34,763 nt of DNA from Blastococcus mobilis (GTDB lineage Bacteria > Actinomycetota > Actinomycetes > Mycobacteriales > Geodermatophilaceae), in assembly GCF_900188025.1 (NCBI RefSeq), contig NZ_FZNO01000037.1:1-34763 (forward strand). Direction: 5' to 3'. This document shows positions 1 through 34,763 of the stretch, piece by piece (position 1 is the first letter of the stretch; every line of letters begins with the position of its first letter). Position numbers and translations under genes: made by a program. Under the pieces are notes generated by a model that worked only from the letters and a program-made list of their open reading frames with translations, did not search any database and had not been told where the DNA came from.

Positions 1-2
1 CG

Positions 3-92
3 TGCGCTCCTGCGGGAAGCCTGGCGCCGCTACCGATGGGACACCCGACCGCGATCACCACGCGTCCGCTGACCTACTGGCGGGGGCTCTAA
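3..92 (+). other. Possible 3' end of a coding region cut by the window edge
   Basis: Two plus-strand frames are open from the left edge: one runs to TGA at 70-72 and ends in an arginine-rich tail (ending RSPRVR), the other runs to TAA at 90-92 and ends in TYWRGL. Third-position GC content does not separate them. The minus strand has stops in all frames here. A gene entering from the left and ending before the hairpin at 105-154 is likely, but I cannot choose its frame or function. Confidence 0.25.
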
Positions 93-104
93 GTCACCGG
101 CATT

Positions 105-154
105 GCCCCCTTCCCCCACCCCTCGCACGCGCGGGGCGGGCCTCTGAAGGGGGC
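105..154. terminator. Intergenic hairpin repeat, copy A
   Basis: Outer arms GCCCCCTTC (105-113) and GAAGGGGGC (146-154) enclose an inner CCCACCCC / GGGGCGGG pairing with a CTCGCACGCG-type loop. It lies directly after the stop codon of the minus-strand gene at 156 and probably terminates it. It is the most diverged member of the dispersed family seen at 4097, 14381, 21841, 22513, 28310 and 29863. Confidence 0.6.
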
Positions 155-155
155 C

Positions 156-638
156 TCAACGCTCCAGGTAGGCCAGCCGGGCCTCGGGTGTGGCGAGCAG
201 GTAGAGCTCTGCGGCCACCAGGGCGAGCACCGGCAGTCCGATCAGCGGCTGCCCGGCCTCGAACGCGGTCGTGTAGGCCAGGGCGGCCAGCAGCAGCTGG
301 AGAGCGATGACCGGCCCTCGGGCCCATCCCGCGACCCGCCAGAGGCCGATGGCTGCGGCACCGAGCACCGCAGCGCCGGCGGCCACGAGCACGACCTCCG
401 CCACGGCTCGGGAGAGGCTGGCGGCGTCGCTGGTGAGCGTCAGGTAGAGCAGGACGACCGCCCCCAGAGCGATCGCGCCTGCCTCGATGCCGACGACGAC
501 GGCGGCCCACCGCAGCGACCGTGGGGCCTCGGTCCGCGGACGTGGTGGGCGCGGGGCCGACGGCTCGGCCGTGGCACCGAACAGCCGGTCCAGCACCCGG
601 CGGGACGGCTGGCTCGACGCGCCGCTGGACTCGGTCAC
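156..638 (-). CDS. Small integral membrane protein (Rv3217c-like position)
   Basis: A 160-residue protein starting at GTG 638. The N-terminal third is a hydrophilic, proline-rich cytosolic stretch (APRPPRPRTEAP). It is followed by about four hydrophobic segments: roughly residues 44-67, 75-97, 103-123 and 128-148. The tail is short and charged (EARLAYLER). The start is chosen because a -10 hexamer TAATCT lies exactly 7 nt upstream of this GTG, so the message is probably leaderless. It is divergent from the diacylglycerol-kinase-like gene at 733, the same arrangement I recall for M. tuberculosis Rv3217c/Rv3218. No enzymatic motif is visible, so the function is unknown. Existence of the gene is well supported by the hydrophobic pattern and promoter. 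Confidence 0.8.
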   Translation of the reverse strand: MTESSGASSQPSRRVLDRLFGATAEPSAPRPPRPRTEAPRSLRWAAVVVGIEAGAIALGAVVLLYLTLTSDAASLSRAVAEVVLVAAGAAVLGAAAIGLWRVAGWARGPVIALQLLLAALAYTTAFEAGQPLIGLPVLALVAAELYLLATPEARLAYLER

Positions 639-645
639 GCTGCCG

Positions 646-651
646 AGATTA
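646..651 (-). promoter_or_regulatory. -10 hexamer TAATCT for the membrane protein gene
   Basis: On the minus strand TAATCT is followed by 7 nt and then the GTG at 638. This spacing places transcription start at or next to the start codon, so the mRNA is predicted leaderless. There is no Shine-Dalgarno sequence in between. Confidence 0.6.
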
Positions 652-719
652 CGCGGACGTCCCGCCGTGCCTGGCTCGCTCCAGGTCCCTTCCTCCCGCG
701 GATCCGTGGGGTCCGTGGT

Positions 720-725
720 TAGCCT
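720..725 (+). promoter_or_regulatory. -10 hexamer TAGCCT for the lipid kinase gene
   Basis: TAGCCT is followed by 7 nt (GGCGTTC) and the ATG at 733. The predicted transcription start coincides with the start codon. It is divergent from the -10 at 646-651. Confidence 0.6.
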
Positions 726-732
726 GGCGTTC

Positions 733-1755
733 ATGCGAGCGCTCGTGGTGGTCAACCCTGCGGCCACGACCACGAGCGCCACGATGCGCGATGTCCTGGT
801 GGGTGCCCTCGCCGGCGAGCTGAAGCTGGACGTCGTCGAGACCGCGCACCGCGGGCATGCCCAGGAACTCGGCGCGCGGGCGGTCACCGAGGGCATGGAC
901 CTCGTGATCTCCGTGGGGGGCGACGGCACGGTGAACGAGGTCGTCAACGGGCTGCTCAGGAACGGTCCGGCGCCGAACCTGCCGATGCTCGCCGTCGTCC
1001 CGGGTGGATCGACCAACGTCTTCTCCCGCGCCCTCGGCCGTTCCCGCGACCCCCTCGAGGCGACGGCGGAGATCCTGGCCTCGCTGCGGGCCGGCCGGAC
1101 CCGCATGGTCTCCCTCGGCACGGCCAGCGCCACGGGAACGAGCAGTGCGCCGGTGAGCGGCACCGCACCGGCGGCCGCTGCGGTGACGGCCGCTGCCGAC
1201 GCCGTCGCGCACGACGAGTGGACCGCTCCGCGCTGGTTCGTCTTCGCCGCCGGACTGGGCTTCGACGCGGAGGTCATCGCCCGCGTGGAGGCCCGGCGCG
1301 CGGCCGGGCGGCGCTCGACCGGTGCCCTCTACGTCAAGGAGGCCACCGGTGCCTTCCTGCTCGGGCGGGAGCGGCGCCGCCCGGCCATGACCCTGCACGT
1401 CCCGGGGGAGCCGCCGCTGGAGGAGCTGTTCCTCTGCCTGATCTCCAACGTGAGCCCGTGGACCTACCTGGGCGCCCGCCCCGTGAATCCCTCGCCCGAG
1501 GCCTCGTTCGACACCGGCCTGGACGTGTTCGCGATGGGCCGGATGGGAGCGGTCCGGATGCTGCACACGGTGCGGCAGACCCTCGCCCGCGAGCCCGACG
1601 CGCGCGGCCGGGGCGTGCACCGATGGCACGACCTGGAGGAGCTGTCGTTGACCGCGGTCCGGCCGCAGGGCTGGCAGGTCGACGGCGACCACCTGGGCAC
1701 CGCGACCGGGCTGCGCGTCCGACACGTGCCGGCCGCTCTCCGCGTCGTGGCCTGA
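733..1755 (+). CDS. Diacylglycerol kinase family lipid kinase (DagK/YegS/BmrU type)
   Basis: A 340-residue soluble kinase of the DAGK catalytic family, which phosphorylates diacylglycerol or a related lipid alcohol with ATP at the membrane face. The nucleotide-binding signature GGDGTVNEV is at residues 62-70 and the second glycine motif GGSTNVF is at 91-97. VVNPAA near the N terminus matches the family's first strand. An alanine/serine/threonine-rich insertion lies near residues 135-155, before DEWTAPRW. The ATG at 733 is preferred over upstream in-frame codons because it sits 7 nt after a -10 TAGCCT, and the protein then begins at the family's usual first strand. Its neighbour downstream is whiB1, matching Rv3218-Rv3219 order as I recall it. 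The exact lipid substrate cannot be read from sequence. Confidence 0.9.
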   Translation: MRALVVVNPAATTTSATMRDVLVGALAGELKLDVVETAHRGHAQELGARAVTEGMDLVISVGGDGTVNEVVNGLLRNGPAPNLPMLAVVPGGSTNVFSRALGRSRDPLEATAEILASLRAGRTRMVSLGTASATGTSSAPVSGTAPAAAAVTAAADAVAHDEWTAPRWFVFAAGLGFDAEVIARVEARRAAGRRSTGALYVKEATGAFLLGRERRRPAMTLHVPGEPPLEELFLCLISNVSPWTYLGARPVNPSPEASFDTGLDVFAMGRMGAVRMLHTVRQTLAREPDARGRGVHRWHDLEELSLTAVRPQGWQVDGDHLGTATGLRVRHVPAALRVVA

Positions 1756-1862
1756 GTTTCCCCACCACGCCCTGCGGGCTCCCTCAGGCACGTCGGAGAT
1801 GCCGTTGTCAACGGTCGGGCGCGGCGTGTGGTTCCGCCGAGTGGCGGGCCTAGCACGCCCGT

Positions 1863-1878
1863 GGTGAGCTTGCTCACG
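1863..1878. promoter_or_regulatory. Putative CRP/FNR-family operator upstream of whiB1
   Basis: GGTGA-GCTTGC-TCACG is a near-perfect dyad. The core GTGAGC-TT-GCTCAC fits the mycobacterial CRP (Rv3676) consensus GTGA-N6-TCAC. Mycobacterial whiB1 is known to be controlled by CRP from upstream sites. The dyad centre lies about 38 bases before the TTGACA at 1906. The spacer 1756-2072 is 317 bases without a gene; apart from this site and the promoter I see nothing in it except the whiB1 leader. Confidence 0.6.
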
Positions 1879-1905
1879 CGGGGTCGCACGACGACCTGGA
1901 TCTGC

Positions 1906-1933
1906 TTGACACGCGCGTTTCTCGTGAAAACAT
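1906..1933 (+). promoter_or_regulatory. Candidate whiB1 promoter (-35 TTGACA)
   Basis: A perfect TTGACA (1906-1911) is followed after 16 bp by AAACAT (1928-1933), a weak -10. If used, the whiB1 leader is about 130 nt. The -35 is convincing and the -10 is not, so the exact start is uncertain. Confidence 0.4.
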
Positions 1934-2072
1934 CGCAAGAGAACGCAACTTGCCGGTAACAAAGCAAGCAGTCGCTGAGCCAAAGCGCTGGGCAACCGGT
2001 GTCGGCCCTGCACCGCGGTCCGAGGCCGGCGACTGATCGACCAACGTAGACGACACCGAGGAGTACACCGCC

Positions 2073-2324
2073 ATGGACTGGCGCCACCGCGCGCTCTGCC
2101 GGGACGAGGATCCGGAGCTGTTCTTCCCGATCGGGACGACCGGCCCGGCAGTCGTGCAGATCGAGCAGGCCAAGGCCGTGTGCCGCCGCTGCCCTGTGGT
2201 GGAGTCCTGCCTGGACTGGGCCCTGCGCTCGGGCCAGGACTCCGGCGTCTGGGGTGGGCTCTCCGAGGACGAGCGACGCGCACTGAAGCGCCGTCAGGCC
2301 CGTACTCGGGTGCACACCGCCTGA
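2073..2324 (+). CDS. whiB1: WhiB1-type iron-sulfur transcription factor
   Basis: An 83-residue WhiB-family protein carrying a [4Fe-4S] cluster on Cys9, Cys37, Cys40 and Cys46. The beta-turn GVWGG is at residues 58-62, and a basic C-terminal DNA-binding tail ends LKRRQARTR. Length, the N terminus MDWRH and the DEDPELFFP segment match WhiB1, which in mycobacteria is essential, binds sigma-A and senses nitric oxide. The start ATG has an AGGAG ribosome site about 10 nt upstream. It lies between the lipid kinase gene and the convergent histidine kinase gene, as in Rv3218-Rv3220c. Regulation by a CRP-family protein is suggested by the dyad at 1863-1878. A strong hairpin terminator follows at 2393. 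Confidence 0.95.
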   Translation: MDWRHRALCRDEDPELFFPIGTTGPAVVQIEQAKAVCRRCPVVESCLDWALRSGQDSGVWGGLSEDERRALKRRQARTRVHTA

Positions 2325-2392
2325 GCCGGAGCACCACCGCACCGGGGGTCCTCCCCCGCGGCGCCCCGCACGACCGCATCAACCGATCGCCT

Positions 2393-2426
2393 CGAGGCCG
2401 GTCCGGGATCTCCCGGGCCGGCCTCG
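2393..2426. terminator. Hairpin terminator after whiB1
   Basis: CGAGGCCGG and CCGGCCTCG arms, extended inward by CCGGG/CCCGG, form a GC-rich stem with a short loop, followed by TTGCTATGT. It serves whiB1 and possibly the convergent pdtaS message. Confidence 0.7.
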
Positions 2427-2440
2427 TTGCTATGTCATCT

Positions 2441-2489
2441 GTCGTCCTACCGGACGACACCGCGATGACACCGTCGTCCTCCGGACGAC
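2441..2489. repeat. Tandem pair of small hairpins
   Basis: GTCGTCC-TACC-GGACGAC (2441-2458) and GTCGTCC-TCC-GGACGAC (2473-2489) are each followed by ACCGCG, giving two near-identical units at 32-base spacing in the whiB1-pdtaS gap. The rest of the gap up to 2583 shows nothing recognisable. Confidence 0.6.
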
Positions 2490-2583
2490 ACCGCGGCCAA
2501 GAGCCGTCCCCCAGCTCCGTGGAGCCGTTGAGTCGCGCCTGCGCGGACCCTCCGGGCCCACTCGGCGCGACACCTCCTCCGGG

Positions 2584-4080
2584 CTAGCGCCGCGGCAGGC
2601 CGGCGTCCGGCAGCGTGAGGACGGCCTCGGTACCCGCCTGGTCGGCGGCGGCTCCGGTGGGTGGACTGGTCATCAACAGAGTGCCGCCGAGCTCGCTCGT
2701 GACCAGCGTGCGGACGATCTGCAGCCCGAGCCCCTCGCTGCCCGCCGGGTCGAAACCCTCCGGAAGGCCCTGTCCGTTGTCGCGCACGCGTACGACGAGG
2801 TCCTCGCCGTCCCGCTCGGCGACCAGCTCGATGCTGCCGGGCTCACCGTCGGGGAAGGCGTGCTCGGCGGCGTTGTGCAACAGCTCCGTGACCGCCAAGA
2901 CCAACGGAGTGGCGGCTGCGGCCGGCAGCTCCCCGAAGGTCCCGGTGCGCCGGGTGCGCGCGGCCGGCCCGATGGAGGTCAGGTCCCCCAACATCGGCAG
3001 GACCTTGTCGAGGACGTCGTCCACGTCGACGACGTCCTCGCGGCTACCGGCCAGCGTGTCGTGGACGACGGCGATCGAGGCGACCCGCCGGACCGACTCC
3101 TCGAGGGCCGCACGAGCGGCCGGCTCGGTCATCCGGCGCGCCTGCAACCGCAGCAGGGCCGCCACCGTCTGCAGATTGTTCTTCACCCGGTGGTGGATCT
3201 CCCGGATGGTGGCGTCCTTGGTGAGCAGCGCCCGGTCCCGCCGGCGGACGTCGGTGACGTCCCGGACCAGGACCAGCGCCCCGGCCTCGGCGCCGGGCGG
3301 CTGCAGCGGCAGGGCACGGACGAGCATCGTGGCGGTGGCACCCTCGACGTCCATGGGGTCGGGGAAGCGGCCGGCCACGGCGGCGGTGATGCCCGCGGCC
3401 ACCGCCTCCCCGGCCACCCGGTCGGCTGCGGCGCCCCGGGTCAGCTCGGCCAGATCGGCGCCCACCACGTCACCGGGCACCCCGATGCGCCGGTAGGCCG
3501 ACAGGGCGTTCGGACTGGCATACGTCGCGCGTCCGGAGCCGTCGAGGCGGACCAGGCCGTCGCCGACCCGCGGACTCATCTCGGCGTCCTGCAGCTTCTG
3601 CGGCGGAAAGGTCCCGGCCGACACCATGAGGCAGAGATCGGCCGCGATGTCGAGATAGGTGAGCTCCAGCGTGGACGGCGACCGGGTCACGGCCAGGTTG
3701 GTGTCCTTCGCCAGAACCGCCACCGGGATCCCGTCGTGCCGGACCGGGATGACCTCACGGCGCCGCGGCGCCGGACCCGACCAGTCGGGTTCCCCCTCGG
3801 TGACCGGTCGGCCCTCCTGGTGCGCCGTCACGAAGGGCTCGGCGACCGCACCGCTCACCTCGGATCCCACCAGGTCCTCGGGGCGGCTCGTGGGCGCGGT
3901 GAGTGGCCGGACCTGCGCCACGCACCACCAGGCGCCGGTGGACAGCGGCACCCAGAGGGTGAGGTCGGCGAAGGCCAGGTCGGCCAACAGCTGCCAGTCG
4001 GCGACCAGGCGCCGCGCATGGTCGACCTGCGAGGGGCTGGACGCGGCTCCCCGGGTCAGTCGCTCGGAAAGGCTGCTCAT
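2584..4080 (-). CDS. pdtaS: Sensor histidine kinase of the HWE/HisKA_2 class (PdtaS-like)
   Basis: A 498-residue soluble sensor kinase. Residues about 10-150 form the GAF-like N-terminal sensor typical of this group, and 170-280 a PAS-like domain. The HisKA_2 dimerisation segment REIHHRVKNNLQ spans 293-304 with the phospho-acceptor at His296 or His297. The ATPase domain has the N-box ELLHNAAEHAF (399-409), DNGQGLP (434-440) and GLGLQIV (450-456). No transmembrane segment is present. Its place next to whiB1 and the biotin carrier matches Rv3220c PdtaS, whose partner PdtaR is an RNA-binding ANTAR antiterminator encoded elsewhere. A -10 TAGGGT lies 9 nt before the ATG. The signal sensed is not evident here. 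In mycobacteria roles in nutrient, nitric oxide or copper sensing have been reported. Confidence 0.92.
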   Translation of the reverse strand: MSSLSERLTRGAASSPSQVDHARRLVADWQLLADLAFADLTLWVPLSTGAWWCVAQVRPLTAPTSRPEDLVGSEVSGAVAEPFVTAHQEGRPVTEGEPDWSGPAPRRREVIPVRHDGIPVAVLAKDTNLAVTRSPSTLELTYLDIAADLCLMVSAGTFPPQKLQDAEMSPRVGDGLVRLDGSGRATYASPNALSAYRRIGVPGDVVGADLAELTRGAAADRVAGEAVAAGITAAVAGRFPDPMDVEGATATMLVRALPLQPPGAEAGALVLVRDVTDVRRRDRALLTKDATIREIHHRVKNNLQTVAALLRLQARRMTEPAARAALEESVRRVASIAVVHDTLAGSREDVVDVDDVLDKVLPMLGDLTSIGPAARTRRTGTFGELPAAAATPLVLAVTELLHNAAEHAFPDGEPGSIELVAERDGEDLVVRVRDNGQGLPEGFDPAGSEGLGLQIVRTLVTSELGGTLLMTSPPTGAAADQAGTEAVLTLPDAGLPRR

Positions 4081-4089
4081 GGTGCCTCG

Positions 4090-4095
4090 ACCCTA
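4090..4095 (-). promoter_or_regulatory. -10 hexamer TAGGGT for pdtaS
   Basis: On the minus strand TAGGGT is 9 nt before the pdtaS ATG at 4080, predicting a leader of 0-3 nt. Its -35 region falls inside the hairpin repeat 4097-4150. Confidence 0.5.
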
Positions 4096-4096
4096 T

Positions 4097-4150
4097 GACC
4101 CCGTCCCTGAGGCTCACCCCGAGCGTAGGAGGGGTGAGGAGGACGGGGTC
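4097..4150. repeat. Intergenic hairpin repeat, copy B, between divergent promoters
   Basis: Perfect outer arms GACCCCGTCC (4097-4106) and GGACGGGGTC (4141-4150), inner arms CTCACCCC (4113-4120) and GGGGTGAG (4131-4138), loop GAGCGTAGGA. Unlike most copies it is not at gene ends but fills the space between two divergent -10 elements. Confidence 0.85.
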
Positions 4151-4157
4151 CTGTCCC

Positions 4158-4163
4158 TAGGCT
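4158..4163 (+). promoter_or_regulatory. -10 hexamer TAGGCT for the GNAT gene
   Basis: TAGGCT is followed by 6 nt (TCTGCC) and GTG 4170, predicting a leaderless message. The -35 position lies in the right arm of the hairpin repeat. Confidence 0.6.
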
Positions 4164-4169
4164 TCTGCC

Positions 4170-4676
4170 GTGGTCGAGTCCGCGAACGCCCCGGTCCTGC
4201 GCGTCGAACCGGCGCGGCCCGGTGACCACGCGGCCATCGCCGAGCTGACGGTGCGGGTGTACATCGACGGCGGACTCGCGTCGTCGGACTACGCCCCCGA
4301 GCTGGCTGACGTGGCGGGTCGTGCGTCGCGGTCCGAGCTGCTCGTCGTGCGAGACGAGGACCGCCGGGTGGTGGGCAGCGTCGCACTCGTCCTCGGTGGC
4401 GACTTCGGCGAGGTGACCACCTCTGACGAGGAGGCGGCCTTCCGCATGCTCGTGGTGGCCCCGGAGGCGCAGGGACGGGGCATCGGCGAGCTGCTCGTCT
4501 CCAGCTGCCTGGACCGTGCCCGGGCGGCAGGGAAGCGGCGGATGGTGCTCTCCACCGACCCGCGGATGACCTCGGCGCACCGGCTCTACGGTCGCCTCGG
4601 CTTCACCCGGCTGCCGGAGCGGGACTGGTCACCGGTCCCCGGCGTCGACCTGCTGGTGTACGCCCGCGAACTGTGA
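4170..4676 (+). CDS. GNAT-family N-acetyltransferase
   Basis: A 168-residue acetyl-CoA-dependent acyltransferase. The central fold starts at about residue 10 (LRVEPARPGDHAAIAELTVR). The acetyl-CoA pyrophosphate loop motif is APEAQGRGIGELL (about residues 93-105), and SAHRLYGRLGF near residues 135-145 is the typical C-terminal motif B region. The start GTG has no Shine-Dalgarno but lies 6 nt after a -10 TAGGCT. It is divergent from pdtaS and nearly abuts the convergent biotin carrier gene, with 3 nt between stop codons. The substrate is unknown. I see no fused domain or membrane segment. Confidence 0.88.
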   Translation: MVESANAPVLRVEPARPGDHAAIAELTVRVYIDGGLASSDYAPELADVAGRASRSELLVVRDEDRRVVGSVALVLGGDFGEVTTSDEEAAFRMLVVAPEAQGRGIGELLVSSCLDRARAAGKRRMVLSTDPRMTSAHRLYGRLGFTRLPERDWSPVPGVDLLVYAREL

Positions 4677-4679
4677 CGC

Positions 4680-4904
4680 TCAGCCGTCGGAGACGGTGGC
4701 GATGAGGTCGCCCTCCTGGAGCACCTCGCCCTCGACCACGTGCAGCTCCTGCACGACGCCGGCGCGCTCGGTGAGCACCGGGATCTCCATCTTCATCGAC
4801 TCCAGGATGACCAGTGTGTCGCCCGCGGCCACCGGCACACCTGGCTGCACGAGGACCTTCCAGACGCTGGAGACCATCTCCGCGTGGATCTCCTCGACCG
4901 CCAC
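4680..4904 (-). CDS. Biotin/lipoyl carrier protein (TB7.3-like BCCP)
   Basis: A 74-residue single-domain biotin carrier. The biotinylation motif ESMKMEIP places the acceptor lysine at about residue 38, midway in the domain as usual. I chose GTG 4904 because AGGAGG lies just before it and the length then matches the 71-residue TB7.3 (Rv3221c). An in-frame ATG at 4949 would add 15 residues rich in Ser and Gly. In M. tuberculosis the orthologue lies between pdtaS and rshA, as here. The gene follows the degenerate carboxylase gene 4959-6008 on the same strand and is probably co-transcribed with it. No carboxyltransferase is encoded in the window, so its enzyme complex is unknown. Confidence 0.9.
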   Translation of the reverse strand: MAVEEIHAEMVSSVWKVLVQPGVPVAAGDTLVILESMKMEIPVLTERAGVVQELHVVEGEVLQEGDLIATVSDG

Positions 4905-4958
4905 CGTGCCTCCTCCTGAGCCTGCACCGTTCTGGGAGGAGTCATCCAAGCACGCCCG

Positions 4959-6008
4959 TCAGGCGCTGGGGACGCGGCTCCCGGCGGCCAGTCGCACCAG
5001 CACCGCCGCGACGTCGCCGCGGTCGTGCGGCAGGCCCGTGTCCGTCGGCCCCGAGAGCACCGCGGACACCGCGGCCGCCGCCGATCGGATGTCGGGGCCG
5101 CCGGCGCTGACCGTCGCCAGCAGAGCGTCGTACCAACCGTCCAGCCGGTCACCGGGGTCGTACCCGCTGACCGCGACGACGTCGACACTGCCGGCCCCCT
5201 CCACCCGCGGACCGTCCGGCAGGCGACCGGTCACCCGCCCCGCCGTTCCCGGGGGCAGCGTGGAGCGCAGCTGGGCGGCGACTGCGGCCCGGGGGGCCTG
5301 GCCCTCGGGTGCCGGCCCGCCACCGTCCGCGCTCCGCAGAGCCAGCTCGACGGCGTCCACGCCGTACGCGCGCTCGAGGACTGCCATGTCGAGCGAGAAG
5401 CCGGCGGCGACCTCGGCGAGTTCGCCGTCGGGATCGATCCCGACCGTCACCAGCCCCCGCCAGCCGACGTCGGCCAACCGCCGGGCGGTCGGGGGAAGCT
5501 CCGGGGTGCCGTCGGCCGTCCAGTTCTCCGGGGTCCAGGAGACGCGGGCGATGCCCGCCGCCCGGTCTCGAGCGACGGGTGTCGGGAACTGCAGCCCGTC
5601 CTCGGTGACCCATGCCAGCAGCCCGCGCTCGCTGGCCGGCTCCACGCCGTCACCCCCGAGACGCTCCAGCACCTCCGCGTCGGGACCGACCCACGTCAGC
5701 CCTGCGGCGGTCACCGCGGCGGCCAGCCGCGCATTGCCGGCCAGCGCCGGCGTGACGGGGAGGACGGCGTGCACCCCACTGCGGCGGGCGGCCTCCACGA
5801 TCCGGTCGACCGCCAGGTAGGACTCGGTCGCCGGGGCGGGGCCGAGGAGCACCGCGTCGTCGGCCAGCCGGACGTGCCGGGCGGTGCGCTCGGCCTCCGA
5901 GTGCACCGCCACGGCCTTGACGCCCAGTCGGGTGCACGCGGACACGACCGCACAGGCCGCCGGGCCGCGACCGGCCACGAGCACGCTCTCGATGTCCAGC
6001 TGTGTCAC
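4959..6008 (-). CDS. Degenerate biotin-carboxylase-like protein (probable pseudoenzyme)
   Basis: A 349-residue protein whose N terminus follows the biotin carboxylase N-domain: VLVAGRGPAACAVV at 9-22 (compare IANRGEIA), the HVRLADDAVLLGPAP segment at 45-59, and LTWVGPD at 104-110. The C-terminal third resembles the carboxylase C-domain (SGYDPGDRLDGWYDALLATV, 281-300, compare YYDPMLAKV). Between them the ATP-grasp region is shortened by about 100 residues. I see no glycine-rich ATP lid, the family's HPGYGFLSEN segment reads LPVTPALAGN (83-92), and the EMNxRxQVEH catalytic strand has no counterpart where GFSLDMAVLE (203-212) stands. The usual length is about 450. AGGAGGG precedes GTG 6008. It lies immediately upstream of the biotin carrier gene, suggesting a regulatory or scaffold role for that protein, which is inference. 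The reading frame is intact. Confidence 0.75.
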   Translation of the reverse strand: MTQLDIESVLVAGRGPAACAVVSACTRLGVKAVAVHSEAERTARHVRLADDAVLLGPAPATESYLAVDRIVEAARRSGVHAVLPVTPALAGNARLAAAVTAAGLTWVGPDAEVLERLGGDGVEPASERGLLAWVTEDGLQFPTPVARDRAAGIARVSWTPENWTADGTPELPPTARRLADVGWRGLVTVGIDPDGELAEVAAGFSLDMAVLERAYGVDAVELALRSADGGGPAPEGQAPRAAVAAQLRSTLPPGTAGRVTGRLPDGPRVEGAGSVDVVAVSGYDPGDRLDGWYDALLATVSAGGPDIRSAAAAVSAVLSGPTDTGLPHDRGDVAAVLVRLAAGSRVPSA

Positions 6009-6178
6009 GGTGTCCCTCCTGCGCTCCCCCGCCTGGCACGTGACCGGACGGCCCCGTGAGAGGCTTCCGGGGTCAGCTTTGCGGTTCCGGCGACCCCGCG
6101 CACGATACGTGCACCGGCCACCCGGCCCGCGAGAACGAGGGTCTGCAGGCCCACCGGCACCGCGAGAGGAGGGCAGCG

Positions 6179-6253
6179 ATGTCCAAGCGTGGACGCAAGC
6201 GTCGCTCCCGCAAGGGGAACAAGGCCAACCACGGCAAGCGGCCCAACGCCTGA
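6179..6253 (+). CDS. 50S ribosomal protein bL37
   Basis: A 24-residue, very basic protein with the sequence pattern MSKRGRKRRSRKG-NKANHGKRPNA. It matches in length and C terminus the small actinobacterial large-subunit protein bL37, first seen in mycobacterial ribosome structures, where it binds rRNA. AGGAGGG lies 6 nt before the ATG and a perfect hairpin terminator begins 7 nt after the stop, so it is a stand-alone transcription unit. It lies in the gap between the rshA-sigH and biotin carboxylase-like operons, pointing the other way. Genes this short are commonly missed by annotation pipelines. No clear promoter hexamers are seen in 6009-6178. Confidence 0.92.
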   Translation: MSKRGRKRRSRKGNKANHGKRPNA

Positions 6254-6260
6254 GAAGACA

Positions 6261-6301
6261 CGAGAGAGCCCCGTCCCGCTGGTGCGGGCGGGGCTCTCTC
6301 G
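6261..6301 (+). terminator. Hairpin terminator after bL37
   Basis: CGAGAGAGCCCCG (6261-6273) pairs perfectly with CGGGGCTCTCTCG (6289-6301), with further inner pairing CCCGC/GCGGG. It separates bL37 from the convergent rshA stop at 6317 and may act in both directions. Confidence 0.85.
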
Positions 6302-6316
6302 CGTCGTCGGCTTCGC

Positions 6317-6682
6317 CTAGGCCGGGCTGTCCTCGGGCCGCTCGGTGGGCACCGCCTGCGCGTTGATCCGCTCGACGCTGACCTGCGTGCCGTCCTCCTC
6401 GAAGGAGACGCTCGTCAGCTGGATCTTGATGCGTTCACGCAGGCCGGAGGGTGGGGCGTCGCCGCCGCACCGACGTCTGACCAGCGCCTTGAACTCCTGC
6501 TCGATGCCGAACTGCCGCAGGCAGGGAGAGCAGTCCTCGAGGTGTTCGGCGATCAGGGCGCGCCGCTCGTCACCGGTCTCGTGATCGAGGAACTCGAAGA
6601 CGTGGGAGAGGACGTCGTCGCACGAGTTGATGTCGATGGGCTCGCCGTGGCCCTGAGCAGCGTCCGGGACGTGGTCGCTCAT
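6317..6682 (-). CDS. rshA: Anti-sigma factor RshA/RsrA (ZAS family)
   Basis: A 121-residue zinc-binding anti-sigma factor that sequesters SigH/SigR until disulfide stress releases it. The ZAS signature is HLEDCSPC, with His47, Cys51 and Cys54. Cys21 matches the N-terminal redox cysteine of RsrA, and Cys72 is further downstream. The acidic segment [18 protein letters not shown] (22-39) matches the helical sigma-contact region. Its ATG overlaps the sigH stop as ATGA, so the two proteins are translationally coupled in near-equal amounts. It corresponds to Rv3221A, which likewise follows sigH. Expression is expected to be driven by the SigH-type promoter at 7507-7532. Confidence 0.93.
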
Positions 6683-7365
6683 GACTGGCTCGCCTCCTCA
6701 CCGGCTCCGGCGCGGACGAAGCCGCGCTCGCGGGCGTAATCGGCCAACAGCTTCTGCAGCCCCCGACGACCACGGTGCAGTCGCGACATCACCGTGCCGA
6801 TCGGAGTGCCCATGATCTCGGCGATCTCCTTGTACGCGAAGCCCTCCACGTCCGCGAGGTACACCGCGAGGCGGAAGTCCTCCGGCAGCTGCTGGAGGGC
6901 CTCCTTGATGTCGGCGTCCGGCAGGTGGTCCAGCGCCTCGATCTCGGCCGACCGCAGGCCGCTGGAGGTGTGCTCCTCGGCCGCGTACAGCTGCCAGTCC
7001 TGCACCTGCTCGGTGGGGTACTGCTGCGGCTGCCGCTGCTTCTTGCGGTAGCTGTTGATGTAGGTGTTGGTCAGGATCCGGTACAGCCACGCCTTGAGGT
7101 TGGTGCCCTCGGCGAACTGGTGGAAGGCCGAGTAGGCCTTCACGAACGTTTCCTGGACCAGGTCCTCGGCGTCGGCGGGGTTGCGGGTCATGCGCAGAGC
7201 CGCCGGGTAGAGCTGGTCGAGGTAGGGCAGGGCGTCACGCTCGAACCGGGCGTCCCGTTCGGCGCGGGTCTCGGCGACCTCGGCTCGGCTGCCGTCCGGC
7301 CGCGCCTCCGGCGTCTCCACCGGGCCCGTCACCTCGGGGGTCTGATCTGCGGTCTGCTCAGGCAC
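6679..7365 (-). CDS. sigH: RNA polymerase sigma factor SigH/SigR (redox and heat stress)
   Basis: A 228-residue group IV (ECF) sigma factor. Region 2 covers about residues 42-110 ([39 protein letters not shown]). Region 4 covers about 150-210 ([39 protein letters not shown]). These sequences match SigR/SigH, which control thioredoxin, mycothiol and protease genes during thiol oxidation. The GTG at 7365 is chosen because AGAGGA lies upstream and because the protein then has the family length. Some SigR proteins also have longer unstable forms from an upstream start, and in-frame sequence continues to 7629. It is coupled to rshA by an ATGA overlap. A canonical GGAAT-N18-GTT promoter precedes it, predicting autoregulation. 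Confidence 0.95.
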
Positions 7366-7506
7366 CGACCGTCCTCTCTGGGGCCCCTGGATGCGGGGCG
7401 CCGCATCGGTCGATCGTAGCCGCGCGCCATCGGGACGGCCCGGGGGCCGCCGGTGCGCGGCCCGCGGGGGGGCGGGGGTGGAGACGGTGGTGCTCACGGT
7501 CGGTCC

Positions 7507-7532
7507 AACCGGACGGTGCGGGTGCCGATTCC
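7507..7532 (-). promoter_or_regulatory. SigH/SigR-type autoregulatory promoter
   Basis: Read on the minus strand, GGAAT (7532-7528), exactly 18 bases, then GTT (7509-7507). This is the SigR/SigH consensus GGAAT-N18-GTT. The sigH start codon lies about 140 nt downstream, leaving a leader of about 135 nt. The predicted effect is positive feedback on sigH-rshA under thiol stress. Confidence 0.85.
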
Positions 7533-7562
7533 CGCTCCCCGAACGTCGGTGGAGATGCTCGC

Positions 7563-7568
7563 TACGCT
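7563..7568 (+). promoter_or_regulatory. -10 hexamer TACGCT for the YbaK-like gene
   Basis: TACGCT is followed by 8 nt and GTG 7577, predicting a leaderless or nearly leaderless message. It is divergent from the sigH promoter, whose GGAAT element ends 31 bases to the left. Confidence 0.5.
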
Positions 7569-7576
7569 CCGGCGCC

Positions 7577-8050
7577 GTGGCGGCGACTCCCGCAGTGCGG
7601 ATCCTCGAGCGGGCCGGGGTGGCCCACACCCTCCACCCCTACGACCCGGAGCATCCCTCCGACCAGGGGCACGGCGAGGCCGCAGTGGCCGCCCTCGGCG
7701 CAGATCCGCGCCAGGTGTTCAAGACGCTCGTGACCCGCGTGGACGGCGTGCTGACCGTCGCCGTCGTCCCGGTGGCCGGCACTCTCGACCTCAAGGCGCT
7801 GGCCGCAGCGGCCGGCGGCCGGAAGGCCGTCATGGCCGAGCCCGCGGACGCGGAACGGGCCACCGGCTACGTGCTGGGGGGAATCAGCCCCCTCGGCCAG
7901 AAGAAGGCGCTGCCGACGGTCGTGGACGATTCGGCACTCGGCTTCGCGACCGTCATGGTCAGCGCCGGCCGCCGCGGCCTGCAGGTGGAGCTGCCACCAC
8001 CGGAGCTGGTGCGCCTCACTCGCGCCCGAACCGCTCCCATCGGCCGCTGA
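7577..8050 (+). CDS. ybaK: YbaK/EbsC-family Cys-tRNA(Pro) deacylase
   Basis: A 157-residue trans-editing protein that hydrolyses cysteine mischarged on tRNA(Pro). The family segments are present: [12 protein letters not shown] near residues 14-25, [16 protein letters not shown] near 40-55 with the conserved catalytic-pocket lysine in VFKTL, and [10 protein letters not shown] near 102-111, matching the GxxSPxGxKK signature of YbaK. GTG 7577 is selected because it follows a -10 TACGCT and gives the usual length of about 155. Upstream in-frame sequence is arginine-rich noise. It is divergent from sigH, and a YbaK-like gene (split in two) is in the same relative place in M. tuberculosis as I recall. 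Confidence 0.92.
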
Positions 8051-8087
8051 GGAAGGCCCCGGAAGGACCCCGACGAGTCGATCCGGA

Positions 8088-9626
8088 TCAGCCGTAGGGC
8101 GTGAGCAGCTGGTCGACCGGCGCGAAGTCGTCGGTGAGCGCCTCGGCGTCCCCCACGAAGCGGTCCAGCTCGGCGCCCTGCGCCACCTGCCAGATCAGTT
8201 CCCGGTCGGTCAGCCGCTCGGCCAGCGCCTCCGCGGGGATGGGAGCCCGCGAGGCGACCGCGACGACGTTCCCGCCGTCCTCCCCGCGGAGCACCGGGAT
8301 GCGCGCGAGCAGCGCGACGTGCGGGAACACCGCCCGGAGCGTCGCCAGCTCGGCCCGCACGAACGCCAGCGGCGGGTGGTCGATGAGGTTGATCGCGTAG
8401 ACACCGTCGTCGGCCAGCGCCCGGTCGACGAGCTCCACCGCCTCCCGGGTCGTGAGCTGCCACGGCACCGACAGGCCCCCGAAGGCGTCGCCGACGACGA
8501 GGTCCCGCGCCCCCTCGGCCTCGTCGGCCAGGCCGACCCGGCCGTCGGTGACCCGCACCTGCAGCCGATCGGAGGTCTGCAGCTCCAGCCGCTCGCGGTC
8601 GATGGCGACGACCCCGGGGTCGACCTCGAGGACCAGGCTCTCGGTCCCGGGGCGCGCCTCCGCCAGGTAGCGCGGCAGGGTCAGCCCGCCTCCGCCGATG
8701 TGCAGCGCCGACAGCGGCTCCCCGTCGTCGCGCAGCACGTCGGTGACCGCGGCGATGGCCCGGACGTACTCGAACTCCAGATGCGTGGGGTCCTCGAGGT
8801 CGACGTAGGAGTGCCGGGCCGTGTCCAGGTAGAGGATGCGGCCGGAGTCCCGCGCGGGGTCGGCCTCCACGCGGGCGCAGTGATAGCCGGTCTCCGTCTC
8901 GCAGGGCGTGGGCGCGATCGCGGCCAGACCGCTCCCGACCAGGGCGAGGACGAGCAGTGCCCCCGGGATGCTCCCGGCGGTCCCCGCGGTCCGCCGGCGG
9001 AGGAACACCGCCGCGGCCGAGCCGGCCAGCACGGTGACCGCGCCGGTACCGACGAGGATGACGCTGCTCGGCAGCAGCGCGATGAGCACGAACCCGGTCA
9101 CGAAGGTGGCGGCGATACCGCCCAGCGTGCCGATGCCCGACAGCCGGCCGACCACGGCGCCGGTCTCGTCGAGGCTGGCCAGCTGCAGCTTGACGACCAT
9201 CGGCGGCACGGCCGACAGCAGCGCGGCCGGAACCACGACCGCCACCGCGGCCAGCAGCAGCACCGCCCCGGCGTCGGGCCCGCCGAGCAGTGATCCGGTG
9301 AACCGCACGAGCGGGAGCACCGCGATCACCAGCGCGCCACCGGCCGCCATCAGGGGCGCGATCAGCCGCCGGGGATCGGTGCGGTCGGCGACGAGCCCGC
9401 CGCTCCACGCGCCGAGGGCGATCGCCGCGAGGGCGTAGCCGATGACCGCGGTGCTCGTCTGCAGGGTGACGCCGACGTAGGGCGCGATCAGCCGCAGACC
9501 GACGATCTCCAGTACGAGCACCGCGCCGGAGCACAGGAACGTGATGGCCGCGGCGACCCACGTGGGCAGCGCAGCGCCCCCCGGCGGACGGTCTGTCGTC
9601 GGGGTGCTTCCCGCGGGGGCTGCCAC
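8088..9626 (-). CDS. Fused membrane transporter-like / spermidine synthase-like protein
   Basis: A 512-residue protein with two parts. Residues about 20-225 contain six to seven hydrophobic segments of the MFS-like module (starting WVAAAITFLCSGAVLVLEIVG). From about 240 on it has a class I SAM-type spermidine synthase fold: LHIGGGGLTLPRYL, LEVDPGVVAIDRERL, and DLVVGDAFGGLSVPWQLTTRE. The GGGGxT loop without the acidic residue of true spermidine synthases is usual for this fused family, so polyamine synthesis is uncertain. The GTG start is 2 nt after the stop of the SRAP gene, so the two form an operon. The gene ends convergently 37 nt from ybaK. Substrate and product are unknown. Confidence 0.85.
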   Translation of the reverse strand: MAAPAGSTPTTDRPPGGAALPTWVAAAITFLCSGAVLVLEIVGLRLIAPYVGVTLQTSTAVIGYALAAIALGAWSGGLVADRTDPRRLIAPLMAAGGALVIAVLPLVRFTGSLLGGPDAGAVLLLAAVAVVVPAALLSAVPPMVVKLQLASLDETGAVVGRLSGIGTLGGIAATFVTGFVLIALLPSSVILVGTGAVTVLAGSAAAVFLRRRTAGTAGSIPGALLVLALVGSGLAAIAPTPCETETGYHCARVEADPARDSGRILYLDTARHSYVDLEDPTHLEFEYVRAIAAVTDVLRDDGEPLSALHIGGGGLTLPRYLAEARPGTESLVLEVDPGVVAIDRERLELQTSDRLQVRVTDGRVGLADEAEGARDLVVGDAFGGLSVPWQLTTREAVELVDRALADDGVYAINLIDHPPLAFVRAELATLRAVFPHVALLARIPVLRGEDGGNVVAVASRAPIPAEALAERLTDRELIWQVAQGAELDRFVGDAEALTDDFAPVDQLLTPYG

Positions 9627-9628
9627 CG

Positions 9629-10375
9629 TCAGAACAGGGCGGGCTGGTCGGCCGGTGCGCTGACCGACTCCGCGCGCGCCACGAGCTCGCGGCCGTTGTT
9701 GGCCACGTTGTTCACCGCGGTGCTCACCGGCCGCAGCTCCAGTGCCTCCACCAGCTCAGGCGGCGTCGGCTGGGCCACCTCCCGGACGTCGTCCTGCGCC
9801 GGGTCCAGCCAGGCGCTCCAGCGGTCCGGTGGGAGGACCAGCGGCATCCGCTCGTGGATCTCGGTGAGCTCCCCGACGGCGGGGGCGGTCACGATCGTGC
9901 AGGTGTAGAGCCGGTCGTCACCGCGGCCCCACACCTCCCAGAGCCCCGCGAAGGCGAGCACCGAACCGTCCAGAGGGGAGACGTAGTAGGGCTGCTTGCT
10001 CGGGGAGTCCAGCCGCTTCGCCCACTCGTACCAGCCGTCAGCCGGGACCAGGCACCGGCGGGTGGCGGCGGCCTTCCGGAAGGCCGGCTTCTCGGTCAGC
10101 GACTCGACCCGGGCGTTGAGCAGCCGGTTGCCCACCGACGCGTCCTTGGCCCACGACGGGACCAGCCCCCAGCGCACCGTCCGGAGTTCACGGTGCCCGC
10201 CACCGGTGGGCAGCCCCTCGTCGTCGCGCTCCTTCTTGTGCCGGACGACGTATACGTCCTTGGTGGGCGCGACGTTGTAGTCGGCGGAGAGAGGCGGCTG
10301 CCCCTCGGCGCGCACGGCCTCGAACTCGACCACGAGGTCCTCGGCACGTCGGCTGGCGGCATAGCGACCACACAT
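9629..10375 (-). CDS. SRAP-domain protein (HMCES/YedK, abasic-site DNA-protein crosslinker)
   Basis: A 248-residue SOS-response-associated peptidase family protein. The N-terminal Met is followed by the catalytic Cys2 (MCGRYAAS), which after Met removal forms a thiazolidine crosslink to abasic sites in single-stranded DNA. Other family residues are visible: NARVESL, the CLVPADGWYEW block, and TEIHERMPLVL containing the conserved histidine. GGAGG lies 6-7 nt before the ATG. It matches Rv3226c in order (next to aroA, on the opposite strand). It is followed after 2 nt by the membrane/spermidine synthase-like gene. No obvious LexA box is seen in the 131-base gap to the aldehyde dehydrogenase gene. 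Confidence 0.94.
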   Translation of the reverse strand: MCGRYAASRRAEDLVVEFEAVRAEGQPPLSADYNVAPTKDVYVVRHKKERDDEGLPTGGGHRELRTVRWGLVPSWAKDASVGNRLLNARVESLTEKPAFRKAAATRRCLVPADGWYEWAKRLDSPSKQPYYVSPLDGSVLAFAGLWEVWGRGDDRLYTCTIVTAPAVGELTEIHERMPLVLPPDRWSAWLDPAQDDVREVAQPTPPELVEALELRPVSTAVNNVANNGRELVARAESVSAPADQPALF

Positions 10376-10506
10376 GCGCGTCCTCCCGGGGTGGGCTGGT
10401 GGACCGAACTCTAGGTGCGGCCACCGACACCGGGCCGCCGCGCGTGCTCGCCCCGGTACCGGGTAGGCCTTGACGAACCGAATCGCCGAGAGACGAGGAT
10501 CACTAC

Positions 10507-11970
10507 GTGACCGCGACCCAGACCCCCCCGACCGAGCACCCCAAGACCGCGAGCGACGCCGGCGCCCGGCGCTACGCGACCGTCAATCCCTACACGGGAG
10601 AAACGGAGAAGGAGTTCCCGTTCCTCGAGAGCGGGGAGATCGACGGCGTCGTCGAGCGGGCGCACGCGGCCTTCCAGGAGTGGCGCCGCCGCCCGGTCGA
10701 GGAGCGCGCCGCGGTCGTCGCCCGCGCCGCCGAGCTCATGGACGAGCGCCGCGACGAGCTCGCCGGCCTGATCACCCGCGAGATGGGCAAGCGCCGCGAC
10801 GAGGCCGTCGGCGAGCTCAAGCTGTGCTCGATGATCCTCAAGTACTACGCCGAGAAGGGACCGGGCTTCCTGGAGCCCAAGCCGATCGACGTGATGATGG
10901 GCAAGGGCGAGGCCGTCGTCGAGACCGAGCCGGTGGGCGTCCTGCTGGCGATCGAGCCCTGGAACTACCCCTTCTACCAGGTGGTCCGGGTGGCCGGCCC
11001 CAACCTGGTGCTCGGCAACACGATCCTGCTCAAGCACGCGGAGACCGTGCCGCAGTGCGCCCTCGCCATCGAGCAGCTCTTCACCGACGCCGGCGCCCCG
11101 GAGGGCGTGTTCACCAACGTCTTCCTGGCGATCCCGGACATCGAGAAGGTCATCGCCCACCGGTACGTCCAGGGCGTGACCCTGACCGGCAGCGAGCGGG
11201 CCGGCGCGAGCGTGGCCGAGATCGCCGGCCGCCACCTGAAGAAGTCGGTGCTCGAACTCGGCGGCAGCGACCCGTTCATCGTGCTCGACGCCGATGACCT
11301 CGGTGCGACCGTCAAGGCGGCCACCATGGGCCGGATGCAGAACACCGGCCAGGCGTGCACGGCGGCCAAGCGGCTGATCGTGACCGAGGAGCTCTACGAC
11401 GACTTCGTCGCCGGCCTGCAGCAGGCCTTCTCGACGTTCACGCCCGGTGACCCGGCCGACCCGTCCACGACCTTGGCCCCGCTGTCCTCCGAGCGGGCGG
11501 CCCAGGACCTGCAGGCGCAGATCCAGGACGCGATCGACAAGGGCGCGACGGTGATCGCCGGCGGCAAGCGTCCCGACCTGCCCGGTGCCTTCGTGGAGGC
11601 GACGATCCTCACCGACGTGACCCCCGAGATGCGGGCGTACAAGGAGGAGCTGTTCGGTCCGGCCGCTGTCGTCTACAAGGTCAAGGACGAGGAGGAGGCG
11701 ATCGAGCTGGCCAACAACAGCGACTTCGGGCTCGGCGCGGCCGTCTTCTCCGGCGACCTCGACCGGGCGCGGTCGGTGGCCGACCGGCTCGAGGCCGGCA
11801 TGGTGTGGATCAACCAGCCCACCGCCTCCTCGCCCGAGCTGCCCTTCGGCGGCATCAAGCGCTCCGGCTACGGCCGCGAGCTCTCCGAGCTCGGCATGTT
11901 CGAGTTCGCCAACCGGCGGCTGGTCCGCACGGTCCCGGCCAAGAAGGCGACCAAGCCGGCAGGCGGCTGA
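10507..11970 (+). CDS. NAD(P)-dependent aldehyde dehydrogenase (succinate-semialdehyde type)
   Basis: A 487-residue ALDH superfamily enzyme oxidising an aldehyde to the acid. Motifs in order: EPWNYPFYQ (substrate entrance), GSERAGASV (cofactor loop), [11 protein letters not shown] with general base Glu250, [11 protein letters not shown] with nucleophile Cys284, and [11 protein letters not shown] near residue 380. The overall pattern (ELGGSDPF and GMVWINQPT) is like the GabD1/SSADH group that feeds GABA or other semialdehydes into the TCA cycle, but the precise substrate is not provable here. The GTG start follows GAGGAT; this could be a ribosome site or a -10 6 nt upstream. It lies between the divergent SRAP gene and aroA and appears monocistronic. 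Confidence 0.9.
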
Positions 11971-12004
11971 GGCGGCTGACGGCGGTGCGGCGGAGCGAAC
12001 CGGG

Positions 12005-12010
12005 CAGGAT
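12005..12010 (+). promoter_or_regulatory. Possible -10 (CAGGAT) for the aroA leader ORF
   Basis: CAGGAT lies 6 nt before the GTG that opens the leader ORF at 12017. If used, the aroA message would start directly on that GTG, 77 nt ahead of aroA. The first base departs from TANNNT. Confidence 0.35.
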
Positions 12011-12016
12011 GTCCAC

Positions 12017-12097
12017 GTGAGCGAGCTTGCGAGCTCACGCAGATGCCCAGCACGGCCTGTCACGAGGCCGACGAGCGCCAGCGAGGAGAACTCGTGA
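12017..12097 (+). CDS. 26-codon leader ORF overlapping the aroA start
   Basis: GTG-started ORF of 26 codons whose TGA (12095-12097) overlaps the aroA GTG (12094-12096) as GTGA. Codons 3-7 read ELASS and the last codons read SEENS. The two Glu codons GAG-GAG are the aroA Shine-Dalgarno. The first 22 bases contain an imperfect dyad (GTGAGC / GCTCAC type). An ORF with the same ELASS block, the same terminal EE and nearly the same length precedes the ABC1 kinase gene at 32546. This argues for a mobile or selected leader element and not chance. Whether the peptide matters, or only coupled translation, cannot be told from one genome. Confidence 0.5.
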   Translation: MSELASSRRCPARPVTRPTSASEENS

Positions 12098-13374
12098 CAT
12101 CCGTCTGGTCGACGCCGCACCGCCCGGCACCCGTCGACGCCGTCGTCGCGCTGCCCGGGTCCAAGTCGATCACCGCCCGGGAACTGATCCTGGCGGCGAT
12201 CGCCGACGGCCGCAGCAGGCTGGTGCGACCGCTCCGCGCCCGGGACACCGATCTCATGGCAGGCGGACTGCGGGCCCTGGGGGCACGGATCGACGAGGAC
12301 GGCACGGACTGGGTGGTGACGCCGCAGCCCTTGCGCGGACCGGCCGAGGTCGACGCCGGGCTGGCCGGGACGGTCCTCCGGTTCCTGCCGCCGGTGGCTG
12401 CGCTGGCCACCGGACCGGTCCGGCTCGACGGCGACGCCCGGCTGCGGGAGCGGCCCAACGCCGGGCTCCTCGCCGCGCTCCGGGCACTGGGCGTGGACGT
12501 GGACCACGACGGCCGCGGGCGGGCGCCGTTCACCGTGCACGGCACCGGGCGGGTCCGCGGCGGCCCCGTCGAGGTCGACGCGAGCGAGTCCTCGCAGATC
12601 GTCTCGGGGCTGCTGCTGGCGGCGGCCCGGTTCGACGAGGGCCTCGACCTCTCCCTCACCGGCGGCGTCCCCTCCATGCCGCACGTGGACATGACGGTGA
12701 CGACGCTGCGCGAGCGCGGCGTCGCGGTCACCGCCACCGACCGCGGCTGGCGCGTCTCCCCCGGCCCGATCGCCGCGCTCGACCGCGTGATCGAGCCCGA
12801 CCTCTCCACCGCCGCCCCCTTCCTGGCGGCGGCGCTGGTCACCGGCGGACGGGTGACCGTCCGGGACTGGCCGGAGGTCACCACCCAGCCCGGTGCGCGA
12901 CTGGACCGGTTGCTCGCCGACATGGGCGCGGAGGTGGCGCGGACGCCGGAGGGCCTCCAGGTCACCGGCACGGGCAGGATCCGGCCGCTGGTCGCCGACC
13001 TGGGTGAGGTGGGCGAGCTGACGCCGGTGCTCGCCGCGCTGTGCGCCCTGGCCGACGGCCCCTCCCGGCTGACCGGCATCGGGCACCTGCGCGGCCACGA
13101 GACCGACCGGCTCCAGGCCCTCGACGAGGTGCTGACGGCGGTCGGCGCGCGAGTCGAGCAACTGCCCGACGGCCTGGTCATCGAGCCGGGCGCCCGGCGG
13201 CCCGCGCTGCTGGACTCCTACGCCGACCACCGCATGGTCCACGCGGCCGCGGTCCTCGGGCTGGCGATCGAAGGCGTGCAGGCGGGCAACCCCGGCGCGG
13301 TGACGAAGACCCTGCCCGACTTCGTCGACCGCTGGGCGGCGCTGCTCGACGAGCCGGCCGGAGTCGTTCCCTGA
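12094..13374 (+). CDS. aroA: 3-phosphoshikimate 1-carboxyvinyltransferase (EPSP synthase)
   Basis: A 426-residue enzyme of the shikimate pathway joining phosphoenolpyruvate to shikimate 3-phosphate. PGSKSITAREL (residues 21-31) carries the phosphate-binding Lys24. ERPNAGLLAALRALG, SSQIVSGLLLAA, GGVPSMPHVDMT and the C-terminal YADHRMVHAAAVLGL are the usual EPSPS blocks. GTG 12094 is favoured by GAGGAG just upstream and by the family N terminus. An alternative upstream start (ATG 12043) would add 17 residues unlike any EPSPS. The stop overlaps the CTG start of rsgA, as Rv3227-Rv3228 are adjacent in M. tuberculosis. A 26-codon leader ORF overlaps its start and probably couples its translation. 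Confidence 0.96.
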   Translation: MTSVWSTPHRPAPVDAVVALPGSKSITARELILAAIADGRSRLVRPLRARDTDLMAGGLRALGARIDEDGTDWVVTPQPLRGPAEVDAGLAGTVLRFLPPVAALATGPVRLDGDARLRERPNAGLLAALRALGVDVDHDGRGRAPFTVHGTGRVRGGPVEVDASESSQIVSGLLLAAARFDEGLDLSLTGGVPSMPHVDMTVTTLRERGVAVTATDRGWRVSPGPIAALDRVIEPDLSTAAPFLAAALVTGGRVTVRDWPEVTTQPGARLDRLLADMGAEVARTPEGLQVTGTGRIRPLVADLGEVGELTPVLAALCALADGPSRLTGIGHLRGHETDRLQALDEVLTAVGARVEQLPDGLVIEPGARRPALLDSYADHRMVHAAAVLGLAIEGVQAGNPGAVTKTLPDFVDRWAALLDEPAGVVP

Positions 13375-14378
13375 GCCCCCGCAGCTGGGACGAGGACGAC
13401 GTCCGGGTCCGGCCGAGCCGCCGGGGCTCGCGACCGCGCACCCGGCAGCGGCCGGCCCACGACGACGCCGTTCCCGGACTGGTCGTGGCCGTCGACCGCG
13501 GCCGCATGACGGTGCGGGTGGAGGGGCCGGACGGCGCCCTCGTGGACGTCACCTCGATGCGGGCCCGCGAGCTGGGCAAGCACGGCGTCGTGGTCGGTGA
13601 CCGGGTGCGGCTGGTCGGGGACACGACCGGCCGCACCGACAGCCTCGCCCGCATCGTGACCATCGAGGAGCGGACGACGTCGCTGCGCCGGACCGCCGAC
13701 GACACCGACCCCACCGAGCGGGTCGTGGTGGCCAACGCCGACCTGCTGGTCATCGTCACCTCCGTCACCGACCCGGAGCCCGCGCTGGGCTTCCTCGACC
13801 GGTGTCTGGTCGCCGCCTACGCCGGTGGCCTCGAGCCGCTGCTGTGCCTGACCAAGACCGATCTGGGCAGTCCCCAGCCCCTGCTGGACCGCTACGCCGG
13901 GCTCGGCCTGGACGCGGTGGCGATCTCGCGCAGGGCACCGCTCGAGCCGCTGATCGACCGGTTGTTCGACCGGATGAGCGTGTTCGTCGGCCAGTCCGGT
14001 GTCGGCAAGTCGACCCTCGTGAACCGCCTCGTCCCGGACGCGTTCCGGGCCACCGGCGACGTCAGCAAGGTCGGCAAGGGGCGACACACGTCGTCCTCGG
14101 CGGTCCTCTTCGACCTTCCGGGCGGTGGCACCGTCATCGACACCCCGGGGATCCGCTCGTTCGGTCTGGCCCACGTCACCGCCGACGACGTCCTCGCCGC
14201 CTTCGACGAGATCGCCGAGGCGGCCGTCGACTGCCCCCCGCTGTGCGGGCACACCGCGGCGGACCCCGAGTGCGCGCTCGACGCATGGGCCGCTGCCGGT
14301 CCCCCGGCGCGACAGCAGCAGCTGGCCGGCCTGCGCGTCCTGCTCGGCGCGGTCGGCCAGGTCGGCCCCGGCTACTGA
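13371..14378 (+). CDS. rsgA: Ribosome small subunit-dependent GTPase RsgA
   Basis: A 335-residue circularly permuted GTPase that checks 30S assembly. It has an N-terminal OB-like domain (about 30-100), then permuted GTPase motifs: LTKTD (G4), GQSGVGKSTLVN (P-loop, around residue 210), DTPGIRSF (G3). A zinc knuckle CPPLCGHTAADPEC follows. No ATG, GTG or TTG lies where the protein should begin. The homologous N terminus (SPR...DDVRVRP, as in Rv3228 MSPRR...) begins at CTG 13371. It overlaps the aroA TGA by CTGA, and GGAG stands 7 nt upstream. A GTG further inside (near residue 38) would remove conserved sequence. I therefore call a CTG start. Confidence 0.88.
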   Translation: MSPRSWDEDDVRVRPSRRGSRPRTRQRPAHDDAVPGLVVAVDRGRMTVRVEGPDGALVDVTSMRARELGKHGVVVGDRVRLVGDTTGRTDSLARIVTIEERTTSLRRTADDTDPTERVVVANADLLVIVTSVTDPEPALGFLDRCLVAAYAGGLEPLLCLTKTDLGSPQPLLDRYAGLGLDAVAISRRAPLEPLIDRLFDRMSVFVGQSGVGKSTLVNRLVPDAFRATGDVSKVGKGRHTSSSAVLFDLPGGGTVIDTPGIRSFGLAHVTADDVLAAFDEIAEAAVDCPPLCGHTAADPECALDAWAAAGPPARQQQLAGLRVLLGAVGQVGPGY

Positions 14379-14380
14379 AA

Positions 14381-14433
14381 GGACCCCCTGCCCCCCGCCG
14401 CTCGCAGGCTCGCAGCGGGACCCTGCAGGGGCC
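14381..14433. repeat. Intergenic hairpin repeat, copy C
   Basis: CCCCTGC (14385-14391) pairs with GCAGGGG (14425-14431) around a CGCTCGCAGGCTCGCAG core, located between the convergent stops of rsgA and the DUF2087 gene. Probable bidirectional terminator; the arms differ from other copies but pairing is kept. Confidence 0.65.
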
Positions 14434-14436
14434 GGT

Positions 14437-14973
14437 TCAGACCTCGACGTAACCGCCGCTGCGCCAGTACACGCCGGCCTCCCGCGTCAGCAGTCCCTCG
14501 TCGACCAGGTAGCGGCGGAGGGCCGCCACGTCGGCGTGCCAGACCGCCAGCAGGGCGTTGACCTCGCGCTCGGGGTAGCGGACGCCGGGCTCGAACACCC
14601 GCACGAGGTGCTCCAGGACCACCCGCCGCTTGCTCTGCTGGGCCGGGATCGAGACCAGCCGGCCGCCCCGGACGAACGCCGACAGGACGGCGTCCTCGGC
14701 CGGGTCCGACGAGAGCGGCTCGGGTGCGGGCGCCGCCTCAGCGGCGGCGCGGGCCGCGGCGCCGAAGCGCTCGGTGTGCAGCGCGAGCACGTGGCCGTCG
14801 CGGTGCACCAGCCCGGCGCGGGCCAGCCGGCGCGCGGCCAGTGCCACGTCCTTGAGGGGCAGGCCCGAGGCGGCGGACACCTCCTCGATCGTTTCCGCAC
14901 CCAGCGCCAGGGCGGCGACCACCTTGAGCCGGGCGGGGTCGGCCAGCAGCCCGGCGATCGTCGCGGCGTCCAC
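14437..14973 (-). CDS. HTH regulator with C-terminal DUF2087 domain
   Basis: A 178-residue protein. The N-terminal part (about 1-75) is an ArsR-like winged helix (LADPARLKVVAALALG, VSAASGLPLKDVALAARRLARAGLV). The C-terminal part (about 100-175) is the DUF2087 domain: IPAQQSKRRVVLEHLVRVFEPGVRYPEREVN, HADVAALRRYLVDEGLL. There are no metal-binding cysteines, so metal sensing is unlikely. The GTG start is 7 nt after a -10 TACCGT on the same strand. It is divergent from the DUF2795 gene and convergent with rsgA. DNA binding is predicted; target genes are unknown. Confidence 0.88.
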   Translation of the reverse strand: MDAATIAGLLADPARLKVVAALALGAETIEEVSAASGLPLKDVALAARRLARAGLVHRDGHVLALHTERFGAAARAAAEAAPAPEPLSSDPAEDAVLSAFVRGGRLVSIPAQQSKRRVVLEHLVRVFEPGVRYPEREVNALLAVWHADVAALRRYLVDEGLLTREAGVYWRSGGYVEV

Positions 14974-14980
14974 CCGTCCG

Positions 14981-14986
14981 ACGGTA
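14981..14986 (-). promoter_or_regulatory. -10 hexamer TACCGT for the DUF2087 gene
   Basis: TACCGT on the minus strand is followed by 7 nt and GTG 14973, predicting a leaderless message. Confidence 0.6.
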
Positions 14987-15027
14987 TCGGCGCATCGTCA
15001 CCGCCGGGCGGGGGTAGGTGGACGGAC

Positions 15028-15210
15028 ATGGTGAGTCCGATCGACATCCAGAAGGCGTTGTCCGGGATGGACTATCCCGCCAGCAAGGACGACATCGTGC
15101 GGCACGCCGAGCAGCAGGGCGGCGACGACGAAGTGATCGAGGCCCTCAAGAACATCGAGGACCGCGAGTACGAGGGTCCCAGCGGGGTCAGTTCGGCGGT
15201 CTTCGACTGA
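15028..15210 (+). CDS. DUF2795 domain protein
   Basis: A 60-residue acidic protein (MVSPIDIQKALSGMDYPASK..., ending PSGVSSAVFD). The segment IDIQKAL-GMDYPASKDDIVRHA and the later EVIEAL-NIEDREYEGPS match the small DUF2795 family, common in actinobacteria, with no known biochemical role. GGTGG about 7 nt before the ATG may serve as ribosome site. TAGGTG in the same position could instead be a -10. It shares a short divergent promoter region with the DUF2087 regulator, which could control it. It is followed 22 nt later by the hisN-type gene with its own -10. Confidence 0.85.
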   Translation: MVSPIDIQKALSGMDYPASKDDIVRHAEQQGGDDEVIEALKNIEDREYEGPSGVSSAVFD

Positions 15211-15218
15211 TCCCCGGC

Positions 15219-15224
15219 TAGGTT
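15219..15224 (+). promoter_or_regulatory. -10 hexamer TAGGTT for the hisN-type gene
   Basis: TAGGTT is followed by 8 nt and ATG 15233. No Shine-Dalgarno is present, so a leaderless start is likely. An in-frame GTG at 15227 would add two residues but lies too close to the -10. Confidence 0.55.
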
Positions 15225-15232
15225 CGGTGTCC

Positions 15233-16036
15233 ATGACATCCAGCCGGGGCTTTTCCGAGGACATGCGGCTGGCGCACGTGTTGGCCGATCAGGCCGACTC
15301 GATCAGCCTGGACCGCTTCAAAGCACAGGACCTGACGGTCGACACCAAGCCGGACCTGACGCCGGTGACCGACGCCGACCGAGCCGTCGAGGAGCACCTG
15401 CGGATCACCCTGAGCCGCGCGCGCACCCGCGACGCCGTCATGGGCGAGGAGTTCGGGACGGCGGGCCACGGGCGGCGTCGCTGGGTGCTCGACCCCATCG
15501 ACGGGACGAAGAACTTCGTCCGGGGGGTCCCGGTGTGGGCCACCCTCATCGCGCTCCTGGACGGCGACGAGCCGGTGGTCGGCCTGGTGTCCGCGCCGGC
15601 GCTGAACAAGCGCTGGTGGGCGGCGAAGGACGTGGGCGCCTGGACCGGCCGGCGGCTGGAGACCGCCAGCCGGTGCCACGTCTCGGAGGTTGCCGATCTC
15701 GGCGACGCGAGCCTGTCCTACTCGAGCCTCTCCGGTTGGAAGGAGCGCGGCGTGCTCGACGGCTTCCTCGACCTCACCCGCTCGGTGTGGCGGACCCGCG
15801 CCTACGGCGACTTCTGGAGCTACTGCCTGCTGGCCGAGGGCGCGGTCGACATCGCCTGCGAACCGGAGGTGTCGGTCTGGGACCTTGCCGCGCTCGACGT
15901 CATCGTCCGGGAGGCCGGGGGCCGGTTCAGCGACCTGACGGGCGCACCGGGGCCGGCCGGCGGTCACGCGCTGGCCACCAACGGCAAGCTGCACGACGCT
16001 GCTCTGGCCCACGTGGGGCTGCCCGGCCCCGCCTGA
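15233..16036 (+). CDS. hisN: Inositol monophosphatase-family histidinol-phosphatase
   Basis: A 267-residue Mg-dependent phosphatase. The two IMPase signatures are present: WVLDPIDGTKNFVRGVPVWATLIAL (about residues 84-108) and VWDLAALDVIVREAGG (about 217-232). GEEFG (about 71-75) supplies a metal ligand. The N terminus (DMRLAHVLADQADSISLDRF) and the long SWIGL-like insertion resemble actinobacterial HisN (Rv3137 type), which removes phosphate from histidinol phosphate. No other his gene is in the window, so an inositol or other sugar phosphatase role remains possible. It ends inside a terminator hairpin at 16021-16050. Confidence 0.85.
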   Translation: MTSSRGFSEDMRLAHVLADQADSISLDRFKAQDLTVDTKPDLTPVTDADRAVEEHLRITLSRARTRDAVMGEEFGTAGHGRRRWVLDPIDGTKNFVRGVPVWATLIALLDGDEPVVGLVSAPALNKRWWAAKDVGAWTGRRLETASRCHVSEVADLGDASLSYSSLSGWKERGVLDGFLDLTRSVWRTRAYGDFWSYCLLAEGAVDIACEPEVSVWDLAALDVIVREAGGRFSDLTGAPGPAGGHALATNGKLHDAALAHVGLPGPA

Positions 16037-16050
16037 CCGCGGGGCCGGGC
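16021..16050. terminator. Hairpin terminator overlapping the end of hisN
   Basis: GCCCGGCCCC (16021-16030) and GGGGCCGGGC (16041-16050) form a perfect 10-bp stem with a 10-nt loop that includes the hisN stop codon. It lies between convergent genes and can serve both. Confidence 0.75.
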
Positions 16051-16071
16051 CTCGGACGATCGGTCAGGACC

Positions 16072-16257
16072 TCAGGCGGCGGGGCCGGCGCCCGTGCCGC
16101 CGCGACCACCCTGGAGACGGCGGCGGACGTCGTCGATCTTCGCCCGGGTCTTCGGGTCCTTGGCCAGCCCCTGGGCCTTCTCGGTGGCCGAACGGATCGC
16201 CCGCTTGCCCTGCGGGCTGTTGGCGAACTGGGCGACCTTGCTGAACAACGACGCCAT
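16072..16257 (-). CDS. Small basic conserved hypothetical protein
   Basis: A 61-residue protein starting MASLFSKVAQFANSPQGKRAI. It is helix-prone and rich in Lys, Arg and Ala, with the repeated theme KAQGLAKDPKTRAKIDDVRRRL and a glycine-rich tail (GGRGGTGAGPAA). Short proteins of this style are frequent in actinobacteria, but I cannot name a function. ATG 16257 is preferred to an in-frame ATG at 16317, because that one overlaps the upstream kinase gene and adds a non-helical stretch. GAGAGGGGA lies ahead of 16257. It is downstream of the xylB-type gene on the same strand (28 nt) and may be read from that operon. Confidence 0.75.
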   Translation of the reverse strand: MASLFSKVAQFANSPQGKRAIRSATEKAQGLAKDPKTRAKIDDVRRRLQGGRGGTGAGPAA

Positions 16258-16285
16258 CGGGGCCGTCCCCTCTCGTCGGGAGCCG

Positions 16286-17707
16286 CTAGCCGGCTCCGCT
16301 GTCCGGTCCAACGGCACGGGCTACCCGGTCGTTCCGGGCCCACCGCTGCGCGGCCCGCTCCAGGCCGCCCGCCGGCCGCGGCTCCACCAGCGGCCCGGCG
16401 TCCCGCTGCGGGTCGACGTCGAGCCCCACTCCTCGACCGGCCAGCAGCGCCGCGCCGACCGCCGATGCGCTGCGCAGACCCAGGGAGCGGACCGGCCGGG
16501 CGAGCACGTCGGCCAGCATCTGGACGAGGACGCCGGAACGCGCCGCGCCGCCGGTGAGCAGGACCGGCTCGCCGTCGGACACCTCGAGCAGTTCGAACGC
16601 CGCCCGGACGGCGAAGAACACGCCCTCGAGCGCCGCCCGGGCCAGGTCCGCGCGCGTGGTCCCGGCCGACAGCCCGGTCCAACCGCCACGGTCGGCAGGG
16701 CCCGCGACGCCGCCCCGTTCCCCCGTGAGGAACGGCCGGAACACCACTCCCCCGGCACCGGCCGGAACGGAGGAGGCCGCGTCGAGGAACTCCGTCCACG
16801 ACAGTCCGAGCACGCGGCACGCCCACTCCCAGGCCGACCCCCCGTTCTGCAGGGCCGCCATCGCGTACCAGCCGCCCGTCGTGTCGGCGTAGGTGTGCAC
16901 CACGGGCTCGGCCACCGGCCGGGGGCTCCGGCCGGGACGGAGGAGCTGGGCACCGGTGCCCAGGTTCACCTGCACCCCGCCGGTGGCGCCCGCGGCCAGC
17001 AGCGCCAGCGGGGTGTCCGCCCCGCCGACGACCACGGGAACCTCGCCGACCGGTAGGCGGGCGATCCCCCAGGCCTCGTCCGAAGGGCGGACCGCCGGCA
17101 GCAGCCGGGCGGGGATGCCCGCCGCCGCGACCGCGGCGGCGGACCAGTCGTCGGCGACGACGTCCCAGAGCAGGGTCGCCGAGGCGTCGCTGCGGTCGGT
17201 CACGACGGGGCCGTGGACGAGGGTCCCCCGCAATGCGTCCTTCGGCAGCAGCACCGCCGCCGCCCGCTCGACCACCTCCGGCTCGTGCCGGGCCAGCCAG
17301 CCGAGCAGCGGTCCGGTCATGCCGGGCACCAGCGGATTGGCGAGCGCGGCCCGGGCGTCCGGGGGCAGGGCCTCCCACCGCGCCAGCTCGCCGGATGCCC
17401 GCTGGTCGGGCCACAGCAGCGCCGGCCGCAGAGCGGCACCGGCCCCGTCGACGAGGACGGCGCCGTGCATCTGCCCGGAGAAGCTCAGTGCCCGGATGCG
17501 CGCGCCCGCCAGATCCGCGACGACGGCCGCGAGGGCGTCGTCGAAGGCCGACCGCCAGGTCCCGACCTCGATCTCGGCCAGCTCCGGCCCGGGCCGCGCG
17601 TAGGCGTAGCCGCGCTCGGCCTCCGCGACGACGGCGCCGTCGGGGCCCAGCGCGACCAGTTTCAGTCCGCTGGTGCCGAGGTCGGCGCCGAGCAGGACGT
17701 CGGTCAT
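16286..17707 (-). CDS. xylB: FGGY-family carbohydrate kinase (xylulokinase-like)
   Basis: A 473-residue sugar kinase. The first phosphate-binding loop is GADLGTSGLKLVAL (residues 7-20). FSGQMHGAVLVD near residue 75 is the xylulokinase substrate loop, with GGADTPLALLAAG and VNLGTGAQLL at about 235-265, and the C-terminal adenosine motif LLTGGAARSGVLVQMLADVL. These fit XylB, which phosphorylates D-xylulose. No xylose isomerase is present, and the gene follows an XdhC-domain gene and an aldo-keto reductase gene on the same strand, so it may act on another polyol-derived ketose. ATG 17707 lies 4 nt after the xdhC stop, implying coupled translation. Confidence 0.85.
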   Translation of the reverse strand: MTDVLLGADLGTSGLKLVALGPDGAVVAEAERGYAYARPGPELAEIEVGTWRSAFDDALAAVVADLAGARIRALSFSGQMHGAVLVDGAGAALRPALLWPDQRASGELARWEALPPDARAALANPLVPGMTGPLLGWLARHEPEVVERAAAVLLPKDALRGTLVHGPVVTDRSDASATLLWDVVADDWSAAAVAAAGIPARLLPAVRPSDEAWGIARLPVGEVPVVVGGADTPLALLAAGATGGVQVNLGTGAQLLRPGRSPRPVAEPVVHTYADTTGGWYAMAALQNGGSAWEWACRVLGLSWTEFLDAASSVPAGAGGVVFRPFLTGERGGVAGPADRGGWTGLSAGTTRADLARAALEGVFFAVRAAFELLEVSDGEPVLLTGGAARSGVLVQMLADVLARPVRSLGLRSASAVGAALLAGRGVGLDVDPQRDAGPLVEPRPAGGLERAAQRWARNDRVARAVGPDSGAG

Positions 17708-17711
17708 CCGC

Positions 17712-18191
17712 TCAGCCGCCGTGGGCGAAGCCGCCGCTGCGGCCGTTGCGGTCGGCGAGCAGACCGGCGAGCGTGGAGACCGCGATCTCCGCCGGCTCGC
17801 GGGAGCCGATGTCCAGCCCGATCGGCCGGTGGACCCGCGCGATCTCCTCGGACGGGACGCCGAGGGCGGTCAGCGCGGCGACGTGCGGTCCCTCGTGCCG
17901 CGGGTTGCCCATGACGCCGATCCACCGGCTGGGCCGGGCCAGGGCGTCGCGGAGCAGCTCGCCCAGCTCCGCCCGGTGGTGATCGGTCACGACGACATCG
18001 GCGGTCCCGCCGGCCAGCTCCCCGTCGAGTTCGGAGAACCCGCGCACGACGAGGTCGGCGGCGATGCCGGAGCTCGGCGAGGGGTCCGGCTCCACGAGAA
18101 CGGTCCGGTAGCCGAGCTCGGTGGCCCAGCGCAGCAGCACCTCCGACACCGGCGAGCCGAAGACGGCCACGAGCAGGCGGTCGGCGCTCAT
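17712..18191 (-). CDS. XdhC Rossmann-domain protein
   Basis: A 159-residue stand-alone version of the XdhC C-terminal Rossmann domain ([22 protein letters not shown] at the N terminus, [20 protein letters not shown], and [19 protein letters not shown] with [23 protein letters not shown]). Full-length XdhC inserts or protects sulfurated molybdenum cofactor for xanthine dehydrogenase-type enzymes and has an N-terminal CoxI domain that is absent here. No molybdoenzyme is encoded nearby. The ATG overlaps the aldo-keto reductase stop as ATGA, so it is the middle gene of a three-gene operon. A role in molybdenum cofactor delivery is family knowledge; a link to sugar metabolism is only context. Confidence 0.85.
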
Positions 18192-19198
18192 CCCGCCCGC
18201 TCCGGGCTGTCGCCGTAGGCGTAGGAGGTGTTCGCGTACCGGCCGCCGACGGCGACCCCGGGCGGCGCGATGGCGTCCAGTCGGGTGAGGTCCTCCCCGG
18301 TGAGCTCGACCGCCGCCGCGCCCACGTTCTCCTCCAGGTAGGACCGCCGCTTGGTGCCGGGGATGGGGACGACGTCGTCGCCCTGGGCCATGACCCAGGC
18401 GAGGGCGAGCTGGCCCGGGGTCGCGCCCTTCTCGGCGGCCAGCTCGCGGACGGCGTCGACCAGCCGCAGGTTCGCCGCGAACGCCTCCCCGGTGAAGCGC
18501 GGGTGGCTGCGGCGCCAGTCGTCCTCGGCGAAGTCGGCCGGGCTGGTGATGGCCCCGGTGAGGAAGCCGCGGCCCAGCGGGCTGAACGGGACGATGCCGA
18601 TGCCGTGCTCGCGGGCCACGCCGAGCACGGTGTCCTCCAGATCCCGGGTCCACAGCGACCACTCGCTCTGCAGCGCGGCGATCGGGTGCACGGCGACGGC
18701 CCGTCGGATGGAGGCCGCACTGGCCTCCGACAGGCCGAGGTACCGGACCTTGCCCTGCGCCACCAGCTCGGCCATCGCGCCGACGGTGTCCTCGATCGGC
18801 ACGGTCGGGTCGACCCGGTGCTGGTAGTAGAGATCGATCACGTCGACGCCCAGTCGGCGCAGGCTGGCCTCCGCGCACGCCCGGACGTTCTCGGACCGCC
18901 CGTCGATCGTCATCCCGCCGTCCGGGCTGTGCGTGAGGGAGAACTTGGTGGCCAGTTGCACCTCGTCGCGCCGTCCGGAGATCGCCTCACCGACCAGTTC
19001 CTCGTTGTGTCCGTCGCCGTAGACGTCGGAGGTGTCGAGGAATGTCACGCCGAGGTCGAGCGCGCGGTGGATCGTGGCGATCGACTCCTGACGATCGGCC
19101 GCGCCGTACATCTGGCTCATCCCCATGCAGCCCAGACCGAGCGCGGAGACCGCCAGGCCGTCGCGTCCGAGGGTGCGGGTGGCGAGGTCGGAACTCAT
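18188..19198 (-). CDS. Aldo/keto reductase
   Basis: A 336-residue NADPH-dependent aldo/keto reductase of the AKR13/YajO-like group. The N-terminal sequence [13 protein letters not shown] is typical. The catalytic tetrad residues can be seen as the Asp and Tyr in [18 protein letters not shown], the Lys in QLATKFSL and the His in [27 protein letters not shown] near residue 285 is the cofactor 2'-phosphate-binding segment. ATG 19198 follows GAGGAT-GCGGGA, which may be either a -10 with 6-nt spacing or a ribosome site. It is the first gene of the operon with the XdhC domain and the xylB-type kinase, and divergent from cbs. The substrate is unknown. Confidence 0.9.
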
Positions 19199-19298
19199 TC
19201 CCGCATCCTCGCCTGTGGCCTTCCCCACCGGCCACCCACGGCCTCTGGTGGAATGGGCCTGCAGGGCGCCGGTGGTCGGGGCCCGGCGAGGAGGTCCC

Positions 19299-20693
19299 GT
19301 GCAGTACGCCGAGTCCGTCGTGGACCTGGTCGGCAACACCCCGCTCGTCCGGCTCACCTCGGTGACCCGTGACCTGGGGCCCGACGCACCCCTGGTGCTC
19401 GCGAAGCTCGAGTACCTCAATCCCGGCGGATCCGTGAAGGACCGGATCGCCGTGCGCATGGTCGACGCCGCCGAGGCCAGCGGTGCGCTGAAGCCCGGCG
19501 GAACCATCGTGGAACCGACCAGCGGCAACACCGGCATCGGGCTGGCCCTCGTCGCCCAGCAGCGCGGGTACTCGTGCATCTTCGTCTGCCCCGACAAGGT
19601 CGGGCAGGAGAAGATCAACGTGCTGCGGGCCTACGGCGCGGAGGTGGTGGTCTGCCCCACCGCCGTCGACCCCGCCGACCCCCGCTCGTACTACTCGGTG
19701 TCGGATCGGCTGGCCCGTGAGGCTCCCGGCGGCTGGAAGCCCGACCAGTACTCCAACCCGGCGAACCCGCAGTCGCACTACGAGACGACCGGTCCGGAGA
19801 TCTGGGCGCAGACCGAGGGCCGGATCACCACGTTCGTCACCGGCATGGGCACCGGCGGCACGATCAGCGGAATCGGCCGCTACCTCAAGGAGGCCTCGGG
19901 CGGGCGCGTCCGCGTCGTCGGGGCCGACCCCGAGGGCTCGGTCTACTCCGGGGGCACCGGCCGGCCGTACCTCGTCGAGGGCGTCGGCGAGGACTTCTGG
20001 CCCTCGACCTACGACCGGGAGATCGCCGACGACATCATCGCCGTCTCCGACGGGGACTCCTTCGCCATGACCCGCCGGCTGGCCCGCGAGGAGGGCCTGC
20101 TGGTCGGCGGCTCCTGCGGGATGGCGGTCGTCGCCGCCCTGCGCGCCGCCGAGAAGCTCACGAAGGACGACGTCATGGTCGTGCTGCTCCCCGACGGGGG
20201 CCGCGGCTACCTCAACAAGATCTTCAACGACGAGTGGATGGCCGACTACGGCTTCCTGGAGTCCACGTCCGGCGAGACCGTCGGCGAGCTGCTGCACACG
20301 AAGTCCGGCGATACGCCGACCCTCGTGCACACCCACCCGAACGAGACCGTCCGCGACGCGATCGACATCCTGCGCGAGTACGGCGTCAGCCAGCTGCCGG
20401 TCGTGCGGGCCGAGCCGCCGGTGACCGCCGGCGAGGTGGTCGGCTCGGTGGACGAGAAGACCCTGCTCGACGCCCTGTTCGCCGGGACGGCGAGCCTCGC
20501 CGACCGGGTGGAGAAGCACATGTCCCCACCCCTGCCGATCATCGGGTCCGGCGAGGCGGTGACCGCCGCGGTCACCGCGCTCGGGTCGGCCGACGCGCTG
20601 CTGGTGCACGTGGAGGGCAAGCCGGCCGGCGTGGTCACCCGGCAGGACGTGCTCGGTCACCTGGCGGGGCTGACGCAGACGGTCGAGTCATGA
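19299..20693 (+). CDS. cbs: Cystathionine beta-synthase
   Basis: A 464-residue PLP enzyme condensing serine (or O-acetylserine) with homocysteine to cystathionine. The PLP lysine is Lys47 in [23 protein letters not shown] binds the substrate carboxylate and [15 protein letters not shown] the cofactor phosphate. The C-terminal part (about residues 330-455) has two CBS motifs ([21 protein letters not shown] and [19 protein letters not shown]), the Bateman module that responds to adenosyl ligands in many CBS enzymes. There is no N-terminal heme segment. GAGGAGG lies 5 nt before GTG 19299. metB overlaps its stop by ATGA, as Rv1077 and Rv1079 are neighbours in M. tuberculosis. Confidence 0.96.
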
Positions 20694-21835
20694 CGCACCC
20701 CGGCGGTTTCAACACCCGCGCCATCCACGCCGGTCAGGAGCCCGACCCGGCCACCGGAGCGGTGATCGTCCCGGTGCACCTGACGACCACGTACAAGCAG
20801 GACGGCGTCGGCGGGCTGCGTGGCGGATACGAGTACAGCCGCAGCGCCAACCCCACGCGCACGGCCCTCCAGGAGGCCCTGGCCGCTCTCGAGCAAGGCA
20901 CCAGCGGCATGGCGTTCGCCTCCGGCCTGGCCGCCGAGGACACCCTCCTGCGGACGGTCTGCGAACCCGGCTCGCACATCGTGCTGGGGGGCGATGCCTA
21001 CGGGGGCACGTTCCGGCTGATCTCGCGGGTCGCCTCCCGCTGGGGCGTCGAGCACACGCCGGCCGATCTCAACGACCTCGACGCCCTGCGCGCGGTCATG
21101 CGGCCGACGACCCGGGTCATCTGGTGCGAGACGCCGACCAACCCGCTGCTCAACATCGCCGACATCGCCCGGCTCGCCGAGTTCGCCCACGAGCACGGTG
21201 CGCTGCTCGTCGTCGACAACACCTTCGCCTCGCCCTATCTGCAGCAGCCGCTGACCCTGGGCGCCGACGTCGTGGTGCACTCGACGACGAAGTACCTCGG
21301 CGGTCACTCCGACGTCGTGGGCGGCGCCCTGGTCACCGCGGACGCCCACCTCGCCGAGCAGCTGGCCTACCACCAGAACGCGATGGGAGCCGTCGCCGGA
21401 CCGTTCGACGCCTGGCTGGTGCTGCGCGGCCTCAAGACCCTCGGCGTGCGCATGGACCGGCACCAGGCCAACGCGGCCCGTATCGCCGAGTTCCTCGTCG
21501 ACCGTCCCGACGTGGCGGCAGTGCTCTACCCGGGGCTGCCCGACCACCCCGGCCACGAGATCGCCGCGCGCCAGATGTCGGGGTTCGGGGGGATGCTCTC
21601 CTTCCGCCTGACCGGCGGCGAGGAGCAGGCACTCAAGGTGTGCGAGCGGGCGCAGCTGTTCACCCTCGCCGAGTCCCTGGGCGGAGTGGAGTCGCTGATC
21701 GAGCACCCGGGCCGGATGACCCACGCCAGCGCGGCCGGCTCACCCCTGGAGGTGCCCGCCGACCTGGTGCGGCTCTCGGTGGGCATCGAGGACGTCGACG
21801 ACCTCCTGGCCGACCTCGAGCAGGCGCTGGGCTGA
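20690..21835 (+). CDS. metB: Cystathionine gamma-synthase (or gamma-lyase)
   Basis: A 381-residue Cys/Met-metabolism PLP enzyme. The PLP lysine is Lys201 in HSTTKYLGGHSD. YEYSRSANPTRTALQEALAAL and VVDNTFASPYLQQPL are family blocks, and SLGGVESLIEHPGRMTH is the C-terminal signature. It probably makes cystathionine from an activated homoserine and cysteine, though many actinobacterial members also cleave cystathionine, which together with cbs would give reverse transsulfuration from methionine to cysteine. The ATG overlaps the cbs stop (ATGA), so the two are translationally coupled. A hairpin repeat 5 nt after the stop likely terminates the operon. Confidence 0.94.
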   Translation: MTHPGGFNTRAIHAGQEPDPATGAVIVPVHLTTTYKQDGVGGLRGGYEYSRSANPTRTALQEALAALEQGTSGMAFASGLAAEDTLLRTVCEPGSHIVLGGDAYGGTFRLISRVASRWGVEHTPADLNDLDALRAVMRPTTRVIWCETPTNPLLNIADIARLAEFAHEHGALLVVDNTFASPYLQQPLTLGADVVVHSTTKYLGGHSDVVGGALVTADAHLAEQLAYHQNAMGAVAGPFDAWLVLRGLKTLGVRMDRHQANAARIAEFLVDRPDVAAVLYPGLPDHPGHEIAARQMSGFGGMLSFRLTGGEEQALKVCERAQLFTLAESLGGVESLIEHPGRMTHASAAGSPLEVPADLVRLSVGIEDVDDLLADLEQALG

Positions 21836-21840
21836 AGAAG

Positions 21841-21893
21841 GACCCCGTCCCCCTCACCCCTCGCAGGCTCGGGGCGAGCCTCTGGACGGGGCC
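21841..21893. repeat. Intergenic hairpin repeat, copy D
   Basis: GACCCCGTCC (21841-21850) and GGACGGGGCC (21884-21893) flank CTCACCCC (21853-21860), loop TCGCAGGCTC and GGGGCGAG (21871-21878). It immediately follows the metB stop and probably terminates cbs-metB. No T-run follows. Confidence 0.85.
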
Positions 21894-21997
21894 GCGGCCA
21901 GGACCGGCGCGAAGTGATCGCTGCATGGTCACCGGGCATCGAGCACCCGGGCTCGGCGCCCACACTCCGACAGCCCGAGTCGAGGGAGGATCGAGTC

Positions 21998-22507
21998 ATG
22001 ACCGCCACCGAGAGCACCCGTGACCTCGCTGCGCTCGAGCAGGAGCGCGCCCGCCTCCGGGAGACGTACCTCAAGCCCGCCGGCGAGCGGCCGGCCTCGA
22101 GCGCGCGCGGGCTGCACCACACGGCGCTGATCAGCAGCGACGTCGAGCGGACCGTGCGCTTCTACCAGGACGTGCTCGGCTTTCCGCTCACCGAGCTGAT
22201 CGAGAACCGCGACTACCCCGGCTCGTCGCACTTCTTCTTCGACATCGGCAACGGCAACCTGCTGGCCTTCTTCGACTTCCCGGGGCTGGACGTCGGGCCC
22301 TACGCCGAGGTCCTGGGCGGCCTGCACCACATGGCGATCAGCGTGGATCCCGACCGCTGGGGGAAGCTCGTCGAGCGGCTCGCCGAGGCCGGCGTGGAGC
22401 ACGAGGTGCACAGCGGGGTCTCGGTCTACTTCCGCGACCCTGACGGCGCCCGCATCGAGCTCATCGCCGACCCACTGGGTGAGATGTACGGCCACCACGT
22501 CCTCTGA
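21998..22507 (+). CDS. VOC-family (glyoxalase/dioxygenase fold) protein
   Basis: A 169-residue vicinal-oxygen-chelate superfamily protein. After a charged helical N terminus (1-38), the domain begins LHHTALISSDVERTVRFYQDVLGFPLTEL and contains FFDIGNGNLLAFF, GLHHMAISVD and VSVYFRDPDGARIELI. His residues in LHHTAL and LHHMAI plus the Glu in RIELI are the expected metal ligands of a beta-alpha-beta-beta-beta paired fold. GGGAGGA lies about 8 nt before the ATG. It is convergent with the small GNAT gene, with a hairpin repeat between. The substrate cannot be predicted; glyoxalase, dioxygenase or thiol-drug resistance functions all occur in the family. Confidence 0.88.
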   Translation: MTATESTRDLAALEQERARLRETYLKPAGERPASSARGLHHTALISSDVERTVRFYQDVLGFPLTELIENRDYPGSSHFFFDIGNGNLLAFFDFPGLDVGPYAEVLGGLHHMAISVDPDRWGKLVERLAEAGVEHEVHSGVSVYFRDPDGARIELIADPLGEMYGHHVL

Positions 22508-22512
22508 ACGAG

Positions 22513-22565
22513 GACCCCGTCCTCCCCGCCCCTCGCAAGCTCGGCGCGGGACCCGGGACGGGGCC
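22513..22565. repeat. Intergenic hairpin repeat, copy E
   Basis: GACCCCGTCC (22513-22522) pairs with GGACGGGGCC (22556-22565). The inner part is CCCGCCCCTCGCAAGCTCGGCGCGGG. It lies between convergent stops of the VOC gene and the GNAT gene and probably terminates both. Confidence 0.85.
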
Positions 22566-22569
22566 GCCG

Positions 22570-22860
22570 TCAGCTGCCCGGCGCCGCGACGAGATCGGCG
22601 TAGTCGTCGTGCTTCTCGATCCAGCCGCGGACGAACGAGCACTGCGGCAGGACCGAGCCGCCCTTGGCCCGAACGTCGTCGAGGGCCGCGCGCACCAGGG
22701 TGCTGCCCAGGCCTTTCCGGTCCGAGTCCTGGTCGACCTCGGTGTGGGTGAACACGACGGTGTCCCCGCGTCGCTCGTAGTCGGCGTGGCCGAGCAGCTG
22801 CTCGCCGTCGCGGATCTCGTATCTGCTGGCTTCCGGGGCGTCCCGGACGGTGGGCTCCAT
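22570..22860 (-). CDS. GNAT-like acetyltransferase of the YjdJ/GtcA-short type
   Basis: A 96-residue protein of the short GNAT branch (PF14542 type): RYEIRDGEQLLGHADYERRGDTVVFTHTEVDQDSDRKGLGSTLVRAALDDVR. The acetyl-CoA loop is reduced to DRKGLGSTLV, followed by CSFVRGWIEKHDDYADLV, a conserved C-terminal block with Cys at the usual position. Family members are about 90-100 residues long, so it is complete. ATG 22860 gives the standard N terminus. A GTG 9 nt earlier (22869) is possible. The upstream region 22861-23111 has no intact gene but holds a ferredoxin-like relic. The biochemical substrate is unknown. Confidence 0.85.
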   Translation of the reverse strand: MEPTVRDAPEASRYEIRDGEQLLGHADYERRGDTVVFTHTEVDQDSDRKGLGSTLVRAALDDVRAKGGSVLPQCSFVRGWIEKHDDYADLVAAPGS

Positions 22861-22904
22861 TCCGGGCACCTACCCCAGGCGCGGCGGTTCCCATCACGGG
22901 ACGG

Positions 22905-23060
22905 GGACAACGGCCGTGCGGACGGGCAGAGACGCGTCCGGACGTCGGGTCGCCCGTCCCCGGCGGCCGGCCGGTGGACGACGAGGGCGCCGTCGTCGGC
23001 GACCTCGAAGACCTCGGGTGCCAGCTCCTGGAATGCGCGCGCCGGCGACGAGCAGCTGGA
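22905..23060 (-). pseudogene. Relic of a small ferredoxin gene
   Basis: In one minus-strand frame with no start codon, the translation reads FQELAPEVFEVADDGALVV and, further on, DVRTRLCPSARPLS. These are the two most recognisable blocks of single-cluster bacterial ferredoxins (…C..LAPEVFEV.DDG.. and ..RLCPARAL). The position of the cluster cysteine before LAPEVF is Phe, the upstream Cys is displaced, and the section between blocks is shortened. I read it as a decayed gene. The rest of the gap up to the terminator at 23112 shows nothing. Alternative: chance similarity in GC-rich sequence. Confidence 0.4.
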
Positions 23061-23111
23061 TGCGGAACGGGCGATCCGGTGCAGACACCCCGAACGGATG
23101 CGCGCAGGCAG

Positions 23112-23143
23112 AAGGGCCCGGCCACCGAGGTGGCCGGGCCCTT
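23112..23143 (-). terminator. Terminator of the first initiator tRNA gene
   Basis: AAGGGCCCGGCCAC and GTGGCCGGGCCCTT form a perfect 14-bp stem with a 4-nt loop, 5 nt beyond the tRNA 3' end on the minus strand. Confidence 0.85.
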
Positions 23144-23148
23144 CGTCG

Positions 23149-23222
23149 TAGCGGGGACAGGATTCGAACCTGTGACCTCTGGGTTATGAGCCCAGCGAGC
23201 TACCGAGCTGCTCCACCCCGCG
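23149..23222 (-). tRNA. tRNA-fMet (CAT), initiator, copy 1
   Basis: A 74-nt cloverleaf: acceptor CGCGGGG/CCCCGCT with a C1-U72 mismatch, D arm GAGC-GCTC, anticodon arm CTGGG-CTCATAA-CCCAG, T arm ACAGG-TTCGAAT-CCTGT, discriminator A. The unpaired first acceptor pair and the three G-C pairs in the anticodon stem mark an initiator tRNA. CCA is not encoded. A -10 lies 12 nt upstream. Confidence 0.95.
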
Positions 23223-23234
23223 TCGGTAGATACG

Positions 23235-23240
23235 AGGGTA
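23235..23240 (-). promoter_or_regulatory. -10 hexamer TACCCT for tRNA-fMet copy 1
   Basis: TACCCT on the minus strand is 12 nt before the tRNA 5' end. The second copy has a TANNNT at the identical distance. Confidence 0.5.
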
Positions 23241-23344
23241 CACGGCGCTGGGACCGCTCCCGCACCCACTCCGGACGGCACCCGGGGCACCCCGTCACAC
23301 GGTTCCCAGGCGCGCGCCTTCCAATCTGTGCGTGCTCGTCCACT

Positions 23345-23350
23345 TACAGT
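23345..23350 (+). promoter_or_regulatory. -10 hexamer TACAGT for the gene at 23358
   Basis: TACAGT is followed by 7 nt (CGGCTAC) and GTG 23358, predicting a leaderless message and deciding the start codon. Confidence 0.6.
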
Positions 23351-23357
23351 CGGCTAC

Positions 23358-23819
23358 GTGGTGGGGAACGGGGCGGCGCGCATGTTCGCCGGGCGGCCAC
23401 AGCCGGTGGAGATCCACCACCGCGGCATCTGGTACTCCGGCGAGCTGATCGGCTGGCGGCACGAGAGCAACGGCCGGGTCGCGGCGCGCGTGCGCTGCCG
23501 GGTCGACGGACTGCGCCACTCCGCCTGGATGGACCTGGCCGACCTTCGCCTGCCTGACCCGAAGCGCCCCCCGCACAAGGAACCGTTCCCGGTCGCCGTC
23601 CGCCCAGCCGCCGATCCCCGGAAGGACGAGGACGACGCGACCCGGCCGCACGCCCTGCTCCCGGGGATGCACACCCGACCGGCGAAGCCCGGCCATGCGG
23701 TGCAGCCGCCGGCAGCGGCCCACCCGGCAGCCGAGCCGGTGGATGCCTCCGTGCCGCGCCCGGCCGTCCGCCCCAATCAGCGACTGCGCAAGCACGAGGC
23801 CTACCTCAGCGTCGTCTGA
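23358..23819 (+). CDS. Conserved hypothetical protein between the two initiator tRNA genes
   Basis: A 153-residue basic protein that I do not recognise. The N-terminal half (about 12-65) looks like a small beta-barrel: VEIHHRGIWYSGELIGWRHE followed by VAARVRCRVDGLRHSAWMDLADLRL, the alternating pattern of an SH3- or Tudor-like fold. The second half is a disordered, Pro/Ala/His-rich linker (about 70-135) ending in a compact charged tail RLRKHEAYLSVV. The start GTG is 7 nt after a -10 TACAGT; GTG 23361 is equally possible. There is no Shine-Dalgarno. It is transcribed opposite to both flanking tRNA genes. Binding to nucleic acid is a guess from charge and fold only. Confidence 0.8.
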   Translation: MVGNGAARMFAGRPQPVEIHHRGIWYSGELIGWRHESNGRVAARVRCRVDGLRHSAWMDLADLRLPDPKRPPHKEPFPVAVRPAADPRKDEDDATRPHALLPGMHTRPAKPGHAVQPPAAAHPAAEPVDASVPRPAVRPNQRLRKHEAYLSVV

Positions 23820-23937
23820 CCGTCGCACGGAGGTGACCTGGATCCGGCCGCGGGAGGCGCCACCGGAAGCGGGCGCAGGCAGGTGAGCACGGGCTGAGAA
23901 CCGGTCGGCCCGGCGTCGACCGGGCCCCCGAACGCGC

Positions 23938-23968
23938 GGAAGCCCGGCCCCTGAGGGGCCGGGCTTCC
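23938..23968 (-). terminator. Terminator of the second initiator tRNA gene
   Basis: GGAAGCCCGGCCCC (23938-23951) and GGGGCCGGGCTTCC (23955-23968) form a perfect 14-bp stem with a 3-nt loop, 7 nt past the tRNA 3' end on the minus strand. The gap 23820-23937 holds nothing else I recognise. Confidence 0.85.
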
Positions 23969-23975
23969 GTCGTCG

Positions 23976-24049
23976 TAGCGGGGGCAGGATTCGAACCTGC
24001 GACCTCTGGGTTATGAGCCCAGCGAGCTACCGAGCTGCTCCACCCCGCG
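23976..24049 (-). tRNA. tRNA-fMet (CAT), initiator, copy 2
   Basis: A 74-nt tRNA identical to copy 1 except for compensated or near T-stem changes (GCAGG in place of ACAGG with C in the partner strand region). It has the same C1-U72 mismatch, CTGGG-CTCATAA-CCCAG anticodon arm and TCG flank. CCA is not encoded. The flanking bases CGTCGTAG and TCGG.AGA are also shared with copy 1, showing that the copies arose by duplication. Confidence 0.95.
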
Positions 24050-24061
24050 TCGGCAGAAACC

Positions 24062-24067
24062 ACTCTA
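24062..24067 (-). promoter_or_regulatory. -10 hexamer TAGAGT for tRNA-fMet copy 2
   Basis: TAGAGT on the minus strand is 12 nt before the tRNA 5' end, the same distance as TACCCT in copy 1. Confidence 0.5.
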
Positions 24068-24080
24068 CCAGCCCGGCACG

Positions 24081-24113
24081 GAGGGGAGGGCGCGGGACCC
24101 GCGCCCTCCCCTC
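24081..24113 (-). terminator. Terminator of the UPF0182 gene
   Basis: GAGGGGAGGGCGCGG (24081-24095) and CCGCGCCCTCCCCTC (24099-24113) form a perfect 15-bp stem with a 3-nt loop, 3 nt beyond the stop codon of the UPF0182 gene. Confidence 0.88.
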
Positions 24114-24116
24114 ATC

Positions 24117-27083
24117 TCACCCGGGCGGCTGCGCCGCAGGGGCCGCCTGCTGCGCGCTCTGGTACGCGGTGACGGCGGCCTGCAGGTCGGCCAGCGCCTG
24201 ACCCTGACCGGCGAAGTCGCCGTTGCGCTGCGCGGTCTCCAGGGCCCGCAGTGCCGCCTCGATGTCCGCCACCGCCTGGTCGAGCCCTGCACCACCGGGG
24301 GTGCCGCCACCGTCGGGTGGGGTGGTGGGCGTCGTCGGCTCGCTCGGCGCCGGCGTCGTGGTTCCGTCGGGGGTCGGGGCCTCCCCGCTGTCGACGGCCG
24401 ACTCCCCTGCACCGGCGCCGAAGACCTGGTCCAGCGCCTCGGACAGGGTGTTGGCATAGCCCACCCGGTCCCCGTAGTTGACCAGCACCTTCTGCAGCAG
24501 CGGGAACGAGTTCTCCCCCGTGCCCTGGACGTAGAGCGGCTCGACGTAGAGCAGCCCGTCCTCCCCGATCGGCAAGGTCAGCAGGTTCCCGAACACCGCC
24601 CGGGACTCCTGGCTGTTGAACAAGGTGAGGTCCGGTCGCACCTGGTTGTTCGTGATGAACGACTGCTGCACCTGCTGCGGCCCGCGGAACGGCGTGTTCC
24701 CCGGCAGCCGCAGGACCTGGATCTCCCCGTAGGTGCCCGGGTCGCTGGACGCGGAGATGAACGAGGAGAGGTTCTCCCGGTTGAAGGCGTTCAGCGCGCT
24801 GGTCAGCTGGAAGGACGCCTCCTCATCCCCCGGGCGCTGGGCCAGGATGTAGTACGGCGGCTGAGCCTCGTCGGTGTCCTGCGTGGGGTCGTCCGGCACC
24901 TGCCACCGGTCGTTCTGGTTGAAGAAGTCGACCGGGTCGGACACGTGGTACCGGGTCAGGATGTCCCGCTGCAGCTTGAACAGGTCCTCCGGGTACCGGA
25001 CGTGGGTCATCAGTTCGTCGGGAATGTCCTCGAAGTCCTGCACCGTGGTGGGGAACGCCTTCATGTAGGTCTGGAGGACGGGGTCCTCCCGGTCCCACTC
25101 GTACAGCGTCACGGTGCCGTCGTAGGCGTCGACCGTCGCCTTGACCGAGTTCCGGATGTAGTTGAACTGGTCGTTCGGCAGCGCCGTCGTGCCCGCTCCG
25201 GTGAGCGAGTCCTGCGCCGTCGTCCCCAGGTCGCGCGGCTCCGCGTAGGGATAGGCGTCAGAGGTGGTGTAGCCGTCGAGGATCCACTTCACCCGGCCGT
25301 CGATGACCGCGGGGTAGGGGTCGCCGTCGACCTCGAGGAAGGGTGCGGCCTTCTCGACGCGGTCGCGCGGATCGCGGACGTAGAGCACCTTCGACTCGTC
25401 GTTGACGGCGCCGGAGAGCAGGAAGTTCCGCTCCCGGTAGTGGATGGCGAAGGTCAGCTGCCGGAAGAAGCTGCCGATCTCGACGCCGCCCTCACCGTCG
25501 TAGGTGTTGTTGACCTGGCCCTCGTCCGAACCGTCCTCGGGACGGTCGAACTCGCGCGGCTCGGAGCCCTCGGGGGCGCCCACCACCGAGTAGACGTCCT
25601 GGCCGTTCTGCTGGATCAGCTCGCCGTAGTAGATCCGCGGCTGGTCGACCTTGATGTTGCCGACGGTGGGCAGGTCGCGGGTGGTGAAGTTCGGCTCGCC
25701 ACCCTCCTGGCCGGCGACGACCTCGTTGGCGGGCGCGGCGACGAAACCGTTGCCGTGGGTGTAGACGGTGTGCCGGTTGATCCAGGTGTCCTGGTTCTCC
25801 GACAGCCCCGAGCTGTTGAGCTCGCGCACCGCCACGACGTAGTCGCGGGTCTCGCCGTCGATGGTGTAGCGGTCGATGTCGAGCTTCTCGGGGAAGCCGT
25901 ACACGTTGCGGATCTGCTGGCGGGCGGTGAACGTCTCCGAGAGGACGTTCGGGTCCAGCAGCCGGGCGTTCGGGATGGTCTCCGTGTCGTTGCGCAGCTC
26001 GGCCTGCGCCGCCTCGGTGTCCACCTCGTCGCCGGTGGCGTCCTGCGCGTAGTCGACGTAGTCGACCTCGGACAGGTTGTAGGCGTCCAGCGTGGACTCG
26101 ATGGCCCGGTCGATGTAGGGAGCCTCCCGCTGGTCGGCGCTGGGCCGCACCACGAACTGCTGGACGATCGCGGGGTAGGCGACGCCGATCACCAGGCTGG
26201 AGATCAGCAGCAGCACCAGCGCGGCGGCCGGCAGCAGGAAGTTGCGCACGAAGATGTTGGCGAAGAAGGCGAGGGCACAGACCGCCGCGACGAACACGAG
26301 GATCGTCTTGGGCACCAACAGGGCGTTGATGTCGGTGTAGCTGGCGCCGGTGAAGACCTCACCGCGGTCGGAGTAGACCAGCCCGTAGCGGTCCAGCCAG
26401 TAGGCCACCGCCTTGAGGGCCACGAACAGGCCGAGCAGCACCGACAGCTGAACCCGGGCCGCCGCCGTCAGCTTCTGTCCCGGCGTCTGCAGCCGCAGGC
26501 CGCCGAAGACGTAGTGCGTCAGCACCGACCCGATCAGAGCCAGCAGCACGATCGCGAAGCCGAACCCCAGCGCCAGCCGGTAGAACGGGTAGTCGAAGAC
26601 GAAGAAGGACAGGTCGATCCCGAACTGGGGGTCGGTCCGCCCGAACTCGGTGCTGTTGCGGAAGGTCAGCCAGGTCTGCCAGCTGCCCTGGGCGGTGAAG
26701 CCGGCGAACAGGCCCAGGACGACGGCCACCGCCGTCAGCACCAGCCCGCGGCGCGGCTCCAGCGACTGCCGGTAGCGCTCGAGGTTCTGCTGCTCGAGCG
26801 ACATCGGCCGGAAGGTGGGCCGGAAGCGGTAGGCGAGGTGGATCGACAGGGCGACCAGGCCACCGGTGGCCACGCCGGCGACGGCGAACAGCAGCGCCCG
26901 GGTCTGGAGCTCGGTCCAGAAGACCTCGGTGTAGGCCGTCTCGTCGAACCACAGGTAGTCGACGTAGACGTTGGTCAGCGTGCCGATGGCGGTGAACAAC
27001 ACCAGCAGCACGGCGACGGCGCCGAGGACCAGCTTCGCGCGACGCGACAGAGCCGGCACCGGCACGGGGGGCCGCATGGCCAC
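24117..27083 (-). CDS. UPF0182 family large membrane protein
   Basis: A 988-residue protein. The N-terminal third has about seven transmembrane segments (for example KLVLGAVAVLLVLFTAIGTL near residue 20, ALLFAVAGVATGGLVALSI near 65, GLVLTAVAVVLGLFAGF near 115, and further ones up to about 310). WQTWLTFRN and FGIDLSFFVFDYPFYRL are family signatures. A large extracytoplasmic domain follows (about 310-890), then a Pro/Thr-rich linker (APSEPTTPTTPPDGG) and a C-terminal helical hairpin rich in Ala/Gln. Orthologues are Rv3193c and Rv0064. The role is unknown, with cell-envelope involvement inferred from topology. AAGGAG lies 7 nt before GTG 27083. It follows the PDZ-protease gene on the same strand. 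Confidence 0.93.
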   Translation of the reverse strand: MAMRPPVPVPALSRRAKLVLGAVAVLLVLFTAIGTLTNVYVDYLWFDETAYTEVFWTELQTRALLFAVAGVATGGLVALSIHLAYRFRPTFRPMSLEQQNLERYRQSLEPRRGLVLTAVAVVLGLFAGFTAQGSWQTWLTFRNSTEFGRTDPQFGIDLSFFVFDYPFYRLALGFGFAIVLLALIGSVLTHYVFGGLRLQTPGQKLTAAARVQLSVLLGLFVALKAVAYWLDRYGLVYSDRGEVFTGASYTDINALLVPKTILVFVAAVCALAFFANIFVRNFLLPAAALVLLLISSLVIGVAYPAIVQQFVVRPSADQREAPYIDRAIESTLDAYNLSEVDYVDYAQDATGDEVDTEAAQAELRNDTETIPNARLLDPNVLSETFTARQQIRNVYGFPEKLDIDRYTIDGETRDYVVAVRELNSSGLSENQDTWINRHTVYTHGNGFVAAPANEVVAGQEGGEPNFTTRDLPTVGNIKVDQPRIYYGELIQQNGQDVYSVVGAPEGSEPREFDRPEDGSDEGQVNNTYDGEGGVEIGSFFRQLTFAIHYRERNFLLSGAVNDESKVLYVRDPRDRVEKAAPFLEVDGDPYPAVIDGRVKWILDGYTTSDAYPYAEPRDLGTTAQDSLTGAGTTALPNDQFNYIRNSVKATVDAYDGTVTLYEWDREDPVLQTYMKAFPTTVQDFEDIPDELMTHVRYPEDLFKLQRDILTRYHVSDPVDFFNQNDRWQVPDDPTQDTDEAQPPYYILAQRPGDEEASFQLTSALNAFNRENLSSFISASSDPGTYGEIQVLRLPGNTPFRGPQQVQQSFITNNQVRPDLTLFNSQESRAVFGNLLTLPIGEDGLLYVEPLYVQGTGENSFPLLQKVLVNYGDRVGYANTLSEALDQVFGAGAGESAVDSGEAPTPDGTTTPAPSEPTTPTTPPDGGGTPGGAGLDQAVADIEAALRALETAQRNGDFAGQGQALADLQAAVTAYQSAQQAAPAAQPPG

Positions 27084-27120
27084 GAGCGCTCTCCTTCAGT
27101 TGCATGCAGTTACGAGGCGA

Positions 27121-27142
27121 CCGGTGACCCCGGGGTCACCGG
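27121..27142. promoter_or_regulatory. Perfect 22-base palindrome upstream of the UPF0182 gene
   Basis: The arms CCGGTGACCCC and GGGGTCACCGG meet with no spacer, 38 bases before GTG 27083. A hairpin with no loop is poor as a terminator, so it may be an operator, but it could also attenuate read-through from the PDZ gene. The rest of 27084-27232 shows only short GC-rich dyads. Confidence 0.5.
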
Positions 27143-27232
27143 CAGGAATTCGTGCGGGCTCCGGTCCCGCAGGAGGAACGCCGACATTGAGCACAACGCG
27201 CGAGGGACGACGGGGTTCCCGCGCGGCCGTGG

Positions 27233-28255
27233 TCAGCAGCCGGCCGGCGTGCGCCCGGCGTCGAGATCCGCGAGCGCCTGGAGGGCATCGTCGACCGTCG
27301 CGACCCGGGCCAGCGGGAAACCGGGGTCGGGCGCGGCCGCTGCCTCGGCACAGTTTCCGGCGGGAACCAGGAACAGCTCCGCGCCGATGTCCTGAGCGGC
27401 CACCATCTTCAGCGCGATCCCGCCGATCGGGCCGACCCGGCCGTCGGTGTCGATCGTGCCGGTGCCGGCGACCACCGCTCCGCCGGTCAGGTCGTCCTCC
27501 CCGACGAGATCGAGGATGCCGAGGGTCAGCATCAGTCCCGCCGAGGGCCCGCCGACGTCCTCCACCTGGATGTCGACGTCGAAGGGCGCCGAGGGCTGCT
27601 CGAGGACCATGATGCCCAGCAGCGAACCCTCGCGCTCCTGCGCCGGAGCGGTGGTGACGGTGACCGTGCCCGGCTCTCCGAGCCGCGTGTAGGACACCGT
27701 CACCGTGGAGCCGCCGGGGATCGACTCGAGGACGTCGTCGAGCGTCTCGCTGTCCGGCGTCGGGACGCCGTCGACCGCCTCGAGGGCGTCGCCCTCCTCC
27801 AGCGCCCCCTCCGACGGCGAATCCTCGGCCAGCCCCTGGACGACGACCTTCACGGGATAGCCGAGCCGGCCCAGCGCCACGGTCTGCGCCGCCTGCTCGG
27901 AGCTCAGGAACGCCTCGCGGTTGGCCCGCCGGGTGTCCTCCTCGGACCGGTCCGGGGGGTACACCGACTCCTCGGGGACGACGCTGACCTCGTCGTCGAA
28001 CCAGCCGCGGACCGCATGGACCAGGCTCAGCCCGCCGCGGCTCACGCCGACGGTGGTGAGGCTGAGATTTCCCTCGACGTCGTCGCGTTCCCGGCCCTCG
28101 ATGCTGATGATCGGCTCACCCTCGACGTCGCCGAGGGTGTTGAACGTCGGCCCGGGCACCTGCGCGACGTAGGGCACCGGCAGCGTCGTTCCGAGGACCC
28201 CGAACAGCACCAGGAGGACGACACCGGCGGTCAGGACGGCGATCCGGCGGGTCAC
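27233..28255 (-). CDS. PDZ-domain, Lon-like membrane-anchored serine protease
   Basis: A 340-residue protein (Rv3194c/YlbL type). A single N-terminal anchor spans residues 5-26 (IAVLTAGVVLLVLFGVLGTTL), so the rest is outside the membrane. A PDZ domain covers about 125-205 (VKVVVQGLAEDSPSEGALEEGDALEAVDG). The C-terminal Lon S16 domain has the catalytic Ser238 in GGPSAGLMLT and Lys283 in GGIALKMVAA, a Ser-Lys dyad 45 residues apart as in Lon. There is no ATPase domain. GTG 28255 is 8 nt after a -10 TAGGCT, and the signal anchor then begins at once. It is divergent from the zincin_2-type gene, as in Rv3194c/Rv3195, and upstream of the UPF0182 gene. A quality-control protease at the envelope is likely. 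Confidence 0.93.
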   Translation of the reverse strand: MTRRIAVLTAGVVLLVLFGVLGTTLPVPYVAQVPGPTFNTLGDVEGEPIISIEGRERDDVEGNLSLTTVGVSRGGLSLVHAVRGWFDDEVSVVPEESVYPPDRSEEDTRRANREAFLSSEQAAQTVALGRLGYPVKVVVQGLAEDSPSEGALEEGDALEAVDGVPTPDSETLDDVLESIPGGSTVTVSYTRLGEPGTVTVTTAPAQEREGSLLGIMVLEQPSAPFDVDIQVEDVGGPSAGLMLTLGILDLVGEDDLTGGAVVAGTGTIDTDGRVGPIGGIALKMVAAQDIGAELFLVPAGNCAEAAAAPDPGFPLARVATVDDALQALADLDAGRTPAGC

Positions 28256-28263
28256 GACGGGCG

Positions 28264-28269
28264 AGCCTA
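28264..28269 (-). promoter_or_regulatory. -10 hexamer TAGGCT for the PDZ protease gene
   Basis: TAGGCT on the minus strand is 8 nt before GTG 28255; leaderless or 1-2 nt leader predicted. Confidence 0.55.
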
Positions 28270-28309
28270 TGCGGCGAACCTGGCCGATGCCGTCGGCGCG
28301 GGACCTGTG

Positions 28310-28403
28310 GCCCCGTCCAGAGGCTCGCCGCCAGCCCGCGAGCGGCTCGTTGCCCCGTCCAGAGGCTCGTCGCGGGCCTGCGAGCGGTGAGGAGGACGAG
28401 GTC
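28310..28403. repeat. Intergenic hairpin repeat, copy F (partial duplication)
   Basis: Two tandem units both begin GCCCCGTCCAGAGGCTCG (28310 and 28352). The second ends GGTGAGGAGGACGAGGTCC, completing the arm. The first lacks its right arm. The block lies in the 183-base space between the divergent PDZ and zincin_2-type genes. Confidence 0.7.
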
Positions 28404-28426
28404 CTTCTGGGGGTTCTCCCGGCGTC

Positions 28427-28432
28427 TACCGT
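28427..28432 (+). promoter_or_regulatory. -10 hexamer TACCGT for the zincin_2-type gene
   Basis: TACCGT is followed by 6 nt (GGACGC) and ATG 28439; leaderless message predicted. Confidence 0.6.
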
Positions 28433-28438
28433 GGACGC

Positions 28439-29812
28439 ATGAGTGACGTGCCGTTCGGCTTCGGACTGCCCGACCGCGACCCCGAGCGCCGGGGAGAAGG
28501 GGGCAACCCCGCGGGTGATCCCTTCGGTCTGGGCGCCTTGTTCGGCGGCATCGCCGGTGGCGGCTCCCCCGAGGACCTGCTCGGCAAGATGCCGCTGTTC
28601 GCCGAGCTGCAGAAACTGATGAGCTGGTCGGGTGGCCCCGTCAACTGGGATCTCGCCCGCCAGGGCGCCATCAGCCAGCTCGCAGCCGGGCACCAGCCGT
28701 CGTCGGACGCCGAGCGGACCGCCGTTGCGGAGTCGCTACGGCTGGCCGACCTGTGGCTGGACCAGGTCACCGAGCTGCCGTCGGGCATCGAGCGCACCGC
28801 CGCCTGGTCCCGGGTCGAGTGGGTCGAGCAGACGCTCCCGGCATGGGGCGCCCTCATCGACCCGCTCGCCGAGAAGGTCGTTGCTGCGATGACCAGCGCA
28901 CTGCCGCAGGAAGCGGCCATGTCGTTCGGCCCGGTCGCCGGGATCATGGGGCGGATGGGCGGGCTGATGTTCGGGGCCCAGGTCGGCCAGGCCCTCGGCA
29001 AGCTCGCCGACGAGGTGGTCACCAGCACCGACGTCGGCCTCCCGCTCGCGCCCGCTGGAACCGGGGTGCTGGTCCCCCAGAACGTCGCCGCCTTCGCGGC
29101 CGGGCTCGACCGTCCCGCCGACGAGATCCGGCTGTTCCTCGCCCTGCGGGAAGCCGCCTCGCAGCGGCTGTTCGCCCACGTCCCGTGGCTGCGCCAGCAG
29201 CTGCAGGACGCCGTGCACGCCTACGCCCGGGGGATCACGATCGACCGCGAGGCGATCGAACGCGGGATCACCGAGGCGATGTCGGGGATGGAAGGGGGCA
29301 TCGACCCGAGCAACCCGGAGAGCATCCAGCAGCTGCTCGGCAGCGGCGTCCTCGAGCCGGAGGAGACGCCCGAGCAGCAGATGGCGCTCCGCCGGCTGGA
29401 GACCCTCCTCGCCCTGGTCGAGGGCTGGGTGGACACGGTCGTCGCCGAGGCGGCGAAGGACCGGCTGCCCGGTCACTCCGCCCTGGCCGAGACCATGCGT
29501 CGCCGCCGCGCCTCGGGCGGGCCCGCGGAGCAGACCTTCGCCACCCTCGTGGGGCTGGAGCTGCGCCCGCGGCGGCTGCGTGACGCCGCCACCGTGTGGG
29601 CAGCCATGGGCCAGAGCCATGGGAGCGCCGACCGGGACCGGCTGTGGTCCCACCCTGACCTGCTGCCGACGTCCGACGACCTGGACGAGCCGCTGGACTT
29701 CGTCGCACGCCAGGGCATGGACGACGAGCTGAGGGCGCTCACCGCCGACGACGCGGAACAGCCGGCGCAGCCGCAGACCCCCGAGGACGACGAGGGCCAG
29801 CAGCCGGGCTGA
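28439..29812 (+). CDS. Zincin_2/DUF2342-family protein (Rv3195-like), no HExxH
   Basis: A 457-residue protein of the family annotated as putative zinc-dependent hydrolase (TIGR03624 type). An N-terminal glycine-rich stretch (about 10-45) precedes LFAELQKLMSW, then AAMSFGPVAGIMGRMGGLMFGAQVGQALGKLADEV (about 160-195) and LREAASQRLFAHVPWLRQQL (about 235-254). An acidic, Gln/Pro-rich tail ends the protein. The position aligned with a zincin helix reads REAAS (237-241), and there is no HExxH anywhere, so catalytic zinc binding is doubtful. The -10 TACCGT 6 nt upstream fixes the start. It is divergent from the PDZ protease gene, as in Rv3195/Rv3194c. Confidence 0.88.
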   Translation: MSDVPFGFGLPDRDPERRGEGGNPAGDPFGLGALFGGIAGGGSPEDLLGKMPLFAELQKLMSWSGGPVNWDLARQGAISQLAAGHQPSSDAERTAVAESLRLADLWLDQVTELPSGIERTAAWSRVEWVEQTLPAWGALIDPLAEKVVAAMTSALPQEAAMSFGPVAGIMGRMGGLMFGAQVGQALGKLADEVVTSTDVGLPLAPAGTGVLVPQNVAAFAAGLDRPADEIRLFLALREAASQRLFAHVPWLRQQLQDAVHAYARGITIDREAIERGITEAMSGMEGGIDPSNPESIQQLLGSGVLEPEETPEQQMALRRLETLLALVEGWVDTVVAEAAKDRLPGHSALAETMRRRRASGGPAEQTFATLVGLELRPRRLRDAATVWAAMGQSHGSADRDRLWSHPDLLPTSDDLDEPLDFVARQGMDDELRALTADDAEQPAQPQTPEDDEGQQPG

Positions 29813-29862
29813 CGGCCCCCTCCCGCGCACCGCCCCGAGCCGGCGAGAGGTGGGGGGAGTCA

Positions 29863-29960
29863 GGCCCCGTCCCGAGCTCACCCCGAGCGTGCGAGGGGTG
29901 AGGAGTCGGGCCCGTCCCGAGGCTCACCGCGAGCGTGCGAGGGGTGAGGAGGACGGGGTC
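29863..29960. repeat. Intergenic hairpin repeat, copies G1 and G2 in tandem
   Basis: The first unit is GGCCCCGTCCCGAGCTCACCCC, loop GAGCGTGCGA, GGGGTGAGGAGTCGGGCC. The second starts CCCGTCCCGAGGCTCACCGC, has the same loop, and ends GGGGTGAGGAGGACGGGGTC at 29960. A further half-unit (CGCCCCGAGCCGGCGAGAGG) precedes at about 29831. It lies between the convergent zincin_2-type and metallopeptidase stops; CCTTTT after the second arm resembles a terminator tail read on the plus strand. Confidence 0.8.
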
Positions 29961-29965
29961 CCTTT

Positions 29966-30682
29966 TCAGTCGACGAGATCGGCGACGGGCTCCTCGCCCG
30001 CCGGTGCGCCGATCGCCGCGGCCAGCTCCACGCCTTCGAGGAAGCCCCGGGCGCGCTCGGCCCGCGGGTACTGGGCGACGAGGGCCCAGAAGCGCTCGTC
30101 GTGACCGGGCTCGAGCAGGTGTACCAGTTCGTGGACGAGCACGTAGTCGACGACGTACTCGGGCATCGCCCGCAGTCGGCTGGACAACCGGATGCTGCGG
30201 TCGGCCGGGGTGCAGGAGCCCCACCGGCGGTTCTGGTTGTCCACCCATCGGACGCTGGCGGGCTCGGCCAGCCCGTCCAGATGGGCTGCCGACAGCGCCC
30301 GGGCGCGGGCCATCAGGTCGTCATCACCACCGAGCGAGCGGCGGCGCCGCTCCTCCCGCGTCTGCAGCTTGGCCACCATCTGCGCCACCCAGCGCCGCTC
30401 CTCCGCGGGGCTGAACGCGGCCGGGATCAGGACGACGGTGCGCCCCTTCTCCCGGTAGGCAGTCACCGTGCGGCGGCGTCGTGCGCTGCGGCGGACCTCG
30501 ACCAGGCCGGCGTCGCCGGGTCCACCCGCCAGGTCACCGCGTCCCGGGACTCGGCCCGCGGCGCTCGCGTCGGCTCCCCGCCCCGAACGGGCCGCCGGCA
30601 CCGCACGACCGACACCGCCGGCGGGCGATGAAGGTCCGGCCGGCTCGGGATACGCGTGAGCGTCAGGAGTCGTTCCGGGCAC
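29966..30682 (-). CDS. YgjP-like (DUF45/M48-type) metallopeptidase
   Basis: A 238-residue protein with the zinc site HELVH at residues 184-188 (general base Glu185) and a third ligand His194 in EPGHDERFW. VRWVDNQNRRWGSCTPADRSIRLSSRLRAMP and YVLVHELVHLLEPGH are the YgjP/SprT-like family blocks. VEVRRSARRRRTVTAYREKGRTVVLIP is the conserved N-terminal strand. The start is uncertain because several in-frame GTGs exist. I choose GTG 30682, which lies 6 nt after TACGGT and includes the conserved strand. The resulting first 60 residues are Pro/Gly-rich and probably disordered. It is cytosolic, without a signal peptide. The natural substrate is unknown. It is convergent with the zincin_2-type gene. 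Confidence 0.85.
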   Translation of the reverse strand: MPGTTPDAHAYPEPAGPSSPAGGVGRAVPAARSGRGADASAAGRVPGRGDLAGGPGDAGLVEVRRSARRRRTVTAYREKGRTVVLIPAAFSPAEERRWVAQMVAKLQTREERRRRSLGGDDDLMARARALSAAHLDGLAEPASVRWVDNQNRRWGSCTPADRSIRLSSRLRAMPEYVVDYVLVHELVHLLEPGHDERFWALVAQYPRAERARGFLEGVELAAAIGAPAGEEPVADLVD

Positions 30683-30688
30683 CCAGGC

Positions 30689-30694
30689 ACCGTA
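30689..30694 (-). promoter_or_regulatory. -10 hexamer TACGGT for the metallopeptidase gene
   Basis: TACGGT on the minus strand is 6 nt before GTG 30682, supporting that start among several in-frame GTG codons. Confidence 0.5.
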
Positions 30695-30804
30695 AGCCAC
30701 CGTGGTGACAGCGCGCCTCCGTGGAGGCACCGACTCGGGTACAGGTCGCACGGACGGTGGACACGGCCGCCGCTCCACCTGGTGACACGGTCGCGCCCGG
30801 TCAT

Positions 30805-30946
30805 CCGTCCACAGTCGGATCCCGACGCACGCGCTGGTGGGCGAGGCCCTGACCCGTGCTGGGAGGTGGTTGTCCCCGCCCCCGTCCCCGGTCCACGCAC
30901 AACGACACGCCGAGTGGTCCCCATGGCATCCACAACGTTGTCCACA
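30805..30946. promoter_or_regulatory. Cluster of DnaA-box-like 9-mers in a 398-base gene-free gap
   Basis: TTGTCCACA (30938-30946) is an exact preferred actinobacterial DnaA box. CCGTCCACA (30805-30813) and GCATCCACA (30926-30934) keep the TCCACA core, and TTGTCCCCG (30870-30878) is a weaker match. All are on the plus strand. The two right-hand boxes flank the palindrome ACAACGTTGT. The gap 30683-31080 otherwise contains only the metallopeptidase promoter and the DUF5679 leader, and codon-like structure is absent. Confidence 0.4.
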
Positions 30947-31080
30947 GGCTGTGGGTGGAGTGGCATCGACCGACGCGGACAGGACCGCCGCCCGCGCCAC
31001 CCCTCGTCCCCCGCCCGGGTAGCGTGCCTGCGCAACGCCGTCCGGCGCGTGCCGAGGCACCCCTAGTTCGAGGAGATCCC

Positions 31081-31233
31081 GTGGCGGAGAGCTACAACGG
31101 CTACTGCGTGAAGTGCAAGGAGAAGCGAGACTTCGACGGCGAGGTCAAGGTCAGCGAGTCCGGCCGCCGGATGGCGCAGGGCACCTGCCCGGTGTGCGGC
31201 ACCAAGATGAACCGGATCCTCGGCAAGGCCTGA
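31081..31233 (+). CDS. DUF5679 zinc-ribbon protein
   Basis: A 50-residue protein with two CxxC pairs, Cys9/Cys12 (GYCVKCKEKR) and Cys36/Cys39 (GTCPVCGTKMNRIL), forming a predicted zinc ribbon separated by a basic beta segment (VKVSESGRRMA). The pattern YCVKCK-KR ... G-CP-CGTKM-RI is the DUF5679 family, also found joined to topoisomerase or ribosomal-like proteins. GAGGAG lies 6 nt before GTG 31081. It lies at the edge of the gap with DnaA-like boxes and is followed 105 nt later by the ThiF-like gene on the same strand. A nucleic-acid or protein interaction role is inferred only from the fold. Confidence 0.9.
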   Translation: MAESYNGYCVKCKEKRDFDGEVKVSESGRRMAQGTCPVCGTKMNRILGKA

Positions 31234-31338
31234 AGGACACCTCGACGGCGGCGTCCTCGGTGGGGGCGCCGCTCTTCGTCGTCCTGGGCCTGTGGACGGA
31301 CGCTGCGGCCGTGGGCCCGCCGCTGCGACGCTGCCCCG

Positions 31339-32475
31339 GTGAGCGACACCGTCCACCCCCTGCTCCCGGCCGCCACTCCCCTGCTGCACGACGACGGAGG
31401 GGTACAGGTCGGCGGGACCGACGCCACCGACGGTCTGCTGCTGGCCGCAGGCGGCGCCGCCGCGGCCGCTCTGCTGCGCGGGCTCGACGGGCGACGGGCC
31501 CAGCGGACCGTCGTCGCCGAGGCCGCCCGCGAGGGACACGATCCCGACCACGTCACCCAGATCCTCGACGGGCTCCGGTCCGCGGGCATCCTCGTCGACC
31601 TCGACGCCGCCGATCTCCTCGCTTCCGACCCCGGACCGGCCGCGACCGCCCGCGCAGCGTCGGAGCTGCCCGCGGCACTGACCCGGCCCGGCGGCTGGCG
31701 GGCGCGACGGCAGGCCGTGGTCGTGGTCGAGGGGGCCACCCGGGTCGGCACTCCGCTGGCCGCCATGCTGGCCGCGAGCGGCGTCGGGCGGGTCAGCGTC
31801 CGGGACCCGGGCCTTACGGCCGCCGGGGATGCCGTCGTCGGGGGGCTGAGCGCGGCGGACGAGGGCAGGCCGCGATCCCTGGCGGCCGCGGACGCGGTGC
31901 GCCGGGCGAGCCCCCTCACCGACCTCCGGCCGCTGCCGTCGCACGCCGCCGACCTCGTCGTGCTCGCCCGGCCGTGGGCCGCCTCGGACCCGCTGGTCGC
32001 GGGGATCCACCGGTCGGGTGTCCCGCACCTGGTCGCGACCGTCCGGGGACAGACCGGCGTCGTCGGCCCGCTGGTCGTCCCGGGCGTGACCAGTTGCCTG
32101 CACTGCGCCGACCTCCATCGCCGGGACGCCGACTCGCGCTGGCCCCGCCTGGCGGCCCAGTTGACCGCGGTCGACCCCCCGCCCAGCGGCTCGACCATCA
32201 CCTGCCTGCTGACCGCGGCGACGGCGGCACTGCAGGTGCTGGCCCACCTGGACGGCACTGCCGCGCCGGGCGCGCTCGAGGCGACGATCGAGCTTCGCCC
32301 ACCGCACCTCGCACCGCGGGTGCGTCACTGGCCTGCGCATCCGGCATGCCCCTGCGGAGCGTCCGGTGAGCTACCCATCAGCGGTCCGCCGGTCCGCCGG
32401 ACCGTCCGTGCGGGTGCCCCGGTCGCCACTCCTGTGAGCAGGACCGACCCCCGGCAGGGAACAATGGGTGGCTGA
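31339..32475 (+). CDS. ThiF/E1-like protein with degenerate nucleotide loop (Rv3196-like)
   Basis: A 378-residue protein. The N-terminal part (about 1-95) looks like the winged-helix leader-binding region of TOMM/E1-like proteins (LLRGLDGRRAQRTVVAEAAREGHDPDHVTQILDGLRSAGIL). The central Rossmann part starts at about residue 118 (RRQAVVVVEGATRVGTPLAAMLAASGVGRVSVRD), where E1 enzymes have GxGxxG but this protein has EGATRVG. The structural zinc site is kept: Cys253 and Cys256 (SCLHCADLH) and Cys337 and Cys339 (ACPCG). GVVGPLVVPG before the first pair is typical of TOMM partners. There is no cyclodehydratase or precursor peptide nearby, so it may be a non-catalytic relative. The position before the ABC1 kinase matches Rv3196-Rv3197. 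The GTG start lies 6 nt after GACGCT. Confidence 0.75.
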   Translation: MSDTVHPLLPAATPLLHDDGGVQVGGTDATDGLLLAAGGAAAAALLRGLDGRRAQRTVVAEAAREGHDPDHVTQILDGLRSAGILVDLDAADLLASDPGPAATARAASELPAALTRPGGWRARRQAVVVVEGATRVGTPLAAMLAASGVGRVSVRDPGLTAAGDAVVGGLSAADEGRPRSLAAADAVRRASPLTDLRPLPSHAADLVVLARPWAASDPLVAGIHRSGVPHLVATVRGQTGVVGPLVVPGVTSCLHCADLHRRDADSRWPRLAAQLTAVDPPPSGSTITCLLTAATAALQVLAHLDGTAAPGALEATIELRPPHLAPRVRHWPAHPACPCGASGELPISGPPVRRTVRAGAPVATPVSRTDPRQGTMGG

Positions 32476-32549
32476 TCGAGCTCGCGAGCTCACCGAGACG
32501 ACACGGCGGCGCCGCAGGCGGCCCACCCGCCGGCGAGGAGGACGCGTGA
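32472..32549 (+). CDS. 25-codon leader ORF overlapping the ABC1 kinase start
   Basis: Reading from CTG 32472 gives a 25-codon ORF with ELASS at codons 3-7 and EEDA at the end. Its TGA (32547-32549) overlaps the kinase GTG (32546-32548) as GTGA. The GAG-GAG codons are the kinase Shine-Dalgarno. The 14-base core GAGCTCGCGAGCTC (32478-32491) is a perfect palindrome. AACAAT at 32460-32465 is a -10-like hexamer 6 nt ahead of the CTG. The start codon is not canonical, which is the weak point. The parallel with the aroA leader at 12017 is the main evidence. Confidence 0.35.
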   Translation: MIELASSPRRHGGAAGGPPAGEEDA

Positions 32550-33871
32550 GTGACGACGGACCGGTGATGCCCAGTGGCTCGGTCTCCCGGACCGCGCGAC
32601 TGGCTTCGCTCCCCCTCGGGGCCGCCGGACGCGCCACCCTGGGCCTGGGCAAGCGGCTCTCCGGCCGGCCCGCCGACGCAGTCACCGCCGAGCTCCAGCA
32701 ACGGACCGCCGAGCAGCTGTTCGCCGTCCTCGGTCAGCTCAAGGGCGGGGCGATGAAGCTCGGCCAGACGCTGTCGGTCTTCGAGGCCGCCGTGCCCGAG
32801 GAGATCGCGGCGCCCTACCGGGAGGCGCTGGTGAAGCTGCAGGAGGAGGCGCCGCCGATGCCGGTACGAACCGTGCACGCGGTCCTCTCGCAGCAGCTCG
32901 GCGGGACCTGGCGCCAGCGCTTCGCCGAGTTCGACGACCAGCCCGCCGCGGCGGCCAGCATCGGGCAGGTCCATCGCGCCACCTGGCGCGACGGCCGGGA
33001 CGTCGCCGTCAAAATCCAGTACCCGGGCGCGGCGACGGCGCTGATGGCCGACCTCAATCAGCTGGCCCGGTTCGCACGGCTGTTCGCCGCCCTCTTTCCG
33101 GGCATGGACGTCAAGCCGCTGATCGCCGAGCTCAAGGCGCGGGTGGCCGAGGAACTGGACTACGGGCTGGAGGCTGACGCGCAGCGGGCCTTCGCCGCGG
33201 CCTACGCCGGCGACGAGCAGATCGTCGTCCCCCGGGTCGTGGCCAGCGCACCGAAGGTCATCGTCTCTGAGTGGCTCGAGGGCACGCCGCTCGCCCGGAT
33301 CATCGCCACCGGCACTCGCGAGCAGCGCGACCGCGCCGGGCACCTGCTGGCGGTGCTGCACTTCTCGGGTCCCCAGCGGGCGGGGCTGCTGCACGCCGAC
33401 CCGCACCCGGGCAATTTCCGGCTCCTCGATGACGGGCGGCTCGGGGTCATCGACTTCGGCGCGACCGCGCGGCTGCCCGACGGTCATCCGGAGCCGATCG
33501 GCCGGTTGCTGCGGTGGGCGCTGGCAGGCAAGGCCGACGAGGTGCTCGCCGACCTGCGGGCCGAGGGCTTCGTGCGGCCCAACATCGAGGTCGACGCCCA
33601 AGGGGTACTGGACTACCTCCGCCCACTCCTCGACCCGGTGGTGGAGCCGCGTTTCCACTTCACGCGCGCGTGGATGCAGGAGCAGGCGGCCCGGATCGCC
33701 GACCCCCGCACCGACGCGAACCGCCTCGGCCGGCAGCTGAACCTGCCGCCGGCGTACCTGCTCATCCACCGGGTGACGATCGGGTCGATCGGGGTGCTCT
33801 GCCAGCTCGACTCCGCCGGGGAGTACCGGAGCGTCATCGAGGAGTGGCTCCCGGGCTTCGTCGAGAAGTGA
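32546..33871 (+). CDS. ABC1/UbiB-family atypical kinase (Rv3197-like)
   Basis: A 441-residue ABC1 kinase-like protein. The family KxGQ motif is in KGGAMKLGQTLS (about residue 70). The alanine-rich loop AAAASIGQVHRA replaces the glycine-rich loop. The nucleotide-binding lysine is Lys156 in VAVKIQYPG, the catalytic loop is HADPHPGNFRLL, and the metal Asp303 is in VIDFGA. There are no transmembrane segments at the C terminus, unlike UbiB. GTG 32546 is used since GGAGG lies upstream; the frame stays open to GTG 32468 with an arginine-rich stretch unlike the family. It sits upstream of whiB7 (opposite strand), and in M. tuberculosis Rv3197 lies beside whiB7 and has been linked to macrolide tolerance. 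The substrate is unknown. Confidence 0.92.
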   Translation: MSDDGPVMPSGSVSRTARLASLPLGAAGRATLGLGKRLSGRPADAVTAELQQRTAEQLFAVLGQLKGGAMKLGQTLSVFEAAVPEEIAAPYREALVKLQEEAPPMPVRTVHAVLSQQLGGTWRQRFAEFDDQPAAAASIGQVHRATWRDGRDVAVKIQYPGAATALMADLNQLARFARLFAALFPGMDVKPLIAELKARVAEELDYGLEADAQRAFAAAYAGDEQIVVPRVVASAPKVIVSEWLEGTPLARIIATGTREQRDRAGHLLAVLHFSGPQRAGLLHADPHPGNFRLLDDGRLGVIDFGATARLPDGHPEPIGRLLRWALAGKADEVLADLRAEGFVRPNIEVDAQGVLDYLRPLLDPVVEPRFHFTRAWMQEQAARIADPRTDANRLGRQLNLPPAYLLIHRVTIGSIGVLCQLDSAGEYRSVIEEWLPGFVEK

Positions 33872-33873
33872 AC

Positions 33874-33917
33874 GGTCGCGCCGAGTGGGGCCCGGAGGGC
33901 TCCGCGCAGGCGCGACC
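33874..33917. repeat. Stem-loop directly after the ABC1 stop
   Basis: GGTCGCGCC (33874-33882) pairs with GGCGCGACC (33909-33917) around a GC-rich interior that includes GGGGCCCGGAGGGCTCC. It may assist termination with the larger hairpin downstream. The rest of the gap 33918-34079 shows no gene. Confidence 0.5.
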
Positions 33918-33983
33918 GAACGGCTCCGCGGACTCGGGGACGGCACCTGGCGCGGTGCGGTCCGGAGGACCGCAATGTCACAG

Positions 33984-34028
33984 CGAGGCCGGGCAGGGAC
34001 GCACCGGGAGCGTCCCTGCCCGGCCTCG
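33984..34028. terminator. Strong hairpin between the ABC1 gene and the whiB7 unit
   Basis: CGAGGCCGGGCAGGGACG (33984-34001) and its exact complement CGTCCCTGCCCGGCCTCG (34011-34028) form a perfect 18-bp stem with a 9-nt loop. It is between convergent transcription units and likely terminates both. Confidence 0.88.
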
Positions 34029-34079
34029 GCGGGGAAGGCGGAACCGACCGCGAGGGCCGATCCCGCCAGGTGATCACCG

Positions 34080-34244
34080 TCAGTAGACGGCGGCGCTGGC
34101 CCGGGCGGCGCGGCGCACCGCCTGCTCCGCGCGACGAGCCGCGCGGTGGGCCACGTAGAGCCGTCGAGCACGCGAGGCCGCAGCGGCCTCGGCCTGCATC
34201 TCGTCCATCCGGCTGCGGGCCAGCTCGTGTTCGAGCATGTACAT
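34080..34244 (-). CDS. Small Arg/Ala-rich helical protein downstream of whiB7
   Basis: A 54-residue protein starting MYMLEHELARSRMDEMQ, then a long uninterrupted helix rich in Ala, Arg and Glu (AARRAEQAVRRAARA), likely a coiled coil with a strongly basic C-terminal half, ending SAAVY. I do not recognise a named family. Small proteins of this type are widespread near actinobacterial regulators. AAGGAA lies 5 nt before the ATG. It follows whiB7 by 71 nt on the same strand without a visible terminator, so it may be co-transcribed. A frame extending upstream exists but is not coding-like. Confidence 0.75.
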   Translation of the reverse strand: MYMLEHELARSRMDEMQAEAAAASRARRLYVAHRAARRAEQAVRRAARASAAVY

Positions 34245-34315
34245 GGCAGTTCCTTCAGAAGAAGTGCGGACCCTCACCGATGAATGGGCTCCGTCGATAT
34301 GGATGTGGTCGGGTC

Positions 34316-34657
34316 TCACGCGGCTGCGACCTTGCGGGGACGTCCCCGCGGACGCTTCCGCGCGATCACGGCGCCGCGCTCGAAGATCTCGCCGCCCCAG
34401 ACACCCCACGGCTCGCCGCGGTCCAGGGCGCCGGCCAGGCAGGCGTTCCGGATCGGGCAGTCGCGGCACAGGCTCTTGGCCTGCTCGAGCTGGGCCGGGC
34501 TCTCGGCGAACCACAGCTCCGGGTCCTCGACCCGGCACGGCAGGGGGCGCCGCACCGGCGCGGGGGCCAGTGGCGTGGGTCGTCTCGGCGGGAAGCCCCC
34601 GGTCCAGGGGAGCCCGGGTCGGCGGTGGGACGTCGGGCGGGCGATCGTCTGCTGCAC
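34316..34657 (-). CDS. whiB7: WhiB7-type antibiotic-response regulator
   Basis: A 113-residue WhiB protein. Cluster ligands are Cys41, Cys64, Cys67 and Cys73 (PCRVEDPELWFAE, SLCRDCPIRNAC). The WhiB7-type turn is EPWGVWGGE (82-90) and the AT-hook RGRPRK is at 104-109. WhiB7 binds the sigma-A subunit and AT-rich DNA upstream of -35 elements to activate drug-resistance genes in response to ribosome-targeting antibiotics. The N-terminal 38 residues are Pro/Arg-rich. AGGAGG lies before GTG 34657. Normally whiB7 has a long attenuator leader with its own upstream ORF; here an IS5-type transposase end lies 11 nt before the start codon, so that leader is absent from this side. Confidence 0.93.
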   Translation of the reverse strand: MQQTIARPTSHRRPGLPWTGGFPPRRPTPLAPAPVRRPLPCRVEDPELWFAESPAQLEQAKSLCRDCPIRNACLAGALDRGEPWGVWGGEIFERGAVIARKRPRGRPRKVAAA

Positions 34658-34668
34658 TGCCGCTCCTC

Positions 34669-34763
34669 CTAGGCCCTGTTTGAAAGGTCGCGCAGCCAGA
34701 TGTCGATGTCGCTGATCTGGACGGTGGCCTCGTAGCGGACGGCGAGCTTGTCGTAGCGGGTGG
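34669..34763 (-). mobile_element. 3' end of an IS5-family transposase gene, cut by the window edge
   Basis: Read on the minus strand the final 95 bases encode a C-terminal segment TRYDKLAVRYEATVQIS followed by IWLRDLSNRA and TAG at 34671-34669. RYDKLAVRYEATV...WL is the typical end of actinobacterial IS5-family transposases. CTAG at 34669-34672, right at the junction with the whiB7 ribosome site, resembles the target sites of some IS5 subgroups. CCCTGTTTGAAAG next to it may be the terminal inverted repeat. The element continues outside the window, so completeness is unknown. Confidence 0.75.

Follow-up and report, generated by a model that had tools for sequence, protein, structure and literature searches.

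The window analysed here comprises 34,763 nt of a Blastococcus mobilis contig (NZ_FZNO01000037.1, from position 1), and two gene starts in it are of concern, that of the EPSP synthase gene aroA and that of an ABC1-type kinase gene. Upstream of aroA a leader frame starts at GTG 12017-12019, 6 nt 3' of a CAGGAT box at 12005-12010, and runs for 26 codons (MSELASS...SASEENS) to a TGA at 12095-12097 that overlaps the aroA GTG at 12094-12096; the two Glu codons of the leader (GAGGAG, 12083-12088) are also the Shine-Dalgarno sequence of aroA. This is the sequence as the first-pass annotation had described it, and its GTG position, 26-codon length, ELASS and EENS stretches and TGA/GTG overlap were confirmed. 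The features of the two sites are as follows.

12005..12010, + strand: CAGGAT, a -10-like box of the putative ancestral leaderless-type aroA promoter, outside the element
12017..12097, + strand: element copy 1, the 26-codon leader frame from start hexamer to TGA (95.7 bits, E 2.3e-18)
12017..12038, + strand: predicted hairpin I, GTGAGC (12017-12022) with guide 1, GCTCAC (12033-12038) (covariation, MFE fold)
12058..12063, + strand: guide 2, TGTCAC, predicted to pair with the aroA start hexamer GTGACA at 12094-12099 (inverted repeat, fold, covariation)
12058-12066 with 12091-12099, + strand: the whole predicted guide-2 helix at aroA (MFE and centroid fold)
12070..12088, + strand: conserved 3' motif GACGAGCGCCAGCGAGGAG, including the aroA Shine-Dalgarno GAGGAG
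12094..13374, + strand: aroA, EPSP synthase, its GTG start overlapping the leader TGA (Pfam, 322 bits)
32460..32465, + strand: AACAAT box, 6 nt 5' of element copy 2 (ACAAT in 16/16 genus genomes)
32472..32549, + strand: degenerate element copy 2, leader start now CTG, 25-codon frame (covariance-model match)
32546..33871, + strand: ABC1-type kinase gene, 3' of copy 2 (Pfam)

The same pattern had been reported to recur 20 kb away, and a second copy is indeed present at 32472, with a CTG start in place of GTG and 25 codons. With up to three mismatches, the pattern TGANCGAGCTNGCGAGCTCAC is expected 0.06 times in the window and is found twice, at 12018 and 32473. The 3' pattern GCGAGGAGNNCNCGTGA is by itself weaker evidence than TGANCGAGCTNGCGAGCTCAC; with up to two mismatches it has 4 window matches against 1.5 expected, of which 2 are exact, both at the elements. 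Since the copy-2 site was matched in 13 of the 15 other genus genomes (E ≤ 0.001), this insertion probably predates the genus.

Both copies belong to a large repeat family. With up to three mismatches, the hairpin core GAGCGAGCTNGCGAGCTCAC has 54 whole-genome matches (three sites enter on both strands) against 5 for a reversed control, and nearly all of the matches fetched belong to one unit of ~77 bp. It reads, in order, a start hexamer RTGASC, GAGCNNGCGA, guide 1 (GSTCAY), a variable middle, guide 2, the 3' motif, a few nt, and the RTGA of the next gene. A covariance model (E ≤ 1e-4) finds 72 copies in the B. mobilis genome itself (G000), 69 in a congener (G001) and 3-50 in each of the other 14 genus genomes. 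The first-pass annotation had suggested a dispersed 5' unit comprising a dyad, a coupled leader frame and a ribosome site, to be checked by looking for further copies in close genomes; these many copies, located by the covariance model, bear that suggestion out. Family-wide, 99 of 112 genomes match (E ≤ 1e-6). Outside the family matches are sparse, with 11 of 295 other genomes in the class sample; an order sample of 397 genomes gives 101 matching genomes, 29 of them from other families. The family, class and order scans capped the matches per genome, and the figures given for them are numbers of genomes. The units of distant families (L149, L153, L154, L155) are ~68 bp long and lack the GCGCCAGCG part 5' of the Shine-Dalgarno sequence. 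Contigs of a Geodermatophilus isolate and of a Blastococcus MAG also carry matches (2, from a scan that used an overlong gap, and no count), and the element in genome G010 is identical in reading to that of the Blastococcus MAG.

Tandem units occur in sets of 2 to 7, in which each unit ends in the start of the next. Their spacing is mostly 77 bp, with one array of four at 75 bp, and the units are near-identical; Geodermatophilus sp. TF02-6 has three units in a row. At one further locus (L182) a residual mini-unit, GTGAGC-GAGGAGGAGTC-GTGAGC, lies 3' of the element and is perhaps the deletion product of an array. Separately, a second small hairpin repeat with the core GGGGGCACCTCCCGCTTGCGGGGG sits within three element copies from two genomes, at a similar position in each (L011 483-506, L096 1540-1563 and L100 1534-1557, all on the minus strand), and this core has no exact match in the 212 other loci examined.

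For analysis of the junctions we used 63 of 67 matches from G000, one per tandem array, and 55 of the 58 matches listed from G001, the remaining 3 being without a start codon at the expected place; these are the 118 copies with a start codon at their 3' end. A set from other genera comprised 60 loci with the top model scores among the matches listed, not a random sample, of which 59 were used, L211 being left out because an internal duplication had shifted its start. An ORF of 80 codons or more begins at the 3' start codon in 115 of the 118 copies, and in 112 this frame exceeds the other two in GC3, with a value above 0.8; in the other-genus set an ORF of such length begins there in 53 of 59. 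Eight of the nine short-ORF cases were examined: in four another overlapping start follows within a few codons, two run into a further degenerate unit, one is cut at the end of a contig piece and one stops after 42 codons.

On the 5' side, the first nTGA of the element is the stop of a long high-GC3 ORF in 37/63 copies of G000, 36/55 of G001 and 41/59 from other genera, and such a stop lies within 30 nt in a further 3, 6 and 3, respectively. The other copies have a [TC]ANNNT box 4-11 nt 5' of the element in 10/23 (G000), 5/13 (G001) and 4/15 (other genera), and the stop-coupled copies have one in 3, 2 and 2. Among the copies found by the model, none lies clearly away from a start or coupling site. 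Because the model includes the repeat's own Shine-Dalgarno sequence and RTG, truncated copies elsewhere could escape it. The window by itself contains 156 instances of the hexamer [AGT]TGA[CG]C, 33 of which fall outside a crude coding set that covers 78% of the window. The scarcity of copies off starts would reflect either insertion directed to starts or the loss of copies elsewhere, and it would be in keeping with mRNA, or DNA under translation, as the substrate of insertion.

Comparison across the genus provides empty sites. The aroA gene is present in 16/16 genus genomes, with the element in 2 (B. mobilis and G010) and without it in 14. In the latter, aroA starts 6 nt 3' of a -10-like box, which by eye reads CAG[AG]AT in 12 and is a one-base variant in 2, and the leader GTG of B. 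mobilis occupies the position of that start codon. The element-less aroA genes thus appear arranged as expected for a leaderless gene, and the empty sites indicate precise insertion. Similarly, dapF and fliO (Pfam names) have a copy in B. mobilis, and in G001 the upstream ORF meets their start directly. A promoter had also been counted by the first-pass annotation among the parts that the unit brings. At aroA the empty sites led us to reject this, as the -10-like box is also there in the 14 element-less genomes; moreover, some 60-70% of copies follow directly on an upstream gene, beginning at its stop codon. Of the 63 B. mobilis copies, 20 have an ortholog of their gene among the G001 loci (covering all 69 G001 copies); these orthologs carry a copy in 16 cases, are empty in 2 and are cut by the locus end in 2. 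There is thus turnover, and some sites are old, as that of copy 2 before the ABC1 kinase gene. We also considered an exact target-site duplication and rejected it: only base 5 of element and gene agrees above chance, and base 1 does not (p 0.07, young copies), so that no clean target-site duplication is evident.

Two aroA loci stand somewhat apart. The upstream region in G011 (L116) is empty, and G010, whose flank is very alike, and B. mobilis carry copies with a shared rare stretch; a precise loss of the element in G011 is possible. In G008 (G008:C1:4076341-4077601) aroA is spread over three frames, from a misassembly or a disruption of the gene itself.

In hairpin I the hexamer at the leader start is paired with guide 1. 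The B. mobilis set, counting array units, comprises 67 matches, 66 of them distinct, and each of the six hairpin I pairs varies there on both sides. The modelled structure as a whole has a covariation score of 0.210 in this set against 0.086 when shuffled, and 0.185 against 0.083 in a second set (86 distinct), with 0 of 500 shuffles reaching it in either case, in alignments that were fitted to the model and in which related rows can beat shuffles without structure. Four of the six hairpin I pairs are two-sided in the second set, and the count of two-sided pairs is there weakly above shuffles, 25 of 500 reaching it. When each gene kind is represented by a single copy, each of the six positions has standard pairing in 113 to 125 of 128 copies. 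Leaders that start with A have T as the last base of the arm in 11 of 15. Changes in the Shine-Dalgarno stem of hairpin II are mostly one-sided or unpaired in both sets. The single aroA sequence is predicted to fold into both hairpins (MFE), with a mildly low energy (z -1.95; 8 of 200 shuffles as good).

Guide 2 comprises the six bases 12 to 7 nt 5' of GACGAGCG and is complementary to the first six bases of the gene; at aroA it is part of a 9-nt perfect inverted repeat with the start region. Guide 2 and the gene start are not paired with each other in the covariance model. Among 107 of the 118 copies (11 with a poor 3' motif were left out) guide 2 fits the start of its own gene at p=0.0002, the minimum of the test, overall, per genome and within subtype. 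A replication in the 59 other-genus copies, with definitions and sample fixed beforehand, gave p 0.0001, again the minimum, both overall and within subtype. Dereplicated to 128 gene kinds (from 166 copies), register 0 scores 4.91 per copy against 4.30 when shuffled (z 11.7). The other 12 slides score at most 2.64, about half of register 0, and three of them also exceed their own shuffles: +6 (z 4.8, p 0.0005), -5 (z 2.4, p 0.01) and -3 (z 1.8, p 0.04). Pairing is present between guide base 2 and gene base 5 in 112/128, between guide base 1 and gene base 6 in 110/128, and between guide base 6 and the first letter of the start in 112/128. Guide base 4 pairs in 70/128 and is an A opposite G in 51/128, and at guide base 3 a mismatch, G opposite A, occurs in 95/128.

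In the other-genus set guide 1 surpasses guide 2 in its fit to the gene start (341.5 vs 324.5), and guide 2 has a fit to the leader start as well (316.0 vs 295.2 shuffled), cross-fits that arise because leader and gene hexamers are alike. Nine distant copies were aligned as well: five keep at least 4 standard guide 2-start pairs, two fit only if tandem G-A is counted, and two are unpaired as aligned; a further copy, L153, was misplaced by the alignment anchor and comes out with the unpaired ones.

Coupling of the leader to the gene is common. Of the 102 copies of G000 and G001 that have an RTG or TTG leader start, 81 have a leader TGA overlapping the start of the gene; the others are fused in frame to the gene (13), stop earlier (5) or stop inside the gene (3). 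In the high-scoring other-genus set the overlap is found in 58 of 59, and the 59th has no leader start. Copies that are not 77 nt long keep phase in 19 of 46 cases, close to one third, and leader coding is not clearly under selection. A leader peptide as the main conserved function was rejected, length changes not clearly following the frame, and is also disfavoured by several GACC-subtype copies that are fused or out of frame. Where no ORF lies within 40 nt upstream, 7 of 28 copies lack the leader start, and where one does, 6 of 66 lack it (Fisher p 0.054; G000 and G001).

Copy number, tandem arrays, precise empty sites, start-codon seating and the covariation of two helices are seen in the sequences directly, and the repeat is apparently mobile, judging from comparison among genomes. 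We think it likely that it is a ~77 bp non-autonomous mobile repeat of the MIRU type that inserts exactly at RTGA start codons. Its targets would be the stop/start overlap of two operon genes, or a start behind a leaderless-type promoter position. Upon insertion the old start would become the start of the leader frame, and the gene would receive a new Shine-Dalgarno sequence and start from the element. Hairpin II may then mask the Shine-Dalgarno sequence and start of the gene, with guide 2 pairing its first two codons, until a ribosome translating the leader opens the hairpin and restarts at the gene; in this way expression would survive the insertion and stay tied to upstream translation. Pairing of a guide with the RTGASC target may also help to choose or keep the insertion site. 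At sites like aroA a 5'-terminal hairpin locking the leader start should hinder leaderless initiation, and this counts against the proposal.

An immobile alternative, which we regard as unlikely, is a structured cis-regulatory RNA, either a riboregulator or the site of an RNA-binding protein, kept by selection before the genes of a regulon. It would account for the covariation of hairpin I and guide 2, for the near-constant seating on start codons, for the match of the degenerate ABC1-gene copy in 13 of the 15 other genus genomes, and for the aroA copies of B. mobilis and G010, which share a stretch, GCCCAGCA, that is unusual (1 of 166 copies) and yet differ in guide and codon 2 in a matched way (TGTCAC with GTGACA, GTTCAC with GTGAAC). 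Copy number, however, ranges from 3 to 72 inside one genus, tandem units are near-identical, and of the 20 B. mobilis copies with a G001 ortholog 16 have a counterpart there, 2 sites being empty and 2 cut; nor do the genes have a common theme, the proteins being judged by eye. Mobile origin and later regulatory use are in any case compatible.

It is also quite unlikely, in our estimate, that the guide-2 covariation is a by-product of lineages that each carry a guide together with a matching 3' hexamer, with no pairing involved. Subtypes do exist, guides 1 and 2 and the leader and gene hexamers are all intercorrelated (other-genus set), and element base 5 and gene base 5 correspond (Fisher p 4.6e-6 for the 56 young copies in which both are G or C, without dereplication), all of which would be in line with such descent. 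Against it, the signal keeps z 9.9 when the 128 dereplicated copies are shuffled within subtype, with register 0 the largest by far, and rare starts carry rare guides, as in the 9-nt match at aroA GTGACA. After dereplication, 12 copies have G at gene base 6 and 7 of them have C at guide base 1, vs 6 of the 104 that have C at gene base 6. Where gene base 5 is T in other-genus copies, the guide has A in 5 of 9 (four GAGCAC, one GAGCAT), before three kinds of gene, the other 4 being G-T. Codon 2 of aroA, finally, appears ancestral, because element-less relatives include ACC or AAC there. Ortholog pairs give examples of both kinds: gene base 6 and guide base 1 have changed in a matched way in L041/L090 and L048/L091, and guide or start has changed without compensation in L035/L097 and L047/L083.

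If the mobile repeat does pair with its gene start, guide and target may have come to match by either of two routes. Guide classes are discrete among near-identical copies, and element base 5 agrees with gene base 5 in 43 of 66 young copies against 27.8 expected (p 0.0003), observations that speak for the guide selecting its target. The agreement in old copies is 22 of 52 against 18.7 (p 0.18), or p 0.015 for the 16 old G001 copies alone; orthologs were not removed from the young or old counts. The matched differences between the two aroA copies that share GCCCAGCA speak for the guide following its target. Tentatively, one may go further and picture a guide-directed mobile unit, in which two guides read the target RTGASC, one for each future junction, and each start is then locked in a hairpin. 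Opened only by the terminating upstream ribosome, such a hairpin would leave the element almost invisible to expression. It is conceivable on the same model, and again we put it forward with some doubt, that lineages with the guides GCGAAC, GGTCAC/GGGCAC and GAGCAC settle on starts with matching second codons.

Among known systems the closest in arrangement are the MIRU of mycobacteria, which serve in typing tuberculosis strains. Their target sites are DTGA, and to our knowledge they have been described as without dyad symmetry. A passage of PMC12548453, citing Supply et al. 1997, presents them as short interspersed repeats, apparently mobile, that lie at start codons and contain an internal ORF with a 4-nt overlap, and a passage of PMC4213456 has senX3 and regX3 separated by two or three copies of a 77-bp MIRU. 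On those passages the likeness extends to the many dispersed short copies (72 here in G000), to the start-codon seating with an ORF coupled by a 4-nt overlap (81/102 and 58/59 here), to apparent mobility (here via the empty sites at aroA, dapF and fliO) and to tandem units of 77 bp (here in arrays of 2 to 7). The present element differs in occurring in Geodermatophilaceae, and its host is no mycobacterium, so we file it as MIRU-like and not as MIRU. It differs also in sitting at leaderless-type promoters as well, and in its two covarying hairpins whose guides pair start hexamers. The element would work like MIRU, being likened to them by arrangement and not by sequence homology; the two predicted hairpins, each pairing a start hexamer with an internal guide, are new here. 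The first-pass annotation had known of no published description, and the arrangement is in fact known in mycobacteria under the name MIRU; outside mycobacteria no report of the element was recognised in literature judged by title and the start of the abstract, with most subscription papers outside its scope. The leaderless coupled small ORFs that Shell et al. 2015 (PMC4633059) found over-represented in mycobacteria are similar in having an RTG at the mRNA 5' end and a small ORF joined to the gene by RTGA; the passages on them name no repeat family, and in the present case one such family supplies the arrangement at many genes.

The hairpins and guides also invite comparison with elements moved by transposases. 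IS200/IS605 ends are recognised by guide pairing, and REP/RAYT and IS200/IS605 systems involve small hairpin repeats. The present element might accordingly be imagined as a REP-type repeat moved by an IS200/IS605-like Y1 (RAYT) transposase that reads hairpins and guides, given a hairpin adjoining the element end and guide-like complementarity to the target, but we hold this to be highly improbable: the Y1 transposase domain PF01797 was found in 0/16 genus genomes by a search whose control finds it in 5/14 reference genomes, and the element, unlike those systems, sits on start codons and carries a Shine-Dalgarno sequence and a frame.

How MIRU pick start codons is not explained in the passages of PMC12548453 and PMC4213456. 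As a MIRU-like repeat, the present family would offer a functional relative that is large and diverse (genomes of a single genus hold 3 to 72 copies) and whose pairing signal to each target gene can be followed base by base, and the question of start-codon choice becomes testable in soil bacteria. Many gene starts in the Geodermatophilaceae would then bear a structured leader of insertion origin that is invisible to gene calling alone.

Searches of Rfam gave no match at E ≤ 1 for window positions 11900-12200, and 3 sub-threshold matches in 20 loci, none of them on an element. Across the whole window, the matches at gathering score were two tRNAs and nothing else. On its minus strand lie two tRNA-Met genes (anticodon CAT), at 23148-23222 and 23975-24049, ~830 bp apart.
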